A stretch of DNA of 64,000 nt, taken from assembly GCA_030737835.1 (NCBI GenBank), contig CM060855.1:20234162-20298161 (forward strand), written 5' to 3'. Below are positions 1 to 64,000 of the stretch, piece after piece. How positions within the stretch are numbered: the first letter of the stretch is position 1; the number at the start of each line of letters is the position of its first letter. The notes below the pieces were generated by a model. It was not told the origin of the DNA. It worked only from the letters and a program-made list of their open reading frames with translations, and did no database searches. A program made the position numbers and the translations under genes. The DNA comes from Acorus gramineus. Its lineage: Eukaryota; Streptophyta; Magnoliopsida; Acorales; Acoraceae.

Positions 1-2030
1 TCTCTCCTCGCTCAACCGAAGCGCATCCCGGTCCCTGTCTCCGGCCACCTGAAGGGAACGGAGCAGATCTCCCATCAAGCCACCAGGAACACTCACCGAC
101 ACCTACAACTCTGACACCCTCGCCTGGAGGCAGTCTTGCTCGTGGTGAAAGAGGATGAACTCCTCCTCTCTCAGCGCCCTCTCGGACCTCAGCTGGCCCA
201 TCTCCTCCTCAACCCTAGTGGCCATCTTTCTCGCCTGATCAAGGGGGACGGAGGGTCGTCTCCTCCATCCTCGCGGCCATCAACTCGCTCCGGGCCACAT
301 CTAGCTCGCTCACCAGCTCGAGCTCTCGCTCGGAAGCCATGGATGGAGGAGGAGCAGAAGAGGAGGAAGCACCGTCGACCCTCGCCCTCACCAATGCCTC
401 CACTTGAACCTCGATGACCCGTACTTGATCTCGCAAGTGATGCCTCTGGATCCTCAAGCGTTCCACCTGATCGGTCCTCTTCTGGAGATGTTGGTTGGCT
501 GTTTCTAGCTTCTTTTCCAGCTCGATCATTTCAAACTACAAAAAATATATACATATCAAAAACACTTAAGAGAGGAAAGAAAAGGGAAAGGAAGGAACGG
601 CGAATATACTCACATAAGGGTCCGGGATCTCCTCCTCCATGGTCCCGAGAATGCCCTTGTACCCCTGACGATACCAAGCCAGATAGTCAGCATTCAATGT
701 CACGTCAGGACGGCGCTTGACCAAAGTCCCCCTCTCAACCCATCCCCGCAAGTACACACGGCATAATTCCTCGGGAGGTCCATATCCCAAGGAATGCCAG
801 CCACCGGGATCAAAGGACGCTTCGGTAGATCGGCAGGCACCCACTAGAAATACCCAAGCTGACGGACCACCCGGTTGATTGCATGATAGACGACCTCATT
901 GAAGAAGATCAGCCAGATGTCCCTTGATAGCCTCTCGAGGACTTCCTCCTTGGTATAGGGCCTCCATGTCATCTAAAACAAGAAATACCAAGGAATAAGG
1001 AAGAGAGCTTAGCTTAAAGAAAACTTAATAAGAGCAAAAAGACAGAATATATACCTCTTCTTCTGTCAAAGACGGGAATGCCTCCCGAAATTGAGCGAGG
1101 CGGCGCAGACGCGAAGACCCTAGGGGCACCCATCTCATGGCCCAAGGCAGAGCACGATTGAAGACAAGCTGAGTCGGACGAGCAATGGCGAAGTGCTCAT
1201 ACCCAAAGATCTATAGAAAAATCATGGAATTCAAGTCAGGTAAAGTAAATAAGCATCAAAAGAAATATCATTTTTTCTATCTTTGTTGGCCCATACCTCC
1301 AAGAACGCCACAAAACCACCGAGGTTCATGCCCCCAACCTTCTTTGAAAGCTCCGAGAAGAAGTGAGCAAGCATCGCGGTGCCCCAAGCAAAGAGCCCCA
1401 TCGTCAGCAAGTCCCCCATCAACAACAGGAAATGGGAGGAAACCTTGTCGGAGGCAATCGCAAAAAGGACCCGACCGAAGAAATAAAGGAAGAACGCCCG
1501 CAACTCTCTCCGTGCTTTCTGCGGGCATGCGGCAACCTCCCTGGCCTCGATCATCAGCCTCCTCCTCTAAAAACTGGCTGCGGTCTCACCCTTCTGACGC
1601 TGCATAAACGAGCCAAGGCCGTACTGCCTCGACAGCTGTCAGAAAGGGATCCGGTTCAATGTCCTCTCACGCTCCATGTACTCCCAATCCCCGATCAACT
1701 CTTGGAAGAGCGCCTTGTAGTCAGGACTGGTAGCCGCTATCACCGCATCACCCAAAGCTGGGAGGCCTGTGACCCACTCCACATCCTCGAGCGTCGGCAT
1801 CACTGCACCAGTGGGAAGAATGAATGTGCAGCACTCTGGATCCCACCGCTCCACCAACGCCTCAAGGTATGGGCGATGAACGTGGAAGGGCTCGATCAAG
1901 AAGAAGGAGCAGAAGCCCGCTCCGTCCACCAAGTCCCTCTCCCCCTGCCCCAAGGCGAAGTACCATCTCTTTGTCCCATGCCACAAGGCTCGAATGCGAT
2001 TCGGCCGCTGAAACGAAAAGAAGATGGGTT
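1..2030 (-). pseudogene. Plant mobile domain (PMD) pseudogene, copy 1, antisense in Tat-like DNA
   Basis: Read on the minus strand from about 2030 leftward. The block 1986-1639 has the PMD hallmark: WDPECCTFILPTGAVMPT followed by LEDVEWVTGLP. The frame at 1554-1231 (FFLYFFGRVLF, then SDKVSSHFLLLMGD) continues the domain. After a probable short intron come GYEHFAIARP (about 1210-1060) and then WRPYTKEEVLERLSRD (about 970). A coiled-coil, Glu/Arg-rich tail lies at 529-239 and seems to run off the left edge. The copy is broken: an in-frame TAG follows QLGYF near 850, and the pieces sit in several frames. PMD proteins are transposon-derived and are known as extra, often antisense, frames in some plant Ty3/gypsy elements. 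The 11906-13480 copy is its paralogue in the same orientation. The PMD assignment is firm; exon borders are approximate. Confidence 0.75.
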
Positions 2031-2458
2031 AGTCTCTTAAGAGAGAATTAAAGAGGTGAAGAATTTTGAATCTAGACAAATTTTGTTCTAAAACCATGCT
2101 TAGTAAAACAATTCTCGCATACCAAGACAAAATAAAAGCATGAAATATATGAGCCTAAAAGAAAATTCAGCCTCCCTTGCTATAGGATTTCTTCATATGA
2201 TCACATATCCTTTTTTAAAACCCACCATGATCATCTCTATCATATACTTGCATACTTTCTTTTCTCTATCACCTATCACACTTACATCTCCCTTTTATAT
2301 ACATACATGGCAAAAACACATAAAAAGTGGTCCCTACCCTAAAAATACCCTTGCATACCTCTCAAAGGAAACCCTATAGATTCATGAATACATGCCTGTT
2401 TACTCCCTCTAAAAACCCTCATACTATGCTCTACTATTTCTTTCTCTTCTTCCACCAT
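2031..2458. other. AT-rich intron-like spacer of PMD copy 1
   Basis: No coding signal. It is pyrimidine-rich AT sequence resembling the stretch beside PMD copy 2 (13481-13786), so it is probably intron or leader of the PMD unit. A family II LTR inserted at its right edge. Confidence 0.4.
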
Positions 2459-2907
2459 TGTTATGCCTATGTTATTTGGAGCCATTTTGGTTAAGCCTTG
2501 GTCACATCTGGGTCATTTAGGGCCTTTTTCTTTTTCGATCGGAGTCGCTAAAATTTTGGCTTTTAGCCACCTGCGGGAGTTGGAGTACTCTGATTGGAAA
2601 TCTAACTGCATATTATGGGTCCTGGTACTGTTTCGTACTACCCATAAAAATTTCATCGAATTTCGGTAACGTTTTGAAAAATATGTAGTTCTGAACCGTA
2701 TCCGGGTTTTGAGAGTTCCTGGTTGGTCGAATAGTGGGAGATATTTTGAGGATGTGGTGACCTTTGGTAACCTTACCCCCACCTTGCTTAGTGATGAAGA
2801 AACCATTGGTCTTTTGGTATGTGAGTGGGTGAACCTAACCCTAACCTCACCACCCCCTTATGGTCACCCCTAAACACTATTTAGGCTTGAAAAAGACATT
2901 TTTGCCC

Positions 2908-3235
2908 TCTCTCTCTCTCTCCCCCTCTCTCCCATTTCGTGGAACACTTTCTCTCCCTCTCTTGGTCTCTTTTTTTCCCTCTTTGTGTGTGAAGAAGGTG
3001 GAGGAAGAAGCAATTGAAGGAAAAGATGAAGAAGAAGCACAAGAAAGAGTGAGAAAGGGGTGAGTTTGTGTTGTTGTTGTTGTTGTTGTTTCTCTTCTCT
3101 CTATCCCCTTCTCATGCCCCTTTGCACCCCTGTTTTCTGCCATGAAGGGCTTGAGGAGATTCTGATGAGGTGGTGGTAGTGGTGGTGGTGGTTGAGGTGG
3201 TCGTGGGTGTGTCGAGAACCCCGCATCTCCCCATT
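2908..3235 (+). repeat. Low-complexity (CT)n, (GTT)n and (GGT)n tracts in the family II leader
   Basis: A CT-rich tract near 2910-2970, a GTT run near 3070-3090 and a GGT-rich run near 3168-3205 lie upstream of the intron donor. The same block is found on the minus strand at about 52560-52980 in the other family II LTR, so it belongs to the LTR. Short frames here are low-complexity artefacts. Confidence 0.6.
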
Positions 3236-3252
3236 TCCCTCCCCCTGTTTTG

Positions 3253-3771
3253 GTAAGGCAGCACTCTGTATTTTAAAGATCTCAGTGGATCTAGCATTTA
3301 GAGGCACATTTCTAGGATTATGTCTTCATATGATATGATCATCTATGTGTCTAGTTGTTATATATGAAATTTGGGGTCATTATGATATCTGTGGTGTAAG
3401 TTAGAACCTGTTTTGCATGGCCTGTCCAGATTCGCGTAGGAATTGACCTGCTTCTGGAAATAATTTATTTCAGGCTTGTAGAGGCAAAATTAGGTTCTAA
3501 TGTCTTCATGGATTATGATCCCAGCATATCAGAGAATGTGCATGTTTTATTTCATAATTTTTGGAAGTGTATTGGGTGCTGTGGAGATCAATTAGTAGGG
3601 CTGGTTGCAGCAGGTTTGGCAGTTTTGCTTGGTTGAGTGTCAAGGAGTTGTTTGCATGTGTCTTGGGTGATAATATGGAAGTATCAGGGGTTAGGGTCTT
3701 CATGAAGTAGGCTTATATGTGTGATAGGAGGTTCCATATTTTAATTGTGGATCATTGGTTGTGTTTTGCAG
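3253..3771 (+). other. Putative intron inside the family II LTR
   Basis: Donor context is TTTTG then GTAAGG at 3253. The acceptor is a T-rich tract ending GTTTTGCAG at 3771, followed by ATCTCGTAG. Both borders are at the position equivalent to 51961-52623 in the other family II LTR and to the GC-rich intron of family I. No expression evidence is available here. Confidence 0.55.
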
Positions 3772-5222
3772 ATCTCGTAGACCGGACGCGCGACGATCCA
3801 GGTATCTGTGAGTGGTTTGATCCAACCCCTCGAGATGCTCTCGACGCGCGTAGTCGTGCGTCGCGCATCGATGGGGCACCCTAGCTATACTACTTGTGTA
3901 GATAAGTAGTATGGCCATGCTTAAACTATAATATGTTAGATATCTTGCATGCTAGGCTTATATTGCATGTATTGTATCCATGTATGAATGATTGTATCGC
4001 ATGCGCCCCTCTAGTATGGGCATGTATTATGTAATGTGTATGGATGTATAGAATATGGCATGCCTAATAATACTACTCCTACCATATTAATTGGAATATC
4101 CAGCATGATTAAGTCTGGGTTAATAATGGGCACACGCCTAATATTCCCTTGCGATAAGACTCGAGGGCGTGGTGTAGTTTTGCGCCCATGATAGTGGGGC
4201 AAAGCTATGACCAACTTCAAGAGATGATGAGCTCTCTCTCGCCCTCTCCCTTTGTACGAACTGAGTAAGTAGATGCGATTTCCTACTCGACTCAGGTTCG
4301 TTTGGAATATTGGCATGCACCTGTTAGTGCGCGAGATCGCGCTTGACCCTTCCCATTTAAGTTGGTGATATCCAACGCATACTTAAGTTATGCCTTGTGT
4401 TCTTGTATGATTAATGGCCAGGTATGCATGTTTAAGTGGGCCATACCTTGTATGCATGTTGTATGATTGTTGTTTATGATGTAAATCCATGTTAGGGAGT
4501 ATCCCTATATGATTAATTGATATGTGATCGTGCATATGGTTCATTCACATAACTAAGATTTAATTCTCCTGTTATATCTATGCACATGTTAAAACTAATT
4601 AAGCCTATCTAAAATAGGCATGGGTACGACCCGCTGTCGGGATGTACCTCATTAGTTAGTGCGCGAGCGATGTAATCGCCCTTGCATCCGTGTGATGCAC
4701 TTGAATGTAATTCAGGAGAATTCATTTGTTGTATCGGTTTTGTTAAACTGGTAGCTTTGGCATTAAGTTAGGCCTACCCATGCTAGGCACGTATATGAAT
4801 CGCCTGTTGGGTTATATGCCTTGGGCTTATTTCTGCGTGAGAGCAGAGGTAACCCCTCGCGTCTGAGCGATGCACTCGTGTGGGAGTCCAAGAGTATTCG
4901 TTATCATCGATATGTGATTATCGAGCGTAGTTGACTTTCCCATAGGGTTTGCTTTGCGAACGTGGGGTGCTTCCTCCCGACATCGTCGTGCGTCGAACAC
5001 CCCAGCGTCGAAGCTGTCCTGTTTGGGTGCCACCACTTGTAAGTGCTACTGATGCGTATCGCGGTACGCATCTGGCTGATGTACCGATCGTGGAAGGCCG
5101 ACAGGTAGAGGCTACGCGGGAGAGGGCTACCGGATGATTTTTGCGAGCGTGGAATCGTTCTCCCCTTCTCCGGATCCGCGTTGAAGCTACCCGACGTTAA
5201 AGCTGTCCTGACAGAGGGCTCC

Positions 5223-7789
5223 TATGACGGCCCGTGTCCCAAACCATCGACACGTGCACGCCACGTGCCTCAAAACTCACCATTTCTTTTATAAAAAAAA
5301 AAACATCAAAATAACCACCCTATATAAACTCATCTGTTAACAGCCCTGGGATAATCACCTATATAAACTCACCCAGGAAAGTTTAAGCAGTCAACAGAGC
5401 ATCTAACACACCTCATATACAGTCATCCATATATATATAGAGCATTTTAACATAGGCATGGTTCACTAGGCCAGCCTCTACCAAAAATAATCATATACAG
5501 ATCCAAAACATCAACAATATCCATATCTATATATATGTACCTATCACCAACTGGACGTGACCCCCAAAAGAAGACAAAGTCAACGCCCAGGAACCCCCGC
5601 CTCTACTCTGCAAAAATAGGAAAATAGAATAGAATGAGCGAAAGATGCTCAGTAAGTAACCCAGACATTCCACGCATAAGGAAAACAAGGATGACATCAA
5701 AGTCAAGCTTAGTCAACATCAGGTCAAAGCATAATAACACATGAAAGCACTCTATGATCATCAGTAGAGAACAATAACATCGCTGATATATAAAAATAGG
5801 AATGAGTAGCTCAAACGAACACATCACAAGTGATAGGACCAATAGATATCATCAAGAAGCAACACCACTGGACTGAAGGCACATACTCTGAAATCACCCA
5901 TCAAGCAAAGAAGGTCAATTAACTCATTGATGGCACTCGAGATGTCACAATTCTACAAGAATGATAAGGGAATCACAACTCTGGCTCCTGAATGACCGAA
6001 GCGCCGGATAGACCATCTACATGACCCCATCTCGGCCCCTATGTTTGAGATGTCCACATCTACACCTCTCGCGTGTGGCCCTCGGAACCTCCACCGCCGA
6101 ATCGCTACCTGGCCCTCGGAACGTCCAGGCACGGCAGGGTATTCTCAAGTCCCCCTCGCTGGACCGTACGTACTCATGCGCGCTGGGGAGGTAATCCTCA
6201 ACCCTCACTGTAAGGTCTATGGTCATCCAACTCCAAGAATACAAATTCAAGAGGTAATATAAAAGCAATGAAACAAACACAGTACAAGGCTTCATGGTCG
6301 GACAACACGACCATGCAGATCATAGATCAATGGCAAGACACTGGGATGGATACATCATGATCAAAGGAAGGCTCACAAATCAACTATAGATTTAGAACTC
6401 TCAAAAACTGTCTAGAACAAAGATAAATGACAACGATTAGATAATGATGATGAATCACGAAGCAAACCTCAATAATGACACTTCAAGGACTAATCTGAAC
6501 TGGGATAATATAAATCACACTCTCGAATGATAACTGAATTATAGTGGATAAATATGAAGCAAGCCTCAATGAGAAACAATTCTAATTAATAAAGGTGACA
6601 TGAATAATTCTGGGTCTCAACAATATAGTATAGTAACCGACAATAGTTAGTTTCACGAATAAATAGGGATCAAAACAGTTTTGAATCTCAAACAATAGAG
6701 ATGATAAGAAACAACAATGAAGCGCGGAATTGGAAATAACAAACACAAATATTGGGTCACTTATAACAATACCACGTGGAATGGAATGTGAAACAAACAA
6801 ATATTGATCGGGTTACTTACTTCGCAATTCACCACCTCAACTGGACTCACCCTATTCCAACTCTTAAAACAGGCAGAGAGGAAATCCACTGATAAAAATA
6901 TAATCTCAATCAGATACTAACATATAATCCCAATAATCAATTCTCAGTTTCCCCCAAATCAAATCTGATGTCCTAAATACAAACCCTAAGTTAACGCAAT
7001 CAAAATAACTCTCCAATTCTTATTTACCCAGCCCCAAAAACAAATTCATATTTCAGTCCCAAATCACAATTTTTAATTTAGAACTAAAATAGAACAACCC
7101 TAGATGAAGAATAACGATGAAAAGAACAAGAATCCTTACCCAGTATGACACGAAAAATATTCCACGAAGCTTTTCCTAATTTTTCCCAATTTTTCCCCTT
7201 TTTATTTTCCCTTCAATTGAGTCTCGGGCGACTCTCTCTCTCTCACACATATCACCCACGCCACCTCCACCGACTAACCAATTATTTAAAACTTTAGATT
7301 CCACCAAATGACGAAAGTGCCCTCCTTTAGAATTCTGCGCAGCCTCAACTCTAACCGCCATAACTTCTCGTAGGAAAGTCCACTTCAAATGATTCAACTT
7401 CTGTTGGAAAGGTAACGAAAATATCTACAACTTCTATGTCTAGACCAAGATCAAAAGAAGCCTCCAACTATATTAAAAATAACGACAAACAGAAGACCTC
7501 GCAATTTCTTCTTCTATGGGCAGAAACGGTAAAATAGCCATAACTTTTCTAATATAGCTCCAAATGACACCAAACTAATTTTATATGAGAGATAACTCAA
7601 AAATGAAGACTTCATATGTTTAGCGCAAAACCCAATTATGCCTCGAAGGTACTTTCTGAAAATGTAACCAAAAGCAAGGCTTCAAGAATAATAAGGACCA
7701 AAAGCTTAATAACATAAAATTATCCTATTTTGCAATCCAAACACGTAAATATTAGCATAATTTGGCATAAGAGGATCCGAGCTATTACA
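5223..7789 (-). mobile_element. Solo LTR of a third gypsy family, nested in the family II LTR
   Basis: Flanked by a 5 bp duplication GCTCC (5218-5222 and 7790-7794). On the minus strand it starts TGTAATAGCTCGG and ends GGGCCGTCATA, so the terminal CA may have decayed to TA. Its removal restores the family II sequence seen unbroken near 37075. The 2.57 kb have no coding content. The TG(TAATAGC) to GGGCCGT end pattern is common for plant gypsy LTRs. Confidence 0.8.
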
Positions 7790-8719
7790 GCTCCCACCTG
7801 TAGGTACTACCGATGCGTTCGGCAGATGTACTGATCATGGGAGTATACCAGGTAGAGGCTACCCGGGAGAGGGCTACCGGATGACGAAGGGTGTAGAACA
7901 AAAGGTTTTCTTCCAACAGTCCTGTGTCACCCTTAGGGGTGAGGGTGAGGATGAAGTGAAGTCACGTCACCACGTGACCCATTCATTTTTTGCCCGTTCC
8001 CATAGTTGTTGGGTCCGGTTACGTATCGATGTTCAGAGACATCGTTGGGCAGTTATCACGATATAGATGATCCAGTAGTGTTGTGTAGACCAGTAATTCC
8101 GCGTCTCTTCGACCAACGGTATGGTCTCTCCCCAAAAGTCCCAAGAGTCTTCCTCCGGGAGTGAGGGTGAGGGTGAGGTTGGTCGCGCCACCGCGTGACC
8201 TTGTTATCCATTGGGTTTCCACCCATGTTTTTCCTTGAAAGGAAATTGTTTTAGTATTGAACTGTTGTATTGGTGATTGGTTTCCAGCCACTCACTGAGC
8301 TTGTAGCTCACCCCTCGCATACTGTTTCTTTTCAGGGGCAGTGTTGGGCGTGGAGCTGGAGCTTCCCTGTGGCGTGGTCTTATGTGCGTGGAGCGTTCTG
8401 TCCGGCGGGTGGCGAGTGCGAGGCTGTCAGCAGTCCTAGAGTCATTATTTATGTATTGTAAATCGTGCATGTGGCACAGGGTGTATTTTATTTGGACTAG
8501 ACTTGGCTCTCACAGGACATTGATTGTATATTCAAGTCTGTAATGATATTTTTGGTTTACAGACTTATTGATATTTTATGCTTCCGCCTTTTCAGTTGAG
8601 TTATTAGTTATCATTGCTTTGCCAGCTTGTGTGTTATTTATTGGAGTCATTGTTGACCTCTTATACTTGATAGCTGATACTATATATATTGCCACGTCTC
8701 GGGGACGGCCGCCCTGGGG

Positions 8720-9230
8720 ACTCCTCCTTTTCATGTGTATGTACATGCATATTAAAATAAATATGTATAAAGTTTGCCCCTTTCTATGCCATGCTCACCG
8801 AAATCCCACTGTGGTCGTCTATCATATGCATATCGATTTCCTTTCATTACTATTCTACCACCTTTTATATAAAACATATAAACGTATTTGTCATAAGTAA
8901 AAGAACGTAAAAAATTATCCCTCCCCTAGATACACATACCCACACTCATATATATAGACCATAATCACCCATTTAAAGACCATATAAGACTCATGAAGCA
9001 TATATACTTGCTCCTTCTTACCCCCACCATAATTATATACATAGTAAAGATAATATAAAGATCGTCCCTCTTTTACAACCCATACTCTCATACATGCAAA
9101 AGTCACACCATGATCAAATTATTTTCAAACTATACACCATTTAGAAATATATATATATATATATATTGCCTCTACTTACACCAAAGCTACTAACTTATGA
9201 AAATTTAATATAAAAGTAACATGCAAAGGA
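8720..9230. other. AT-rich spacer between LTR remnant and PMD 5-prime part
   Basis: AT-rich, with a (TA)n run near 9151-9168. It probably continues the interrupted PMD intron or leader of 2031-2458. No gene seen. Confidence 0.35.
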
Positions 9231-9965
9231 AATGTTGAGGAAATACCGTGGCTCGTGTGGCCACAGGAACATCCGCTTAGGCCTCATCAGGATCATCAAT
9301 CCCATCATCATGCCCTTCCTCCTCTTCATCTCCCTCCTCCTCGACTACGGCCTCCGTAGCCTCCCCCACACCAACCCCAGCCTCCGTGGCCCCAACATTG
9401 GCCTCCTCCACCCCAACACCTCGGTCTCCTCCGTGCCCACCTCGCCAGAGGTCAACGCCTCGAAGTCCCCCAATGCCCATGCAGCCTCTTCCTCACCCGC
9501 CAAACTGGCCTCACCCTCACCAAGGCCTCCCTCATCCTCCCAAAGACCTCCCCCAAGATACAGGCCATCTTCTCACTACTACTAACCCCTTCAACTCCTC
9601 CTCCAACTGCGCCTTCGGCCGACCCTCCGGCCCCCAAACCAACACCCTCGGCCACCGCTCACTGATCACCGCGCTTCCTCTTGCGCGTCTATCCGATCAT
9701 CCTACTTGAAGAGCCCATAGAAACCCCCGGGACAGCCCCCGAAGGCATATCCCCAACCTCACCCGTGCCGGTGCCCACCAACGGCACCTCCGCCGCACCC
9801 ATCTCCTCTCCCACGACCTCCACCTCTGCCCTATCGCTCTTCGATGATGAAGAGCTCGGGCTACGCTCTCCACGAGCCTCCCGAGGTTATTTCCCCCTTG
9901 ACGCAATCGCCTTCGACCTCGTCATCTCCTCGATTAGGAAGAAAAAGGAGAACCCAAAGACTTAG
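9231..9965 (-). pseudogene. Degenerate 5-prime exon, probably of PMD copy 1
   Basis: Strong codon-like bias on the minus strand gives Gly/Glu/Val-rich, low-complexity protein, with stretches such as EEEGDEEEEGHDDGIDDPDE and a Ser-rich SSSSSK run. A minus-strand ATG at about 9933 opens MTRSKAIASRGK and then meets a stop. Other frames carry the remaining signal, so there are frameshifts. A possible donor (GTATTTCC) lies near 9245. PMD genes often start with a variable acidic exon. Joining this to 1-2030 is inference from orientation and from removal of the nested LTRs. Confidence 0.4.
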
Positions 9966-10793
9966 GGTTTCAAAATCAAGAAAGGAAGATAGATTAGGTC
10001 AAAATAGAGGAAGAGAAGGTAAAGAAATCAAGTTTCAACGTTTTGAAATGAAGAAGAAGGAGTAATGGAGGGAGAGAAACTGTTTTAAAACGTCCGGAGA
10101 GAGAGAGGGTGACTTTTCAGTTATGAAAGGGCCCAGTTGGCTGGTGGCTACCCGCTAGTAGCCGCCCCAGGCCCACCGGCTAAAGAGTACTAGCCATCCC
10201 TCTCAGGCGGCTACAATTCAGTAGTTGACCCCTGCCCTTTTGCCAAAAACACTTATTTCAATAGTTTTCTAAAACAAATAGCCATGTATTGGTTTATTTC
10301 CAAATCTTACTTGATCAAATACAACTCTCTTGAAGTTTTATCACATTTCCCGTACCATTCAATTTGAATTTCCTCAGTTCTGGTTCTTTTCCAGAATTTT
10401 TATCCTTTGGATGATCCAATTCACCAAACTCAATACTTTTACTTGCTTTCTGTCTGCGATATCCCCTTGATTCACTGAGTTACCCAAGCACGGGTACGGT
10501 AGGCACAAGGAAACTGACGCCGGGCTGCTCCGTGCACGATGGCTAAGAACCCCGTCCGAGGGTTGGATCACTTGCTACTTTACTTTTTCCACCTTCCACC
10601 TAAATCATACCTTTCGGTTGAAAATTCTAGTCAAGACCTAGCCTCTGATAGTCTAAATCAAATCTCTGAATGGTATTTGTCATAAGATCAAAACTTCTTG
10701 AAGGTCCGGCCGGCCAAAATAGGGGTCTCTTTTCTTATCATCGGTCAAAGTCTTTCTGCTTCGCACAAAAGACTCCGTCCGATGAGGGACAAT
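9966..10793 (+). other. 3-prime internal region of a Tat-like gypsy element with a possible PPT
   Basis: Non-coding, with GGCGGCTAC/GTAGCC motifs at 10140-10215 like those in the adjacent LTR. It ends GATGAGGGACAAT just before the LTR start TGTAGATACCCC; this purine-rich stretch is a candidate polypurine tract. That would make the following LTR the 3-prime LTR of an element beginning left of the window. Confidence 0.4.
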
Positions 10794-10948
10794 TGTAGAT
10801 ACCCCAATTTTGACCGTCCAAAGAGACGAAAATACTTCAAGTAATATTTTTAGAAATTATCACATTTTGACATCTAATAGAAAACTCCCTTAGAAACCAA
10901 AACCGGAAACCCTAGTCCAAAAACTTAGGAAAACCTAAGGCCTGGACA

Positions 10949-11192
10949 GGGGCGGCTACTTGAGAGTAGCCGCCCCATACCGAGCGGCTAGTTTCAACTA
11001 GCCGCCCCCCTGACCGACCCCAAACCGCCTTCCTGGGATGGGACATAAAGCAACATGATTGCGACGGATTGTCCCTTTTAGCCGCCCCATCTCAGCCGGT
11101 TCAACCTTAGTAACCGACCCAAGCCACCGCTTGTCAGAGATGGGACGTTTGGCAGGTCATGATGGGGGCGGCTACTTAAGAGTAGCCGCCCC
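10949..11192. repeat. Recurrent GGCGGCTA hairpins in the Tat-like LTR
   Basis: Two identical 12 bp stems (GGGGCGGCTACT / AGTAGCCGCCCC) with 4-base loops lie at 10949-10976 (loop TGAG) and 11165-11192 (loop TAAG). A related 9 bp stem, GCGGCTAGT / ACTAGCCGC with loop TTCA, is at 10984-11005. Weaker relatives occur near 10146 and 11583. Confidence 0.85.
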
Positions 11193-11301
11193 TCACTTGG
11201 ACATTGTCAAAGAACAAAAGATCTAATGGGAGGTCAAATCAAGCACCTTATTATCCATTTTGATCTATTGTCCAGTGGACACTCCCCTACACCTTTTTTA
11301 C

Positions 11302-11310
11302 TATAAATAG
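11302..11310 (+). promoter_or_regulatory. TATA box of the Tat-like LTR
   Basis: TATAAATAG followed by GGGG and, about 30 bases on, a CA-rich stretch typical of plant LTR transcription starts. Confidence 0.6.
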
Positions 11311-11905
11311 GGGGTATACAAGCACTTCTGCATCATCATCCACAATCATAATCAACCATTCCCAATCCATTCAACAAACAACAATTCACATTTCCATACT
11401 TCCACCACCGCTTCAAAACCCTTGAGAGAGAAACAAAGTCCTATTTGTGAGTAGAAAAACCATTCCCTACACAAATCCACTTTCCAAATCTACTCTCCAA
11501 AACCCTGGTTAAACTTAGTTTATCTTCAGCCAACACCCAAACCAAACCCTACCCAGGCTCTGCCCAAATAGAGCCAAGCACTAGGCGGCTACTCCCAACT
11601 AGCCGTCCCCCACCAGGTAGCTAATCCCCACTAGCCGACCCTCACCTACACCCTAATTTCCCAAACCTCATTTAGTCAAGTTCCCAAAGCAGAAGAGGAT
11701 CCCTGTTTTGGCCTCTGTGTGCGGCATGCCCGTATCTCAGAGCGGAGACCCCACAAACTCCCCCACGAAGGTGAGCTGCCAAGGCACGCACCGGGTCCGA
11801 ACCTCTGAAGAACCCCCACACACTCCCTCGCGCATCCCGTGCCTAAAAAGAAAAAAGGAGGCCCCCTCTTTCTTTCCCGAGAGTCCCCCCTCCGAAATCC
11901 AATAC

Positions 11906-13480
11906 CGACATAGACGTCGTCTCTGCGACTGTAACCCCTCTACTTGCCCGGTCCTCGCCTTAAGATGCTCAGTGGCAACCTTGAGCTTCTTTTCCAACTC
12001 GTTTAGCTCAACCTACAAGGGAAAGCATCATTTAGAACACAAAAGAAGAAGCAAAAGAGAAGAAAAGAAGAGAAAAGAGAATTTTTCTTACATAGGCGTC
12101 CGGGATCTCCTCCTCCATAGTGCCAAGGATTTTGACATATTCCTGGCTATGCCAAGCCATGTACTCCTCGCTACTCATCACCTCAGGACGACGCTCGACC
12201 AAGGTCCCTCCTCTCTCCCATCCCGTCACATATGTTTCATAATTCCTCGGGAGATTGGTATCCTGAGGAATACCAGCCACTCGGATCGGACGACGCTTCG
12301 GTAGAGAGTTAGGAACCCACTGATGGTACCCAAGCTGACGGACGACCCAGCTGATTGCGTGGAAAATGACCTCATTAAAATAGATCAGCCAGACATCTCT
12401 CGACAACGCCTCAGGGACCGCTTCCTCCGTGTAGGGCCTCCAAGTCATCTACAATATACAACGGACATAAGAAGAGAGCTTAGACCAAAAATTTTTATAA
12501 AAGCTAACAATCAAGAATTTATACCTCTTCTTCTTTCAAAACACGGAAGGCCTCTCGAAATTGCGCTAGACGACGCAGACGAGAAGACCCTGGAGGTGCC
12601 CACCTCATAGCCCAAGGGAGAGCACGGTTGGAGGGCGCCGGAGTCGGATGGTTGATAGCAAAGTGCTCATATCCAAAGACCTACAGGAGAAAAATTATCA
12701 GAATCAAGTGAAACAAATCAAAAAATCTCTATATCTCTCTTTCACTAATTTTTACCTGAAGAAAGGCCGCAAACCCACCGAGGTTCTTACCCTCGGTCCT
12801 CTTCACCTTCTTCGAGAGCTCCGTGAAGAGGTGGGCAAGCATCGCAGCCCCCCAAGCAAAGCGCCCCATGGTCTCCATATCCCTCATCAGCAGCAAGAAA
12901 TGTGAAGAGACCTTGTCCGAGGCCGTTGGGAAGAGGACCCTACCAAAGAAGTAGAGGAAGAACGCTATCAACTCTCTCTGTGCCCTCTACGGACGCGCGA
13001 CTGCCTCCCTCGCCTCGATCATCAACCTCCTCCTCTCATAACTGGCCGCTACTTTGCCCTTCTAGCGCTACGTGAAAGAACCGAGGCCATACCACCTTGA
13101 CAACTGGCCTAGAGGGATTCGGTTCAGCATCCTCTCCCGCTCCACGAACTCCCACTCCCCAATCAGCTCTTGGAAGAGGGCCTTGTAATCAGCACGGGTA
13201 GCCGCAATCACCACCTCTCCTAAAATTTGAAGACCAGTGATCCGCTGGACGTCCTCGAACGTCGGCATCACTGCACCCGTGGGGATACGGCACAACTCTC
13301 CGGATCTCACCTCTCCACCAATACCTCCATATATGGGCTGTGGACATGGAATGGCTCGATCAAGAAAAAGGAACGGAAGTCCGCTCCATCCACCAAATGT
13401 CTGTCCTCCGACCTTAGGGCGTCATACCACCTCTTGGTCCCGTGCCACAAGGCCGCAGAAAGAGACAAGAGAAAGCATCA
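11906..13480 (-). pseudogene. Plant mobile domain (PMD) pseudogene, copy 2
   Basis: Paralogue of 1-2030 in the same order on the minus strand. It has HGTKRWYDALRSEDRHLVDG (about 13450), an HVHSPYMEVLVERWDPES block, PTGAVMPTFEDVQRITGL (about 13260), YKALFQELIGEWE, FFLYFFGRVLF (12971-12729), GYEHFAINHP (about 12665) and WRPYTEEAVPEALSRD (12448-12032). It ends in a coiled-coil, ELEKKLKVATEHLKARTGQV. At least one frameshift near 13300 separates the first two blocks. Here the exon at 12448-12032 is open, unlike the TAG-broken equivalent in copy 1. Similarity to copy 1 stops near 11906, where the Tat-like LTR begins, so the coiled-coil tail was cut by that junction. Confidence 0.75.
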
Positions 13481-13786
13481 GAGGTAAGAATCTCCACTTA
13501 AAAGAGAGAAATTCTCAAAGACAAGACCATGCTTAGAAAGAAATACATATACAAGCATGAAAAATTTAAATACACCTCTTTTACCCCCAAAACATTCCAC
13601 CATGGTCTATCTCTAAACGAACAAACTTATTCACTACGCTCAAACAACTACATAAACACATTTCCCTTTTCTTGTCATTTCATCCATATAAAGCATGCTT
13701 CTAACACTCCTCCCATGATCATAAACACATGCCTACATGCCATCCTATATTACTAAAGGCATATTCACTACAAAAATTAAATACAC
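13481..13786. other. AT-rich leader or intron of PMD copy 2, ending at an integrase junction
   Basis: AT-rich with pyrimidine runs, like 2031-2458. It ends abruptly where integrase coding starts (SPWPFAQWG), with no zinc-finger part of integrase. This marks a deletion joint or an old insertion border. Confidence 0.4.
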
Positions 13787-14618
13787 TTCAAAGTCCTTGG
13801 CCGTTTGCCCAATGGGGGTTTGATATAGTCAGACCGATGCCCATGGCACCATCTCAGAAATGGTTCTTATTGGTCGCCACTGACTACTTCACCAAATGGG
13901 TGGAAGCTGTGGCCCTGGCCAGAATTCGCGATGTCGAGGTGCGAAACTTCCTGTGGAAGGAGATTGTATGCAGGTTCGGAGTGTCGAACACTATAATCTC
14001 TGACAACAGGATGCAGTTCGATAACGCTACAATAAGGTGGTTTTGCAAGGAGTTGGGAATAAAACATCTGTTCTCTTCTCCTCGCTACCCCCAAGGTAAT
14101 GGTCAGGCAGAGATCAGTAACCGTACCATCCTGGACGGGATGAAGAAGCATCTGGACGGAGCTGAAGGAAACTGGGTGGATGAACTCCCCTCGGTATTAT
14201 GGGCGTACCACACAACAGCACGAAGGGCGATAGGTGAAACTCCATTTTCCCTGGCCTTTGGTGTAGAGGCAGTCATTCCTATAGAGCTCGGGATCCCAAC
14301 TTTTCAGACCGAGGACTTCGAGCCACGTGCTAATGAAGAAGTTCTCGCATTCGACTTGGACCTAAGGGATGAGCGAAATGAAGCAGCTTCCGTTAGAATG
14401 GCGAACTACTAGAACCAGATCGCTCAAAGCTACAACAAAAGAGCTCCCCGATGAAGTTTTCTGGTCGGGGACTTGGTCTTACAAGAGGTATTCCCCCGAA
14501 TCCCAAAAACAATCTGATGGTAAGCTCGGACCCAGTTGGGAGGGACCGTATAAAGTCGCTGGGTTGGGTCCAGAAGGGGCTTACTATTTAGAACGAATGA
14601 ATGGAGAGGCACTTATTA

Positions 14619-16878
14619 TGTCACGCCCCAGGGCCGGCCGACCCCGGGACGCGGCAAGTGTATATATGATATCAGTTCACACAGGAGTTCAATAACATAC
14701 TCACACAACAGCTAAAAATGACAACACAGATCAAAGCAGGGCTGACATGATATATACACAAATAGCGGAAGATAAAAGACTGAATCTGTAATCCAAAAAC
14801 ATATTACAGATTCGATACATAATCAACTGTCCTGTGAGAGCCAATATATACAAAGACATCCAAATAAACTACAACCGTGTGCCCAAGCACAGAATACAAT
14901 ACATACAAATCAAAAGGGATGCTGATAGCCTCTGATACTCGCGGGACGTGGCGCTACTCCGCTACTGATGAAGTCCCTCGGGGAGCTCCTCCTTCAGTTC
15001 CGACTCAGATAACACTGGAGAATAATTTTATGCGAGGGGTGAGCCACACGCTCAGTGAACAGCACAACCCATGCATCACAGTTTATATTAACCACAACCA
15101 GAGTTTTATTAATCAAGCCACAAAATGGCAGGAACTACACAAATCCAGTGGGTCGCTATCGCCAACCCAACTACACCCTCACCCTCACCCCTCAATAGGT
15201 TACAAAGGATATTGGGACTTACAAACCAGTGGGTTGCTATCGCCAACCCACTACACCCTCACCCTCACCCCTCAATAGGTGACATAGGATGTTGGAACTT
15301 ACAATCCAGTGGGTCGCTACATCGCCGGCCCACCGCATCCCTCACTCTCAACCCTCAATATGGTGACATAGGATATTGGGACTGACTAGGCTGATGGTCG
15401 CTCTTGGTCCACCGATAGTCTCTCCCCACTCCGTAGGTCGTTTGGCCACCCCCACATTCAACACAGTCCGTCCCAAATCAGGAGGTGCCTACTGATGGGA
15501 GCCCCTGCACGGGACGACCTTTCCAACGCCGGGGTAGTCTCTACACAGATCCAACGAAGGGAACAGATCAGCCTATCCATCGCATATGATCCACTCGGAT
15601 CCGCAGACAACACATCACAACAACTACTCTAATGCCATGAATTCTTCAGAATTCCTCCAGGGCGCATAACCAAAATGCGGGGAATATATATAATAATAAT
15701 CATTAACAAGAGTTATAATTATAATTATTAACAAGAGTTATAATATTATTGGGACAAGAAACCTTGGGAGGGCAGCATGAGGTCCCGATATAGGACATCC
15801 CGACAACCAAACAAGGAACACGGAGTACCCTAACCCGGGTCTCAATGTTGACCTCGCAAGGCCCCTCCCTATAATATTATATAAGACATGCAAATAATTA
15901 TATGCTAGCATTTAATTTAATAAATTAAACTAGTAGGACACATGCATAGGCCGAGGCTTCCTAGCATGAGAACAGGGTGACAGGATGCATGGCTCTTACA
16001 CATATCATAAGGGTGCAAGTCCCTAACATACAAAGTCTAGGGTAGCATGCATACTACATTTTTATCATGCTTGCATGGATTATACATTACAACCAGTTAA
16101 TATAAATCCATGATGCCCCAGGGGAGGACGGTACATGCCCAAGTGCATATAACGCCTCCCTACTGGGTTGGATTGTCCCACTCACTGGTAATCGGGTCGT
16201 CGCGCGACCGTCTGTCAAGATCCAAGGAAGGAAAGGAAGACCGGGAGCTCTTCGTGCACCGAAACACCTCCCCAAAGCCCTCCACCACCAAGAACTCTTT
16301 CCACCCTCAAAGGGGCTTTCTCTTCTTTGGGTTTTTGATTTTAACCCCTCTAGCTAGGTCAAAACCAAGAAAAAGAGAGAGGGGGAGAGAGAAAATCCAT
16401 TGGAGAAGAAGATGAATAGTGGGGGGCAAATATCTTGCTCACTTAAATAAGTTAATCCCCACTTAGATTAGCCTAACTAGGTTTAATTAGGGCTAAGAAA
16501 GGATTAGTGAGGGTTTAAGTGAGTTTTGACTTGGGTCAACTCAACCACAAATAAAAACAAAAGGGGTTGACCAAGTCATGGGCCCACTTTGACCAAGTCA
16601 ACTCTCCCAATGACTTCTCGCTCGGTCAAAACCCGGATACGCCCCGGAACTGTGAAATTCTGAAACGTTACCGGAATTCGATGAAATTTTCGTGAGCGGC
16701 TTGGAATGGCACCAGGACACATAATATGCAGTTAGATTTTCAATCGGAGCCCTCAATCTCAGGGTGATAGCTAAAAGCCCAAAATTTTAGCGGTTCCGAT
16801 CGAAAAACGAAAAAAACCGAAAAACTGCCAGAATGTCCCAACGGTTACCAGAAGGTTAAAAGTGACACATATATAACA
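14619..16878 (-). mobile_element. Family I solo LTR, intron-less copy
   Basis: Exact 5 bp duplication TATTA (14614-14618, 16879-16883). On the minus strand it starts TGTTATATATGTGTCACTTT and ends GGGGCGTGACA. Length is 2260 bp. Other family I LTRs carry an intron between CCCTTG and ATCTTGAC; here these are joined as CCTTGGATCTTGAC near 16221, one base longer than a precise splice. It lies in the integrase C-terminus. Confidence 0.92.
15140..15385 (-). repeat. Tandem (GGTGAG)-bearing units in the family I LTR
   Basis: About three imperfect units of 70-75 bp, each with CCAGTGGGTCGCTA, a CACCCTCACCCTCACCC run and GGATATTGGGACT. The same array occurs at 25780-26040, 31495-31750, 40245-40430 (plus orientation) and 48340-48540. 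It is a fixed part of the LTR with variable copy number. Confidence 0.75.
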
Positions 16879-16918
16879 TATTAGACCTCGCAATGTAATG
16901 CATTTGAAAAAGTAGTAC

Positions 16919-17440
16919 TTTTGAAATGAAAGTTGTTCGCTTAGTTTTTATTCATCTCGCCATGAATATTGTATGTGAATGAAAGCCCGTTTGAGGTTGC
17001 GCGTGAACTTGGTTATGAACAGCACTCTAAAAAAAAAGAGGTCGTGAATAGGCAATGTTCAGGTCGATTGGATGAGCACTCTTAGTGAAAGAGGTCGCAC
17101 TGGGGACGCCCCATCCATCGATTAAGCACTCAAGTAAAAGGCATGAAAATGTGGAATGCATAGGTTACACTCACAAGATGAGGTCAGTTAGAAGTACAAG
17201 CTTCCCCTATGCCCACTAGGGTCTCAAAGGGCCAAGGCTCTACGACCAACCTCTGAAGGTCACGATGAGAGGATAAACAGAATTAGTTCATTGAATGGGA
17301 TTAAATTCTGAAAGGGCGCGTCCCTATTATCCCAGCGAATAGCACTCCATCCACAAGCATACACATCATGCAGACAAACGAAAAAACAAACAGGCATTGA
17401 AAAGATAAGTCGTGCAAGAAAACGTTGTCTTTACAAAATG
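16919..17440 (+). other. Non-coding stretch downstream of the Tat-like integrase
   Basis: Follows the integrase end. It holds short repeated phrases (GAGCACTCTTAGTGAAAGAG, AAGCACTCAAGTAAAAGG) that look like decayed tandem units, and no coding signal. Confidence 0.35.
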
Positions 17441-17797
17441 TCAGTCATTCTGAGACCCATCATCAGGATTAGATCCTAAACCAGGAGAAAGAGCACTAGC
17501 GATGCGAGGGGAGACATTGTTGGATCTATCTTCATATCCTTGACGATATCCACAATTGTAGTTCTTGTCGACACAAGTCGTCAAAGATTCTGAAATCTCC
17601 TGCATCGGATCTTTCACCGTCGCAAAGGCTTCATCTTGACACTTGTCAGACCGTCCTAAGCGTCGGAGGGTCTTCTGCAGGCCCCCCACCTCCCTGTGTC
17701 GAAGGCGTCTAGGAGCGGCTGACTGGTGGATCAAGGCGAGTTCGGGCGGAGGAGAACGGGAAAGGCGGAGTCCGTTTACCCGAATCCGGTAAGGCAA
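17441..17797 (-). pseudogene. C-terminal fragment of an antisense extra frame (Transposase_28/PMD type)
   Basis: An open minus-strand frame of 118 residues with NYNCGYRQGYEDRSNN near its C-terminus. This Tyr/Gly-rich YRQGYED motif resembles the C-terminal end of plant gypsy-type extra ORF proteins. It lies antisense just downstream of integrase, where such frames are known. Its N-terminal half may be the domain at 22336-22976, with AT-rich DNA and small elements in between. That link is inference. Confidence 0.35.
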
Positions 17798-17809
17798 ATT
17801 TTTGCCCCT

Positions 17810-18702
17810 CCAGTAATTGAATTATATAAAAATGACAAATCAGTTCCTCCAAATTAAATCAAACATTATATTTTATTATGAAGACTCATCTGAAGGTGCT
17901 ACTATCTTTCAATGGTTTGAGGTTTTTAACTTCACTAAAAATTGATATTTAAGTATTAAACAGCCAGTCTTATTTATAAAAAAATTTAAAAAAAGGTAAA
18001 ACCATGCCACAATTACTTTCAACCAGTATTATTTATAAGATATTTTCTAAAAAAGAAGCAAGAAGGCAAATTTTTTTTGTTTTTTATAGTTCTTTTCTCA
18101 GACTTATTTATAAGATTTTTTAAAAAATGATTAATACCATCAAACTGGTTTTGCAGTCTTTACAAGATATATAAGTCATGAATGTCGGTGAATGTTTGTT
18201 TTTTTTCCATCTCATCAATATTTATAGGATATATATGTAATTCAAGAATGTCACTTAATTTTATTTTTTTGTCATCTCATCTATTTGTTACAAGAGTCGA
18301 TGTAAAGGCTGGCTGGGTGGAGATATAACCCGACCTAGTTTTTATAATTATTTTGTTCATATAAAAATATTAATATTTTATAATATATAAAAAATAAATA
18401 AGTTCTATTTTTTTAAAAAAAAGCATGGTTTTGTTCAGTGTTTAGAAATGCGGTATGTGGTTTGTGCGCGGCTAGGATACCACATGGAGTATATGCGGTA
18501 TACGGGAATATTAATTATATTTGATGGTGGCTTCTTATGGTTTAATTTAGTTCATAATTGTATACAATTGTGTGTGGATGACTTCTTATATTTTTTGATA
18601 ATATGCATGGACATTAATGAAATTCATAATTTTTTTTGACAGTTGCCTTTGATTTAATTTTGAGGGACTGATTTGTGATTTTTATATAATTCAATTACTT
18701 TA
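17810..18702. mobile_element. Inverted-repeat element, about 0.9 kb
   Basis: The sequence AGTAATTGAATTATATAAAA at 17810 and the next 30 bases return inverted at about 18650-18702 with few mismatches. The interior is AT-rich and non-coding. No clear target duplication was found, so the superfamily is not assigned. Confidence 0.55.
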
Positions 18703-18712
18703 ATGCAATTGT

Positions 18713-19017
18713 TAAATTTCATTGGGATTTTTATTTTTTAGTCCCCATAAAATATGTGATTTAGTAATCAATCTCTCACTTCTTCATATTATAGTTCAAG
18801 TCTTTAGATTTAAAAGATATGTTACTTATTAGTCCCTGGGAAGGATCCATAACTAAATTATTTGGTTTTCTTATTAGTCACTGTGAGGGATTAAAAATGA
18901 ATGTATCATTTAAATCAGATTTAAGGACTTAAACTGTAATATGAAGAAGCGAGGGATCGATCACTAAATCATATAGTTTTTAGGAATTTATAAATAAAAA
19001 ACTCAATTTCATTTGGG
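18713..19017. mobile_element. MITE-like foldback with long inverted repeats
   Basis: Two arms of about 120 bp pair with each other: TGTGATTTAGTAATCAATCT with CTTCTTCATATTA on the left, and the inverted equivalent (AATATGAAGAAGCGAGGGAT, then CACTAAATCATA) on the right. The centre is about 50 bp (GGAAGGATCC region). It is non-coding, with no clear duplication. Confidence 0.6.
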
Positions 19018-19934
19018 TGAATTGTTCAAATCCCCACTTCTCGTACCAGTGGACCCTCTATGTAAAAGACGAAAAAAATGTCGTGCATTCAAAGTCACGT
19101 CACACAAAAACCGTCCACAGAGTCTAAGAGCAGCATAGTCCATGATGAAATGAGAGTCTATGCCACCTCAATTTCATACAAACCACATGTTGTCATTTTG
19201 GACTTTAAACTGCTCTTGATCAATCTGGTGGTTGATCAACAATCCATGTAGAGCGGTGAAAATTGGCTTACTGGGTTTGGATAGTTGGATCCGTCTACTC
19301 CCACTCTCCTCCGACCTGTTAGTGGTGGTTGTTTTCGATAAATGCTCCTCTCAAGCATCGAAGGCACAGGGGGATGGGGACCTACAGAAGACTGACGCTC
19401 AAGTCAACAATGGTGGCCAAGAGTAAGGTTTTTGATAAAAAAATATTTTTTCACATATATCAATAGGGAGAATTAGTTCTCTATTTAGAGTGTTTATCAG
19501 GGTTGCCCTAGGATCAATGGTGGATCTTTCTCCCATCTGACGACCTTAATTCAAGAGATCAAATATATGTATATTTAGGGATTTGTGGAATCAGTAATTG
19601 ATTATCTCTGGTCAAATATGCATATATTGTTGTGATTTTGAGAGTCAATCCATGATATTTCTAAATTTAATATATATTGTTGAGATTTAGGAAATAACTT
19701 CTTGGTGACTCTAAATCTGAAATATATATTGTTAAGATTTAGGAAATCAATCATAGATAACCCAAAATCCAACAATTTAATCTTAAATACTGACTTGAAA
19801 TATGCTCGTTGTCGGGTGTGAGTGGCCCGATGGGCCAGACTCGTGAGTTGCTGGTTGTTCAATTCACGAACCTTCGTATTTGGGTCATGAGCCACAAACA
19901 ATGGCGATGCATTTAATGGGAGGAAAATGTTAGA
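19018..19934. other. AT-rich intergenic DNA with short imperfect tandem repeats
   Basis: No gene seen. At about 19612-19760 a 60-70 bp unit with ATATATTGTT(G/A)AGATTTAGGAAAT is repeated imperfectly two to three times. Small frames here lack recognisable domains. Confidence 0.4.
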
Positions 19935-20215
19935 CTCAGTCATTTTTACCAACCAAAACTCAGACAACACGTGTTTTCATTTTTAAAAAAATAGTAAACA
20001 TCACCTAATGAGATATATGCTTTAATAAAAAGTGTATATCGATCCATTTCGAGTTGAATGAACCCATTTTTAGTAAATGTAAAAAAAAAATTTGACGAGG
20101 TATATAGATCGTCTAACGAAGTATATACTTTACTAAATTTGTAAAGAGGTATATATGACTGTATGTTGAACTGTAAACAAAATTAAGTATAATAACGCCC
20201 TTCACGGGACATAGA
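19935..20215 (+). repeat. Dispersed repeat, copy 1 (partner at 45567-45840)
   Basis: It aligns collinearly with 45567-45840: AATAGTAAACATCACCTAAT against AATAGTAAATATCATTTAAT, then shared AGGTATATA runs and TGAACTGTAAA near the right end. Roughly 280 bp, AT-rich, non-coding. No terminal inverted repeat found. Confidence 0.7.
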
Positions 20216-22219
20216 AAATGGGTCCTACACCATGATTATGCATGGGTTAGAACCCCATAGACAACATGTCTTTTTATTTCGAAACAAGAAAGAAATAAAT
20301 AAATATATAAATTTGTAGTCTTTTAGGACATGTTTGGATAGTGGGACAGGTGGGGAATATGGGTAAATAAGTCTAAAAATTTGTTTATATGCAATGAATA
20401 AGTAAGTATAACTATGTCAAAAGAGGTGAGAATAAGTTCATATCAGTCTTTTAGGTCCCCTAGAATTGTATAATTCCGTTCAATTTATTCTAGTAAATGG
20501 GACTCACATGTCAAATTACTTGTGAACATCTCTCGTAAATTAAACAATAAAAACTTCTTTATTATGTTATTTTTATAATCAAGCATTAATTTATTCCTTA
20601 TCTGTATTTGAATAACTTATCTATGCTGAAATGAAGGATGTAGTGTAAGAAACTTAAAATGAATTGAAAATGATGACACGAAAAATTGTAAATATCTACA
20701 TGATGTAAAATTATCATGACAATGCATGTTGCAGTTGTGTTTTCAAGTGCCCTTTCTACTTGACATTGAGATGTTTGACTGTGATGCAGGCAAATTTGAC
20801 AAAGCAACACCATATTTTGTGAATTTTCATGGCACCTTGGCTGACTTGTCTGACCTGCACCATATTGTGTAATTAATTTCATGTGCTTCCATTTACTAAT
20901 TGCATATTGTTGGAAAATCAAAGTAATCTTAAATAGATCAGATGGGAATGAGCTTATCAGCTTGTAATATCCAATTATTATTGGGCTTGAGCTATTGAGT
21001 CTATATAATATGAGATACAACTTTTGTTACTTACGTTTCATTGAGAAGCCTCAATAAATATTACTATCACATTGGTTATTTGTTTGACCTTTTAAAAAGA
21101 TAAAAACTGCAAAGACAATATTACCCTTTCTTTAAATTTGGCTTTCTTATTCCCAAGAAAAGCAATCTCTCATTTATCGATAATGTATAACCATCTCCCA
21201 ATACAACACTTCCAATACAACATTATATCTTTTAAAACATTTCTTTTTTTCCCTTTTATGTCATCCGCCACTTCAAAAATTCATTCCAGTTGGTCTCCTC
21301 ATCTTCAGCGACCGGTGTCACCATCCTTGGATTGCTCTCGTCGCCCTCCATCATATGAGAGGTGGATCGGCTAACTTTCGAGCTCTCCTTCGACCTCCAC
21401 CTTCTCTGACCGACCTCTACCTTCATTTTTCAGATACAACTACATATAAAGATGAATATAATAGAATTTCAGATACAGATGAGTATATTAGTTTTTCCAT
21501 ATACAAATATAAATTTAGATATAGTCCTATATTAGTTATTTCAAATATAGATATACCTAAATAAATTTAGATACAGATATAGATTAGTATATTAGTTTTT
21601 TCATATTCATATACAGATGAATATATTAGTTTTTTTTATAGATACAGATTTAGATACAGGCCTATACTAATTTTTCAAATATAAATACAAATACAAATAT
21701 AGATACAGTCCTTATTCACACAAATATACATGTATTATTCAGATATACCTTACAAGTATCTAGATTCAAAATAAAAAAATCTGTTTCCACGAATGTAAAT
21801 GAGTTGAAAAATAAATGTAAAAAATTAAATATGTTCATAGTTTCAATATACATAATTATGCACATCAAAAACATCGTAAACTGTTACACACATAAAAAAA
21901 TAAACACAATATGCATGTATTTTTCAGATATACCTTAAATAAAAAATTCTGTTCGCACGAATGTAAATGAGTTGAAAAGATTCATCACATAAAATATAAT
22001 TGTTTACACGAATGCAACTAACTTAAAACGAATGTAACTAACTTGAAAAAAAAAAGCATTATTTAAAATCACATTAAAAATAAAAAGTAGAAAACATATA
22101 AAATTCTAATACATTTGAAATGTAACTGAATTTCAAGAAACAAAGCTATTTAAAATCTCAAAAAAAAAATATAATGCATATTGTGTTCAGATATATTTGA
22201 AGTATGAATATGAATTTCA

Positions 22220-22256
<37 letters not shown>

Positions 22257-22335
22257 ATAAACTATTTATATGAATTTCAATATGCTTCGAAGCCTACTTT
22301 CTACAACTGAACATTTGGAATGCAAAAGACATAGT
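20216..22335. other. AT-rich intergenic DNA with a degenerate GATACAGAT repeat field and a poly(A) run
   Basis: No gene seen. At 21430-21720 variants of AGATACAGAT, AGATATAG and TATATTAG TTTTT recur many times. A 33-base A run lies at 22223-22255 and several shorter A runs nearby, possibly the tail of an old retroposon; no source domain is visible. A short pyrimidine-rich stretch near 21290-21420 has no domain. Confidence 0.4.
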
Positions 22336-22976
22336 TTAGTCAGGGCCTTGAAAGAGATTCAATAAAAGACAAAAACAAAAGTCAATTTCTGTGCTTTGTT
22401 CTTTCATCCTCATATCAAGTTTAGTCAGGGAATGATGTAGACGAAGATGCCCACTTGGGTCTTTTTTGTTTATCGGACAGAATGATGGGGACCTTCTAGG
22501 CGTCTTTCGGGCCCGAACTCTCAATTACCGGACAAAACGATGAGCTTACTGTCCAACCAATTCTTATTGGAATCTGGCAACTCATCTATGAACTTTTCCT
22601 TAGAATCCCTAGCTCTAAGGTGATAGACTCTACCGGACCTCCTAATCTCATAGGTGTATAGGATTTTAAGAACACCTAAGTCCAAGCCGAAATCTCTGTT
22701 GAACGCCACATAGCACATTAAAATCCTTAAGAAGTTAGAGTTGTATTGGGTCGGATGAAGATCGAAGGTCGACAGAAACTTCCTTACTAGTGGGGGAAAT
22801 GGGAGGGTCAAAACACCCTTAACTATGTGAGAAGCATATATGTACATGCTCGAATGATCGAATCTCTCTAACGGCAAGGGAAACTTCTCAAAGGCAGACC
22901 AGGTCATGCTCACCGACTCAGGGATGTCGAATATCTGCCTAATACCCTTTAGGGACTTGACAATCGACGTCTTCAT
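22336..22976 (-). pseudogene. Transposase_28-like (putative gypsy-type transposon) domain fragment
   Basis: The minus-strand frame from ATG at 22976 encodes 151 residues. It has PLPLERFDHSSMYIYASHIV, then TLPFPPLVRKFLSTFDLHPT, RILMCYVAFNRDFGLDL and YHLRARDSKEKFIDELPDSN. This order (PLP, a membrane-less helical core, LHP(S/T)Q, RILM, then a WY/YHLR and LPDSNKNW block) is that of the plant Transposase_28 family. A stop after VLSGN and frame changes toward 22336 break it. The right-edge copy at 63400-64000 has the matching PLPLLVRDF...LHPSQ...RILMCFVAINR. Such frames are extra ORFs of Tat-like gypsy elements, consistent with the integrase upstream. Its own function is unknown. Confidence 0.65.
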
Positions 22977-24630
22977 GGCGGTTTAGAGAAAATAGAGGGG
23001 TTGGAAGAAAAGAATGAAAGTTCACGAGACTAAGGTCGGATCGATTGAGCGGGAAAGAGAGGAGAAAGAGGAAGTAAAATCAATCACGAAATCAAAAGAA
23101 GGAGAGACAAAGCCGGAAACCGTACCTAGTTTGGATATATGTTCGAAGGTCCACTTTTCTCCTCTCCCCCCAAACACCACTAAATGTCTCCTTAAACGTG
23201 GGATAACGCCATAATGTTGGCACGTCTCTTCGACTGGACAGAGGAATGATGGTTAGGGTTTTCAAAAGAAAAACGACAACAATAATGATGAGTACGAGAA
23301 TCAAGCACCCTAAATACCGATGCTCCATGCCACGTGGAAATTTTCTCATAGACTTCTGACAGGAGAAGATACGTCGAATCGCCCAACCAGCCTCATTAAT
23401 GGCGATGCTGCCAGCCATGTGACCTGATGGTGATTCCCCAATCTCTGGCCGATCTAACCTGCAGAAACAAAACAAAAAGAAAGGCGCACATGGAGGCAAA
23501 TAGGAGCATGCAGAAATACTACAATGATAAGATCATCAATGAGTTAGCACGACAAGCAACAAACAAAATAACCAAAACATTGTCCACAACAAGCATCCAG
23601 GAGGCCCAGCATGGGCCATATAAAAACTATGTTGTCCTTAAAACCCATGGGACGCAGCCCAGATAAAACGAGAATGTAAGTTTGAGAAGAAGGAGAGAGA
23701 CAGAGTTTGAAAAACAAAAAAAAAAATTGGGGTCTATCCAGTCAATGGTGGGGGCGAGGGTCGAACATGGCCGGCCTGATTGAGGTGCTCGGGAATGCAC
23801 CAGCATGGCAACCATAGCGCCTCTCACGGAGAGAGGAGCTATAGACGTCCCCCAGGCGCACCCTCGAGGGAAATGGTTCACCTCTGTGACCTACGACGTA
23901 GCTGGCGTTGAAATCCTTCTCTCATTCATCTTCCTCCTCCTAGATCAGCAGGCGTAGTTTGTCAGATGCCTCCTCGATCGCAAGGACATGCTGCCACATC
24001 GCTACGCTAGCGAGTGTCGGGTTAGCTGGGAGCACGTCGAACTGGGTGCATTATCTTCCATGGGCTGTGGAGCGTCTCGTGGTGGAGCTGGCACTTCGAG
24101 TTTTTGGTCTACCTCCACATCATGAACCTCTGGAGGGACCTCTTCCTGCACTGCTCTGGGAGGGGAAAGCTACATGGGCAAAGCTGGTTGCTGAGGGGGT
24201 CGTTCCTGGACAAGCTGGGGGATCTCTTGAGGAGGTGCTTCTTGATCATCAACGACGATGACGGGCTGACAGTACGGAACAGGGATCGAACGGCGACGTG
24301 GCGGAGTCGGCCCAAACGCCTCGATGCCCTGCTTCCGCGAGCAGAGGAGCTGGACGCCCCATTGTGACAGGCAGCAGAAGGAGCTTTTCGGGCGACGCGG
24401 CTCACTGACGTTTGTTGGGGTGAGGGCACAGAGGGACGAGGCACAAATGGATCCACACCAAGGAGGGCCCTCCACCCCCTCTCAGAGAAGATAAGGGCCT
24501 TCTCGATGTCCTCCATCCTCAGGCTCTCTTCTGAAGGGGCGGCGTTGAGGGACGACTCACCTAGGAGGGAAAGGAAGTTAAAAGAGGTGGAAGAAAAGAA
24601 AAAGAATAAGATTGAGGGCAGAGATCACCT
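22977..24630 (-). other. Region upstream of the Transposase_28 frame; possible P/Q-rich decayed coding
   Basis: 22977-23500 looks like a 5-prime leader. At about 24480-24170 minus-strand frames are rich in Pro, Gln, Ser and Arg (for example QEAPPQEIPQLVQERPPQQP), which may be the variable middle of a second antisense frame. No domain is recognisable. The unit ends at the copia junction at 24630. Confidence 0.3.
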
Positions 24631-25097
24631 AGAAGAAACACCTCAAATTGTCACCCTTCTTTCCACTTTGATGGCCAACTTCATTCGACCTTTTGCTTTT
24701 CTTTGGTGGACCTTTTCTTCCCTTAAAAGGCTTCTTGTTGTTGGGTTGACTCTCCTGAGATACTAAATGGACAGTATGCAATCCCTCCTATTTTAGTCTT
24801 TCCTCCTCTTGCACACACATAGCAATCAGTTCGTTCATGGTCCATTTATCTTGCACACTGTCCATTTGTTCTTACAGAAGAAACACCTCAAATTGTCACC
24901 CTTCTTTCCACTTTGATGGCCAACTTCATTCGACCTCTTGCCTTTCTTTGGTGGACCTTTTCTTCCCTTAAAAGGCTTCTTGTTGTTGGGTTGACTCTCC
25001 TGATATACTAAATGGACATTATGCAATCCCTCCTATTTCAGTCTTTCCTCCTCTTGCACACACATAGCAATAAGTTCGTTCATGGTCCATTTATCTT
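24631..25097. repeat. Direct duplication of 222 bp at the broken zinc-knuckle end of copia gag
   Basis: Units 24631-24852 and 24876-25097 start with AGAAGAAACACCTCAAATTG and end with GGTCCATTTATCTT. They differ at few sites and are separated by 23 bp. The duplication falls just after the first Cys pair of the zinc knuckle. Confidence 0.85.
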
Positions 25098-25255
25098 TAT
25101 GTGTGTTGTAAGTAATTTTGAATAGACCAAACTGAAGAGGAAGACTATTGAGGGCAAATTGCACAAGGAAAGGTTCAGAAATTGTCATTTCCATACCTTT
25201 AAGCTGCCCAGCCAAATCTCCCATTTTCATTATGTGCTCTCGCACTCACACTTAT
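24853..25255 (-). pseudogene. Ty1/copia gag, C-terminal part (continues at 33488)
   Basis: The minus-strand frame has REHIMKMGDLAGQLKGMEMT, FALNSLPLQFGLFKITYNTH and KDKWTMNELIAMCVQEEERL, typical copia gag (UBN2-type). It is followed by a Lys-rich stretch and LRCFFCK, the start of a CCHC zinc knuckle that is lost at the duplication joint. Its N-terminal half is beyond the gypsy element, at 33488-33868, in the same frame direction. No protease, integrase or RT remains. Confidence 0.85.
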
Positions 25256-28179
25256 TGTCACGCCCCAGGGCCGGCCGACCCCGGGACGCGGCAAGTGTAT
25301 ATATGATATCAGTAAACAGGAGTTCAATAACATACTCACACAACAGCTAAAATGACAACACAGATAAAAGCAGGGCTGACATAATATATACACCAAATGC
25401 GGAAGCTAAAAACTGAATCTGTAATTCAAAGACACATTACAGACTCGATACATAATCAACTGTCCTGTGAGAGCCAATATATACAAAGACATCCAAATAA
25501 TACACAAACACGTGCCCAAGCACGGAATATAATACATACAATTGAAAGGGATGCTGATAGCCTCTGAAACTCGTGGGACGTGGCGCTACTCCGCTACTGA
25601 TGAAGTCCCTCGGGGAGCTCCTCCTCCAGATCCGACTCAGATGACACTGGAGAAAATATTATGCGAGGGGTGAGCCACACGCTCAGTGAACAGCACAACC
25701 CGTGCATCACAGCTTATATTAACCACAACCAGATATTATTATTCCACAATCACATTACTCAAGCCACAAAATGGTAACAACTCCACAAACCAGTGGGGCG
25801 CTACCGCCAACCCACTACACCCTCACCCTCACCTCCCAATGGGTGACCAAGGATATTGGGACTAATTACACAAAACCAGCGGGTCGCTACCGCCACCCGC
25901 TACACCCTCACCCTCACCCTCATGGGGTGACCAAGGATATTGGGACTTACAAACCAGTGGGTCGCCACATCGCCGGCCCACCATACCCTCACCCTCACCC
26001 ACAACAGGTGACCTAGGCTCTTGGGACTGACTAGGCTGTTGGTCACCCTTGGTCCACCGATAGTCTCTCCCCACTCCGTAGGTCATTTGGCCACTCCCAC
26101 ATTCAGCACAGTCCTTCAACCAAATCAGGAGGCGCCTACTGATGGAAGCCCCTGCACGGGACGACCTTTCCAACGCCGGGGTAGTCTCTAAAGGATCCAA
26201 CGAAGGGAACAGAACAGCCTATCCATCGCATATGATCCACTCGGATCCGCAGACAACACATCCTAACAACTCTAATGTCCTGAATTCCTCAGAATTCCTC
26301 CAGGGCGCATAATCAAGATGCAGGGAACATGCATAATAGTTATAACAGGGTTGGAATATTAACGGGGAAAGAATCCTTGGGAGGGCAGCGTGAGGTCCCG
26401 ATATAGGACATCCCGACAACCAAACAAGGAACACGGAGTACCCTAGCCCGGGTCTCACCGCTGTCCTCGCGAGGCCCCTCCCCTATAATATTCGCTACTA
26501 CAGGCTAATAAACACATGCTCGCATTTTATTTAAATAAATTAAACTAAATAGGAACATGCATCGGTCGGGGCTTTCCTAGCATGGAAACATGATAACAGG
26601 GTGCATGGTTCTTATACGGGTCCTAAGGGTATAAGTCCCTAGCATACAAAGTCTAGGGTGGCATGCATACTACACATTATCATGCTTACATAGTTTTTCA
26701 TATTAAACCGATTAATATTTACTATGGTGCCCCAGGGGAGGACGGTACACGCCCAAGTGCATGTAACGCCTCCCTACTGGGTTGGATCGTCCCACTCACC
26801 GGAATCCGGGTCGTCGCGCGACCGTCCGCCAAGATCTGCAAGACAGGCATTTATACGGTGAGTAAAATACATAAATACATCAAAATACTCTAAAATACCC
26901 AACACTCGGACAAACGTACATACGGCCCGTACGCACGCGTATCCGAGCATCCCGACTCACTCCCGAACCCACCGGGCAGCCACATGCACGGCCACCCGCA
27001 TCCGCACGCACGAATGCGCACACACGCACACACCCCGGCACCATCGGCGCACTGCCGCGCGCCTGCCCGCTCGCCCCGACGCACTGCCGCACGCACGCGC
27101 ACCCTCGCGCGCGCCCGCGCGCACTGCACGCACGCCCCAACACGCGCACGCACTGGTCCCCAGCTCCGCGCCCAGGCGCCCTGCCCAGCACCCAGGCACA
27201 GTGCCCAGGCGCCCTGCCCGCGCGCGCGCACGCTCGCGCGCACGCCCGTGCGCGCCCGCTCCGCGCGCACCCGCGCACCCGCGCGCACGCACCCGTGCCC
27301 GACTGCGTCCGCCAGCGCCCAGCGCCCAGCACCCGCGCCCAGCGCCCAGCGCCCACTCCTGCTCCACCCGCGCGCACGCTGCCATCTGCTCCGCCTGCTG
27401 CACTGCCTGCCTGCCCGGGACAGCCTGCCAGCCCGCCCGAGACAGCCAACCACCACTCCGACGGCCACCAACGGCCTCCAACCGCCTCCCAACCACCACC
27501 CACCGCCGCCCACAACCGCCGACCACCACCCAACCTCAAAACCACCCTCCCAACAAGCATCTAAGCCAAAAAGAAGAGGAAGAAGAGCTTACCAAGGGGA
27601 GGAAGGGATGTTCGGTTGCTCTCCGCGCACCGAAACGCCTCTCCAAGGGTCTCCACCACCGAGACCTCTTCCCACCTCCAAAACGGCTCAGATCTGAGGA
27701 GAAGAGAGGGCGGGAGGAAGGGCAAAACTCGCCGGAATTCGAATTTGAAACCACCGGGGTGTAGATCGGGACCCGATCTACCCTTTCTATGATTTGGGTT
27801 TTAAGCTTTGAGGACTCTAGGGGGCTCAAATGCTTGAAAAAGAGAGAGAGGGAGAGAGAAAAACTTTTGGAAGGGATGATGAATAGTGTCAATCTAATTT
27901 TCTCACCCCACTTATAAAGTCAACTCACTTAAAACCCGGATACACCCCGGAACTGTGAAATTCTGGAAACGTTGCCGGAATTCGATGAAATTTTCGTGAG
28001 AGGCCTAAAATGGCACTAGGACACCAAATATGCAGTTAGATTTCCAATCGGAGTCCTCTAACTCAGGACGATAGCTAACAGTCCAAAAATTAGCGGTTCC
28101 GATCGAAAACCGAAAAAATGAAAAACTGCCAGAACGCTCCAACGGTTACCAGCAGGTTAAAAGTGACACATATATAACA
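25256..28179 (-). repeat. 3-prime LTR of the family I element
   Basis: 2924 bp, TG...CA borders. It contains the LTR intron (26836-27592), the tandem module (about 25780-26040) and the palindrome near 27764. The two LTRs differ by small changes and by one large deletion in the right one. Confidence 0.9.
26836..27592 (-). other. Putative GC-rich intron inside the family I LTR
   Basis: Minus-strand donor CCCCTTG then GTAAGCTC at 27592; acceptor CTGTCTTGCAG ending at 26836, followed by ATCTTGGCGG. About 26950-27430 is almost pure C/G on this strand (runs of CGCGCGCG, GCCCAGCGCCC). Long frames inside come from lack of AT and are not genes. Equivalent introns: 37979-39268 and 49343-50516. Confidence 0.6.
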
Positions 28180-28196
28180 TTCTTCCCCCCTTAGGA
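28180..28196 (-). promoter_or_regulatory. Polypurine tract of the family I element
   Basis: On the minus strand AAGGGGGGAAGAA abuts the LTR start TGTTATATATG. It is preceded by the end of pol (FEDKIS-type residues), the usual place for a gypsy PPT. Confidence 0.85.
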
Positions 28197-28199
28197 AAT

Positions 28200-28830
28200 T
28201 TTGTCCTCAAAATATGCAAAAACATCTAGGAGGGGAAAAGATGCGGATACGCGTCACCCCTGGCATCCTTGAGCTCCCATGTGTCCTCGGCACCGGAACG
28301 GTGCTGCCATCGCACCTTGACCAACTGGACGGTCTTGGTGCGGAGCCTCTTCACGCGGCGGTCCATGATCTCAATCTACTGCTCCACGAATGACTGTCCG
28401 GCTCAGGACGTGAGCAGGATCACGGACACACCCTTACCCAACTGCGAACCCACCACTGCAAGACTGAGAGGTAAGAATTGGCGCTGAAGTGAGCCTCCGA
28501 TTAAACTCCAGGAAGCTCTCCTCGCAAGACGGGGACTACTCGAACTGGACATCCTTCCGAGTAAGGCGGTTAAGAGGAACAGCTATCTTCGAGAAACCCT
28601 CGTCAAACCTCCTGCAATAACCCGCCAAACTCGGGAAGCTCCGAATCCTTGCGGGGTTCGACGGCCTACACCAATTCGACATAGCAAGCATCTTACCCGG
28701 GTCCACATATATACCTTCACCACAATCACATAGCCCAGAAAGGCCATAAGCTCCATCCAAACTCGCACTTGATCCATCACCAGCTGATGCTTCCAGGGTA
28801 TCCCTTGACTAGGAAAGAAACCTTGGGAGA
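28200..28830 (-). pseudogene. pol remnants: RT/RNase H fragment and integrase C-terminus
   Basis: At about 28800-28536 two minus-strand frames give VAFLGYV-type residues (MAFLGYVIV), then GEGIYVDPGKMLAMSNWCRP, IRSFPSLAGYCRRFDEGFSK and APL-like AVPLNRLTRKDVQFE, the thumb/connection end of gypsy RT. At about 28390-28226 comes RTKTVQLVKVRWQHRSGAED with TWELKDARGDAYPHLF, the integrase C-terminal tail. RNase H and most of integrase are deleted between them, and frameshifts are present. Protease and the RT palm are absent. Confidence 0.85.
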
Positions 28831-29580
28831 GCAGCATGAGGTCCCAATATAGGATACCCTGACAACCAAACAAGGAACACGAAGTACCCTAGCTCGGGTC
28901 TCAACGCTGACCTCACGCGGCCCCTTAAACCAGAAAAGGAACACTAGAAGAAGACATCACTCTACCAACCTCACCGGATCATCTACATCTAGATAATCAC
29001 CCACCGATAACCTTCAACCTCCATCACAAGACCGGACCCAACATCCGTGGGAATGGTCGAACAACAATTGGGTCACGAGGCGACGCGTCTTCGTCTCATC
29101 CACACCCTCACTCCCATCAGGAGACATATTGGGACTTGGGAGAGACTTAGACTGCTCTTCACCCCTGGTCCACCGGTAGCCTCTCCTCCACACCGTAGGC
29201 CACCTGGTCCGCTCCCACAATTCAGCACAGTCCGAAACCAAATCAGGAGGTGCCTACTGATGGGAGCCCTCTGTCAGGAAGGCCTCTCTAACGCTGAGGA
29301 GTCCCTACTCGGGTCCAACGAAGGGGAGAACGATTCCACACTCGCGACATCATCCATTAATCCATTTTCGGGTTAGCCTCTACCTGACATACTCCCACGA
29401 TCAGTACCCCTCCAACTGCATCGGCGGTACCTACGAATGAGAGCCTCCTGCCAGGATGGCTACAACCCGGCCTCTTTAACTCGAACAACCACACTCCTTA
29501 CCCTCTCAACGGGACATCACACACATGCATAACCGCAATCAACACACATATATTCATTGGGAGCTGGGAAAACAAAACAT
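28803..29580 (-). repeat. LTR-like sequence embedded in the internal region
   Basis: Phrases shared with family I and II LTRs are present: AACCAAACAAGGAACACGAA near 28865, CTGGTCCACCGGTAGCCTCT near 29163, and CAGGAGGTGCCTACTGATGG near 29245. They lie between gag and the RT scrap, where protease and RT should be. A nested LTR piece or recombination product is likely; no clean borders or duplication were found. Confidence 0.65.
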
Positions 29581-29659
29581 TACCTCGAATCATGACACCC
29601 GAAGACTGCGCCTCCTCGGCCGAAAGAGCTGCAACTCTGCCCTAAACGAACTACGGCTA

Positions 29660-30847
29660 CTAAGGTAGCACTCGGGGTCGGCCAGCATCTGGGCAATTGT
29701 ATCTGATATGCCTGATGCGCTGACAATGGAAACAGCGCCACCTCTCCGGCTGCATGGACTGGATGGGAACTGCCGCAATGGGTGCCGGATCCCACACTGG
29801 CACCGCATCTGCTGGTGGAGAGGCAACCGCTGACCGATCGAAGTGGGGCCTCTTCCTCTTGCGCTGCCCCTGGTCCCGACTCCCGGAAGGACCCTGATCT
29901 GCAGAAGGGGTCGGAACCCTCACGAGGATCCCGAGGTCTCGCTCGACTGTCTTCGCTCGAGACACCAAGTCTGAGAACCTCGAGAAAGCCTGGGAGGAGA
30001 CATGCACCCGAATGGCGCTGCAGAGACCAAGCTCGAAACGGCGGCACCTCGCCTCTTCGTCCATCACCAAGGCTGGAGCGAATCTGGATAGCCTCGTGAA
30101 GCGCGTGGAGTAGTCGGCGACAGACATAGAGCCCTGCGTCAACCGCTCAAACTCCTGCATCACGATCTGTCGGGCCGAGAACGGGAAGTACTCCTCCAGG
30201 AAATACCTCCGGAATCCTGCCCATGAAAGCTGCTCCAATCCCTCGGGAATGTCCACCACTCGGGTAGCCCACCAGTCGGCAGCGCTACCCTTCAGCATGA
30301 AGGTGGCAAGGGAGACTCGCTGGCGATCGGTGCAAAGCATGGTCGAGAAGATCACCTCCACCTCCATCAACCATCGCTCTGGGGCAAGGGGATCCGCCGA
30401 CTGGCCATAGAACTCGGGAGGATGGAGCTTTAGAAAGGCTGCGAGGCCACTCTGCTGCACCCGCGCTGCAGCCTCTAGCCCCACCTCCCTCGCCAGGGGA
30501 TCCTGAACTCTCACCTCTGGAATCGCCACGGGAATTGGGGGTACTTCGGGTACCGCAGGCGGATCTGCCACCAAGGGGACCTGTGGAACTGCATCACGGG
30601 CCGCCCTCAGCTCCTGGATCTCCCGCGCCTGCTCTACCAACACTCTGGTCTGGGCCTCCAGTGCCCTGGTCTGAGTCTCCACTAAATCCGCTATCCGAGC
30701 GAACGCACGTTCCCATGCGGGAGGCTCCTGCGCCGATCCTGGCCTCACAGCCGTGGACTCTCCAGTAGCATCCTCGCCTCTAGTAGGTCCGGAAACCTCC
30801 AAAGGTCGAGAGGGACCATGTCCGCGCCGTCCTCTGCGAGGAGGCAT
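29660..30847 (-). CDS. Ty3/gypsy Gag (capsid-nucleocapsid) protein
   Basis: An intact minus-strand frame of 395 residues. The N-terminus is basic and Arg/Gly-rich. Residues about 48-95 form a coiled coil (FARIADLVETQTRALEAQTR). Residues about 135-300 are the Retrotrans_gag capsid domain: FLKLHPPEFYG, PERWLMEVEVIF, FMLKGSAADWWATR, FRRYFLEEYFP, QEFERLTQGSMSVADYSTRF. The zinc knuckle CFHCQRIRHIRYNC (372-385) is a full CX2CX4HX4C. Gag forms the particle that packages element RNA. The start ATG lies about 100 bases downstream of the PBS. The frame stops right after the knuckle; the protease that should follow is missing, so the element could only move with pol supplied in trans, if at all. Confidence 0.92.
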   Translation of the reverse strand: MPPRRGRRGHGPSRPLEVSGPTRGEDATGESTAVRPGSAQEPPAWERAFARIADLVETQTRALEAQTRVLVEQAREIQELRAARDAVPQVPLVADPPAVPEVPPIPVAIPEVRVQDPLAREVGLEAAARVQQSGLAAFLKLHPPEFYGQSADPLAPERWLMEVEVIFSTMLCTDRQRVSLATFMLKGSAADWWATRVVDIPEGLEQLSWAGFRRYFLEEYFPFSARQIVMQEFERLTQGSMSVADYSTRFTRLSRFAPALVMDEEARCRRFELGLCSAIRVHVSSQAFSRFSDLVSRAKTVERDLGILVRVPTPSADQGPSGSRDQGQRKRKRPHFDRSAVASPPADAVPVWDPAPIAAVPIQSMQPERWRCFHCQRIRHIRYNCPDAGRPRVLP

Positions 30848-30948
30848 ATCAGCAACCTAAGAAAACCAGACACTAGGATCAGAATACTCATATACAAATC
30901 CTAGGACTCATCTCTACGAAAAGAAGACCATTGGCTCTGACAGGACCA

Positions 30949-30961
30949 GGCTCTGATACCA
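30949..30961 (-). promoter_or_regulatory. Primer binding site for initiator tRNA-Met
   Basis: On the minus strand TGGTATCAGAGCC lies 5 bases after the LTR end. This matches the 3-prime end of plant initiator tRNA-Met and fixes the element orientation. Confidence 0.92.
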
Positions 30962-30966
30962 ACTTT

Positions 30967-33482
30967 TGTCACGCCCCAGGGCCGGCCGACCCGGGACGCG
31001 GCAAGTGTATATATGATATCAGTAAACAGGAGTTCAATAACATACTCACACAACAGCTAAAATGACAACACAGATAAAAGCAGGGCTGACATAATATATA
31101 CACCAAATGCGGAAGCTAAAAAGGCTGAATCTGTAATCAAAACATACTACAGACTCGATACATAATCAACTGTCCTGTGAGAGCCAATATATACAAAGAC
31201 ATCCAAATAGAATACAAACACGTGCCCAAGCACGGAATATAATACATACAAGCAAAAGGAATGCTGATAGCCTCTGATACTCGTGGGACGTGGCGCTACT
31301 CCGCTACTGATGAAGTCCCTCGGGGAGCTCCTCCTCCAGATCCGACTCAGATGACACTGGAGAAAATATTATGCGAGGGGTGAGCCACACGCTCAGTGAC
31401 AGCACAACCCATGTATCACAGCTTATATTAACCACAACCAGATATTATTAATCCACAATCACATTACTCAAGCCACAAAATGGCAACAACTCCACAAACC
31501 AGTGGGTCGCTACCGCCAACCCACTACACCCTCACCCTCACCTCACCTCCCAATGGGTGACCAAGGATATTGGGACTAACTACACAAAACCAGCGGGTCG
31601 CTACTGCCAACCCGCTACACCCTCACCCTCACCCTCACTGGGTGACCAAGGATATTGGGACTTACAAACCAGTGGGTCGCCACATCGCCGGCCCACCATA
31701 CCCTCACCCTCACCCTCAACAGGTGACCTAGGCTCTTGGGACTGACTAGGCTGTTGGTCACCCTTGGTCCACCGATAGTCTCTCCCCACTCCGTAGGTCG
31801 TTTGGCCACTCCCACATTCAGCACAATCCTTCTACCAAATCAGGAGGCGCCTACTGATGGGAGCCCCTGCACGGGACGACCTTTCCAACGCTGGGGTAGT
31901 CTCTAAAGATCCAACGAAGGGAACAGAACAGCCTATCCATCGCATATGATCCACTCGGATCCGCAGACAACACATCATAACAACTCTAATGTCCTGAATT
32001 CCTCAGAATTCCTCCAGGGCGCATAACCAAGATGCGGGGAACATGCATAATAGTTATAACAGGGTTGGAATATTAACGGGGAAAGAATCCTTGGGAGGGC
32101 AGCGTGAGGTCCCGATATAGGACATCCCGACAACCAAACAAGGAACACGGAGTACCCTAGCCCGGGTCTCACCGCTGTCCTCGCGAGGCCCCTCCCCTAT
32201 GATATTCGCTACTACAGGCTAATAATCACATGCTCGCATTTTATTTAAATAGAATAAACTAAATGGGAACATGCATCGGTCGGGGCTTTCCTAGCATGGA
32301 AACATGATAACAGGGTGCATGGTTCTTATACGGGTCCTAAGGGTATAAGTCCCTAGCATACAAATCTAGGGTGGCATGCATACTACAGATTATCATGCGT
32401 CCAGCGATATTTCCCCAGCTCCGCGCCCAGGCGCATGCCCAGGCGCCCTGCCCCGCACCCAGGCACAGTGCCCAGACGCCCTGCCCGCGCGCGCGCACGT
32501 TCTCGCGCACGCCCGCGCGCGCCCGCGCGCACCCCTGCGCGCACCCCCGCTCGCGCCAGAACCCGCGCGCACGCACCCGCGCGCGACTGCGCGCCCGACT
32601 GCGCCCGCCAGCGCCCAGCGCCCAGCGTCCAGCTCCGCCCGCGCGCACGTCGCGCGCACGCGCCCACGCGCCCTGCCATCTGCTCCGCCTGCTGCACTGC
32701 CTGCCTGCCAGCCTACCCGGGACAGCCTGCCAGCCCGCCCGAGACAGCCAACCACCACTCCGACGGCCACCAACGGCCTCCAACCGCCTCCCAACCACCA
32801 CCAACAGCCACCCACAACCGCCGACCACCACCCAACCTCAAAACCACCCTCCCAACAAGCATCTAAGCCAAAAAGAAGAGGAAGAAGAGCTTACCAAGGG
32901 AAGGAAGGGATGTTCGGTTGCTCTCCGCGCACCGAAACGCCTCTCCAAGGGTCTCCACCACCAAGACCTCTTCCCACCTCCAAAATGGCTCAGATCTGAG
33001 GAGAAGAGAGGGCGGAGGAAGGGCAAAACTCGCCGAAATTCGAATTTGAAACCACCGGGGTGTAGATCGGGACCCGATCTACCCTTTCTATGATTTGGGT
33101 TTTAAGCTTTGAGGACTCTAGGGGGCTCAAATGCTTGAAAAAGAGAGAGAGGGAGAGAGAAAAACTTTTGGAAGGGATGATGAATAGTGTCAAGCAACTT
33201 TTCTCACCCCACTTATAAAGTCAACTCACTTAAAACCCGGATACGCCCCGGAACTGCGAAATTGCGGAAACGTTGCCAGAATTCGATGAAATTTTCATGA
33301 GAGGCCTAAAATGGCACCAGGACACCAAATATGCAGTTAGATTTCCAATCGGAGTCCTCTAACTCAGGACGATAGCTAACAGTCCAAAAATTAGCGGTTC
33401 CGATCGAAAACTGAAAAAAAATGAAAAACTGCCAGAACGCTCCAACGGTTACCAGCAGGTTAAAAGTGACACATATATAACA
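30967..33482 (-). repeat. 5-prime LTR of the family I element, internally deleted
   Basis: 2516 bp. It matches the other LTR except for a gap near 32398-32415, where about 0.45 kb including the intron acceptor is lost. The donor (GTAAGC, minus, at 32894) and part of the GC-rich block remain. Palindrome near 33058. Confidence 0.9.
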
Positions 33483-33487
33483 CTTAT

Positions 33488-33868
33488 TCCATCATATCTC
33501 ATAGTGGTCAGTTTTTTCATTAATGTACCTGCCAAAGCCATATCAGATCCTTGGAATTGTTGTTCCACAGCTTGGAGGTACTCTTTTGCCTTAGAACTAG
33601 TAGGGATGGATCCCCTAATAGTCTTAGCAATTGTACTCTTAATGACCATGAGACTAAGTCTGTTAGAGCGTTCCCACTTCTCATATAGAGCTTTTTGTTC
33701 AGCGGTACTTGCCTCAGTAGTTTTAGGAGGTTCATCAATGCGCAAATAATAGTCAAGATTGGAACATCCTAATGCAATGCGTAATTGCTCATTCCAATCA
33801 GAAAAATTTGATCCATTAAGTGTTGGAACATTAGTTACATGCCCAAACAATGGAGTAGGGGTTATCAC
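33488..33868 (-). pseudogene. Ty1/copia gag, N-terminal part (interrupted)
   Basis: The minus-strand frame from ATG 33868 has HVTNVPTLNGSNFSDWNEQL, EKWERSNRLSLMVIKSTIAK and VEQQFQGSDMALAGTLMKKL, classic copia gag N-terminal sequence. It is cut after MRYDGI by the gypsy insertion and resumes at 25255. The insertion duplicated CTTAT. Confidence 0.88.
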
Positions 33869-34659
33869 TGAAATAAAGACAATATTTTACATTAACATCA
33901 TGTTTTAAATCATATACTATTAAATCACATGCAATTATACACTCATGGACTAATTTTAAAGTGAATCATGCATCATCATAATCCCTCCTTTGGGTCGAGA
34001 ATACGACATGCAATTGATCACAACAATTCAAATACAATAATAAATTGATCCGAAAAGTTAATTGATACATCATCACAATCCCTCCTTTGGGTCGAAATTG
34101 TGATATGTAATGAAGTCACATTATATAGTTTAATTCTCCAAAACCATGAAGATGTGTTTTTATTTTATTTTTTAATAACCATAATCAATTCAAGTTTCTC
34201 GTGATTTGGTCACTTTGATGACTACAAAATGACTCGAATAATGAATAACTATGACATCAAATTTAATGGGGATCAATTAAACTAATAATTTCCTTTAATA
34301 ATGATTTTATTCATAAAAATAAAAAAGGTAATCTTTTATGTTGCTTTTGTTATTACTTAATCCATATCACTTATTCAGTAAATAGCCTCCTTTGGGTCGA
34401 CTATTTATGAATAAATTAAATAGTAAACTTTTATGCAACTTTCTAACATGTTTTCTCAATATCTCACTAACTATGCTCTCTTTGGGGAACAATATCAATT
34501 TTTTATTTGGAGAAAACAATTATAGGATGTATTCAATCTTACTAACATGAAAACTAAACTCTAATGTACAGCCATGCAAGATTAATTCTATATGAGATCC
34601 ATTCCGTTGTACAAATATATGTAAGAATCATTAGAACATCCTTTCTTTAAAGGTTTATT

Positions 34660-34735
<76 letters not shown>

Positions 34736-34828
34736 CATGTAAATATCCTACGCATGCATACATGTAAATTAATGAATACTATTGCATAAAATATTATTTC
34801 ATGACTTATGAATTACAGAGTCACAACC
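33869..34828 (-). other. Copia 5-prime leader with repeated CCTCCTTTGGGTCGA motif and long (AT)n
   Basis: AT-rich leader between PBS and gag. CCTCCTTTGGGTCGA occurs near 33983 and 34083 and again near 34388, each next to a stretch that can pair locally. An (AT)n tract of about 69 bases lies at 34663-34731. No gene seen. Confidence 0.6.
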
Positions 34829-34842
34829 TGGCTCTGATACCA
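34829..34842 (-). promoter_or_regulatory. Copia primer binding site (initiator tRNA-Met)
   Basis: TGGTATCAGAGCCA on the minus strand, two bases from the LTR end. Confidence 0.9.
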
Positions 34843-34844
34843 CA

Positions 34845-35362
34845 TGTTAGAAATATAGCCATAATATATGGATCTTGACTCTATAATTCATAAAATCAAA
34901 ATGGTGAAGAAGGACTAGAATGCATACTTTGCTCCATGGTATTTGATCAAGGAATTTGATAAGAATAGGAGTTTGGACTTCTCTCTCCTCACTCTTTCCT
35001 TATTTAGAGATTTGATGGGTATCTCTACAAACCACTTTACTTTGATGTAGATGTGATGTTGTGTGAAGTGATGAGTGAAGAGAGGGGCCAAGTCCCCTTT
35101 TATAGGCCATGGGAGACCAATGACTCATCTCATGGAATTACTCTCATCATAAATTCCATGAGCCCCTTAAAAGTCACATTGGATAAATCAAGAAACCATC
35201 AAGTGATTTATCTTGGAATTGAGCCCACCATGAAATCTAATAATTTTATTCTTATTGGAATTGCTCCCAACATGATTTCCAATAACCTATATTTCCATTT
35301 ATTTGCTCCCACCATGAATTCCTTACATTGGATAACAAAAACTCTTACTTGGGTTTGCAACA
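34845..35362 (-). repeat. 5-prime LTR of the copia element
   Basis: 518 bp; on the minus strand it starts TGTTGCAAACCC and ends CTATATTTCTAACA. The partner 3-prime LTR and all of pol are missing from the left side (joint at 24630), so no duplication can be checked. Confidence 0.75.
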
Positions 35363-37654
35363 TATTAGTAGATAGGTAAATGTGTTATGCCTGTGTCATT
35401 TGGAGCTTTATTTTCTTTTTCTTTCGATCGGAGTCACTAAAATTTTAGTTTTTAGCTATCTGTGAGAGTTGGAGTTCTCTGATTGAAAATCTAACTGCAT
35501 ATTATGGGTCTTAGTATCGTTTTTTACAACCCATAAAAATTTCATCAAATTCCGGTAACGTTTTGAAAAATATACGTGCCGTTCCGCGTGCGTGCTGCCC
35601 CGCTTGCCTTCTCGCGTGCTGCCTCTCGATGTGTGATGATCCGAATTGCTGTGAGTGGTTCGATCCAACCCTTCGGGATGCGCTCGATGCACGTAGTCAT
35701 GCATTGCGCATCCATGGGGCACCTTTGCACCATAAATATGCTAGATATCATGCATGCTAGGCTGTATAGCTCGTATATTGCGTAGAACCCCCTTTTCTAC
35801 CATATACTTGCCTATGTATTGTATTCATGTTTGAATAATCGTGTTTTGCATGCGCCCTTCTTGTATGGGTATGTGTTCTGTGTGGTTATATGGATTTATA
35901 GAATATGGCATGACTTAGGTAGCCCTTGTTTGAAACTCTACCCCTATATTAGTAATACCTATCATGATTAATCATCGGTTAATAACTGGGTGCATACTTA
36001 ATATTCCCTAGTCATAAGACTTGAGGGCGTGGTATAGTTGTTGCACCCATATTGTTGGGGCAAAGCTATGACCAGCTTCTAGAGATGATGAGCTCTCTCT
36101 CGCCTTCTCTCTTCATGCGAATTGAGTAAGTAGATGTGGTTCCTACTTGACTCAGGTTCGCTTGGGAATATCGGCATGCACCTGTTAATGCGCGAGATCA
36201 TTCTTGACCCTTCCCTTTTAAGTTGGTGATATCCAACGCATGTTAGGGTACACTTGTATGCTTGTATGATTAATGGCTTTGTATGCATATTATGTAGGCC
36301 AAATCTGATATATATGTTGCATATTTATTGTTTATGTTTTTATTCATGTTAAAGAGTATCCCTATCATTAATTATTATGTTATCATGCGTGTAGTTCATG
36401 TATATAATTATGATATAATTCTCCTGTAATATATATGCGCATGTTAAAACTGATTAGGCCTATCTGAAATATAGGCGTGGGTATGACCCGCTGTCAGGTG
36501 GTACCTTATTAGTTAGAGCGCTAGCGATGTAATCGCCCCCCTCCATCTGAGTGATGCACTCGATGGAATTCAGGAGAATTCATTGTCATATCGATTTTGT
36601 TAAGCCGGTGGTTAAGGCATTAAGCTAGGCCTAACCATGTTAGGCGAGTGTATGAACCACCTGTTGAGTTATGCCTTAGGGCTTATCTCTGTGCAAAAGC
36701 AGAGGTGACTCTCTACGTCTGAGCGACGCATCTCTGTGGGAGTTCAAGCGTATTTCGATAGCATCGGTATGGGATTACCGAGGATAGTTGATTTTCCATA
36801 GGGTTTGCATTGCGAATGTGAAGTCTTCCTCCCAATATCGTCATGCACCAAAGCCCCAGTGTCGAAGCTGTCCTGTGTAGTGCCACCACTTGTAAGTGCT
36901 ACTGATGCATACTGCGGTACCCATATGGCTTATGTACCGATCGTGGAAGGCCGATAGGTAGAGGCTACGCGGGAGAGGGCTACCGAACGATATTGTGAGC
37001 GTAGAATCATTCTCCCCTTCATCGGATCTGTGTTGAAGCTGCCTGACGTTGAAGCTGTCATGACAAAGGGCTCCCACCTGTAGGTACTACCGATGCGTTC
37101 GGCAGATGTACTGATCATGGGAGTATACCAGGTAGAGGCTACTCGGGAGAGAGCTACCGATGACAAAAGGTGTAGAGCAAATGGATTCTCCCAACAGTCC
37201 CGTGTCACCCTTAGGGGTGAGGATGAGGGTGAGTTGAGTCACGTCGTCACGTGACTCTTATACACATCGAGTATACTCTGGGTATGCTTCTCCTAACGCT
37301 TGAGGTATCAAAGTATATCCCTACCTCGTAGCGGATGGACTCATTGTAACTGTTATCCAGTAACACCAAGTGTTATGGTTAACAGTTGTTGTTATATATG
37401 TGTCACTTTTAACCTGTGGGTAACCGTTAGAGCGTTCTGGCAGTTTTTCGGTTTTTACCGGTTTTCGATCGGAATCGCTTATTTTTGGACTGTTAGCTAT
37501 CGTCCTGAGCTAGAGGACTCCGATTGGAAATCTAACTGCATATTTGGTGTCCTGGTGCCGTTTTAAGCCTCTCACGAAAATTTCATCGAATTCCGGTAAC
37601 GTTCCCGAAATTTCGCAGTTCCGGGGCGTATCTGGGTTTTTTAAGTGACCCGGC

Positions 37655-37663
37655 TATAAATAG
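37655..37663 (+). promoter_or_regulatory. TATA box of the family I LTR
   Basis: TATAAATAG, followed about 30 bases on by CACTATTCATCATCCC, conserved in other family I LTRs. It places the transcription start upstream of the putative intron. Confidence 0.6.
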
Positions 37664-37788
37664 TGGGTGAGAAATATCTCATGTCACTATTCATCATCCC
37701 TACCAAATCCCTCTCTCTCCTCCCTCTCTCTTTTTCTTCCATTAGAGGCCCTTAGACCCCTCAAACCCTAAAACCTAAAGCACGAGAA

Positions 37789-37813
37789 GTGTAGATCGGG
37801 TCCCGATCTACAC
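37789..37813. repeat. Perfect palindrome in the family I LTR leader
   Basis: Arms GTGTAGATCGGG and CCCGATCTACAC flank a single T. Conserved near 27764, 33060 and 50690 in other copies; absent from the intron-less copy. Confidence 0.85.
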
Positions 37814-37978
37814 TCCGGTGTTTTCAAATCCCTTTTCCGACGAGTCTAGCCACTCCGACCTCCTCTCTTTCTCCTCTGTTTTGGCCCGGTTCGAAGGCCG
37901 TGGTAGATCGGGGCGTAAGAGGGCCTTTGGGAAAGGTTTCGGCGCGCGGAGAGCGTCCGGACTTCCCTTCCTCCCTTG

Positions 37979-39268
37979 GTAAGCCCTATTTTCCCCTCTT
38001 TTCTTGTTTAGATGGATGCTAGGAGGAGGGTTTTGGGGTTGGGTGGAGGTCGGCGGCCGTGGGTGGCCGTCGGAGGGCTGTGGAGGTGGTCGGAGGTCGG
38101 TGGGTGGTGCTTTGGGTGCTCGGGAATGGTTGGGGGGTGGTCTCGGGCAGCAGGGGGTTTGGTCTCGGGCGCAGGCAGCGTCGGCAGCAGCACAGCAGTG
38201 CAGCAAGCTGGGCGCGCGCGGGCGTGCGCGCGTGCGTGCGCGTGGGTGTGCGCGCGGGCGTGCAGGGCGCGTGCTGGTCGTGCTGGGCGTGCGGGTGCTG
38301 GGCGCGCGGGTGTGCTGGGCGTGCGGGCGCTGGGCGTGCTGCGCGCGGGTGCACCCGGGTGGAGCTGGGCGAGCTGTGCGCGAGGAGCTGGGTAGGACTG
38401 GCTGGGTAGGCTGGGAGCGGGTGCACCAGCTTGCTGGGCGCGCGAGCGCGTGCGCGCGGGTGCGCACGCGGGCGTACGCTCGGGGGGTGCAGGGGGAGGC
38501 ATGTGGGTAGGCAGGCTGTGGGCTGTGCGCGCGGGCAGGCCGGGTTGGCAGGCTGGGCGCGCAGGCGAGCAGGGCAGGAGGTGCTCGGGCATCAGGCGAG
38601 CAGTACCGGGCGTGCAGGCGAACGGTGCTCGGGCCACTCGGCGACGCGTGCAGGCAGGCAACGCGGGCAGCAGCGTGGACATGCTGGCAGGCGCGCTGGG
38701 CGCGTGTTGCGCGTGCGTGCGCGTGGGCGCTGGGTGAGGGTCCCGGGTGCTGGGCGCTGAGCGTCGGGTGCTGGGCCGCGGATACCGGGCGCTGGGCGGA
38801 GGCGCAGGCGTGCGCGGGGTGCAGTGGGTGCGAGCGGGTGGCGCGCTGGGTGGTGCGCGCGGCTAGAGGGTGGTAGGTGCGCGCGGAGTGCGTGCGAATG
38901 GGGGCTGGAGATGCGCGCGGGGTGCGCGCGGGGCGAGACGCTGCGTGCGGGGCGTGCGGGGTGTGCGCAGGCGACTGCGCTGGGGCGCAGGGGGCGCGGT
39001 GCACACGGGAGGCTCGGCGGCGGGCAGGGGCCCGGCGGTGCGCGGAGTGCGCGGGCCGAGGCGCGGCGGTGCGCCCGGGCGGTCGGGTGGCCGTGCGGGT
39101 GGTTGCCGGCCGTGCGGGTGTTTGCCGGGATGCTCGGGCTAGCGTGCGTGCGGGTCGTATGCACGTTTGCCCGAGTGTTGGGAGTTTAGTTGTGGGTTTA
39201 TGTAAGTTCTTGTGTATTTTGTAGTATTTGTGGATTTGTACTCACCATATTGAATGTCTGTCTTGCAG
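37979..39268 (+). other. Putative GC-rich intron inside the family I LTR
   Basis: Donor CTCCCTTG then GTAAGCCC; acceptor GTCTGTCTTGCAG followed by ATCTGGACGGACGG. The middle 38190-39130 is dominated by G/C with GCGTGCGTGCGCG runs. Predicted frames up to about 400 codons on both strands are compositional. Confidence 0.6.
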
Positions 39269-39597
39269 ATCTGGACGGACGGTCGCGCGACGACCCAGAT
39301 ACCGGTGAGTGGGACAATCCAACCCAGTAGAGAGGGGTCATACGCATTTGGGCATATACCGACCTCTCCTGGGGCGTCATGGATTATATTAACCTGTTGT
39401 AATATGTATTCCATGCTTGCATGATTTAAATGTAGAATGCATGCTACCCTAGTCCTTGTATGTTAGGGACTTGCACCCTTAGGATATGTGTATGAGCCAT
39501 GCACCAGATACCCTTAGGAAACCCCGGCCTATGTATGCGTCCTACTAGTTTATTTATTAAATTAAATGCTAGTGTATGTTAAATCGCATGCCTTAGG

Positions 39598-39925
39598 TAA
39601 TATTATCGGGAGGAGCCTTGCGAGGTCAACATTGAGACCCGTGTTAGGGTACTCCGTGTTCCTTGTTTGGTTGTCGGGGTGTCCTGTATCGGGAACTCAC
39701 GCTGCCCTCCCAAGGTTTCTAGTCCCAATAATATTATAAGTAATGTTGTATGATTGGTATGATTATTAGCATGATTAGTGAATATTATAGGGGAGGGGCC
39801 TTGCGAGGACAGCGGTGAGACCCGTGTTAGGGTACTCCATGTTCCTTGTTTGGTTGTCGGGGTATCCTGTATCGGGAACTCACGCCGCCCTCCCGAGTTT
39901 CTTTCCCCCAATGATATTCCAACCT
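39598..39925 (+). repeat. Copy-specific 183 bp tandem duplication in the family I LTR
   Basis: GCCTTGCGAGG, then GTTCCTTGTTTGGTTGTCGG, recur at 39615 and 39798 with a few differences. Other family I copies show one unit only. Confidence 0.85.
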
Positions 39926-41556
39926 TGCTTTTGATTGTACATGTTCCCCGCATCTTGGATATGCGCCCTGGAGGAACTCTGAAGAGTTCATGACATTAGA
40001 GTTGTAGAGATGTGTTGTTTGCGGATCCGAGTGGATCATATGCGTATGGATAGGCTGTTCTGTTCTCTTCGTTGGATCCGGTAGAGACTGCCCCAGCGTT
40101 AGAAAGGCCGTCCTTCGGAGGACCCACATCAGTAGGCGCCTCCCGATTTTTGTGACGGACTGTGCTGAAGTTGTGGGTGGAGACCAAGCGGCCTACGGAG
40201 TGGAGGAGAGACTATCGGTGGACCAAGGGTGACCAACAGCCTAGTCAGTCCCAAAATCCTATGTCACCTGTGGTAGGGTGAGGGTGAGGGTGTAGTGGGT
40301 TGGCGATGAGCGACCTACTGGATTTGTGAATGGATGATTATCAGTCCCAATAGCCTATGTCACCCATTGATGGGTGAGGGTGAGGGTATGGTGGTTCGGC
40401 GAGGTACGAACCACTGGATTATGTTGTTCTGTCTTAGAGGCTGGATAAATAATGAAAATATTGGTAAATATTGTCTGTGATGCATGGGTTGTGCTGTTCA
40501 CTGAGCGTGTGGCTCACCCCTCGCATATGTTTTTCCCCAGTGGTCACTGAGCCTGAGCTAGAGCCGGAGCAGCAGTTGGAGCTTTCCGAGGGATTCCTTC
40601 AGTAGCGGAGCAGCGCCACGTTCCGCGAGTGCCAGAGGTTATCAGCATCCCTTCTTGTCTGTATGTATTTGATTTGCTTGGCACGTGTTTCTATATGTTC
40701 AGTTGTTACTATGTATATTGGCTCTCACAGGACATATGATTGTGTATCGGGTCTGTAATATGTTTTGAGTTACAGACTCAGTTTTAGCTTCCGCTATATT
40801 GTGTATATATTATGTCAGCCCTGTTTGATCTGTGTTGTCATTTTTATCTGTGGTTTTAGAGTATATATATTTGACCTCATGTGTAGGCTTCTGATATGAT
40901 ATATACACCTGCCACGTCCCGGGGACGGCCGCCCTGGGGCGTGACAGTTGTTCCTCTCTGAGTGTCCCAAAAGCCTCCCTCTGGGGAGTGAGAGTGAGGG
41001 CGAGGGCAAGGTATGGTCGCGCCGTCGCGTGACCTTGTTATCTTTTGGGATTCTACCCATGTTTTTCCTTGAAAGGAAATTGTCTGAGTATTGAATTGTT
41101 GTATTGGTGCTTGGTTTCCAGCCACTCACTGAGCTTGTAGCTCACCCCTCACATACTGTTTCTTTTCAGGAGCAGTTTTGGGAGTGGAGCTGGAGCTTCC
41201 CTGTGACACAGTCTTGCGTGCGTGGAGCGTTCCGTCCGGTGGTTGGCGAGTGCGAGACTATCAGCAGTCCTAGAGTCATGTATTTGTTGATCGTGCGTGT
41301 TGCACATGATGTATTTTATTTGGATTAGACTTGGCTCTCACAGGACAGTGATTGTGTATTCGAGTATGTAATAATGTTTTGGTTTACAGACTTATTGATA
41401 TTTTTATGCTTTCACATTTCTGTTGAGTTATCAGTTCTCATTGCCTTGCCACCTTGTATGTTGTTGTTGGAGTTTTTGTTGACCTCAGCATTTTTTAATT
41501 GATATTCTATATATTGCCACGTCTCAAGGACGATCGCATTGGGGCGTGACAAAATG

Positions 41557-42325
41557 TGCATGCATTGGATAGATAGAATTCATTAACAATGTGACTAATA
41601 ACATCTCATTGGGTAGCTCAAAACATTAAATTGTGAAAAGTCCAAGACTAACATATGAGGAATTCAAGAAACAATGAAAAATAAAATCTAAATTCCTTTT
41701 ATTGGGTCATGGAAGGCCACAAAATCCAACACTTATATCTAGAAACAGTGGTCCAGAGTGTTCTTGTATCTAGAGTGTATCAAGTGTATAGAGTGTTCTT
41801 GTAATATCTTATATCTAGAATAGTCCACGTAAGTGTGTAGAAATATCTCAAAGTCTAAAAGATTCTATGAAAGTGGTGATATGTGAGGCTCTAGAGATTT
41901 CCTTGAAGTTTATAAATAGTGTTTATATGAAGTTATTTTGTAATAAACCAAAAACTGAGAGTTCAATTGAAATACAATTTTTTTTTTAATTTCCATATAT
42001 TCTTTCTTCCACCAAATTCCCTTCTAAAAAAATCTAGTCTCCACACAAATTGACGACCCCTCTTCCCAATAGTCAATGGTTTACACAATCGAATCGGTAA
42101 GTTTGGTCTGATTTTTTTAAGGGAAAAAAATGCAAAGAAAAATCGTCAATATTCATATCTACCCCTCAGAAATCTGAATATCCAAATAACCTCTTGGCTT
42201 TTAAGACTAATGTCAAATACCCCCTTGCTGTTACCATGAGTAACTTGATGCTTGGTTAAGCTAACCTAACATGTTTGAATACCATATTACCCCTAAATCT
42301 AAAACACAAAGTTATACCCTAACAA

Positions 42326-42362
<37 letters not shown>

Positions 42363-42870
42363 TCCCACTCTCCCAAGTCCGAATCCATGAGTGCCTCCTA
42401 TTGTTCCTCTGCCTTGTCTCCCGGCGCCATCACTGACCTTGAGAATTGAAAATTTTGGTGGGGCCATAAGCGGACTTTTTAAACGGGACCCCATCACAAA
42501 AAAATCATCTTATTTAAATATGACCTAATAGATACACATTAGTATACAAATCATTTAGATAACAACATTCTATATTATCATTATAAATTACAAATAGTTT
42601 TCAAGAATATATGAATATAATTATAAAAACATATATCCAAGAACAAAAAAGGTAAAAAAAGAAAACTAAGCAAAATATTTAAGAATGGGCCGAGTACCTT
42701 GTAATAGAATGAAATTTTATTTAGATGGTTACAATTGCTTACAATTTTTTTCTATTCTGGGCCCTTATATGGGTTATAAAAATAACCAAATTTAACAGTG
42801 AGCCAGATTAAGGCCACAACACAAGTGCAAATATGGCTATGGGCATTTGGAGGCCCTAGGCAGCTGTCTA
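41557..42870. other. AT-rich DNA, possible decayed copia LTR, (CT)n tract
   Basis: 41560-42000 reads like an LTR promoter and tail (TATAAATAG at about 41920, TTGTAATAAACC, CAATTGAAATACAA), but no borders or PBS were found. A CT microsatellite lies at about 42330-42359. No gene seen. Confidence 0.35.
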
Positions 42871-42878
42871 CTATGCCT

Positions 42879-43419
42879 AGGCCTGTCAACGGGTCGAGTC
42901 GGGGTAGACCCGGACTCAACTCGTTTGATTGTTGGGTCCTTCGGGCCGGGTCCATGTCAGATCTCGGGTCGGGTCAACACATTAACAAGCCCATGCCAGA
43001 AAAAGAGAGGTTAAGGAACTTCTTAAGGGCCTACAGTGGCTTCATTTTTTTTCTTTTTAATAGAGTCTAGTGTATTATAAATAGTTCTTTACAATTTTGA
43101 TTTTTTAATGTTTTATGAGAGAACATTTGGAATACGTTTTGGATTATTATGCTTTTACATGAAATCAAAATATTGTAAAAATATTTTAAATTTATAAAAA
43201 TTTAAATGATTATTCCATATTTAGTTATAAATGTTTGGTTGGATCGTGAGTGCTAGGTTGGATCATAAATAAAAAAAAATCACATAATATTTGGGTTAGG
43301 TCTCGGGTCGGGGTGGACCCAGACCCGATCTGTTTTGATCGTTGGGTCCTTCGAGTCAGGTATTTACGCATTTTATTGGGTCAGGTCCGGGTCGATCCGT
43401 GACCTGTTGACAGACCTGA
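42879..43419. mobile_element. Non-autonomous hAT-like element
   Basis: 541 bp flanked by a perfect 8 bp duplication CTATGCCT (42871-42878, 43420-43427). Inverted ends AGGCCTGTCAAC and GTTGACAGACCTGA. GGGTC and GACCC motifs are dense near both ends (for example CGGGTCGAGTCGGGG on the left, GGGTCAGGTCCGGGTCGATC on the right); the centre is AT-rich. No transposase. Confidence 0.9.
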
Positions 43420-43427
43420 CTATGCCT

Positions 43428-44918
43428 AATTGCGTACACCCAAGGCCGGGCCTGCCCAACGCATGAGCGTGAATGCGTTCCTCATCGAGGAGGAGGTAAC
43501 CCGCACTGAACGTGAACGACCGCTCCTCGACAGGGTCATCCTCGACTACCTCGACCAGGGCAGCATGGGCAATTCCGTGTGTGTTTTAGGAACCTCTGTT
43601 GAAGCCTAAATTGTTGCTGAACCAATGTAGATGAGGCCAATTATTCAATTATCATATTTTTAGTTTACGAAGTTGTTCCATGCATTCTTTATATGCAGCT
43701 TTTTTTAATGTTAAATCATACAGCATTTCATCGAACACTTGATGGGACAATATAAAACACTTATACTTTGTAATACTATGAATGAAATGCTTAATAAGGG
43801 TTACACAATGTTAATATGAGATATGAAGAATCAATACTTCAATTCGATATTAATAAATGTAATGAACAAAAAGTAAAAACAAAGATTGTTTGAGTTTGAA
43901 CATGAATAAATGAAACGGGAAAAAAATAAAGGAGTGGAATTGAATGAAAACATGAAGGAAGAGATTCGGTGAAAGAGATGAAGGGCATTTTTGTCATGTG
44001 AAAGGTTTTTTTTTGTTAAAATGTTAGGGAGTTATTTGTATATATATTTTCTGAATAACTTTTGTTAACGGAATATTCCGTGAATATTCCACACAAATTA
44101 ACGAAAAAATTAACCTAGGGGGTATTTATTTAACCAGGACAACTTTAGGAAGTTATATGGATTTTCGAAAGAAAAAAAAAACATAGGAACATGGATATTA
44201 GCCAGCTTTAGGGGGTTATATACAATTTTTCTCTTTTTCTTAAACAATGTTTAAAACTAATCAATCTTTAATTAAATTTCTTCTGAGCGGGCCAATCAGC
44301 AGACTCATCTACTTGCACAAGATGTCAAACATATACAACTCCCCTACCCAAATTTATGCTATTCAACTTATCAAAATCAACAAATTATACCATCTCCACG
44401 TTTTTCATATTTGGACATAACAAATTACCCAAAAGAAAACACTTAAATTTTATGATCATCTCTCAATAATTATACATTATTGTTCTTGAATTATTGCATG
44501 ATCAACAATTGTGTTACATAGATGATGAGGTGCTTCAAATGGGTTGGTCAGGGGGGTCCCTTAGCAAGTCTGGATGGATACACCTCATTCTTTTTTCTTT
44601 TTTTTTGGTGGGTTACACCTCATTTTTTTAGTTCTAACCATCCAACCAAATGGGCCCTTTCACCATTTGGATTTATGTGATGGTCCCCCCAAAGAAAAAC
44701 ATTTTTTTTATTAGAATATTGTCCATCCAATGTGTTTTTTTATGGGGAGATTAAAATATGATCCAAATTGTTAAAAAAATTTACTTTGAACATTAACAGA
44801 AATATTAGTAGTTCTCACATGTTTGGATCACATCTATAAAGCTATGAACCAACCAATCTGCAGTTAAGATAGATGGAGACAGGACCAGCTTAGTATTTAC
44901 AACGTTATATATGTTTGA

Positions 44919-44951
<33 letters not shown>

Positions 44952-45566
44952 CATAAAATGGACCATGCAAATATCTCATTTAAGTTTCAATATCTTACTC
45001 ATTTCAATAATTATTCCACACAAACTAAACCAAAAGCAAAATCCACAATGGTAGGCGATCAAAGATGATATTAGCAGCAATAACTTAATCTCTTTTTGTA
45101 CAATAATTCCAAAATTATTGATATTCTAATAATATTTGACAATAAAAATGTTAGTAATATTTTGTTATTATTGTTGTATTTTGATTGGATATGGCACCCA
45201 TGAAGGCATGCATATCAACTATTTGTTGTCACATCCTCTTTGAAAGTGCATGGCAGTTAAAACTGCATACGGAAGTTACAGAAAGAAACTAAACAGAGAG
45301 GTTTTAAGAGATACTTGGGTGGTGAATACGTGGGATTGTTTCACGTAAATAATCTCCTAACCAACGTATCTATGATTGCAAAAAAAAGAGCATATATTTC
45401 TAATCGAGGGAAAAAAAAGAAGAAAAAAGAGATCTTGGAAGTCTTAATTAGAATATTTTATTTTTTATTTCGTACATTTATTCTATACTCATGTTCATGT
45501 TATTGAAACATGCATGGTTTCCTAGTTCCTACCAGAGTGGAGCTGGGGGGTGGTGCCGTGGTGGGG
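43428..45566. other. AT-rich intergenic DNA with weak inverted similarity across 42100-44250
   Basis: No gene seen. Stretches at 42120-42230 and 44100-44240 share phrases in inverted orientation (ATATCC...AACCCCC-like) and may be ends of an old DNA element. (TA)n at about 44923-44950. Confidence 0.3.
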
Positions 45567-45840
45567 GACTCAAGTCATTTTTTACAGTCCAAAAATCAGA
45601 TCACACATGTTTTGTTTTTTTAAATAGTAAATATCATTTAATGAGGTATATGCTTTGCCAAAAGTGTATGTCGCTTCATTTTGAGTTAAATGAACTCATT
45701 TTTTAATAAATGTAAGAAAAATTTAACGAGGTATATACATCATCTAATGATGTATATACTTCTGTGGATTGCTAATGAAGTATATAAAATTGTATTCTGA
45801 ACTGTAAAGAAAATGAGTGTAACAACACCCTCTTCTTAAA
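45567..45840 (+). repeat. Dispersed repeat, copy 2 (partner at 19935-20215)
   Basis: Collinear with copy 1 over about 275 bp, about 80 percent similar by eye; shared TATATGCTTT, TGAGTTAAATGAAC and AATGA(G/T)GTATATAC phrases. Confidence 0.7.
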
Positions 45841-46206
45841 GGTGCCAAGGAGAAACAAAGTGCAAAAAAAAAGATAGGCTAGGCTTGGTTCATGAACAAT
45901 AGCCCGTTGTTGTTGTGTTTACTAGTTGGAAAATGATATACTCAGTCCCAATTGCAGCCCGATGCGCAGTCTCCACCTTAGCAATCCGACGTGATCAGAT
46001 CCGACGTGGCTTTTTTTAGTTTTTTTTATTTCCCGGTTGGTTTTGAGTTTTGAAATTCAAAATTTAAAACTCACTAACATATCAATTAATGCACCACTCC
46101 CTCCCTCTCTCTCTCCCTCTCTCTCTCTCTCTCACTCCACTCTCTCTCTCTCTCACACAAAAATCTCTTTTTCTGTTGTTCTTTTTTTACTGTCTGTTCT
46201 TCTTTT

Positions 46207-46243
<37 letters not shown>

Positions 46244-46358
46244 GAATTTCTTTTCTTTTGTTCATCATTGTTGTTCTGTCTATTCTTCTTTTCTTCTTTC
46301 TTTTCTCTCCTGTCTCTCTCACACACAGAGGTGAAGGAGGATCATCTTCTTGTTATCT
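45841..46358. other. Non-coding stretch with long (CT)n tracts
   Basis: CT microsatellites near 46106-46160 and 46210-46240. Frames here are simple-sequence artefacts. The family II LTR begins at its right edge. Confidence 0.5.
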
Positions 46359-47159
46359 TGTCACGCCCCAAGGCGGCCGTCCCTGAGACGTGGCAATATA
46401 TATAATATCAGCTATCAATACCTGAGGTCAACAAGGACTCCAACAACAACACACAAGGTGGCAAAGCAAAGATAAATGATAATTAACTGAAAAGTGAAAG
46501 CATAAAATATCAACAATGTCTGTAAACCAAAAACATTATTACAGACTCGAATACGCAATCACTGTTCTGTGAGAGCCAAGTCTAGTTCAAATAAAATACA
46601 ACCAGTGCAACACGCACTATTACAAATACAAGACTCTAGGACTGCTGACAGCCTCGCACTCGCCATTCGCCAGACGGGACGCTCCCACGCACGCAAGACC
46701 ATGCCACAAGGAAGCTCCAGCTCCACACCCAACACCACCAATTCAGAAGAAACAGTACACGAGGAGTGAGCAACAAGCTCAGTGAGTGGCAAGAAGCCAA
46801 GCACCATAACAACAATTCAATACTAAGGCAATTTCCTTTCAAGGAAAACATGGGTGGGAACCCAATGGATAACAAGGTCACGTGGTGGCGTGACCAACCT
46901 CACCCTCGCCCTCACTTCTGGAGGGAGGCCCTTGAGACACTCAGGCAGGAACAGCTGTTAAACATAACACATGGTGTTACTAGATAACAAAATACAACAA
47001 GACCATCCGCTACGAGGTGGAGATATACTTCGATACCTCACGCGTTAGAAGTATCATACCCAGAGTATACTCGATGGGTATAAGAGTTACGTGACGACGT
47101 GACTCAACTTACCCTCACCCTCACTCCCGCATGAGTGATCCTAGGGACTTTTGGGATAA

Positions 47160-47520
47160 AAATGCTTGCTCTACACCCTTCGTCATCCGGTAACCCTCTC
47201 CCGTGTAGCCTCTACCTGGTATACTCCCATGATCAGTACATCTTTCCGCATGCATCGATAGTACCTACAGGTGGGGGCCCTCTATCAGAACAGCTACAAC
47301 ATCGAGCAGCATCGACACGGATCCAACGAAGGGGAGAACAATTCCACGCTCGCAATATCATTCGTTAGCCCTCTCCCGGGTATCCTCTACTTGGTATACT
47401 CCAATGATCAGTACATCTTGCCGCATGCATCAATAGTATCTATAGGTGGGGGCCCTCTGTCAGGACACCTACAACCTGGGCCACTTCAACACGGACGATA
47501 TTGGGAGGAAACACTTCATG
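47160..47520 (-). repeat. Tandem modules of about 180 bp in the family II LTR
   Basis: Two to three units containing GATCAGTACATC, a GCATGCATC(G/A)ATAGTA stretch and GGTGGGGGCCCTCT, then a CGAAGGGGAGAACA-type stretch. The same units occur at about 4970-5222 with 7790-7895 and at 36840-37180. Confidence 0.7.
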
Positions 47521-47821
47521 TTCACAAAGCGAACCCAATGGAAAAACAATTACTCTCGGTAATCACCTACCCATGCTATCGAATACACATAAATTCCCAC
47601 ACATATGCGTTGCTCAGACGCAGGGAGTTACCTCGGCTCTCCCACCAAAAATAAGCCCAAGGCATAACCCAATGGGAGGTTAATACACGCGCTTAGCATG
47701 GGTAAGCCTAGCTTAAATACCATAACCACCGATTTGAAACACCGGTACTACATCGAATTCCCTTGAATTCCAACAAGTGCATCTCTAACTAAGGTACAAC
47801 CCGACAACGGGTCATACCCAC

Positions 47822-50800
47822 TGTCACGCCCCAGGGCCGGCCGACCCCGAGACGCGGCAAGTGTATATATGATATCAGTAACACACAGGAGTTCAATAAT
47901 ATACCATAAACAAGCAACTAGAATGACACACAGACAACAAGGAGGCTGACATGATATATACACCAAATGCGGAAGCGAAAGACTGAATCTGTAAATAAAA
48001 CATACTACAGACTCGATACACAATCATCTGTCCTGTGAGAGCCAATATACACAATATACAACTGAATATATACAAACGCGTGCTCAAGCACGAGAATAAA
48101 TACATACAGCCAAAAAGGGATGCTGATAGCCTCTACCACTCGCGGGACGTAGCGCTGCTCCGCTACTGAAGGAATCCCTCGGAAGGCTCCTCCTGCTGAT
48201 CCGGCTCAGTGGCAACTGGAGAAAACAATTATGCGAGGGGTGAGCCACACGCTCAGTGAACAGCACAACCCATGCATCACAGCTATATTAACCACAATTT
48301 ATACAACAACCAGCCTCAAAGTGGCTTAACATCATAAATCCAGTGGTTCGTACATCGCCGAACCACCACACCCTCACCCTCACCCCCAATATGGTGACGT
48401 AGGATATTGGGACATACTAGTCTAATAATCATCCTTAGACCACAATTCCACAAACCAGTGGGTCACCTCATGGCTGACCCACCACACCCTCACCCTCACC
48501 CTCAATGGGTGACATAGGATATTGGGACTGACTAGGCTGTTGGTCACCCTTGGTCCACCGATAGTCTCTCCTCCACTCCGTAGGCCGCTTGGCCTTCACC
48601 CACAACTTCAGCACAGTCCGTCACAAATATCGGGAGGCGCCTACTGATGGGAGCCCTCGGAAGGGACGGCCTTTCCAACGCTGGGGCAGTCTCTACACGG
48701 ATCCAACGAAGGGAAACAGAACAGCCTATCCATACGCATATGATCCACTCGGATCCGCCGACCACACATCTCTACAACTCTAATGCCTTGAATTCTTCAG
48801 AATTCCAACAGGGCGCATAACCAGGATGCGGGGAAACATGCATTATAAAATAAAGAGGTTGGAATATTAACGGGGAAAGAATCCTTGGGAGGGCAGCATG
48901 AGGTCCCGATATAGGACATCCCGACAACCAAACAAGGAACACGGAGTACCCTAGCCCGGGTCTCACCGCTGTCCTCGCGAGGCCCCTCCCCTATAATATT
49001 CACTAAGACAGCTAAATAATCACATGCTCGCATTTTATTTAAATAAATTAAACTAAATAGGAACATGCATCGGTCGGGGCTTTCCTAGCATGGAAACATG
49101 ATAACAGGGTGCATGGTTCTTATACGGGTCCTAAGGGTATAAGTCCCTAGCATACAAAGTCTAGGGTGACATGCATACTACACATTATCATGCTTACACA
49201 GTTTTCATATTAAACAGGTTAATATTTACTATGGTGCCCCAGGGGAGGACGGTACACGCCCAAGTGCATATAACGCCTCCCTACTGGGTTGGATTGTCCC
49301 ACTCACCGGAATCTGGGTCGTCGCGCGACCGTCCGTCAAGATCTGCAAGACAGGCATTTATACGGTGAGTAAAATACATAAATACATCAAAAATACTCTA
49401 AAATACACCAAAAGAACCCAACACTCGGGCAAACGTACATACGGCCCGTACGCACGTTAGCTCGAGCACCCCGACTCACTCCCGCACCCCCGGCAACCAC
49501 CCGCACGGCCACCCGTCCCCGGATGCACCGCCGCGCCTCAGCCCGCGCACCCAGGCGCACCGCCGGGCCCCTGCTCGCGCACCTGGACATGCAGCCGAGC
49601 CACCCGGGTGCACCGCGCGCCCACTGCGCCCCGCCGCAGCAGCCCGCGCGCACCCCGCACGCCCCGCGCTGACCCGCGAACACACCGCACGCCCCGCGCG
49701 TCCAGCGCCTCGCCCCGCGCGCACCCCGCGCGCACCACCGCCCCGCTCCGCGCGCACTCCGCGCGCACCACCAGCCTCGCACCCACTGCCCTCCTCACCG
49801 CGCGCACGCCTGCGCCTCTGCGCAGCGCCCCACGCGCATGCTCCTCTGCGGTGCCCAGCGCCCAGCGCTCAGCACCCGCGACCAGCTCCCACCGCTCAGC
49901 GCCCAGCACCTGGGACCCTCACCCAGCGCCCACGCACACGCCAGCGCAACACGCGCCCAGCGCGCCTGGAAGCACGCGCCCAGCGCGCCTGCCAGTCTGC
50001 CTGCGCTGCTGCCCGCGCTGCCTGCCTGCGCGCATCGCCGAGTGGCCCGAGCACCGCTCGCCTGCACGCCTAGGCACTGCTCGCCTGATGCCCGAGCACC
50101 TCCTGCCCAGCACGCCTGCGCGCCCAGCCTGCCTGCCCGGCCTGCCAGCGCGCACAGCCCAGCCAGCCTACCCGGCACGCCTAGCCCTGCCAGCCCTACC
50201 CAGCGCGCCCAGCACGCCCGCAGCACCACCCGAGCGCACGCCGCGCGCACGCCTGCGCGCACACACTCGCGCGCCCGGCCACCTGGTGCGCCTGCCTGCT
50301 GCGCCCGCTGCTAACTCACCCGGGACAGCCGCCCACCCTGCCCGGACTGCCTAACCCCCTAGCCCGACCACCCAACTCCCACCCCCGGCCACCAATGGCC
50401 TCCGACCACCACCCACAGCCCTCCGACGGCCACCCACCGCCGCCGACCACCACCCAACCTCATATCCACCCTCCTAACATACATCTAAGCATGAAAAGAG
50501 AGGAAAAAGGGCTTACCAAGGGAAGGAGAGGATGTTCGGTAGCTCTTCGCGCACCGAAACCTTTCCCCAAAGGCCTCCAACACCGAGATCTTCCTTGGCC
50601 CTCGAATTGGCCCAAATCAGAGGAGAAAAGAGGGGGGATGAAGGGGCCAAACTTCTCGGAATCCGGATTTGAAGACACCGGGGTGTAGATCGGGACCCGA
50701 TCTACACTTCCTAGGTTTTAGGTTTTAAGCTTCAAGCCCTCCAAGAGGCTCAAAAGCTTGAAAAAGAGAGAGGGGAAGAGAGAAATCAAAAGGGAGAAGA

Positions 50801-51265
50801 TGATGAATAGTGAAGAGCACCTTTTTGCTTTCATTAAATAGTCAAACCCCACTTGAATTAGGCTAATCAAGATTAATTAGGGTTTAAGCTAGCTTAGGGA
50901 GGCTTAAGTGTGGTTTGACCCTAGTCAACCCAACCACACTAAAATCCAAAATCATTTGACCAAGTCAAGGGTCCACATTGACCAAGTCAAAGTCTCCCAA
51001 GACTTCTCGCTCGGTCAAAACCCGGATACGCCACGAAACTGTGAAATTCAGAACGTTACCGAAATTCGACGAAATTTTCGTGAGAGGCCTAAAATGGCAC
51101 CAGGACACCTAATATGCAGTTATATTTTCAATCGGAGTCCTCTAACTCAGGACGATAGCTAACAGTCCAAAATTTTAGCGGTTCTGATCGAAAACCGAAA
51201 AAAACGAAAAACTGCCAGAACGCTCCAACGGTTACCAGCAGGTTAAAAGTGACACATATATAACA
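47822..51265 (-). mobile_element. Family I solo LTR nested in the family II LTR
   Basis: Perfect 5 bp duplication CCCAC (47817-47821, 51266-51270). 3444 bp. It carries the LTR intron (49343-50516), the palindrome near 50690 and a short tandem module at about 48340-48540. Confidence 0.93.
49343..50516 (-). other. Putative GC-rich intron inside the family I LTR
   Basis: Minus-strand donor CCCTTG then GTAAGCCC at 50516; acceptor CTGTCTTGCAG ending at 49343, then ATCTTGACGG. Centre (49480-50350) is nearly all G/C. Confidence 0.6.
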
Positions 51266-51960
51266 CCCACGCCTAGCACTGGTAGGCACGATTAGTCTAA
51301 CATGCGCAATTATAATAGGAGAATTCTATCGCAGTTATATACATGGTCCACATGCACGATAACATAATAATTGACTATAGGGGTCCTCCTAACATGAATA
51401 CACATCATAAGCAACATATCATACAAAGCATGGCCTAGCTACACATGCATACAAGGGCATTAATCATGCAAGCACGCAACATACAACCTAACATGTGTTG
51501 GATATCACCATCTTAAAAGGGCAACAAAGGGTTAAGCGCAATCTTGTGCATCAACTGGCGCATGCCAGTATTCCCAAGCGAACCTGAGTCAAGTAGGAAC
51601 CACATCTACTTACTCAGTTCGCGCAAAGAAAGGGCGAGAGAGAGATGAAGCCTCATCATCTCACGAAGGTCATAGATTTGCCCCCAACAAGATGGGTGCA
51701 ACAACTACACCACACCCTCAAGTCTCTATAACAAGGAAACATTAGGCATGTACCCGAATATTAACCCAAGCTTGATTATGCTAGATATATTTAATATAAG
51801 GGTAGTATTACAAGACTACCTAAGGCATGTCATATTCTATACATCCGCTAAGATGCACCATAGATGCGCGATACATGACTACGTGCATCGAACGCTTCCC
51901 GAAGGGTTGGATCGAACCACTAACAAATATTCGAATCACCGCGCATCCGGTCTACGAGAT

Positions 51961-52623
51961 CTGCAAGACACAACACAATATAGATAAACCACGTGCTCAA
52001 ATCGAATATAAAGCTTCCTGACACATGTGTAAGTCTACTTAATGGAGAAACCAACTCTTAATATTGCCTATAACATGCATAAATAACTCATTGACACAGC
52101 CATGTAAAACTAGTGCATTTGCAGCAAACAGTCTTACTCTTTGAGATCCACAACATCCAATACACATCCACAAATTATGAACTAAATCACACACATTCTC
52201 TAACATGTTAGGATCATAATCCGTGAAGACATCATAACCTAATTTAGCATCTACATGCCTGAAATAAAATGTTTCCAGAAACTAATCAAATCCTACAAGA
52301 ATCTGGACAGGCCATGCAAAACAGGTCATAACTTATAACACAGATATCATATTGACACCAAATTTCATATATAACATCTAGACACATAGATGATCATATT
52401 ACATGGGACACAAGCCTCAAAATATGCCTCTAAGTACTAGTTCCACAAAGATCTTAAGGAGACAGAAAATCTGCCTTACTTACAACACAAAGCCACCCCA
52501 TTCATGCATAAACACAAACACCTCATGTGCAGCAGCAATTACATCTAACATCACTCTCCCAACAGCACCCACACATACTCACATGTGCTGAAAAACCAGT
52601 AGAAAGAAGAGGGGAAAGCTTAC
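51961..52623 (-). other. Putative intron inside the family II LTR
   Basis: Minus-strand donor TCTCTTG then GTAAGC at 52623; acceptor GTGTCTTGCAG ending at 51961, followed by ATCTCGTAGAC. AT-rich, unlike the family I intron at the same place. Confidence 0.55.
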
Positions 52624-54149
52624 CAAGAGAGGGGGGAGGGATGGGGAGATGTGGGAGCTCACACGCGTGCCCACGACCACCTCGACCACCACCACCACTA
52701 CCACCACCTCAATCTTAGCCTCTCTTCTTCTTGCTGAACCAAAGGGGAGGGGAAACAGGGGATACATGAGGGAACTAGAGGAGGAGGAGAAAGAAGAGGC
52801 AACAACACAACATATGCACACACAAACCTTGCTCTTCCTTCAGGTGCTTCTTCTTCTCCATCACCTTCTCCTTCTATTTCTCTTCTAACACACACACATG
52901 AGAGGGAGAGAAGAGAAAAAGAAGCCTCAGATGGATTTATTTTGCTTGAGAGAGAGAGAGAGATTCAATAACAAATAGGGGGCTTTTAATGAAAATAAAG
53001 GGGGGTTGAAAGGACCAAATCGTCCCTGACAAGAAATTTTGGACATGCTTCACTAGAACAGCCATAACTTCAACCATATAGCTCCGAATTGCAGAATTCA
53101 AAATCCATTCGAAATACAAGAAGCTTATCTACAACTTTCATGTTTATGCCAAGATCAAATAACCCTTCCATCTATTCCAAAATATGAGCTAAACATCAAA
53201 CAGGGCTGCTGCCAGGATCTTCTCATCCCCAAGGTATAATCGGAAAAATACCCATAACTTTTACTACATGAATCCAGTTGATCTATTTCCAATTTTGTAT
53301 GAAAGCTAACTCAAAACTAAATATCTCATGACAAAATCAGATTTAAATCTCTTCATCTTGGATATTAACAAAATTAAATTCGAATACCAATCGGAATTGC
53401 ATAACTTCTAAAAAGACGTCAGAATGCAACGAAAATTTACAGGAAAGCCAATGTCAGTACCAGCAGAACAATTATGCAATCAGAACACTCCAACTCCCGC
53501 AGGTAGCTAAAAGCCAAAATTTTTAGCGACTCCGATTGAAAAATAAGACTTCAATTGACACAGGCATAACATATCTCGTCCATTCCAACGCACACACACA
53601 AATAGAGGTGAGTGTTTCTTGTAAAAAGAAGATATTTATTCCATGAAGTATGTATGTTTTTAGTTATTCTCATTAAGAAATGTAATAATAAAGTTTTATT
53701 GTTTAGTTGATAATGAATAAATTTTCAGTGCTGCTACCCGGGCCCAAATATTAAGCCCCATTGTTGAGCCCCAATAGGTGGCATAATCCTATTGGTCCCT
53801 TGCTTGACTTTTTCTAACCACCAAAAGGCCAATTACACAACTACCCTTATCATGATTTTAAAAATTCGCTCCAATTAGATCATACCGCCGTTAATCCTCG
53901 TTACAAAATCCCAAAAAACGCGGGGTCATTAATCCTTCCACCCATAATAATTTTTTTCAAAAAAAACTAACAAACTAGGGTTTCTAATTTGGGCGTTCAG
54001 ACGATTTCAAAATTTGGCAAATTCAGTCGAACGAAGGAGAAACGGCGATCAGGAGTGATCTGATCTTCTTCCCCAAAAAAATATAGACGACAATGGCGAA
54101 AAACAAAGGTTACATTTCTTGCAAATCGTCCATACCTACTCGGTTTTTT

Positions 54150-54775
54150 GTTTTTTTTTTTGTGCGACATAAACATACACATTAGATTAATTTTTTGCAC
54201 TTCTTGCAAATGTGGAATCCAATCAAGAAACTGTCTCAGTTGTCAAATTTTTCCTTCCGTGCATCGTTTTTTTTTTTTTTTTTTGTGCGATATAAAAATA
54301 CACATTAGATTAATTTTTTGCACTTCTTGCAAATGTGGAATCCAATCAAGAAACTGTCTCAGTTGTCAAATTTTCCCTTCCGTGCATCTGAATTTCATCC
54401 GTTAATACTGTGTATCTGAAATTCACCAGTGTATCTTGATTTGGGAATCCAATCAAGAAACTGTCTCAGTTGTCAAATTTTTCCTTCCGTGCATCTGAAT
54501 TTCATCCGTTAATACTGTGTATCTGAAATTCACCAGTGTATCTTGATTTGGGAATCCAATCAAGAAACTGTCTCAGTTGTCAAATTTTCCCTTCCGTGCA
54601 TCTGAATTTCATCCGTTAATACTGTGTATCTGAAATTCACCAGTGTATCTTGATTTGGGAATCCAATCAAGAAACTGTCTCAGTTGTCAAATTTTCCCTT
54701 CCGTGCATCTGAATTTCATCCGTTAATACTGTGTATCTGAAATTCACCAGTGTATCTTGATTTGGAAAATCACAA
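54150..54775 (+). repeat. Minisatellite of 107 bp units in the outer element
   Basis: GGGAATCCAATCAAGAAACT recurs at 54443, 54550 and 54657 (107 bp period), each unit with two GTATCT motifs. Two earlier units of about 124 bp (from 54150 and 54276) carry a T-run with GTGCGA(C/T)ATAAA instead. Short frames here (CTSCKCGIQSRN) are repeat translations. Confidence 0.9.
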
Positions 54776-55664
54776 ATTTGACATTCTACAAATGTTTTAT
54801 GTTTTCCTGTGCACACCGTTCATATTCTGCATCGAATGATACAATTGGCGTGTAATATCAGATACTTGTATATGAAAATCAATATACTGTGCAATGGTTT
54901 ATTATCACATATTAAGATTTATGTATCTTAAAAAAAATTTAATTTTAATTTAAATCCCTTTGGTGTATCTGAAAATATAACTGTATTTGTTAAATAAAAC
55001 AAATGGTAAAAATGATAATATGTAAGATAGTTGTATCTGAAAACCAAAATCTGTGCAATGGAAGCTTATAAATATTGATTTTATATAGCAAATAATGTTT
55101 TAACATTTATCGCAAATCCCTTTGGTGTATCTGAAAATAGCAAACATCTGATAGAGTAGTTTGGTGTGGGATCTAGCTGGTATGCATGTTTATACAAATA
55201 CACTTGCTGATAAAGAGGTTTTTTACCTATCTGCAGATTTGTTTTAGCAACTGCTGAATTCATGTTTAAGATACACCTGTATCTTAAAAAAAGTGTAATA
55301 CTATGACAGCATATTAGGCATTTTAGAATATATTGAATAGTGATGGATTGTTCTGCATCTAAGAATCAGTATGTGTGTAATTCTGTAGTTCCAAAAGAAC
55401 GAGTTGCTGAACCCAGAAGAAACAAAGCGTACTATCCCCAATACCGATTTACAATTCACAGAATTTTTGAAACGTTCGCTACTATCTTGTCCACATTTTG
55501 CTGATCAGCCAAATCAATCACTTCCTTTGGTAAACTGGTTTCCATTTCACATAAATCGTGGATGTCTTCCAAATAATTTGATTCTTCAAATGTGTCATCT
55601 ATATAATCGTTCTCACTGCCTGTTGAAAAATAGAAAAGTAGTCACATGTTATAAAATTAAAATT

Positions 55665-55960
55665 AAGATACAGTGCTGTATCTTAAAACCAAAACAAACC
55701 ATGTGGATTTTGAATTACCAGACATGTTAATTAGCAGTACATATTTTCAAATAAAGTCCTTCAAACCTTTATATATATATAAGTATATGACAATTAGCAA
55801 TTAAATATTGATCAAGTACACATTAATCAATTCCATAGAAATAAAATGTCAAAAATTCATTTTAAGATACAGTGCTGTATCTTAAAACCAAACAAAAACC
55901 ATGTGGATTTTGAATTACCAAACATGTTAATTAGCAGTACATATATCTTAAATAAAGTCC

Positions 55961-56002
<42 letters not shown>
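55665..56002 (+). repeat. Tandem repeat of 199 bp, second unit split by the inner element
   Basis: AAGATACAGTGCTGTATCTT starts units at 55665 and 55864. The second unit stops in a (TA)n run at about 56002 and resumes after the inner element at 62346 with GACAATTAGCAATTAAATAT. This shows where the inner element landed. Confidence 0.85.
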
Positions 56003-56020
<18 letters not shown>

Positions 56021-56023
56021 AAC

Positions 56024-57172
56024 GATGGGGTGCGGTCGTGCGACCGTGCACCCCATCGTGCGCTCGGTGTTCTCGGCCGTCCGATCGCTGATCTCACGAT
56101 CGGACGGCTGATGGTGGTTTAAAAAAAAAAAGAAAAAAGAAAAGCAAACCGGATGAAACCGGTTGCCTCGAATGACTCCCCCCAAGTCTCCCTCTCCCCT
56201 CTCTCTCCTCTCATTCTTCTCTTCTCCTCTTCGACTCAACAGAGAAAAAAGGGCCCTCTCTCTCCTCTCCTTCTCCTCTTCTCCTCTTCGATTCAACATA
56301 GAAAAAAAGGGGGAGCAGCACCACCTATTGCGGCCTCATCCGCTCGGCCACCCCCACCCCTCCCCGTGCTCGTCGACGCTCAGACACCCCACCCCTCCTC
56401 GTGCTCGTCGACGCTCGGCCACCGCCACCCTCCCCGTGCTTGACGACCACCGGCCACCCCCACCCAATCGAGGTTTTTATCTGATTTTTTTTTTCCAGAT
56501 TTAGGGTTTTCTTTTCAGATTTATTTTGAAGTCTTGGTTTTTATTTGATTTTTTTTCAGTCATGGGGTTTTCTTTTTCAGATTTATTTTGAAATATAGGT
56601 TTTTATCTGATTTTTTTATAGTCATGGGTTTTTTTTTCAGATTTGTTTTACTTTGTAGATGTTTATTGAGGAAGACATTTGGAGCCCCCCCAAAAAAAAA
56701 ATTGATAGATGAAGCCGGTGGTGGACGAGGAGATTTGTAGCAGCACACCCCTGACATGATTTGGAAATAGGAGTAAGTGCATAATACACACATTGGATTA
56801 CTTTTGATGTTACATCTGAAATGAATATGATTTTTCTTTTGACATTATATGCAGATCCTGGAGCACCTATGATTGTCAATTGTGTAAAGAAGAAGAGTGT
56901 GAGGTTGACTCATTTTTTTTCATTTTATTATATTTGTAAACAAGTCTATCTGAATCATGTTTTGTTTTTATTTGATAATAGGTTGTGGAGATTACAAAAG
57001 GAAGTAGTAAAGTCAAATGTGAACTTGATAAGAAAGCTGGGATGATTAAGGTATGCATTCATGCTTGTGTAAATGTTTTGAATTTCATCATGTCTTTTGA
57101 TCATGTATAGATAAAACTCCTTGACTTATTAAAACACCAATGTCCAATCAAAATTCAAAATAAGATTGTTTT
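56024..57172 (+). repeat. Left terminal inverted repeat of the inner element
   Basis: From the tip: two hairpins (GATGGGGTGC.../...GTGCACCCCATC and GGCCGTCCGATCG/CGATCGGACGGC), a CT-rich part, a Pro-coding C-rich part with three similar units (CCGTGCTCGTCGACGCTC), T-rich CAGATTTATTTTGA repeats, then pyrophosphatase exons. It ends TAAGATTGTTTT. Confidence 0.88.
56711..57050 (+). pseudogene. Captured soluble inorganic pyrophosphatase fragment (left TIR)
   Basis: Three exon pieces of a plant soluble pyrophosphatase (hydrolyses PPi to phosphate). 56711-56772 encodes TRRFVAAHP, stop, HDLEIG; the family has Trp where the TGA stands. A GTAAGT donor follows. 56855-56883 encodes PGAPMIVNC, preceded by TATGCAG. 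56982-57050 encodes VVEITKGSSKVKCELDKKAG plus MIK, between GATAATAG and GTATGC. Splice sites are kept, so genomic DNA was captured, not cDNA. Catalytic Asp residues lie further downstream in the family and are absent. The same fragment with the same stop is in the right TIR. Not functional. Confidence 0.85.
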
Positions 57173-57353
57173 GATGAAACTCCTTGACTTATTTTGATTC
57201 GAATTTTGATTCGAACCTCTGCCTCAGGCATTTTGGACTGATTACTATGAAAACTAAAAATTTTTTTATGCATCTCTATGATCTGAGTGCAATGGATCAT
57301 ATCAACTTGCAGTTTTCTGTGAATCAATGATGTTTTTGAGGTTTATGGACTCA

Positions 57354-57476
57354 GGGTCCGTTTGGGACCATGGCGGATCATTCGGTGTTTGAAAAAATGG
57401 AAAGCGTTGTTTCTGGAGCTTCTTAAATGCGGAAAAAAATTGGGTTAGAAACGATTCTCAAGGTCCAAACGAGGCC
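57354..57476. mobile_element. Small MITE-like insertion, 123 bp
   Basis: Ends GGGTCCGTTTGGGA and TCCAAACGAGGCC are roughly inverted; TCA flanks both sides. This resembles a Harbinger-type MITE with a 3 bp duplication. Confidence 0.5.
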
Positions 57477-57952
57477 TCAATTTAAATCGGTAGAGATTTT
57501 TATTTAAGTGGTGTGTGATGAGAGTCATGAGACTGGAGCTCTATATCTAACTTAATGTTGTAAAAAGCATTAGGTGCTAGTTGAAAAATTGGTGACTGAC
57601 TAGGGATTAATTGGCTACGCGGAGATTAATTCGTTACTTTCAAAAAAACTTGAATGCATTTGATGTGAAAGAAATAGTTTGCAATGTTTTACTTGATCCC
57701 TTTATTATGGGTGAATGTTGTGATTTCATGAAAACAGTACACTTGCAATTTCCCCATCTTATAAACCCTTGTTTGGAACTAGGCCAGCAATCCATTGCCT
57801 ATTTTTTGTTGTTGTGTTTTTTATAGCCATGTAGCATTGCGTCTTGGTTTCTCTGCAGTTTTGCTTCTTACTTTAATAAAAGTTTCTGTTAACACATCCA
57901 AGAAATAATGCACAACTTAATGACAGTCATAGCTTTAACCTTGTGCTTGCCA

Positions 57953-58240
57953 TTTTTTTTTTCTAGATAAGTGTTTCCTTGTTAAATCTTACCCTATCAA
58001 TGAGAGAAACTCAGATCCATGACCCCTTAATGAACAGGGAATATCAATGCCTAGTTGCCAAGAGGTGGTCAGTAAAATTGATTTTTAATGAAGATTATTT
58101 TTTTTTCTAGATAAGTGTTTTCTTGTTAAATCTTACCCTATCAATGAGAGAGACTCAGATCCATGACCCCTTAATGAACAGGGAATATCAATGCCAAGTT
58201 GCCAAGAGGTGGTCGGTAAAATTGATTTTTAATGAAGATT
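57953..58240 (+). repeat. Tandem duplication, 144 bp unit
   Basis: CTAGATAAGTGTTT recurs at 57963 and 58107; both units contain CAGATCCATGACCCCTTAAT and AAGAGGTGGTC(A/G)GTAAAATT. Non-coding. Confidence 0.9.
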
Positions 58241-58584
58241 ATTTTTTTTATCTTTCTTTTCCTAGTTAAATATTATCCTATCCGCATGAGTAAGACTTGC
58301 CCACACTTTTATCATATACTTGCCATGTAGGTTCTTAGGAGGGGGTGATTGGTCGAAAACATCAACCAAGTTCTAGGAATCATTGGTCTAAACATTAAGT
58401 CCTTTTTCTCATTGTTTGTTGCCATTTCTTTTTGGTGTTCAAGGCATTCAACTGTGAGCCAATATGTTTTTTGATAATCTGATGGCTTTTAATTTTATGT
58501 CTCAATCAAAATTCAAAATTTTCAGTGAAGATTCATGGCACATGTTTTTCAATTTCCTTCTGTTTCACTCATTTCCTTGTGCAG

Positions 58585-59537
58585 ATGGACATCTTTTTGA
58601 GAGTGATAAGAACCATCCCTTTGAGAGTGAAGAGCTCCGACAAGATCAGTGATGTCAAAGCTAAGTTACATGAAACAGTGGGAGTCAGAGCTAGCCTCCA
58701 GAAGCTATTTTATGGAGACAACCACTTAATGGATGACAAGACCTTGGCTGATTTTGGCATAGCTAGGAACTCTACTCTGAACATGTATATCTCTAGTGAA
58801 AGTGAAGAACAAATATTCATCAAAACTTCAAAAGGGAACACAATTACACTTGAAGCGAAGAGCTGGGAAACTATCCATACCATCAAAACCAAGATTAGTG
58901 AAAAGGAGGGGGTTCCACTTGGACAGCAAGCTCTTTTCTACGCCGGTAGATCACTGGAAGACATTCATTCACTGAACTTCTATGGTATCAAAAAGCATTC
59001 CACCCTTCATTTGGTCTTATACAATGATGGACTGCAAATTTCTGTTGCCACCCCACATGGAGAAACTATCACTCTGAATGTGAAGACAAGTTATACTGTG
59101 TATGATGTGAAGATGCTGATCGAGAGCAAGACGGGTCTACAACAGAGCCTTCAGAGACTGACCTACAATGACCGAACTCTTCAAGACTCGGTGACCTTAG
59201 CAGAATGTGAAATTCATGAACACGTAGTATTTAAAGCCATCCATTTGTTGATTTTGTTCCAAATATTCATTGTGAGTGGAAACACATATACACTTGATGT
59301 TTATAGCAATGACACCATTGACAGCATTAGAGGAAAGATCTCTATTAACATTCATAATAATATCTTTTAACAAATAATTGCAAGATGCAGATGCTTAGGC
59401 ACTTGGATCAGTGTTTCGACAAGGATGATCATACACTGAATGATTATTCCATAGAGATTGGGTCAAGGATGATCCAACTTGAGCAATCCTCTAGCCCCAT
59501 GAAACCTGTGACTATATATGCAACTATCATAAGGTGA
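58585..59537 (+). pseudogene. Ubiquitin-like tandem-repeat protein gene, fourth repeat frameshifted
   Basis: ATG at 58585 directly follows an intron-like acceptor (CCTTGTGCAG), as in polyubiquitin genes with a leader intron. The frame gives 261 residues to a stop at 59370. Ubiquitin-like repeats: 1-73 (MDIFLRV...STLNMYI), 75-149 (IFIKTSKGNTITLEAKSWET...STLHLVL) and 150-222 (ISVATPHGETITLNVKTS...TLQDSVTLAE). A fourth starts at about 227 (FIVSGNTYTLDV...TIDSIRGKI), then the frame is lost; its end (DHTLNDYSIEIGSRMIQL) is in another frame at 59385-59537. No repeat ends in the RLRGG tail, so ubiquitin-type processing or conjugation is not expected. It lies between the TIRs, so it was probably captured. 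The first three repeats stay open over 0.7 kb, so a translated product is not excluded. Confidence 0.8.
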
Positions 59538-61196
59538 AGACAAAAGACAACAGAGGAAGCATGATTCAGTGAAGACAAATATTTATAGAACTGCAGAAAC
59601 CACACTTATGGAAACCATTCTTATGGGGCCACATAAACATTAGACTATATTTCCATGAAACAAAAACAAAACATGGAAACAAAACACATCATTGATAGCT
59701 AAAGTGAAAAAAAATAAAAAACCTCTTTACACAGATCTTGCAGAAGTAGATCCACACCATCAGAAAAATATATATATTAAATAACAGACACCACAAATAT
59801 GAGTGATTGCTAACTTCAATATCGCCGACCTTCGGTAGTAGAGAGGAGGATCCTGCTTGACTTCTTTCCTTTCTTCCCGAATCCCTCTACACGTGGGACC
59901 TCCGGGCCACCTGAGGCTTATGCTGCGGTGGATACGATGTTAGCTAATGACAACGTTGGCATATTTCGATGGTCTGCAACACAAAGTTATTTATCGATGA
60001 GTCAAAGGTGGTGTCCACTGATTTTATTAAATTGATAGCATGAACCAAAAGAATATGGAGAAATGAAGAAGAGAGACCGAGACAAGGAATAATGGTTCAT
60101 AAAGAATAGACCACTCAGACACTACATTCTTAGGATATTACTCTACTAAGCATCTGTCAGTGACAACGATTTGTTTTTTCAAGCTTCAGAATATAAGAAA
60201 AGAAAATGTTAGGAATAACTTTTCAGTTCAGATTGCAACAAGTTTTGAATTTTTTAAGGAATATGCTTTCATTATAAGAAATGAAGTATGCACTAAAATG
60301 AATCATATAATAAAGTGTGTACCTGCAAAAAAAATAATTTGGGTTCAATTACACATAAGGTCAGTGAAGCACGCAGGCTACAAAACGTGTTGCAAAAAAG
60401 AGTAAGAAAAGGGGAAATGTGTAATGCATGGGGCAAACACCGATCCCCTATCTATTTGTTCCTCTAAATCATTAAATTGCAGAAACAGAGAATTGGCATG
60501 GGGAAGGAGCATGTGTGTATTGGAGAGGTCTATAGTGAAATTCTAGCACAAGAGGATCTAAACAAACATAAGCTCACTGTGGTTAATGATTAAGTAGAAT
60601 ATATTAGAGGTCACTGAAATATATTGGGAGATGGGCCAAGAGGAGGATTCTCGGTCTCTTGAGCCCAGATTTCCAGTTCAAAAGTCATTCTTAAGGGGTT
60701 AGATAAATAACTGATGAGAAATTTATCAAATTTCATTTAGGATTGAAAATAAATCTTGAACATAAATGCAGAACCAATTGGCCTACAAAAATAAGAGATA
60801 GCCAACTCAATTTGGAGGATAACATGCATCAAATTTTGACAGAATGAGTTCAAAGAAAACAAAATCTTGTGTTTTTTAAATGCTAGTCAGAGTGAATCAA
60901 AAGAACCTAGCATGAATAAAACAAATGCGACTACTATGCCCCCATACAATATTTGGATCTTTTTAACATTAATTAGGAGAATCTTAATAGCAATTAGAGA
61001 GGAACAAATTTTGGATCTTAAACAGAATAAACCCAAAATACAATGAAATAAAAGGCTTAAAAAATAGACAAGCCCCAGAGAAACATCAAAACTACATGTT
61101 GATATTTTCTTTTTGATTCCTTAATCTGTTCACTGAAGTCCAAACTAGTTTCATCAACCAGTTTACGGACCTAAGAAGATCGACAAAAAAAAAAAA
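59538..61196. other. Core of the inner element downstream of the ubiquitin-like gene
   Basis: Mostly AT-rich. On the minus strand about 59960-59820 an acceptor-like TGTTGCAG is followed by coding-like sequence (RWPGGPTCRGIREERKEVKQ in one frame) that I cannot assign; it may be another captured exon. Nothing else recognised. Confidence 0.35.
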
Positions 61197-62338
61197 AACA
61201 ATCTTATTTTGAATTTTGATTGGACATTGGTGTTTTAATAAGTCAAGGAGTTTTATCTATACATGATCAAAAGACATGATGAAATTCAAAACATTTACAC
61301 AAGCATGAATGCATACCTTAATCATCCCAGCTTTCTTATCAAGTTCACATTTGACTTTACTACTTCCTTTTGTAATCTCCACAACCTATTATCAAATAAA
61401 AACAAAACATGATTCAGATAGACTTGTTTACAAATATAATAAAATGAAAAAAAATGAGTCAACCTCACACTCTTCTTCTTTACACAATTGACAATCATAG
61501 GTGCTCCAGGATCTGCATATAATGTCAAAAGAAAAATCATATTCATTTCAGATGTAACATCAAAAGTAATCCAATGTGTGTATTATGCACTTACTCCTAT
61601 TTCCAAATCATGTCAGGGGTGTGCTGCTACAAATCTCCTCGTCCACCACCGGCTTCATCTATCAATTTTTTTTTTGGGGGGGCTCCAAATGTCTTCCTCA
61701 ATAAACATCTACAAAGTAAAACAAATATGAAAAAAAACCCCATGACTATAAAAAAATCAGATAAAAACCTATATTTCAAAATAAATCTGAAAAAGAAAAC
61801 CCCATGACTGAAAAAAAAACAAATAAAAACTTAGACTTCAAAATAAATCCGAAAAGAAAACCCTAAATCCAAAAAAAAATCAGATAAAAACCTCGATTGG
61901 GTGGGGGTGGCCGGTGGTCGTCAAGCACGGGGAGGGTGGCGGTGGCCGAGCGTCGACGAGCACGAGGAGGGGTGGGGTGTCTGAGCGTCGACGAGCACGG
62001 GGAGGGGTGGGGGTGGCCGAGCGGATGAGGCCGCAATAGGTGGTGCTCCCCCTTTTTTTCTCTGTTGAATCGAAGAGGAGAAGAGGAGAAGAGAAGAATG
62101 AGAGGAGAGAGAGGGCCTTTTTTTCTCTGTTTAGTCGAAGAGGAGAAGAGAAGAATGAGAGGAGAGAGAGGGGAGAGGGAGACTTGGGGGTAGTCATTCG
62201 AGGCAACCGGTTTCATCCGGTTTGCTTTTTTTTTTTTTTTTAAACCACCATCAGCCGTCCGATCGCGAGATCAACGATCGGACGGCTGAGAACACCGGGC
62301 GCACGATGGGGTGCACGGTCGCACGACCGCACCCCATC
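61197..62338 (-). repeat. Right terminal inverted repeat of the inner element
   Basis: Inverted copy of 56024-57172, same hairpins, C-rich units and pyrophosphatase exons. Differences by eye are few: small indels in homopolymers and in the CT-rich part. Confidence 0.88.
61317..61656 (-). pseudogene. Captured soluble inorganic pyrophosphatase fragment (right TIR)
   Basis: Mirror of the left fragment: exons at 61656-61595, 61512-61484 and 61385-61317 (minus strand), same splice sites and the same TGA in place of the family Trp. The shared stop shows the damage predates, or was copied with, the TIR duplication. Confidence 0.85.
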
Positions 62339-62345
62339 ACTTCCC

Positions 62346-63153
62346 TATATATATATATATATATATATATGACAATTAGCAATTAAATATGAATCGGATA
62401 ACATTAATCAATTCCATAGAGAAATAAAATGTCAAACTTCAGATTGTGCTTGAAAACAAATTCAAGATACACGTGTATCTGGAATTTAATTTGATAGAGA
62501 AATAAAAACAAACAAAAAGGTATGGGATGAATCGAATGAGTAATAAAAAAATCAGATCGAATATGAATTATTCAGATCGAAATAAATCTAACCTGATTGG
62601 ATCTCCATTGTTTCACCACAATCAGGTCGCGAACAAAAAAAAAAATTGAACCGTGCAATTCTAATATCCTCTACAGATCCAACTGAAAAAAAATTTGATT
62701 TCGATGTTTGTTTTCACTTCCACCATTGAATCTAGATCTAAAATAATATAAATCGTGATTTTTTTAGGGTTCGAAAGGCCTAACCTGGATGTTTGCACCG
62801 CCATTAAATCGCACAAAAAAAAAGAAAAACGTTGAAATCCTCTCTTTCAACATTGAAATTAAAATCGACTATCAAATCTGAATGAAAAATGAAAATTGAT
62901 GTTTGTTTTCTTTGCAGCATATCAATTTTTATAAAACTCTGTGATTTTTTATTTTTTTTTATTTTGATCGTGCAATTGAAGTATCTTCATACACCGAAAA
63001 TTCTCACCCAAATCGTAACTAACTCGGTATTAATTGGACGGTTATTGAAAAAATGGGGAGATTAGTTAGGGGGGGTAATATAGGTATTTCAAGATTGCCA
63101 CCTCATGGGGCTTAGGTTGGGGTCTATTAGTTGGGGCCCAAAAATCATTATTG
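62346..63153. other. Right arm of the outer Mutator-like element
   Basis: AT-rich. It holds the rest of the split 199 bp unit, a GTATCT palindrome (AAGATACACGTGTATCT at about 62464), and T-rich GTGCGATTTAATGG-type sequence on the minus strand that parallels the left arm. No gene. Confidence 0.5.
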
Positions 63154-63162
63154 ATAAATTTT

Positions 63163-63400
63163 ATATAAAACTGGTGGTGCATCTATGCCATCCTATGCCT
63201 CACCAACTATGGGAGTCACACGAGAAATTTTGAACCTTTGCTTTTGGGGAAGTTGTGACCCCATCCTTTTCTTCGAAACAGAGGCAGAGCTTGGAACGTG
63301 GCGAGCTCTCTGGCCACATCCTTTCTCAATTTAAGAGAATTGGAATGCGCATCCTTTTCCTTCTAAGAACGCGCAGTAGTTCCAACAGCTACGAGAAGAT
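63163..63400. other. Spacer between the Mutator-like element and the Transposase_28 pseudogene
   Basis: No feature recognised. It is probably 3-prime untranslated or intronic sequence of the pseudogene to the right, whose continuity was broken by the element. Confidence 0.3.
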
Positions 63401-64000
63401 CATTAGTTCATGATGCGGAAAGACGGAGGATGCTTTGGTAATCCTGTTCTATGAGCTCTCGGGCTCAAGCAATCTGGTCGAGTTTCACCTTTGACAGGTC
63501 TAGAGGAACTCGTTCAAATTTGTCTGAAAAAGGGATGAAACTCGATAAACAAATTAAAGAAAGTGGAAAGGAAGAAAAATGACCTTTCGATAATTACCGA
63601 GACTTAGTGGTCAAAAGGCGACCGACACCCTAGGTCCAACATGAAGGCTGGGGGTCGAGAATTTCCAAGCACCGGTTAGCAACACCAGGTTCACTTCTCT
63701 CCACCCACTGTCAGAGGAGGGGAGACCATTTACGAAGGTGATCATGCCTTCCGTGGCCCGCAAGTAGAAGGCACTCCCAAATTTCCTCAAGTTGTAAAAC
63801 CCTGAGGTTGAGGTGCTGTGAGCGGTTGATGGCAACAAAGCACATCAAGATCCTCAGCAGGTTTGGAGAACACTGTGATGGGTGAAGCTTAAACTGACAA
63901 ATGAAGTCCCTCACTAGCAAAGGGAGGGGAAAAGAAACAGAGCTTCTCAGCATCTGAGAATGATACACATATAGCTTCCCAGGACCATAATCTTTTGCAT
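63400..64000 (-). pseudogene. Transposase_28-like domain fragment, right edge
   Basis: Minus strand. 63968-63830 gives FPLPLLVRDFICQFKLHPSQ, PNLLRILMCFVAINRSQHLN, LRVLQ; a frameshift near 63800 then leads to FYNLRKFGSAFYLRATEGMI, TFVNGLPSSDSGWREVNLVL. These match, block by block, the domain at 22336-22976. A less conserved tail (63570-63400) has at least two stops. The N-terminus is outside the window. It is a decayed extra frame of a Tat-like gypsy element. Confidence 0.65.

What the first reader, a model, noticed from the sequence alone, without database searches (positions are those of the whole stretch)
56003..62345. Pack-type transposon whose TIRs themselves carry captured pyrophosphatase exons
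Both 1.15 kb TIRs contain the same three-exon fragment of soluble inorganic pyrophosphatase with splice sites kept and a shared stop in place of a conserved Trp. The core carries a ubiquitin-like repeat gene with an acceptor site before its ATG. So one element acquired pieces of two unrelated genes, and one piece became part of the TIR. Inverted pyrophosphatase sequence read through from a promoter could make hairpin RNA matching the parent gene.
Basis: partly seen in the sequence, partly recalled or inferred. Interest (0 to 1): 0.8.

Follow-up and report, generated by a model that had tools for sequence, protein, structure and literature searches.

The report
Transposon with host exons in ends
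In the plant Acorus gramineus, a gene-capturing DNA transposon carries an old, broken piece of a pyrophosphatase gene inside both of its long end repeats and a much younger piece of a ubiquitin-like gene in its middle, showing how stolen host exons can become an inherited part of a transposon's ends.

Summary
Observation confirmed with one correction. Window 56017-62345 (Acorus gramineus, contig C9) is a Pack-type element in a (TA)n tract. Both ~1.15 kb arms carry exons 1-3, with introns, of soluble inorganic pyrophosphatase (PPase). Exon 1 has a shared stop and a lost native donor; the other splice sites stand. The core holds a truncated ubiquitin-like (Ub) gene. Two near-complete relatives exist (C9:10.2 Mb, C52:2.05 Mb). 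The captures differ in age: PPase is 78-79% identical to its two nearest genes, Ub 98-99% to one gene on C11, with template-switch-like filler at its junctions. PPase sequence lies in both arms of six loci and on one side of nine more, in lineages with different cores, so it is an inherited TIR component. The arms exchange sequence: the window's inner 527 bp is identical while the outer part differs at 20 of 604 sites; arm trees conflict; one relative has its core inverted relative to its tips. A chimeric PPase-Ub mRNA and hairpin siRNA are possible but untested. Captured Ub shows no constraint (dN/dS 0.72-1.09, few changes). MULE membership is likely, not proven. Captured sequence in extended TIRs has a stated precedent.

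The parts
56017..62345 (.). Whole element: Pack-type non-autonomous DNA transposon inserted in a (TA)n tract
   Evidence: Family end consensus, TIRs, two near-complete relatives
56017..57172 (+). Left TIR arm, contains PPase exons 1-3
61195..62345 (-). Right TIR arm, contains the same PPase exons 1-3
56024..56057 (+). Tip palindrome GATGGGGTGCGGTCGTGCGACCGTGCACCCCATC; a second palindrome follows at about 56075-56109
   Evidence: left end folded as single-stranded DNA, z -7.3; 122 genomic sites with at most 3 mismatches, control 0
62305..62338 (-). Right tip palindrome
56726..56770 (+). PPase exon 1 piece, left arm; TGA at 56752-56754 in place of Trp; native donor GT changed to GA
56855..56883 (+). 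PPase exon 2, left arm
56982..57050 (+). PPase exon 3, left arm; donor GTATGC follows
57051..57163 (+). Start of PPase intron 3; homology to the native gene on C7 stops close to the inner end of the TIR
61597..61641 (-). PPase exon 1 piece, right arm (stop at 61613-61615)
61484..61512 (-). PPase exon 2, right arm
61317..61385 (-). PPase exon 3, right arm
57173..57213 (+). Junction with duplicated short motifs between PPase intron 3 and Ub flank (filler-like)
57214..59468 (+). Captured piece of the C11 ubiquitin-like gene: upstream flank or intron, acceptor, coding exon; probably without the first exon
   Evidence: 98.4% over 1,638 bp and 96.6% over 414 bp to C11; first exon inferred from the annotated homologue P0004
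58585..59370 (+). Ubiquitin-like ORF, 261 aa, truncated in the fourth repeat relative to the parent; acceptor TGCAG at 58580-58584
59336..59380 (+). 45-bp filler, 100% identical to C11:16247848-16247892 (minus), about 3 kb downstream of the parent gene
   Evidence: also present in L030 and L033
59474..61194 (.). Right half of the core, shared with a relative on C68 that shows no Ub; includes pieces 87% like C32:1.07 Mb (59549-60786) and 78-84% like C7:18.07 Mb (60792-61193)
55646..55853 (+). Uninterrupted paralogous copy of the flank (related empty site): the flank is a ~200-bp tandem duplication and the element sits in the TA tract of the second copy
   Evidence: blast pairs 55646-55788 with 55846-55989, and 55770-55853 with 62352-62436

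Best explanation
A non-autonomous, TA-microsatellite-inserting, Pack-MULE-like transposon family of Acorus gramineus captured a genomic piece of a PPase gene (exons 1-3 with introns) long ago, next to one terminal arm. The piece became part of both arms when sequence was copied from arm to arm (gene conversion or crossover between the inverted arms, or gap repair using the other arm). The PPase-bearing TIR was then inherited by lineages with different cores. In the window lineage a recent template-switching repair event copied a truncated ubiquitin-like gene from C11 into the end of the PPase intron-3 sequence; the composite is now found at three places. SHOWN by sequence: both captures and their different divergence, PPase in both arms of six loci, filler at the junctions, arm exchange. 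INFERRED: transposase type, the direction of copying, capture next to one arm first. UNTESTED: transcription. If transcribed inward from the left arm, the kept exon-3 donor could join the Ub acceptor in phase 0.
For: PPase homology at 78-79% spans introns and covers arm positions 703-1140 of 1149. All 27 of 27 candidates scored: 2 native genes, 2 pieces right of Ub, 23 other pieces; inverted pairs in WIN, C52, C9:10.2 Mb, C58, C8 and C2. L034 (C58) and L041 share the 5' capture junction and the stop (L041 as TAA) but go on into other sequence after part of intron 1, and L034 matches the window element only in its arms. Ub parent C11 at 98.4-99.0%. 45-bp filler from 3 kb downstream of the parent, inverted. 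Ub flanked on the right in L030 and L033 by a duplicated intron-3 tail. Arm exchange: 0/527 inner versus 20/604 outer differences, Fisher 3e-6; L033 0/529 inner; conflicting trees, outer WIN_F+L030_F 100/98, inner L033_F+L033_R 100/99; L030 core inverted relative to two tip markers. A relative on C68 shares arm and right core with no Ub match there (79 of 79 candidates scored). Two public gene models join PPase exon(s) to Ub.
Against: No transposase was found between paired tips: 150 of 1,162 MULE candidates were scored and compared with 69 of the 72 exact tips; the nearest lies 2.7 kb outside a tip pair. The 122 looser tips were not compared this way. The TSD cannot be read in (TA)n. L030 inner arms differ at 6 of 524 sites, so homogenisation is not complete in every copy. 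In the outer tree L033_F groups with the right arms, not with the other left arms, so tip sides are not clean throughout. The deletion common to both L030 arms is about one unit of a 35-bp tandem repeat with slightly different edges and could be two events; the L033 changes are one cluster. Nine loci have PPase on one side only; they may be the ancestral state or decayed two-sided elements, and eight of the nine were not fetched (L041 was). Cores of C8 and C2 were not read. dN/dS rests on few changes. The gene models are predictions, and P0002 adds an exon from 13 kb upstream.
Confidence: 0.75

Rival explanations
1. The element is mainly a silencing locus: read-through gives a hairpin whose PPase stem makes 21-24 nt siRNAs that act on the PPase genes, and this keeps the PPase piece in the arms.
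For: Arms 1.15 kb with an identical 527-bp inner part; 149 of 1,129 arm 21-mers within 2 mismatches of one PPase gene and 110 of 1,129 for the other.
Against: The arms stand 4.0 kb apart; PPase divergence is about 17-18%, as expected of unconstrained drift; only 14 and 21 perfect 21-mers. Arm identity is explained by exchange. No RNA data were available.
Confidence: 0.08
2. The chimeric PPase-Ub gene is a functional new gene under selection, and this drives the amplification.
For: Exon-3 donor and Ub acceptor are in phase 0; public models P0001 and P0002 are annotated this way.
Against: dN/dS of copies versus parent 0.72-1.09 on 11-15 changes, while native C11 versus C3 is 0.32; among the copies nonsynonymous changes outnumber synonymous ones (4.5 to 0.5, 4.5 to 0.5, 6 to 0). 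The Ub ORF is truncated; exon 1 has a stop and lost its donor. Only these two proteins carry the fusion, among 2 candidates.
Confidence: 0.07
3. The two arms arose by one inverted segmental duplication of a single arm around the Ub gene, recently and in this lineage only, without later exchange.
For: The inner arms are identical in the window.
Against: PPase is also in both arms of C58, whose core is different, and in inverted pairs at C8 and C2, whose cores I did not read. The outer arms differ at 20 of 604 sites, and two tip markers are shared by side across the three copies. L033 carries a cluster of changes common to both of its arms.
Confidence: 0.05
4. The superfamily is not Mutator: a Tc1/mariner- or PIF/Harbinger-like element with TA or TWA targets.
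For: Insertion in (TA)n (39 of 41 tips) and ends starting GGG fit several superfamilies (recalled); no transposase linked.
Against: Kilobase TIRs, gene capture, hairpin-rich tips and (TA)n targeting match published MULE families (Pack-MULE features).
Confidence: 0.15

Closest known systems
Pack-MULEs / Pack-TYPE transposons (plants)
   Same: Non-autonomous, long TIRs, genomic host-gene fragments with introns, several genes in one element
   Different: The captured exons lie inside both TIRs and are shared with relatives that have different cores; target is (TA)n, so no readable TSD
MULEs whose acquired sequence is integrated into extended TIRs (statement in PMC3310237 section 4.2, citing Hanada 2009 and Lisch 2002; passage seen, cited papers not read)
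   Same: The same kind of event: host sequence becomes TIR
   Different: Here resolved by age, lineage, exchange between arms and core inversion; I could not compare with the cited examples
MuTAnT (Medicago, PMC4486113) and SaTar/Micron MULEs (guayule, rice, PMC5907723); passages seen
   Same: Insertion into TA microsatellites, long or fold-back TIRs; MuTAnT also has G-rich extreme ends and many short copies
   Different: Different tip sequence; their non-autonomous members are about 0.2-1.9 kb and no gene capture is mentioned in the passages seen
MULEs with tandem TIRs (PMC3310237; passages seen)
   Same: L026 and L035 of this family have two tips in tandem at one end
   Different: The window element has one tip per end
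TIR-TIR recombination inversions in Wolbachia IS elements (PMC3004938; abstract seen)
   Same: Crossover between inverted ends inverts the inside
   Different: Here a kilobase-armed plant element

Membership tests
Pack-MULE | Long terminal inverted repeats | tested here: met
   1.15 kb arms, 96%
Pack-MULE | Carries fragments of host genes found elsewhere in the genome | tested here: met
   PPase genes C7 and C4; Ub gene C11
Pack-MULE | 9-11 bp target site duplication | tested here: inconclusive
   Both flanks are (TA)n, so the TSD cannot be delimited; a related empty site exists beside it
Pack-MULE | TIRs shared with an autonomous element coding a mudrA-type transposase | tested here: inconclusive
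   150 of 1,162 PF10551 candidates scored, compared with 69 of 72 exact tips; the nearest is 2.7 kb outside a tip pair, none inside
Pack-MULE | Multi-copy mobile family, no transposase of its own | tested here: met
   122 tips with at most 3 mismatches, control 0; two near-complete relatives; the longest ORF in the element is the Ub one
TA-microsatellite-targeting MULE (MuTAnT/SaTar type) | Insertions flanked by (TA)n | tested here: met
   39 of 41 distinct tips have (TA)5 or more within 60 bp, versus 96 of 20,000 random 60-mers
Hairpin silencing locus | Transcription through both arms and siRNA | not testable with these tools
   No RNA data; only sequence matches counted
Functional chimeric gene | Purifying selection since capture | tested here: not met
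   dN/dS 0.72-1.09 versus parent, on 11-15 changes

The most novel reading that the evidence does not exclude
TIRs of this family grow by assimilating host DNA: a fragment captured beside one arm is copied by recombination between the arms into the other, becomes a heritable part of the TIR, and is passed on with new cores. The TIR becomes a portable 5' exon and donor cassette that can be spliced to whatever core is captured next. The tip palindrome itself is kept symmetric by the same kind of exchange (hairpin-templated correction).
Probability: 0.45. Interest if true: 0.65.

Novelty: new variant of a known kind. Interest (0 to 1): 0.5.

Why it matters
How gene-capturing transposons acquire sequence and how long TIRs grow is an open question. 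One genome here holds what may be successive steps: loci with PPase on one side, elements with it in both arms, a relative without the Ub piece, and composites with it, together with junction filler that points to template switching at the parent locus. Acorus is, from general knowledge, the sister lineage of the other monocots. Three near-complete copies with conflicting histories of tips, inner arms and core make exchange between arms directly testable.

Tried and rejected
Single recent capture of both genes: rejected, divergence differs about tenfold. Capture through mRNA: rejected, introns or non-coding flank are kept for both genes. Outer arm as PPase 5' flank: rejected, native homology starts at arm position 703-705. 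Transposase linked to the tips: not found in the part scored. Pfam on the typed 49-aa PPase peptide: no hit, while the PDB search hit. P0001 residues 1-40 as query, looking for other PPase chimeras: only P0001 and P0002, among 2 candidates. PF00719 search: 16 matches, mostly exons of host genes; one weak hit (E 0.57, one TGA inside) coincides with the one-sided locus C4:21.81 Mb. Pfam on an open frame of L041: no family. Papers: seven answered searches. None of the listings showed this family or a PPase/ubiquitin capture in Acorus; the library lacks most subscription papers, and Hanada 2009 and Jiang 2011 were not held. Paper reading gave passages of PMC3310237 (also its reference list), PMC4486113, PMC5907723, PMC9168764 and PMC13317346, no passage of PMC8903248 (76, no term found), and the outline with abstract of PMC3004938.
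Full report
WHERE AND WHAT. The window is G000:C9:20234162-20298161 of a 398.6 Mb genome. Just outside the tips the family reads (TA)n-GGG(A/G)(A/G)N(C/T). Of 41 distinct tips, 39 have (TA)5 or more within 60 bp, against 96 of 20,000 random 60-mers. The ~200-bp flank repeat beside the element holds an uninterrupted copy of the target. The left end folds into two hairpins (z -7.3).

THE ARMS. Window 56726-57163 aligns across three exons and introns to a PPase gene at C7:9.49 Mb, and 56726-57109 to one at C4:25.05 Mb, at 78-79%; two further PPase genes match at 71-74% over short stretches. Exon 1 carries a stop at the conserved Trp in both arms and has lost its native donor; exons 2 and 3 keep theirs in the window (one arm of L030 has lost the exon-2 donor); a 3-bp insertion in exon 3 keeps the frame. 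In the alignment the window arm differs from the C7 gene at 56 of 338 sites and from the C4 gene at 66 of 358, while the two genes differ from each other at 53 of 345. So the capture is about as old as the split of these paralogues, or its true parent is gone.

OTHER LOCI. A search with the PPase segment scored all 27 of 27 candidates. Two are the native genes and two are small pieces right of Ub in the two relatives. Of the other 23, exons 1-3 lie in both arms of the window element and of C52:2.05 Mb (L033) and C9:10.2 Mb (L030); an exon-1 part lies in inverted pairs at C58 (L034), C8:13.69 Mb and C2:17.61 Mb. C68 has a 98% copy on its right arm and an 86% tail on the other side. Nine loci show it on one side only: C69, C4:21.81, C76, C7:20.58, C5:24.70, C7:7.58 (L041), C32 twice, C3. 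L034 and L041 share the 5' junction with the window but continue into other DNA after part of intron 1, and L034 matches the window element only in its arms. C8 and C2 were not read; they gave no match to the window core, in a search that scored 40 of 126 candidates. I read this as one old capture that became TIR and was kept while cores changed.

THE CORE. The Ub part (57214-59468) is 98.4% identical over 1,638 bp to a gene on C11, the relatives 98.5% and 99.0%; exact tip motifs are absent from the 5.3 kb held around it. Judging by the annotated homologue P0004 on C3, whose first 14 residues lie outside the main exon, the first exon was not captured, so the acceptor at 58580-58584 has no exon of its own gene upstream. 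A 45-bp piece inside the truncated fourth repeat is identical to C11:16247848-16247892, inverted, about 3 kb downstream of the parent. In L030 and L033 the right side of Ub runs into a second copy of the PPase intron-3 tail; on the left, short motifs are doubled. This is what template switching during repair leaves. The right half of the core (59474-61194) occurs in C68 beside its PPase arm, where a Ub protein search that scored 79 of 79 candidates found nothing, so Ub probably came last. Pieces of that half resemble C32:1.07 Mb (87%) and C7:18.07 Mb (78-84%), perhaps sources of further captures (not followed).

EXCHANGE BETWEEN ARMS. In the window the inner 527 bp of the arms is identical, while the outer part differs at 20 of 604 sites (Fisher 3e-6). 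L033 has 0 of 529 inner differences, L030 has 6 of 524. Trees conflict: near the tip WIN_F groups with L030_F (100/98), with L033_F among the right arms; inside, L033_F groups with L033_R (100/99) and WIN_F equals WIN_R. L033 carries a cluster of substitutions common to both of its arms; L030 shares one substitution and a loss of about one 35-bp tandem unit between its arms, the latter possibly two events. Relative to two tip markers (56064, 56075) the core of L030 is inverted. Crossover or conversion between arms explains these together.

WHAT IT MAY DO. The exon-3 donor and the Ub acceptor are in phase 0. Two public models, P0001 (the L030 copy) and P0002 (the window copy), join PPase exon(s) to Ub. 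They are predictions; P0002 also takes an exon from 43463-43579. The Ub copies show dN/dS 0.72-1.09 against the parent, the native pair C11/C3 0.32, so I see no sign of a maintained protein. Hairpin RNA is possible; 149 of 1,129 arm 21-mers match the nearer PPase gene within 2 mismatches.

FAMILY. Other members hold other genes: L028 a MADS-box domain (PF00319 2.2e-24); L069 an exon that I recognise by eye as ribosomal protein L24-like, lying between tips at C1:21964048 and 21969327. The family therefore works as a Pack-type system. MULE membership is likely from TIR length, capture and (TA)n targeting, but the TSD could not be read and no transposase was linked. [quoted passage not shown] What I did not see in the listings is an example followed across lineages with arm exchange and core inversion.

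On going back over the calls I corrected details (C8 and C2 cores not read, first Ub exon inferred, L030 deletion ambiguous, tip comparison partial).

Noticed in passing
56024-56057, 62305-62338 and genome-wide tips: The inner tip palindrome covaries. Among the 100 of 122 tips listed (46 variant, 54 perfect) 10 two-sided changes fall in the inner stem, 9 of them restoring Watson-Crick pairing (four types; shuffle mean 0.74, 0 of 5,000 shuffles reach 9), beside 22 one-sided changes; the outer stem has 0 two-sided and 21 one-sided. Related copies are not independent. Selection for symmetry or hairpin-templated correction.
   Followed up: partly
L026 and L035 (C4:19.09 and 19.19 Mb): Two tips in tandem 128 bp apart at one end, like published MULEs with tandem TIRs.
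   Followed up: no
L028, 2217-2876 minus: MADS-box ORF (PF00319 2.2e-24) between two tips of this family.
   Followed up: partly
L069, about 1837-1905 plus: Exon resembling ribosomal protein L24 (by eye) inside a 5.3 kb stretch with tips at both ends.
   Followed up: no
C68:1443743-1453948: Relative with the same right core half and a PPase-bearing right arm but no Ub match; the left side shows only an 86% intron-3 tail.
   Followed up: partly
window 59549-61193: Core pieces resembling C32:1.07 Mb (87%) and C7:18.07 Mb (78-84%): possible third and fourth captures.
   Followed up: no
window 29663-30856 minus and 13705-14409 plus: Retrotransposon gag (PF03732) and integrase core (PF00665) ORFs; the window outside the element is rich in repeats.
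   Followed up: no
window 54143-54765: Tandem array with a 107-bp unit, about 4 copies, 1.3 kb left of the element.
   Followed up: no
L025, L029, L001, L004, L005, L007, L040, L044: MITE-sized members, roughly 0.36-0.63 kb between tips.
   Followed up: no
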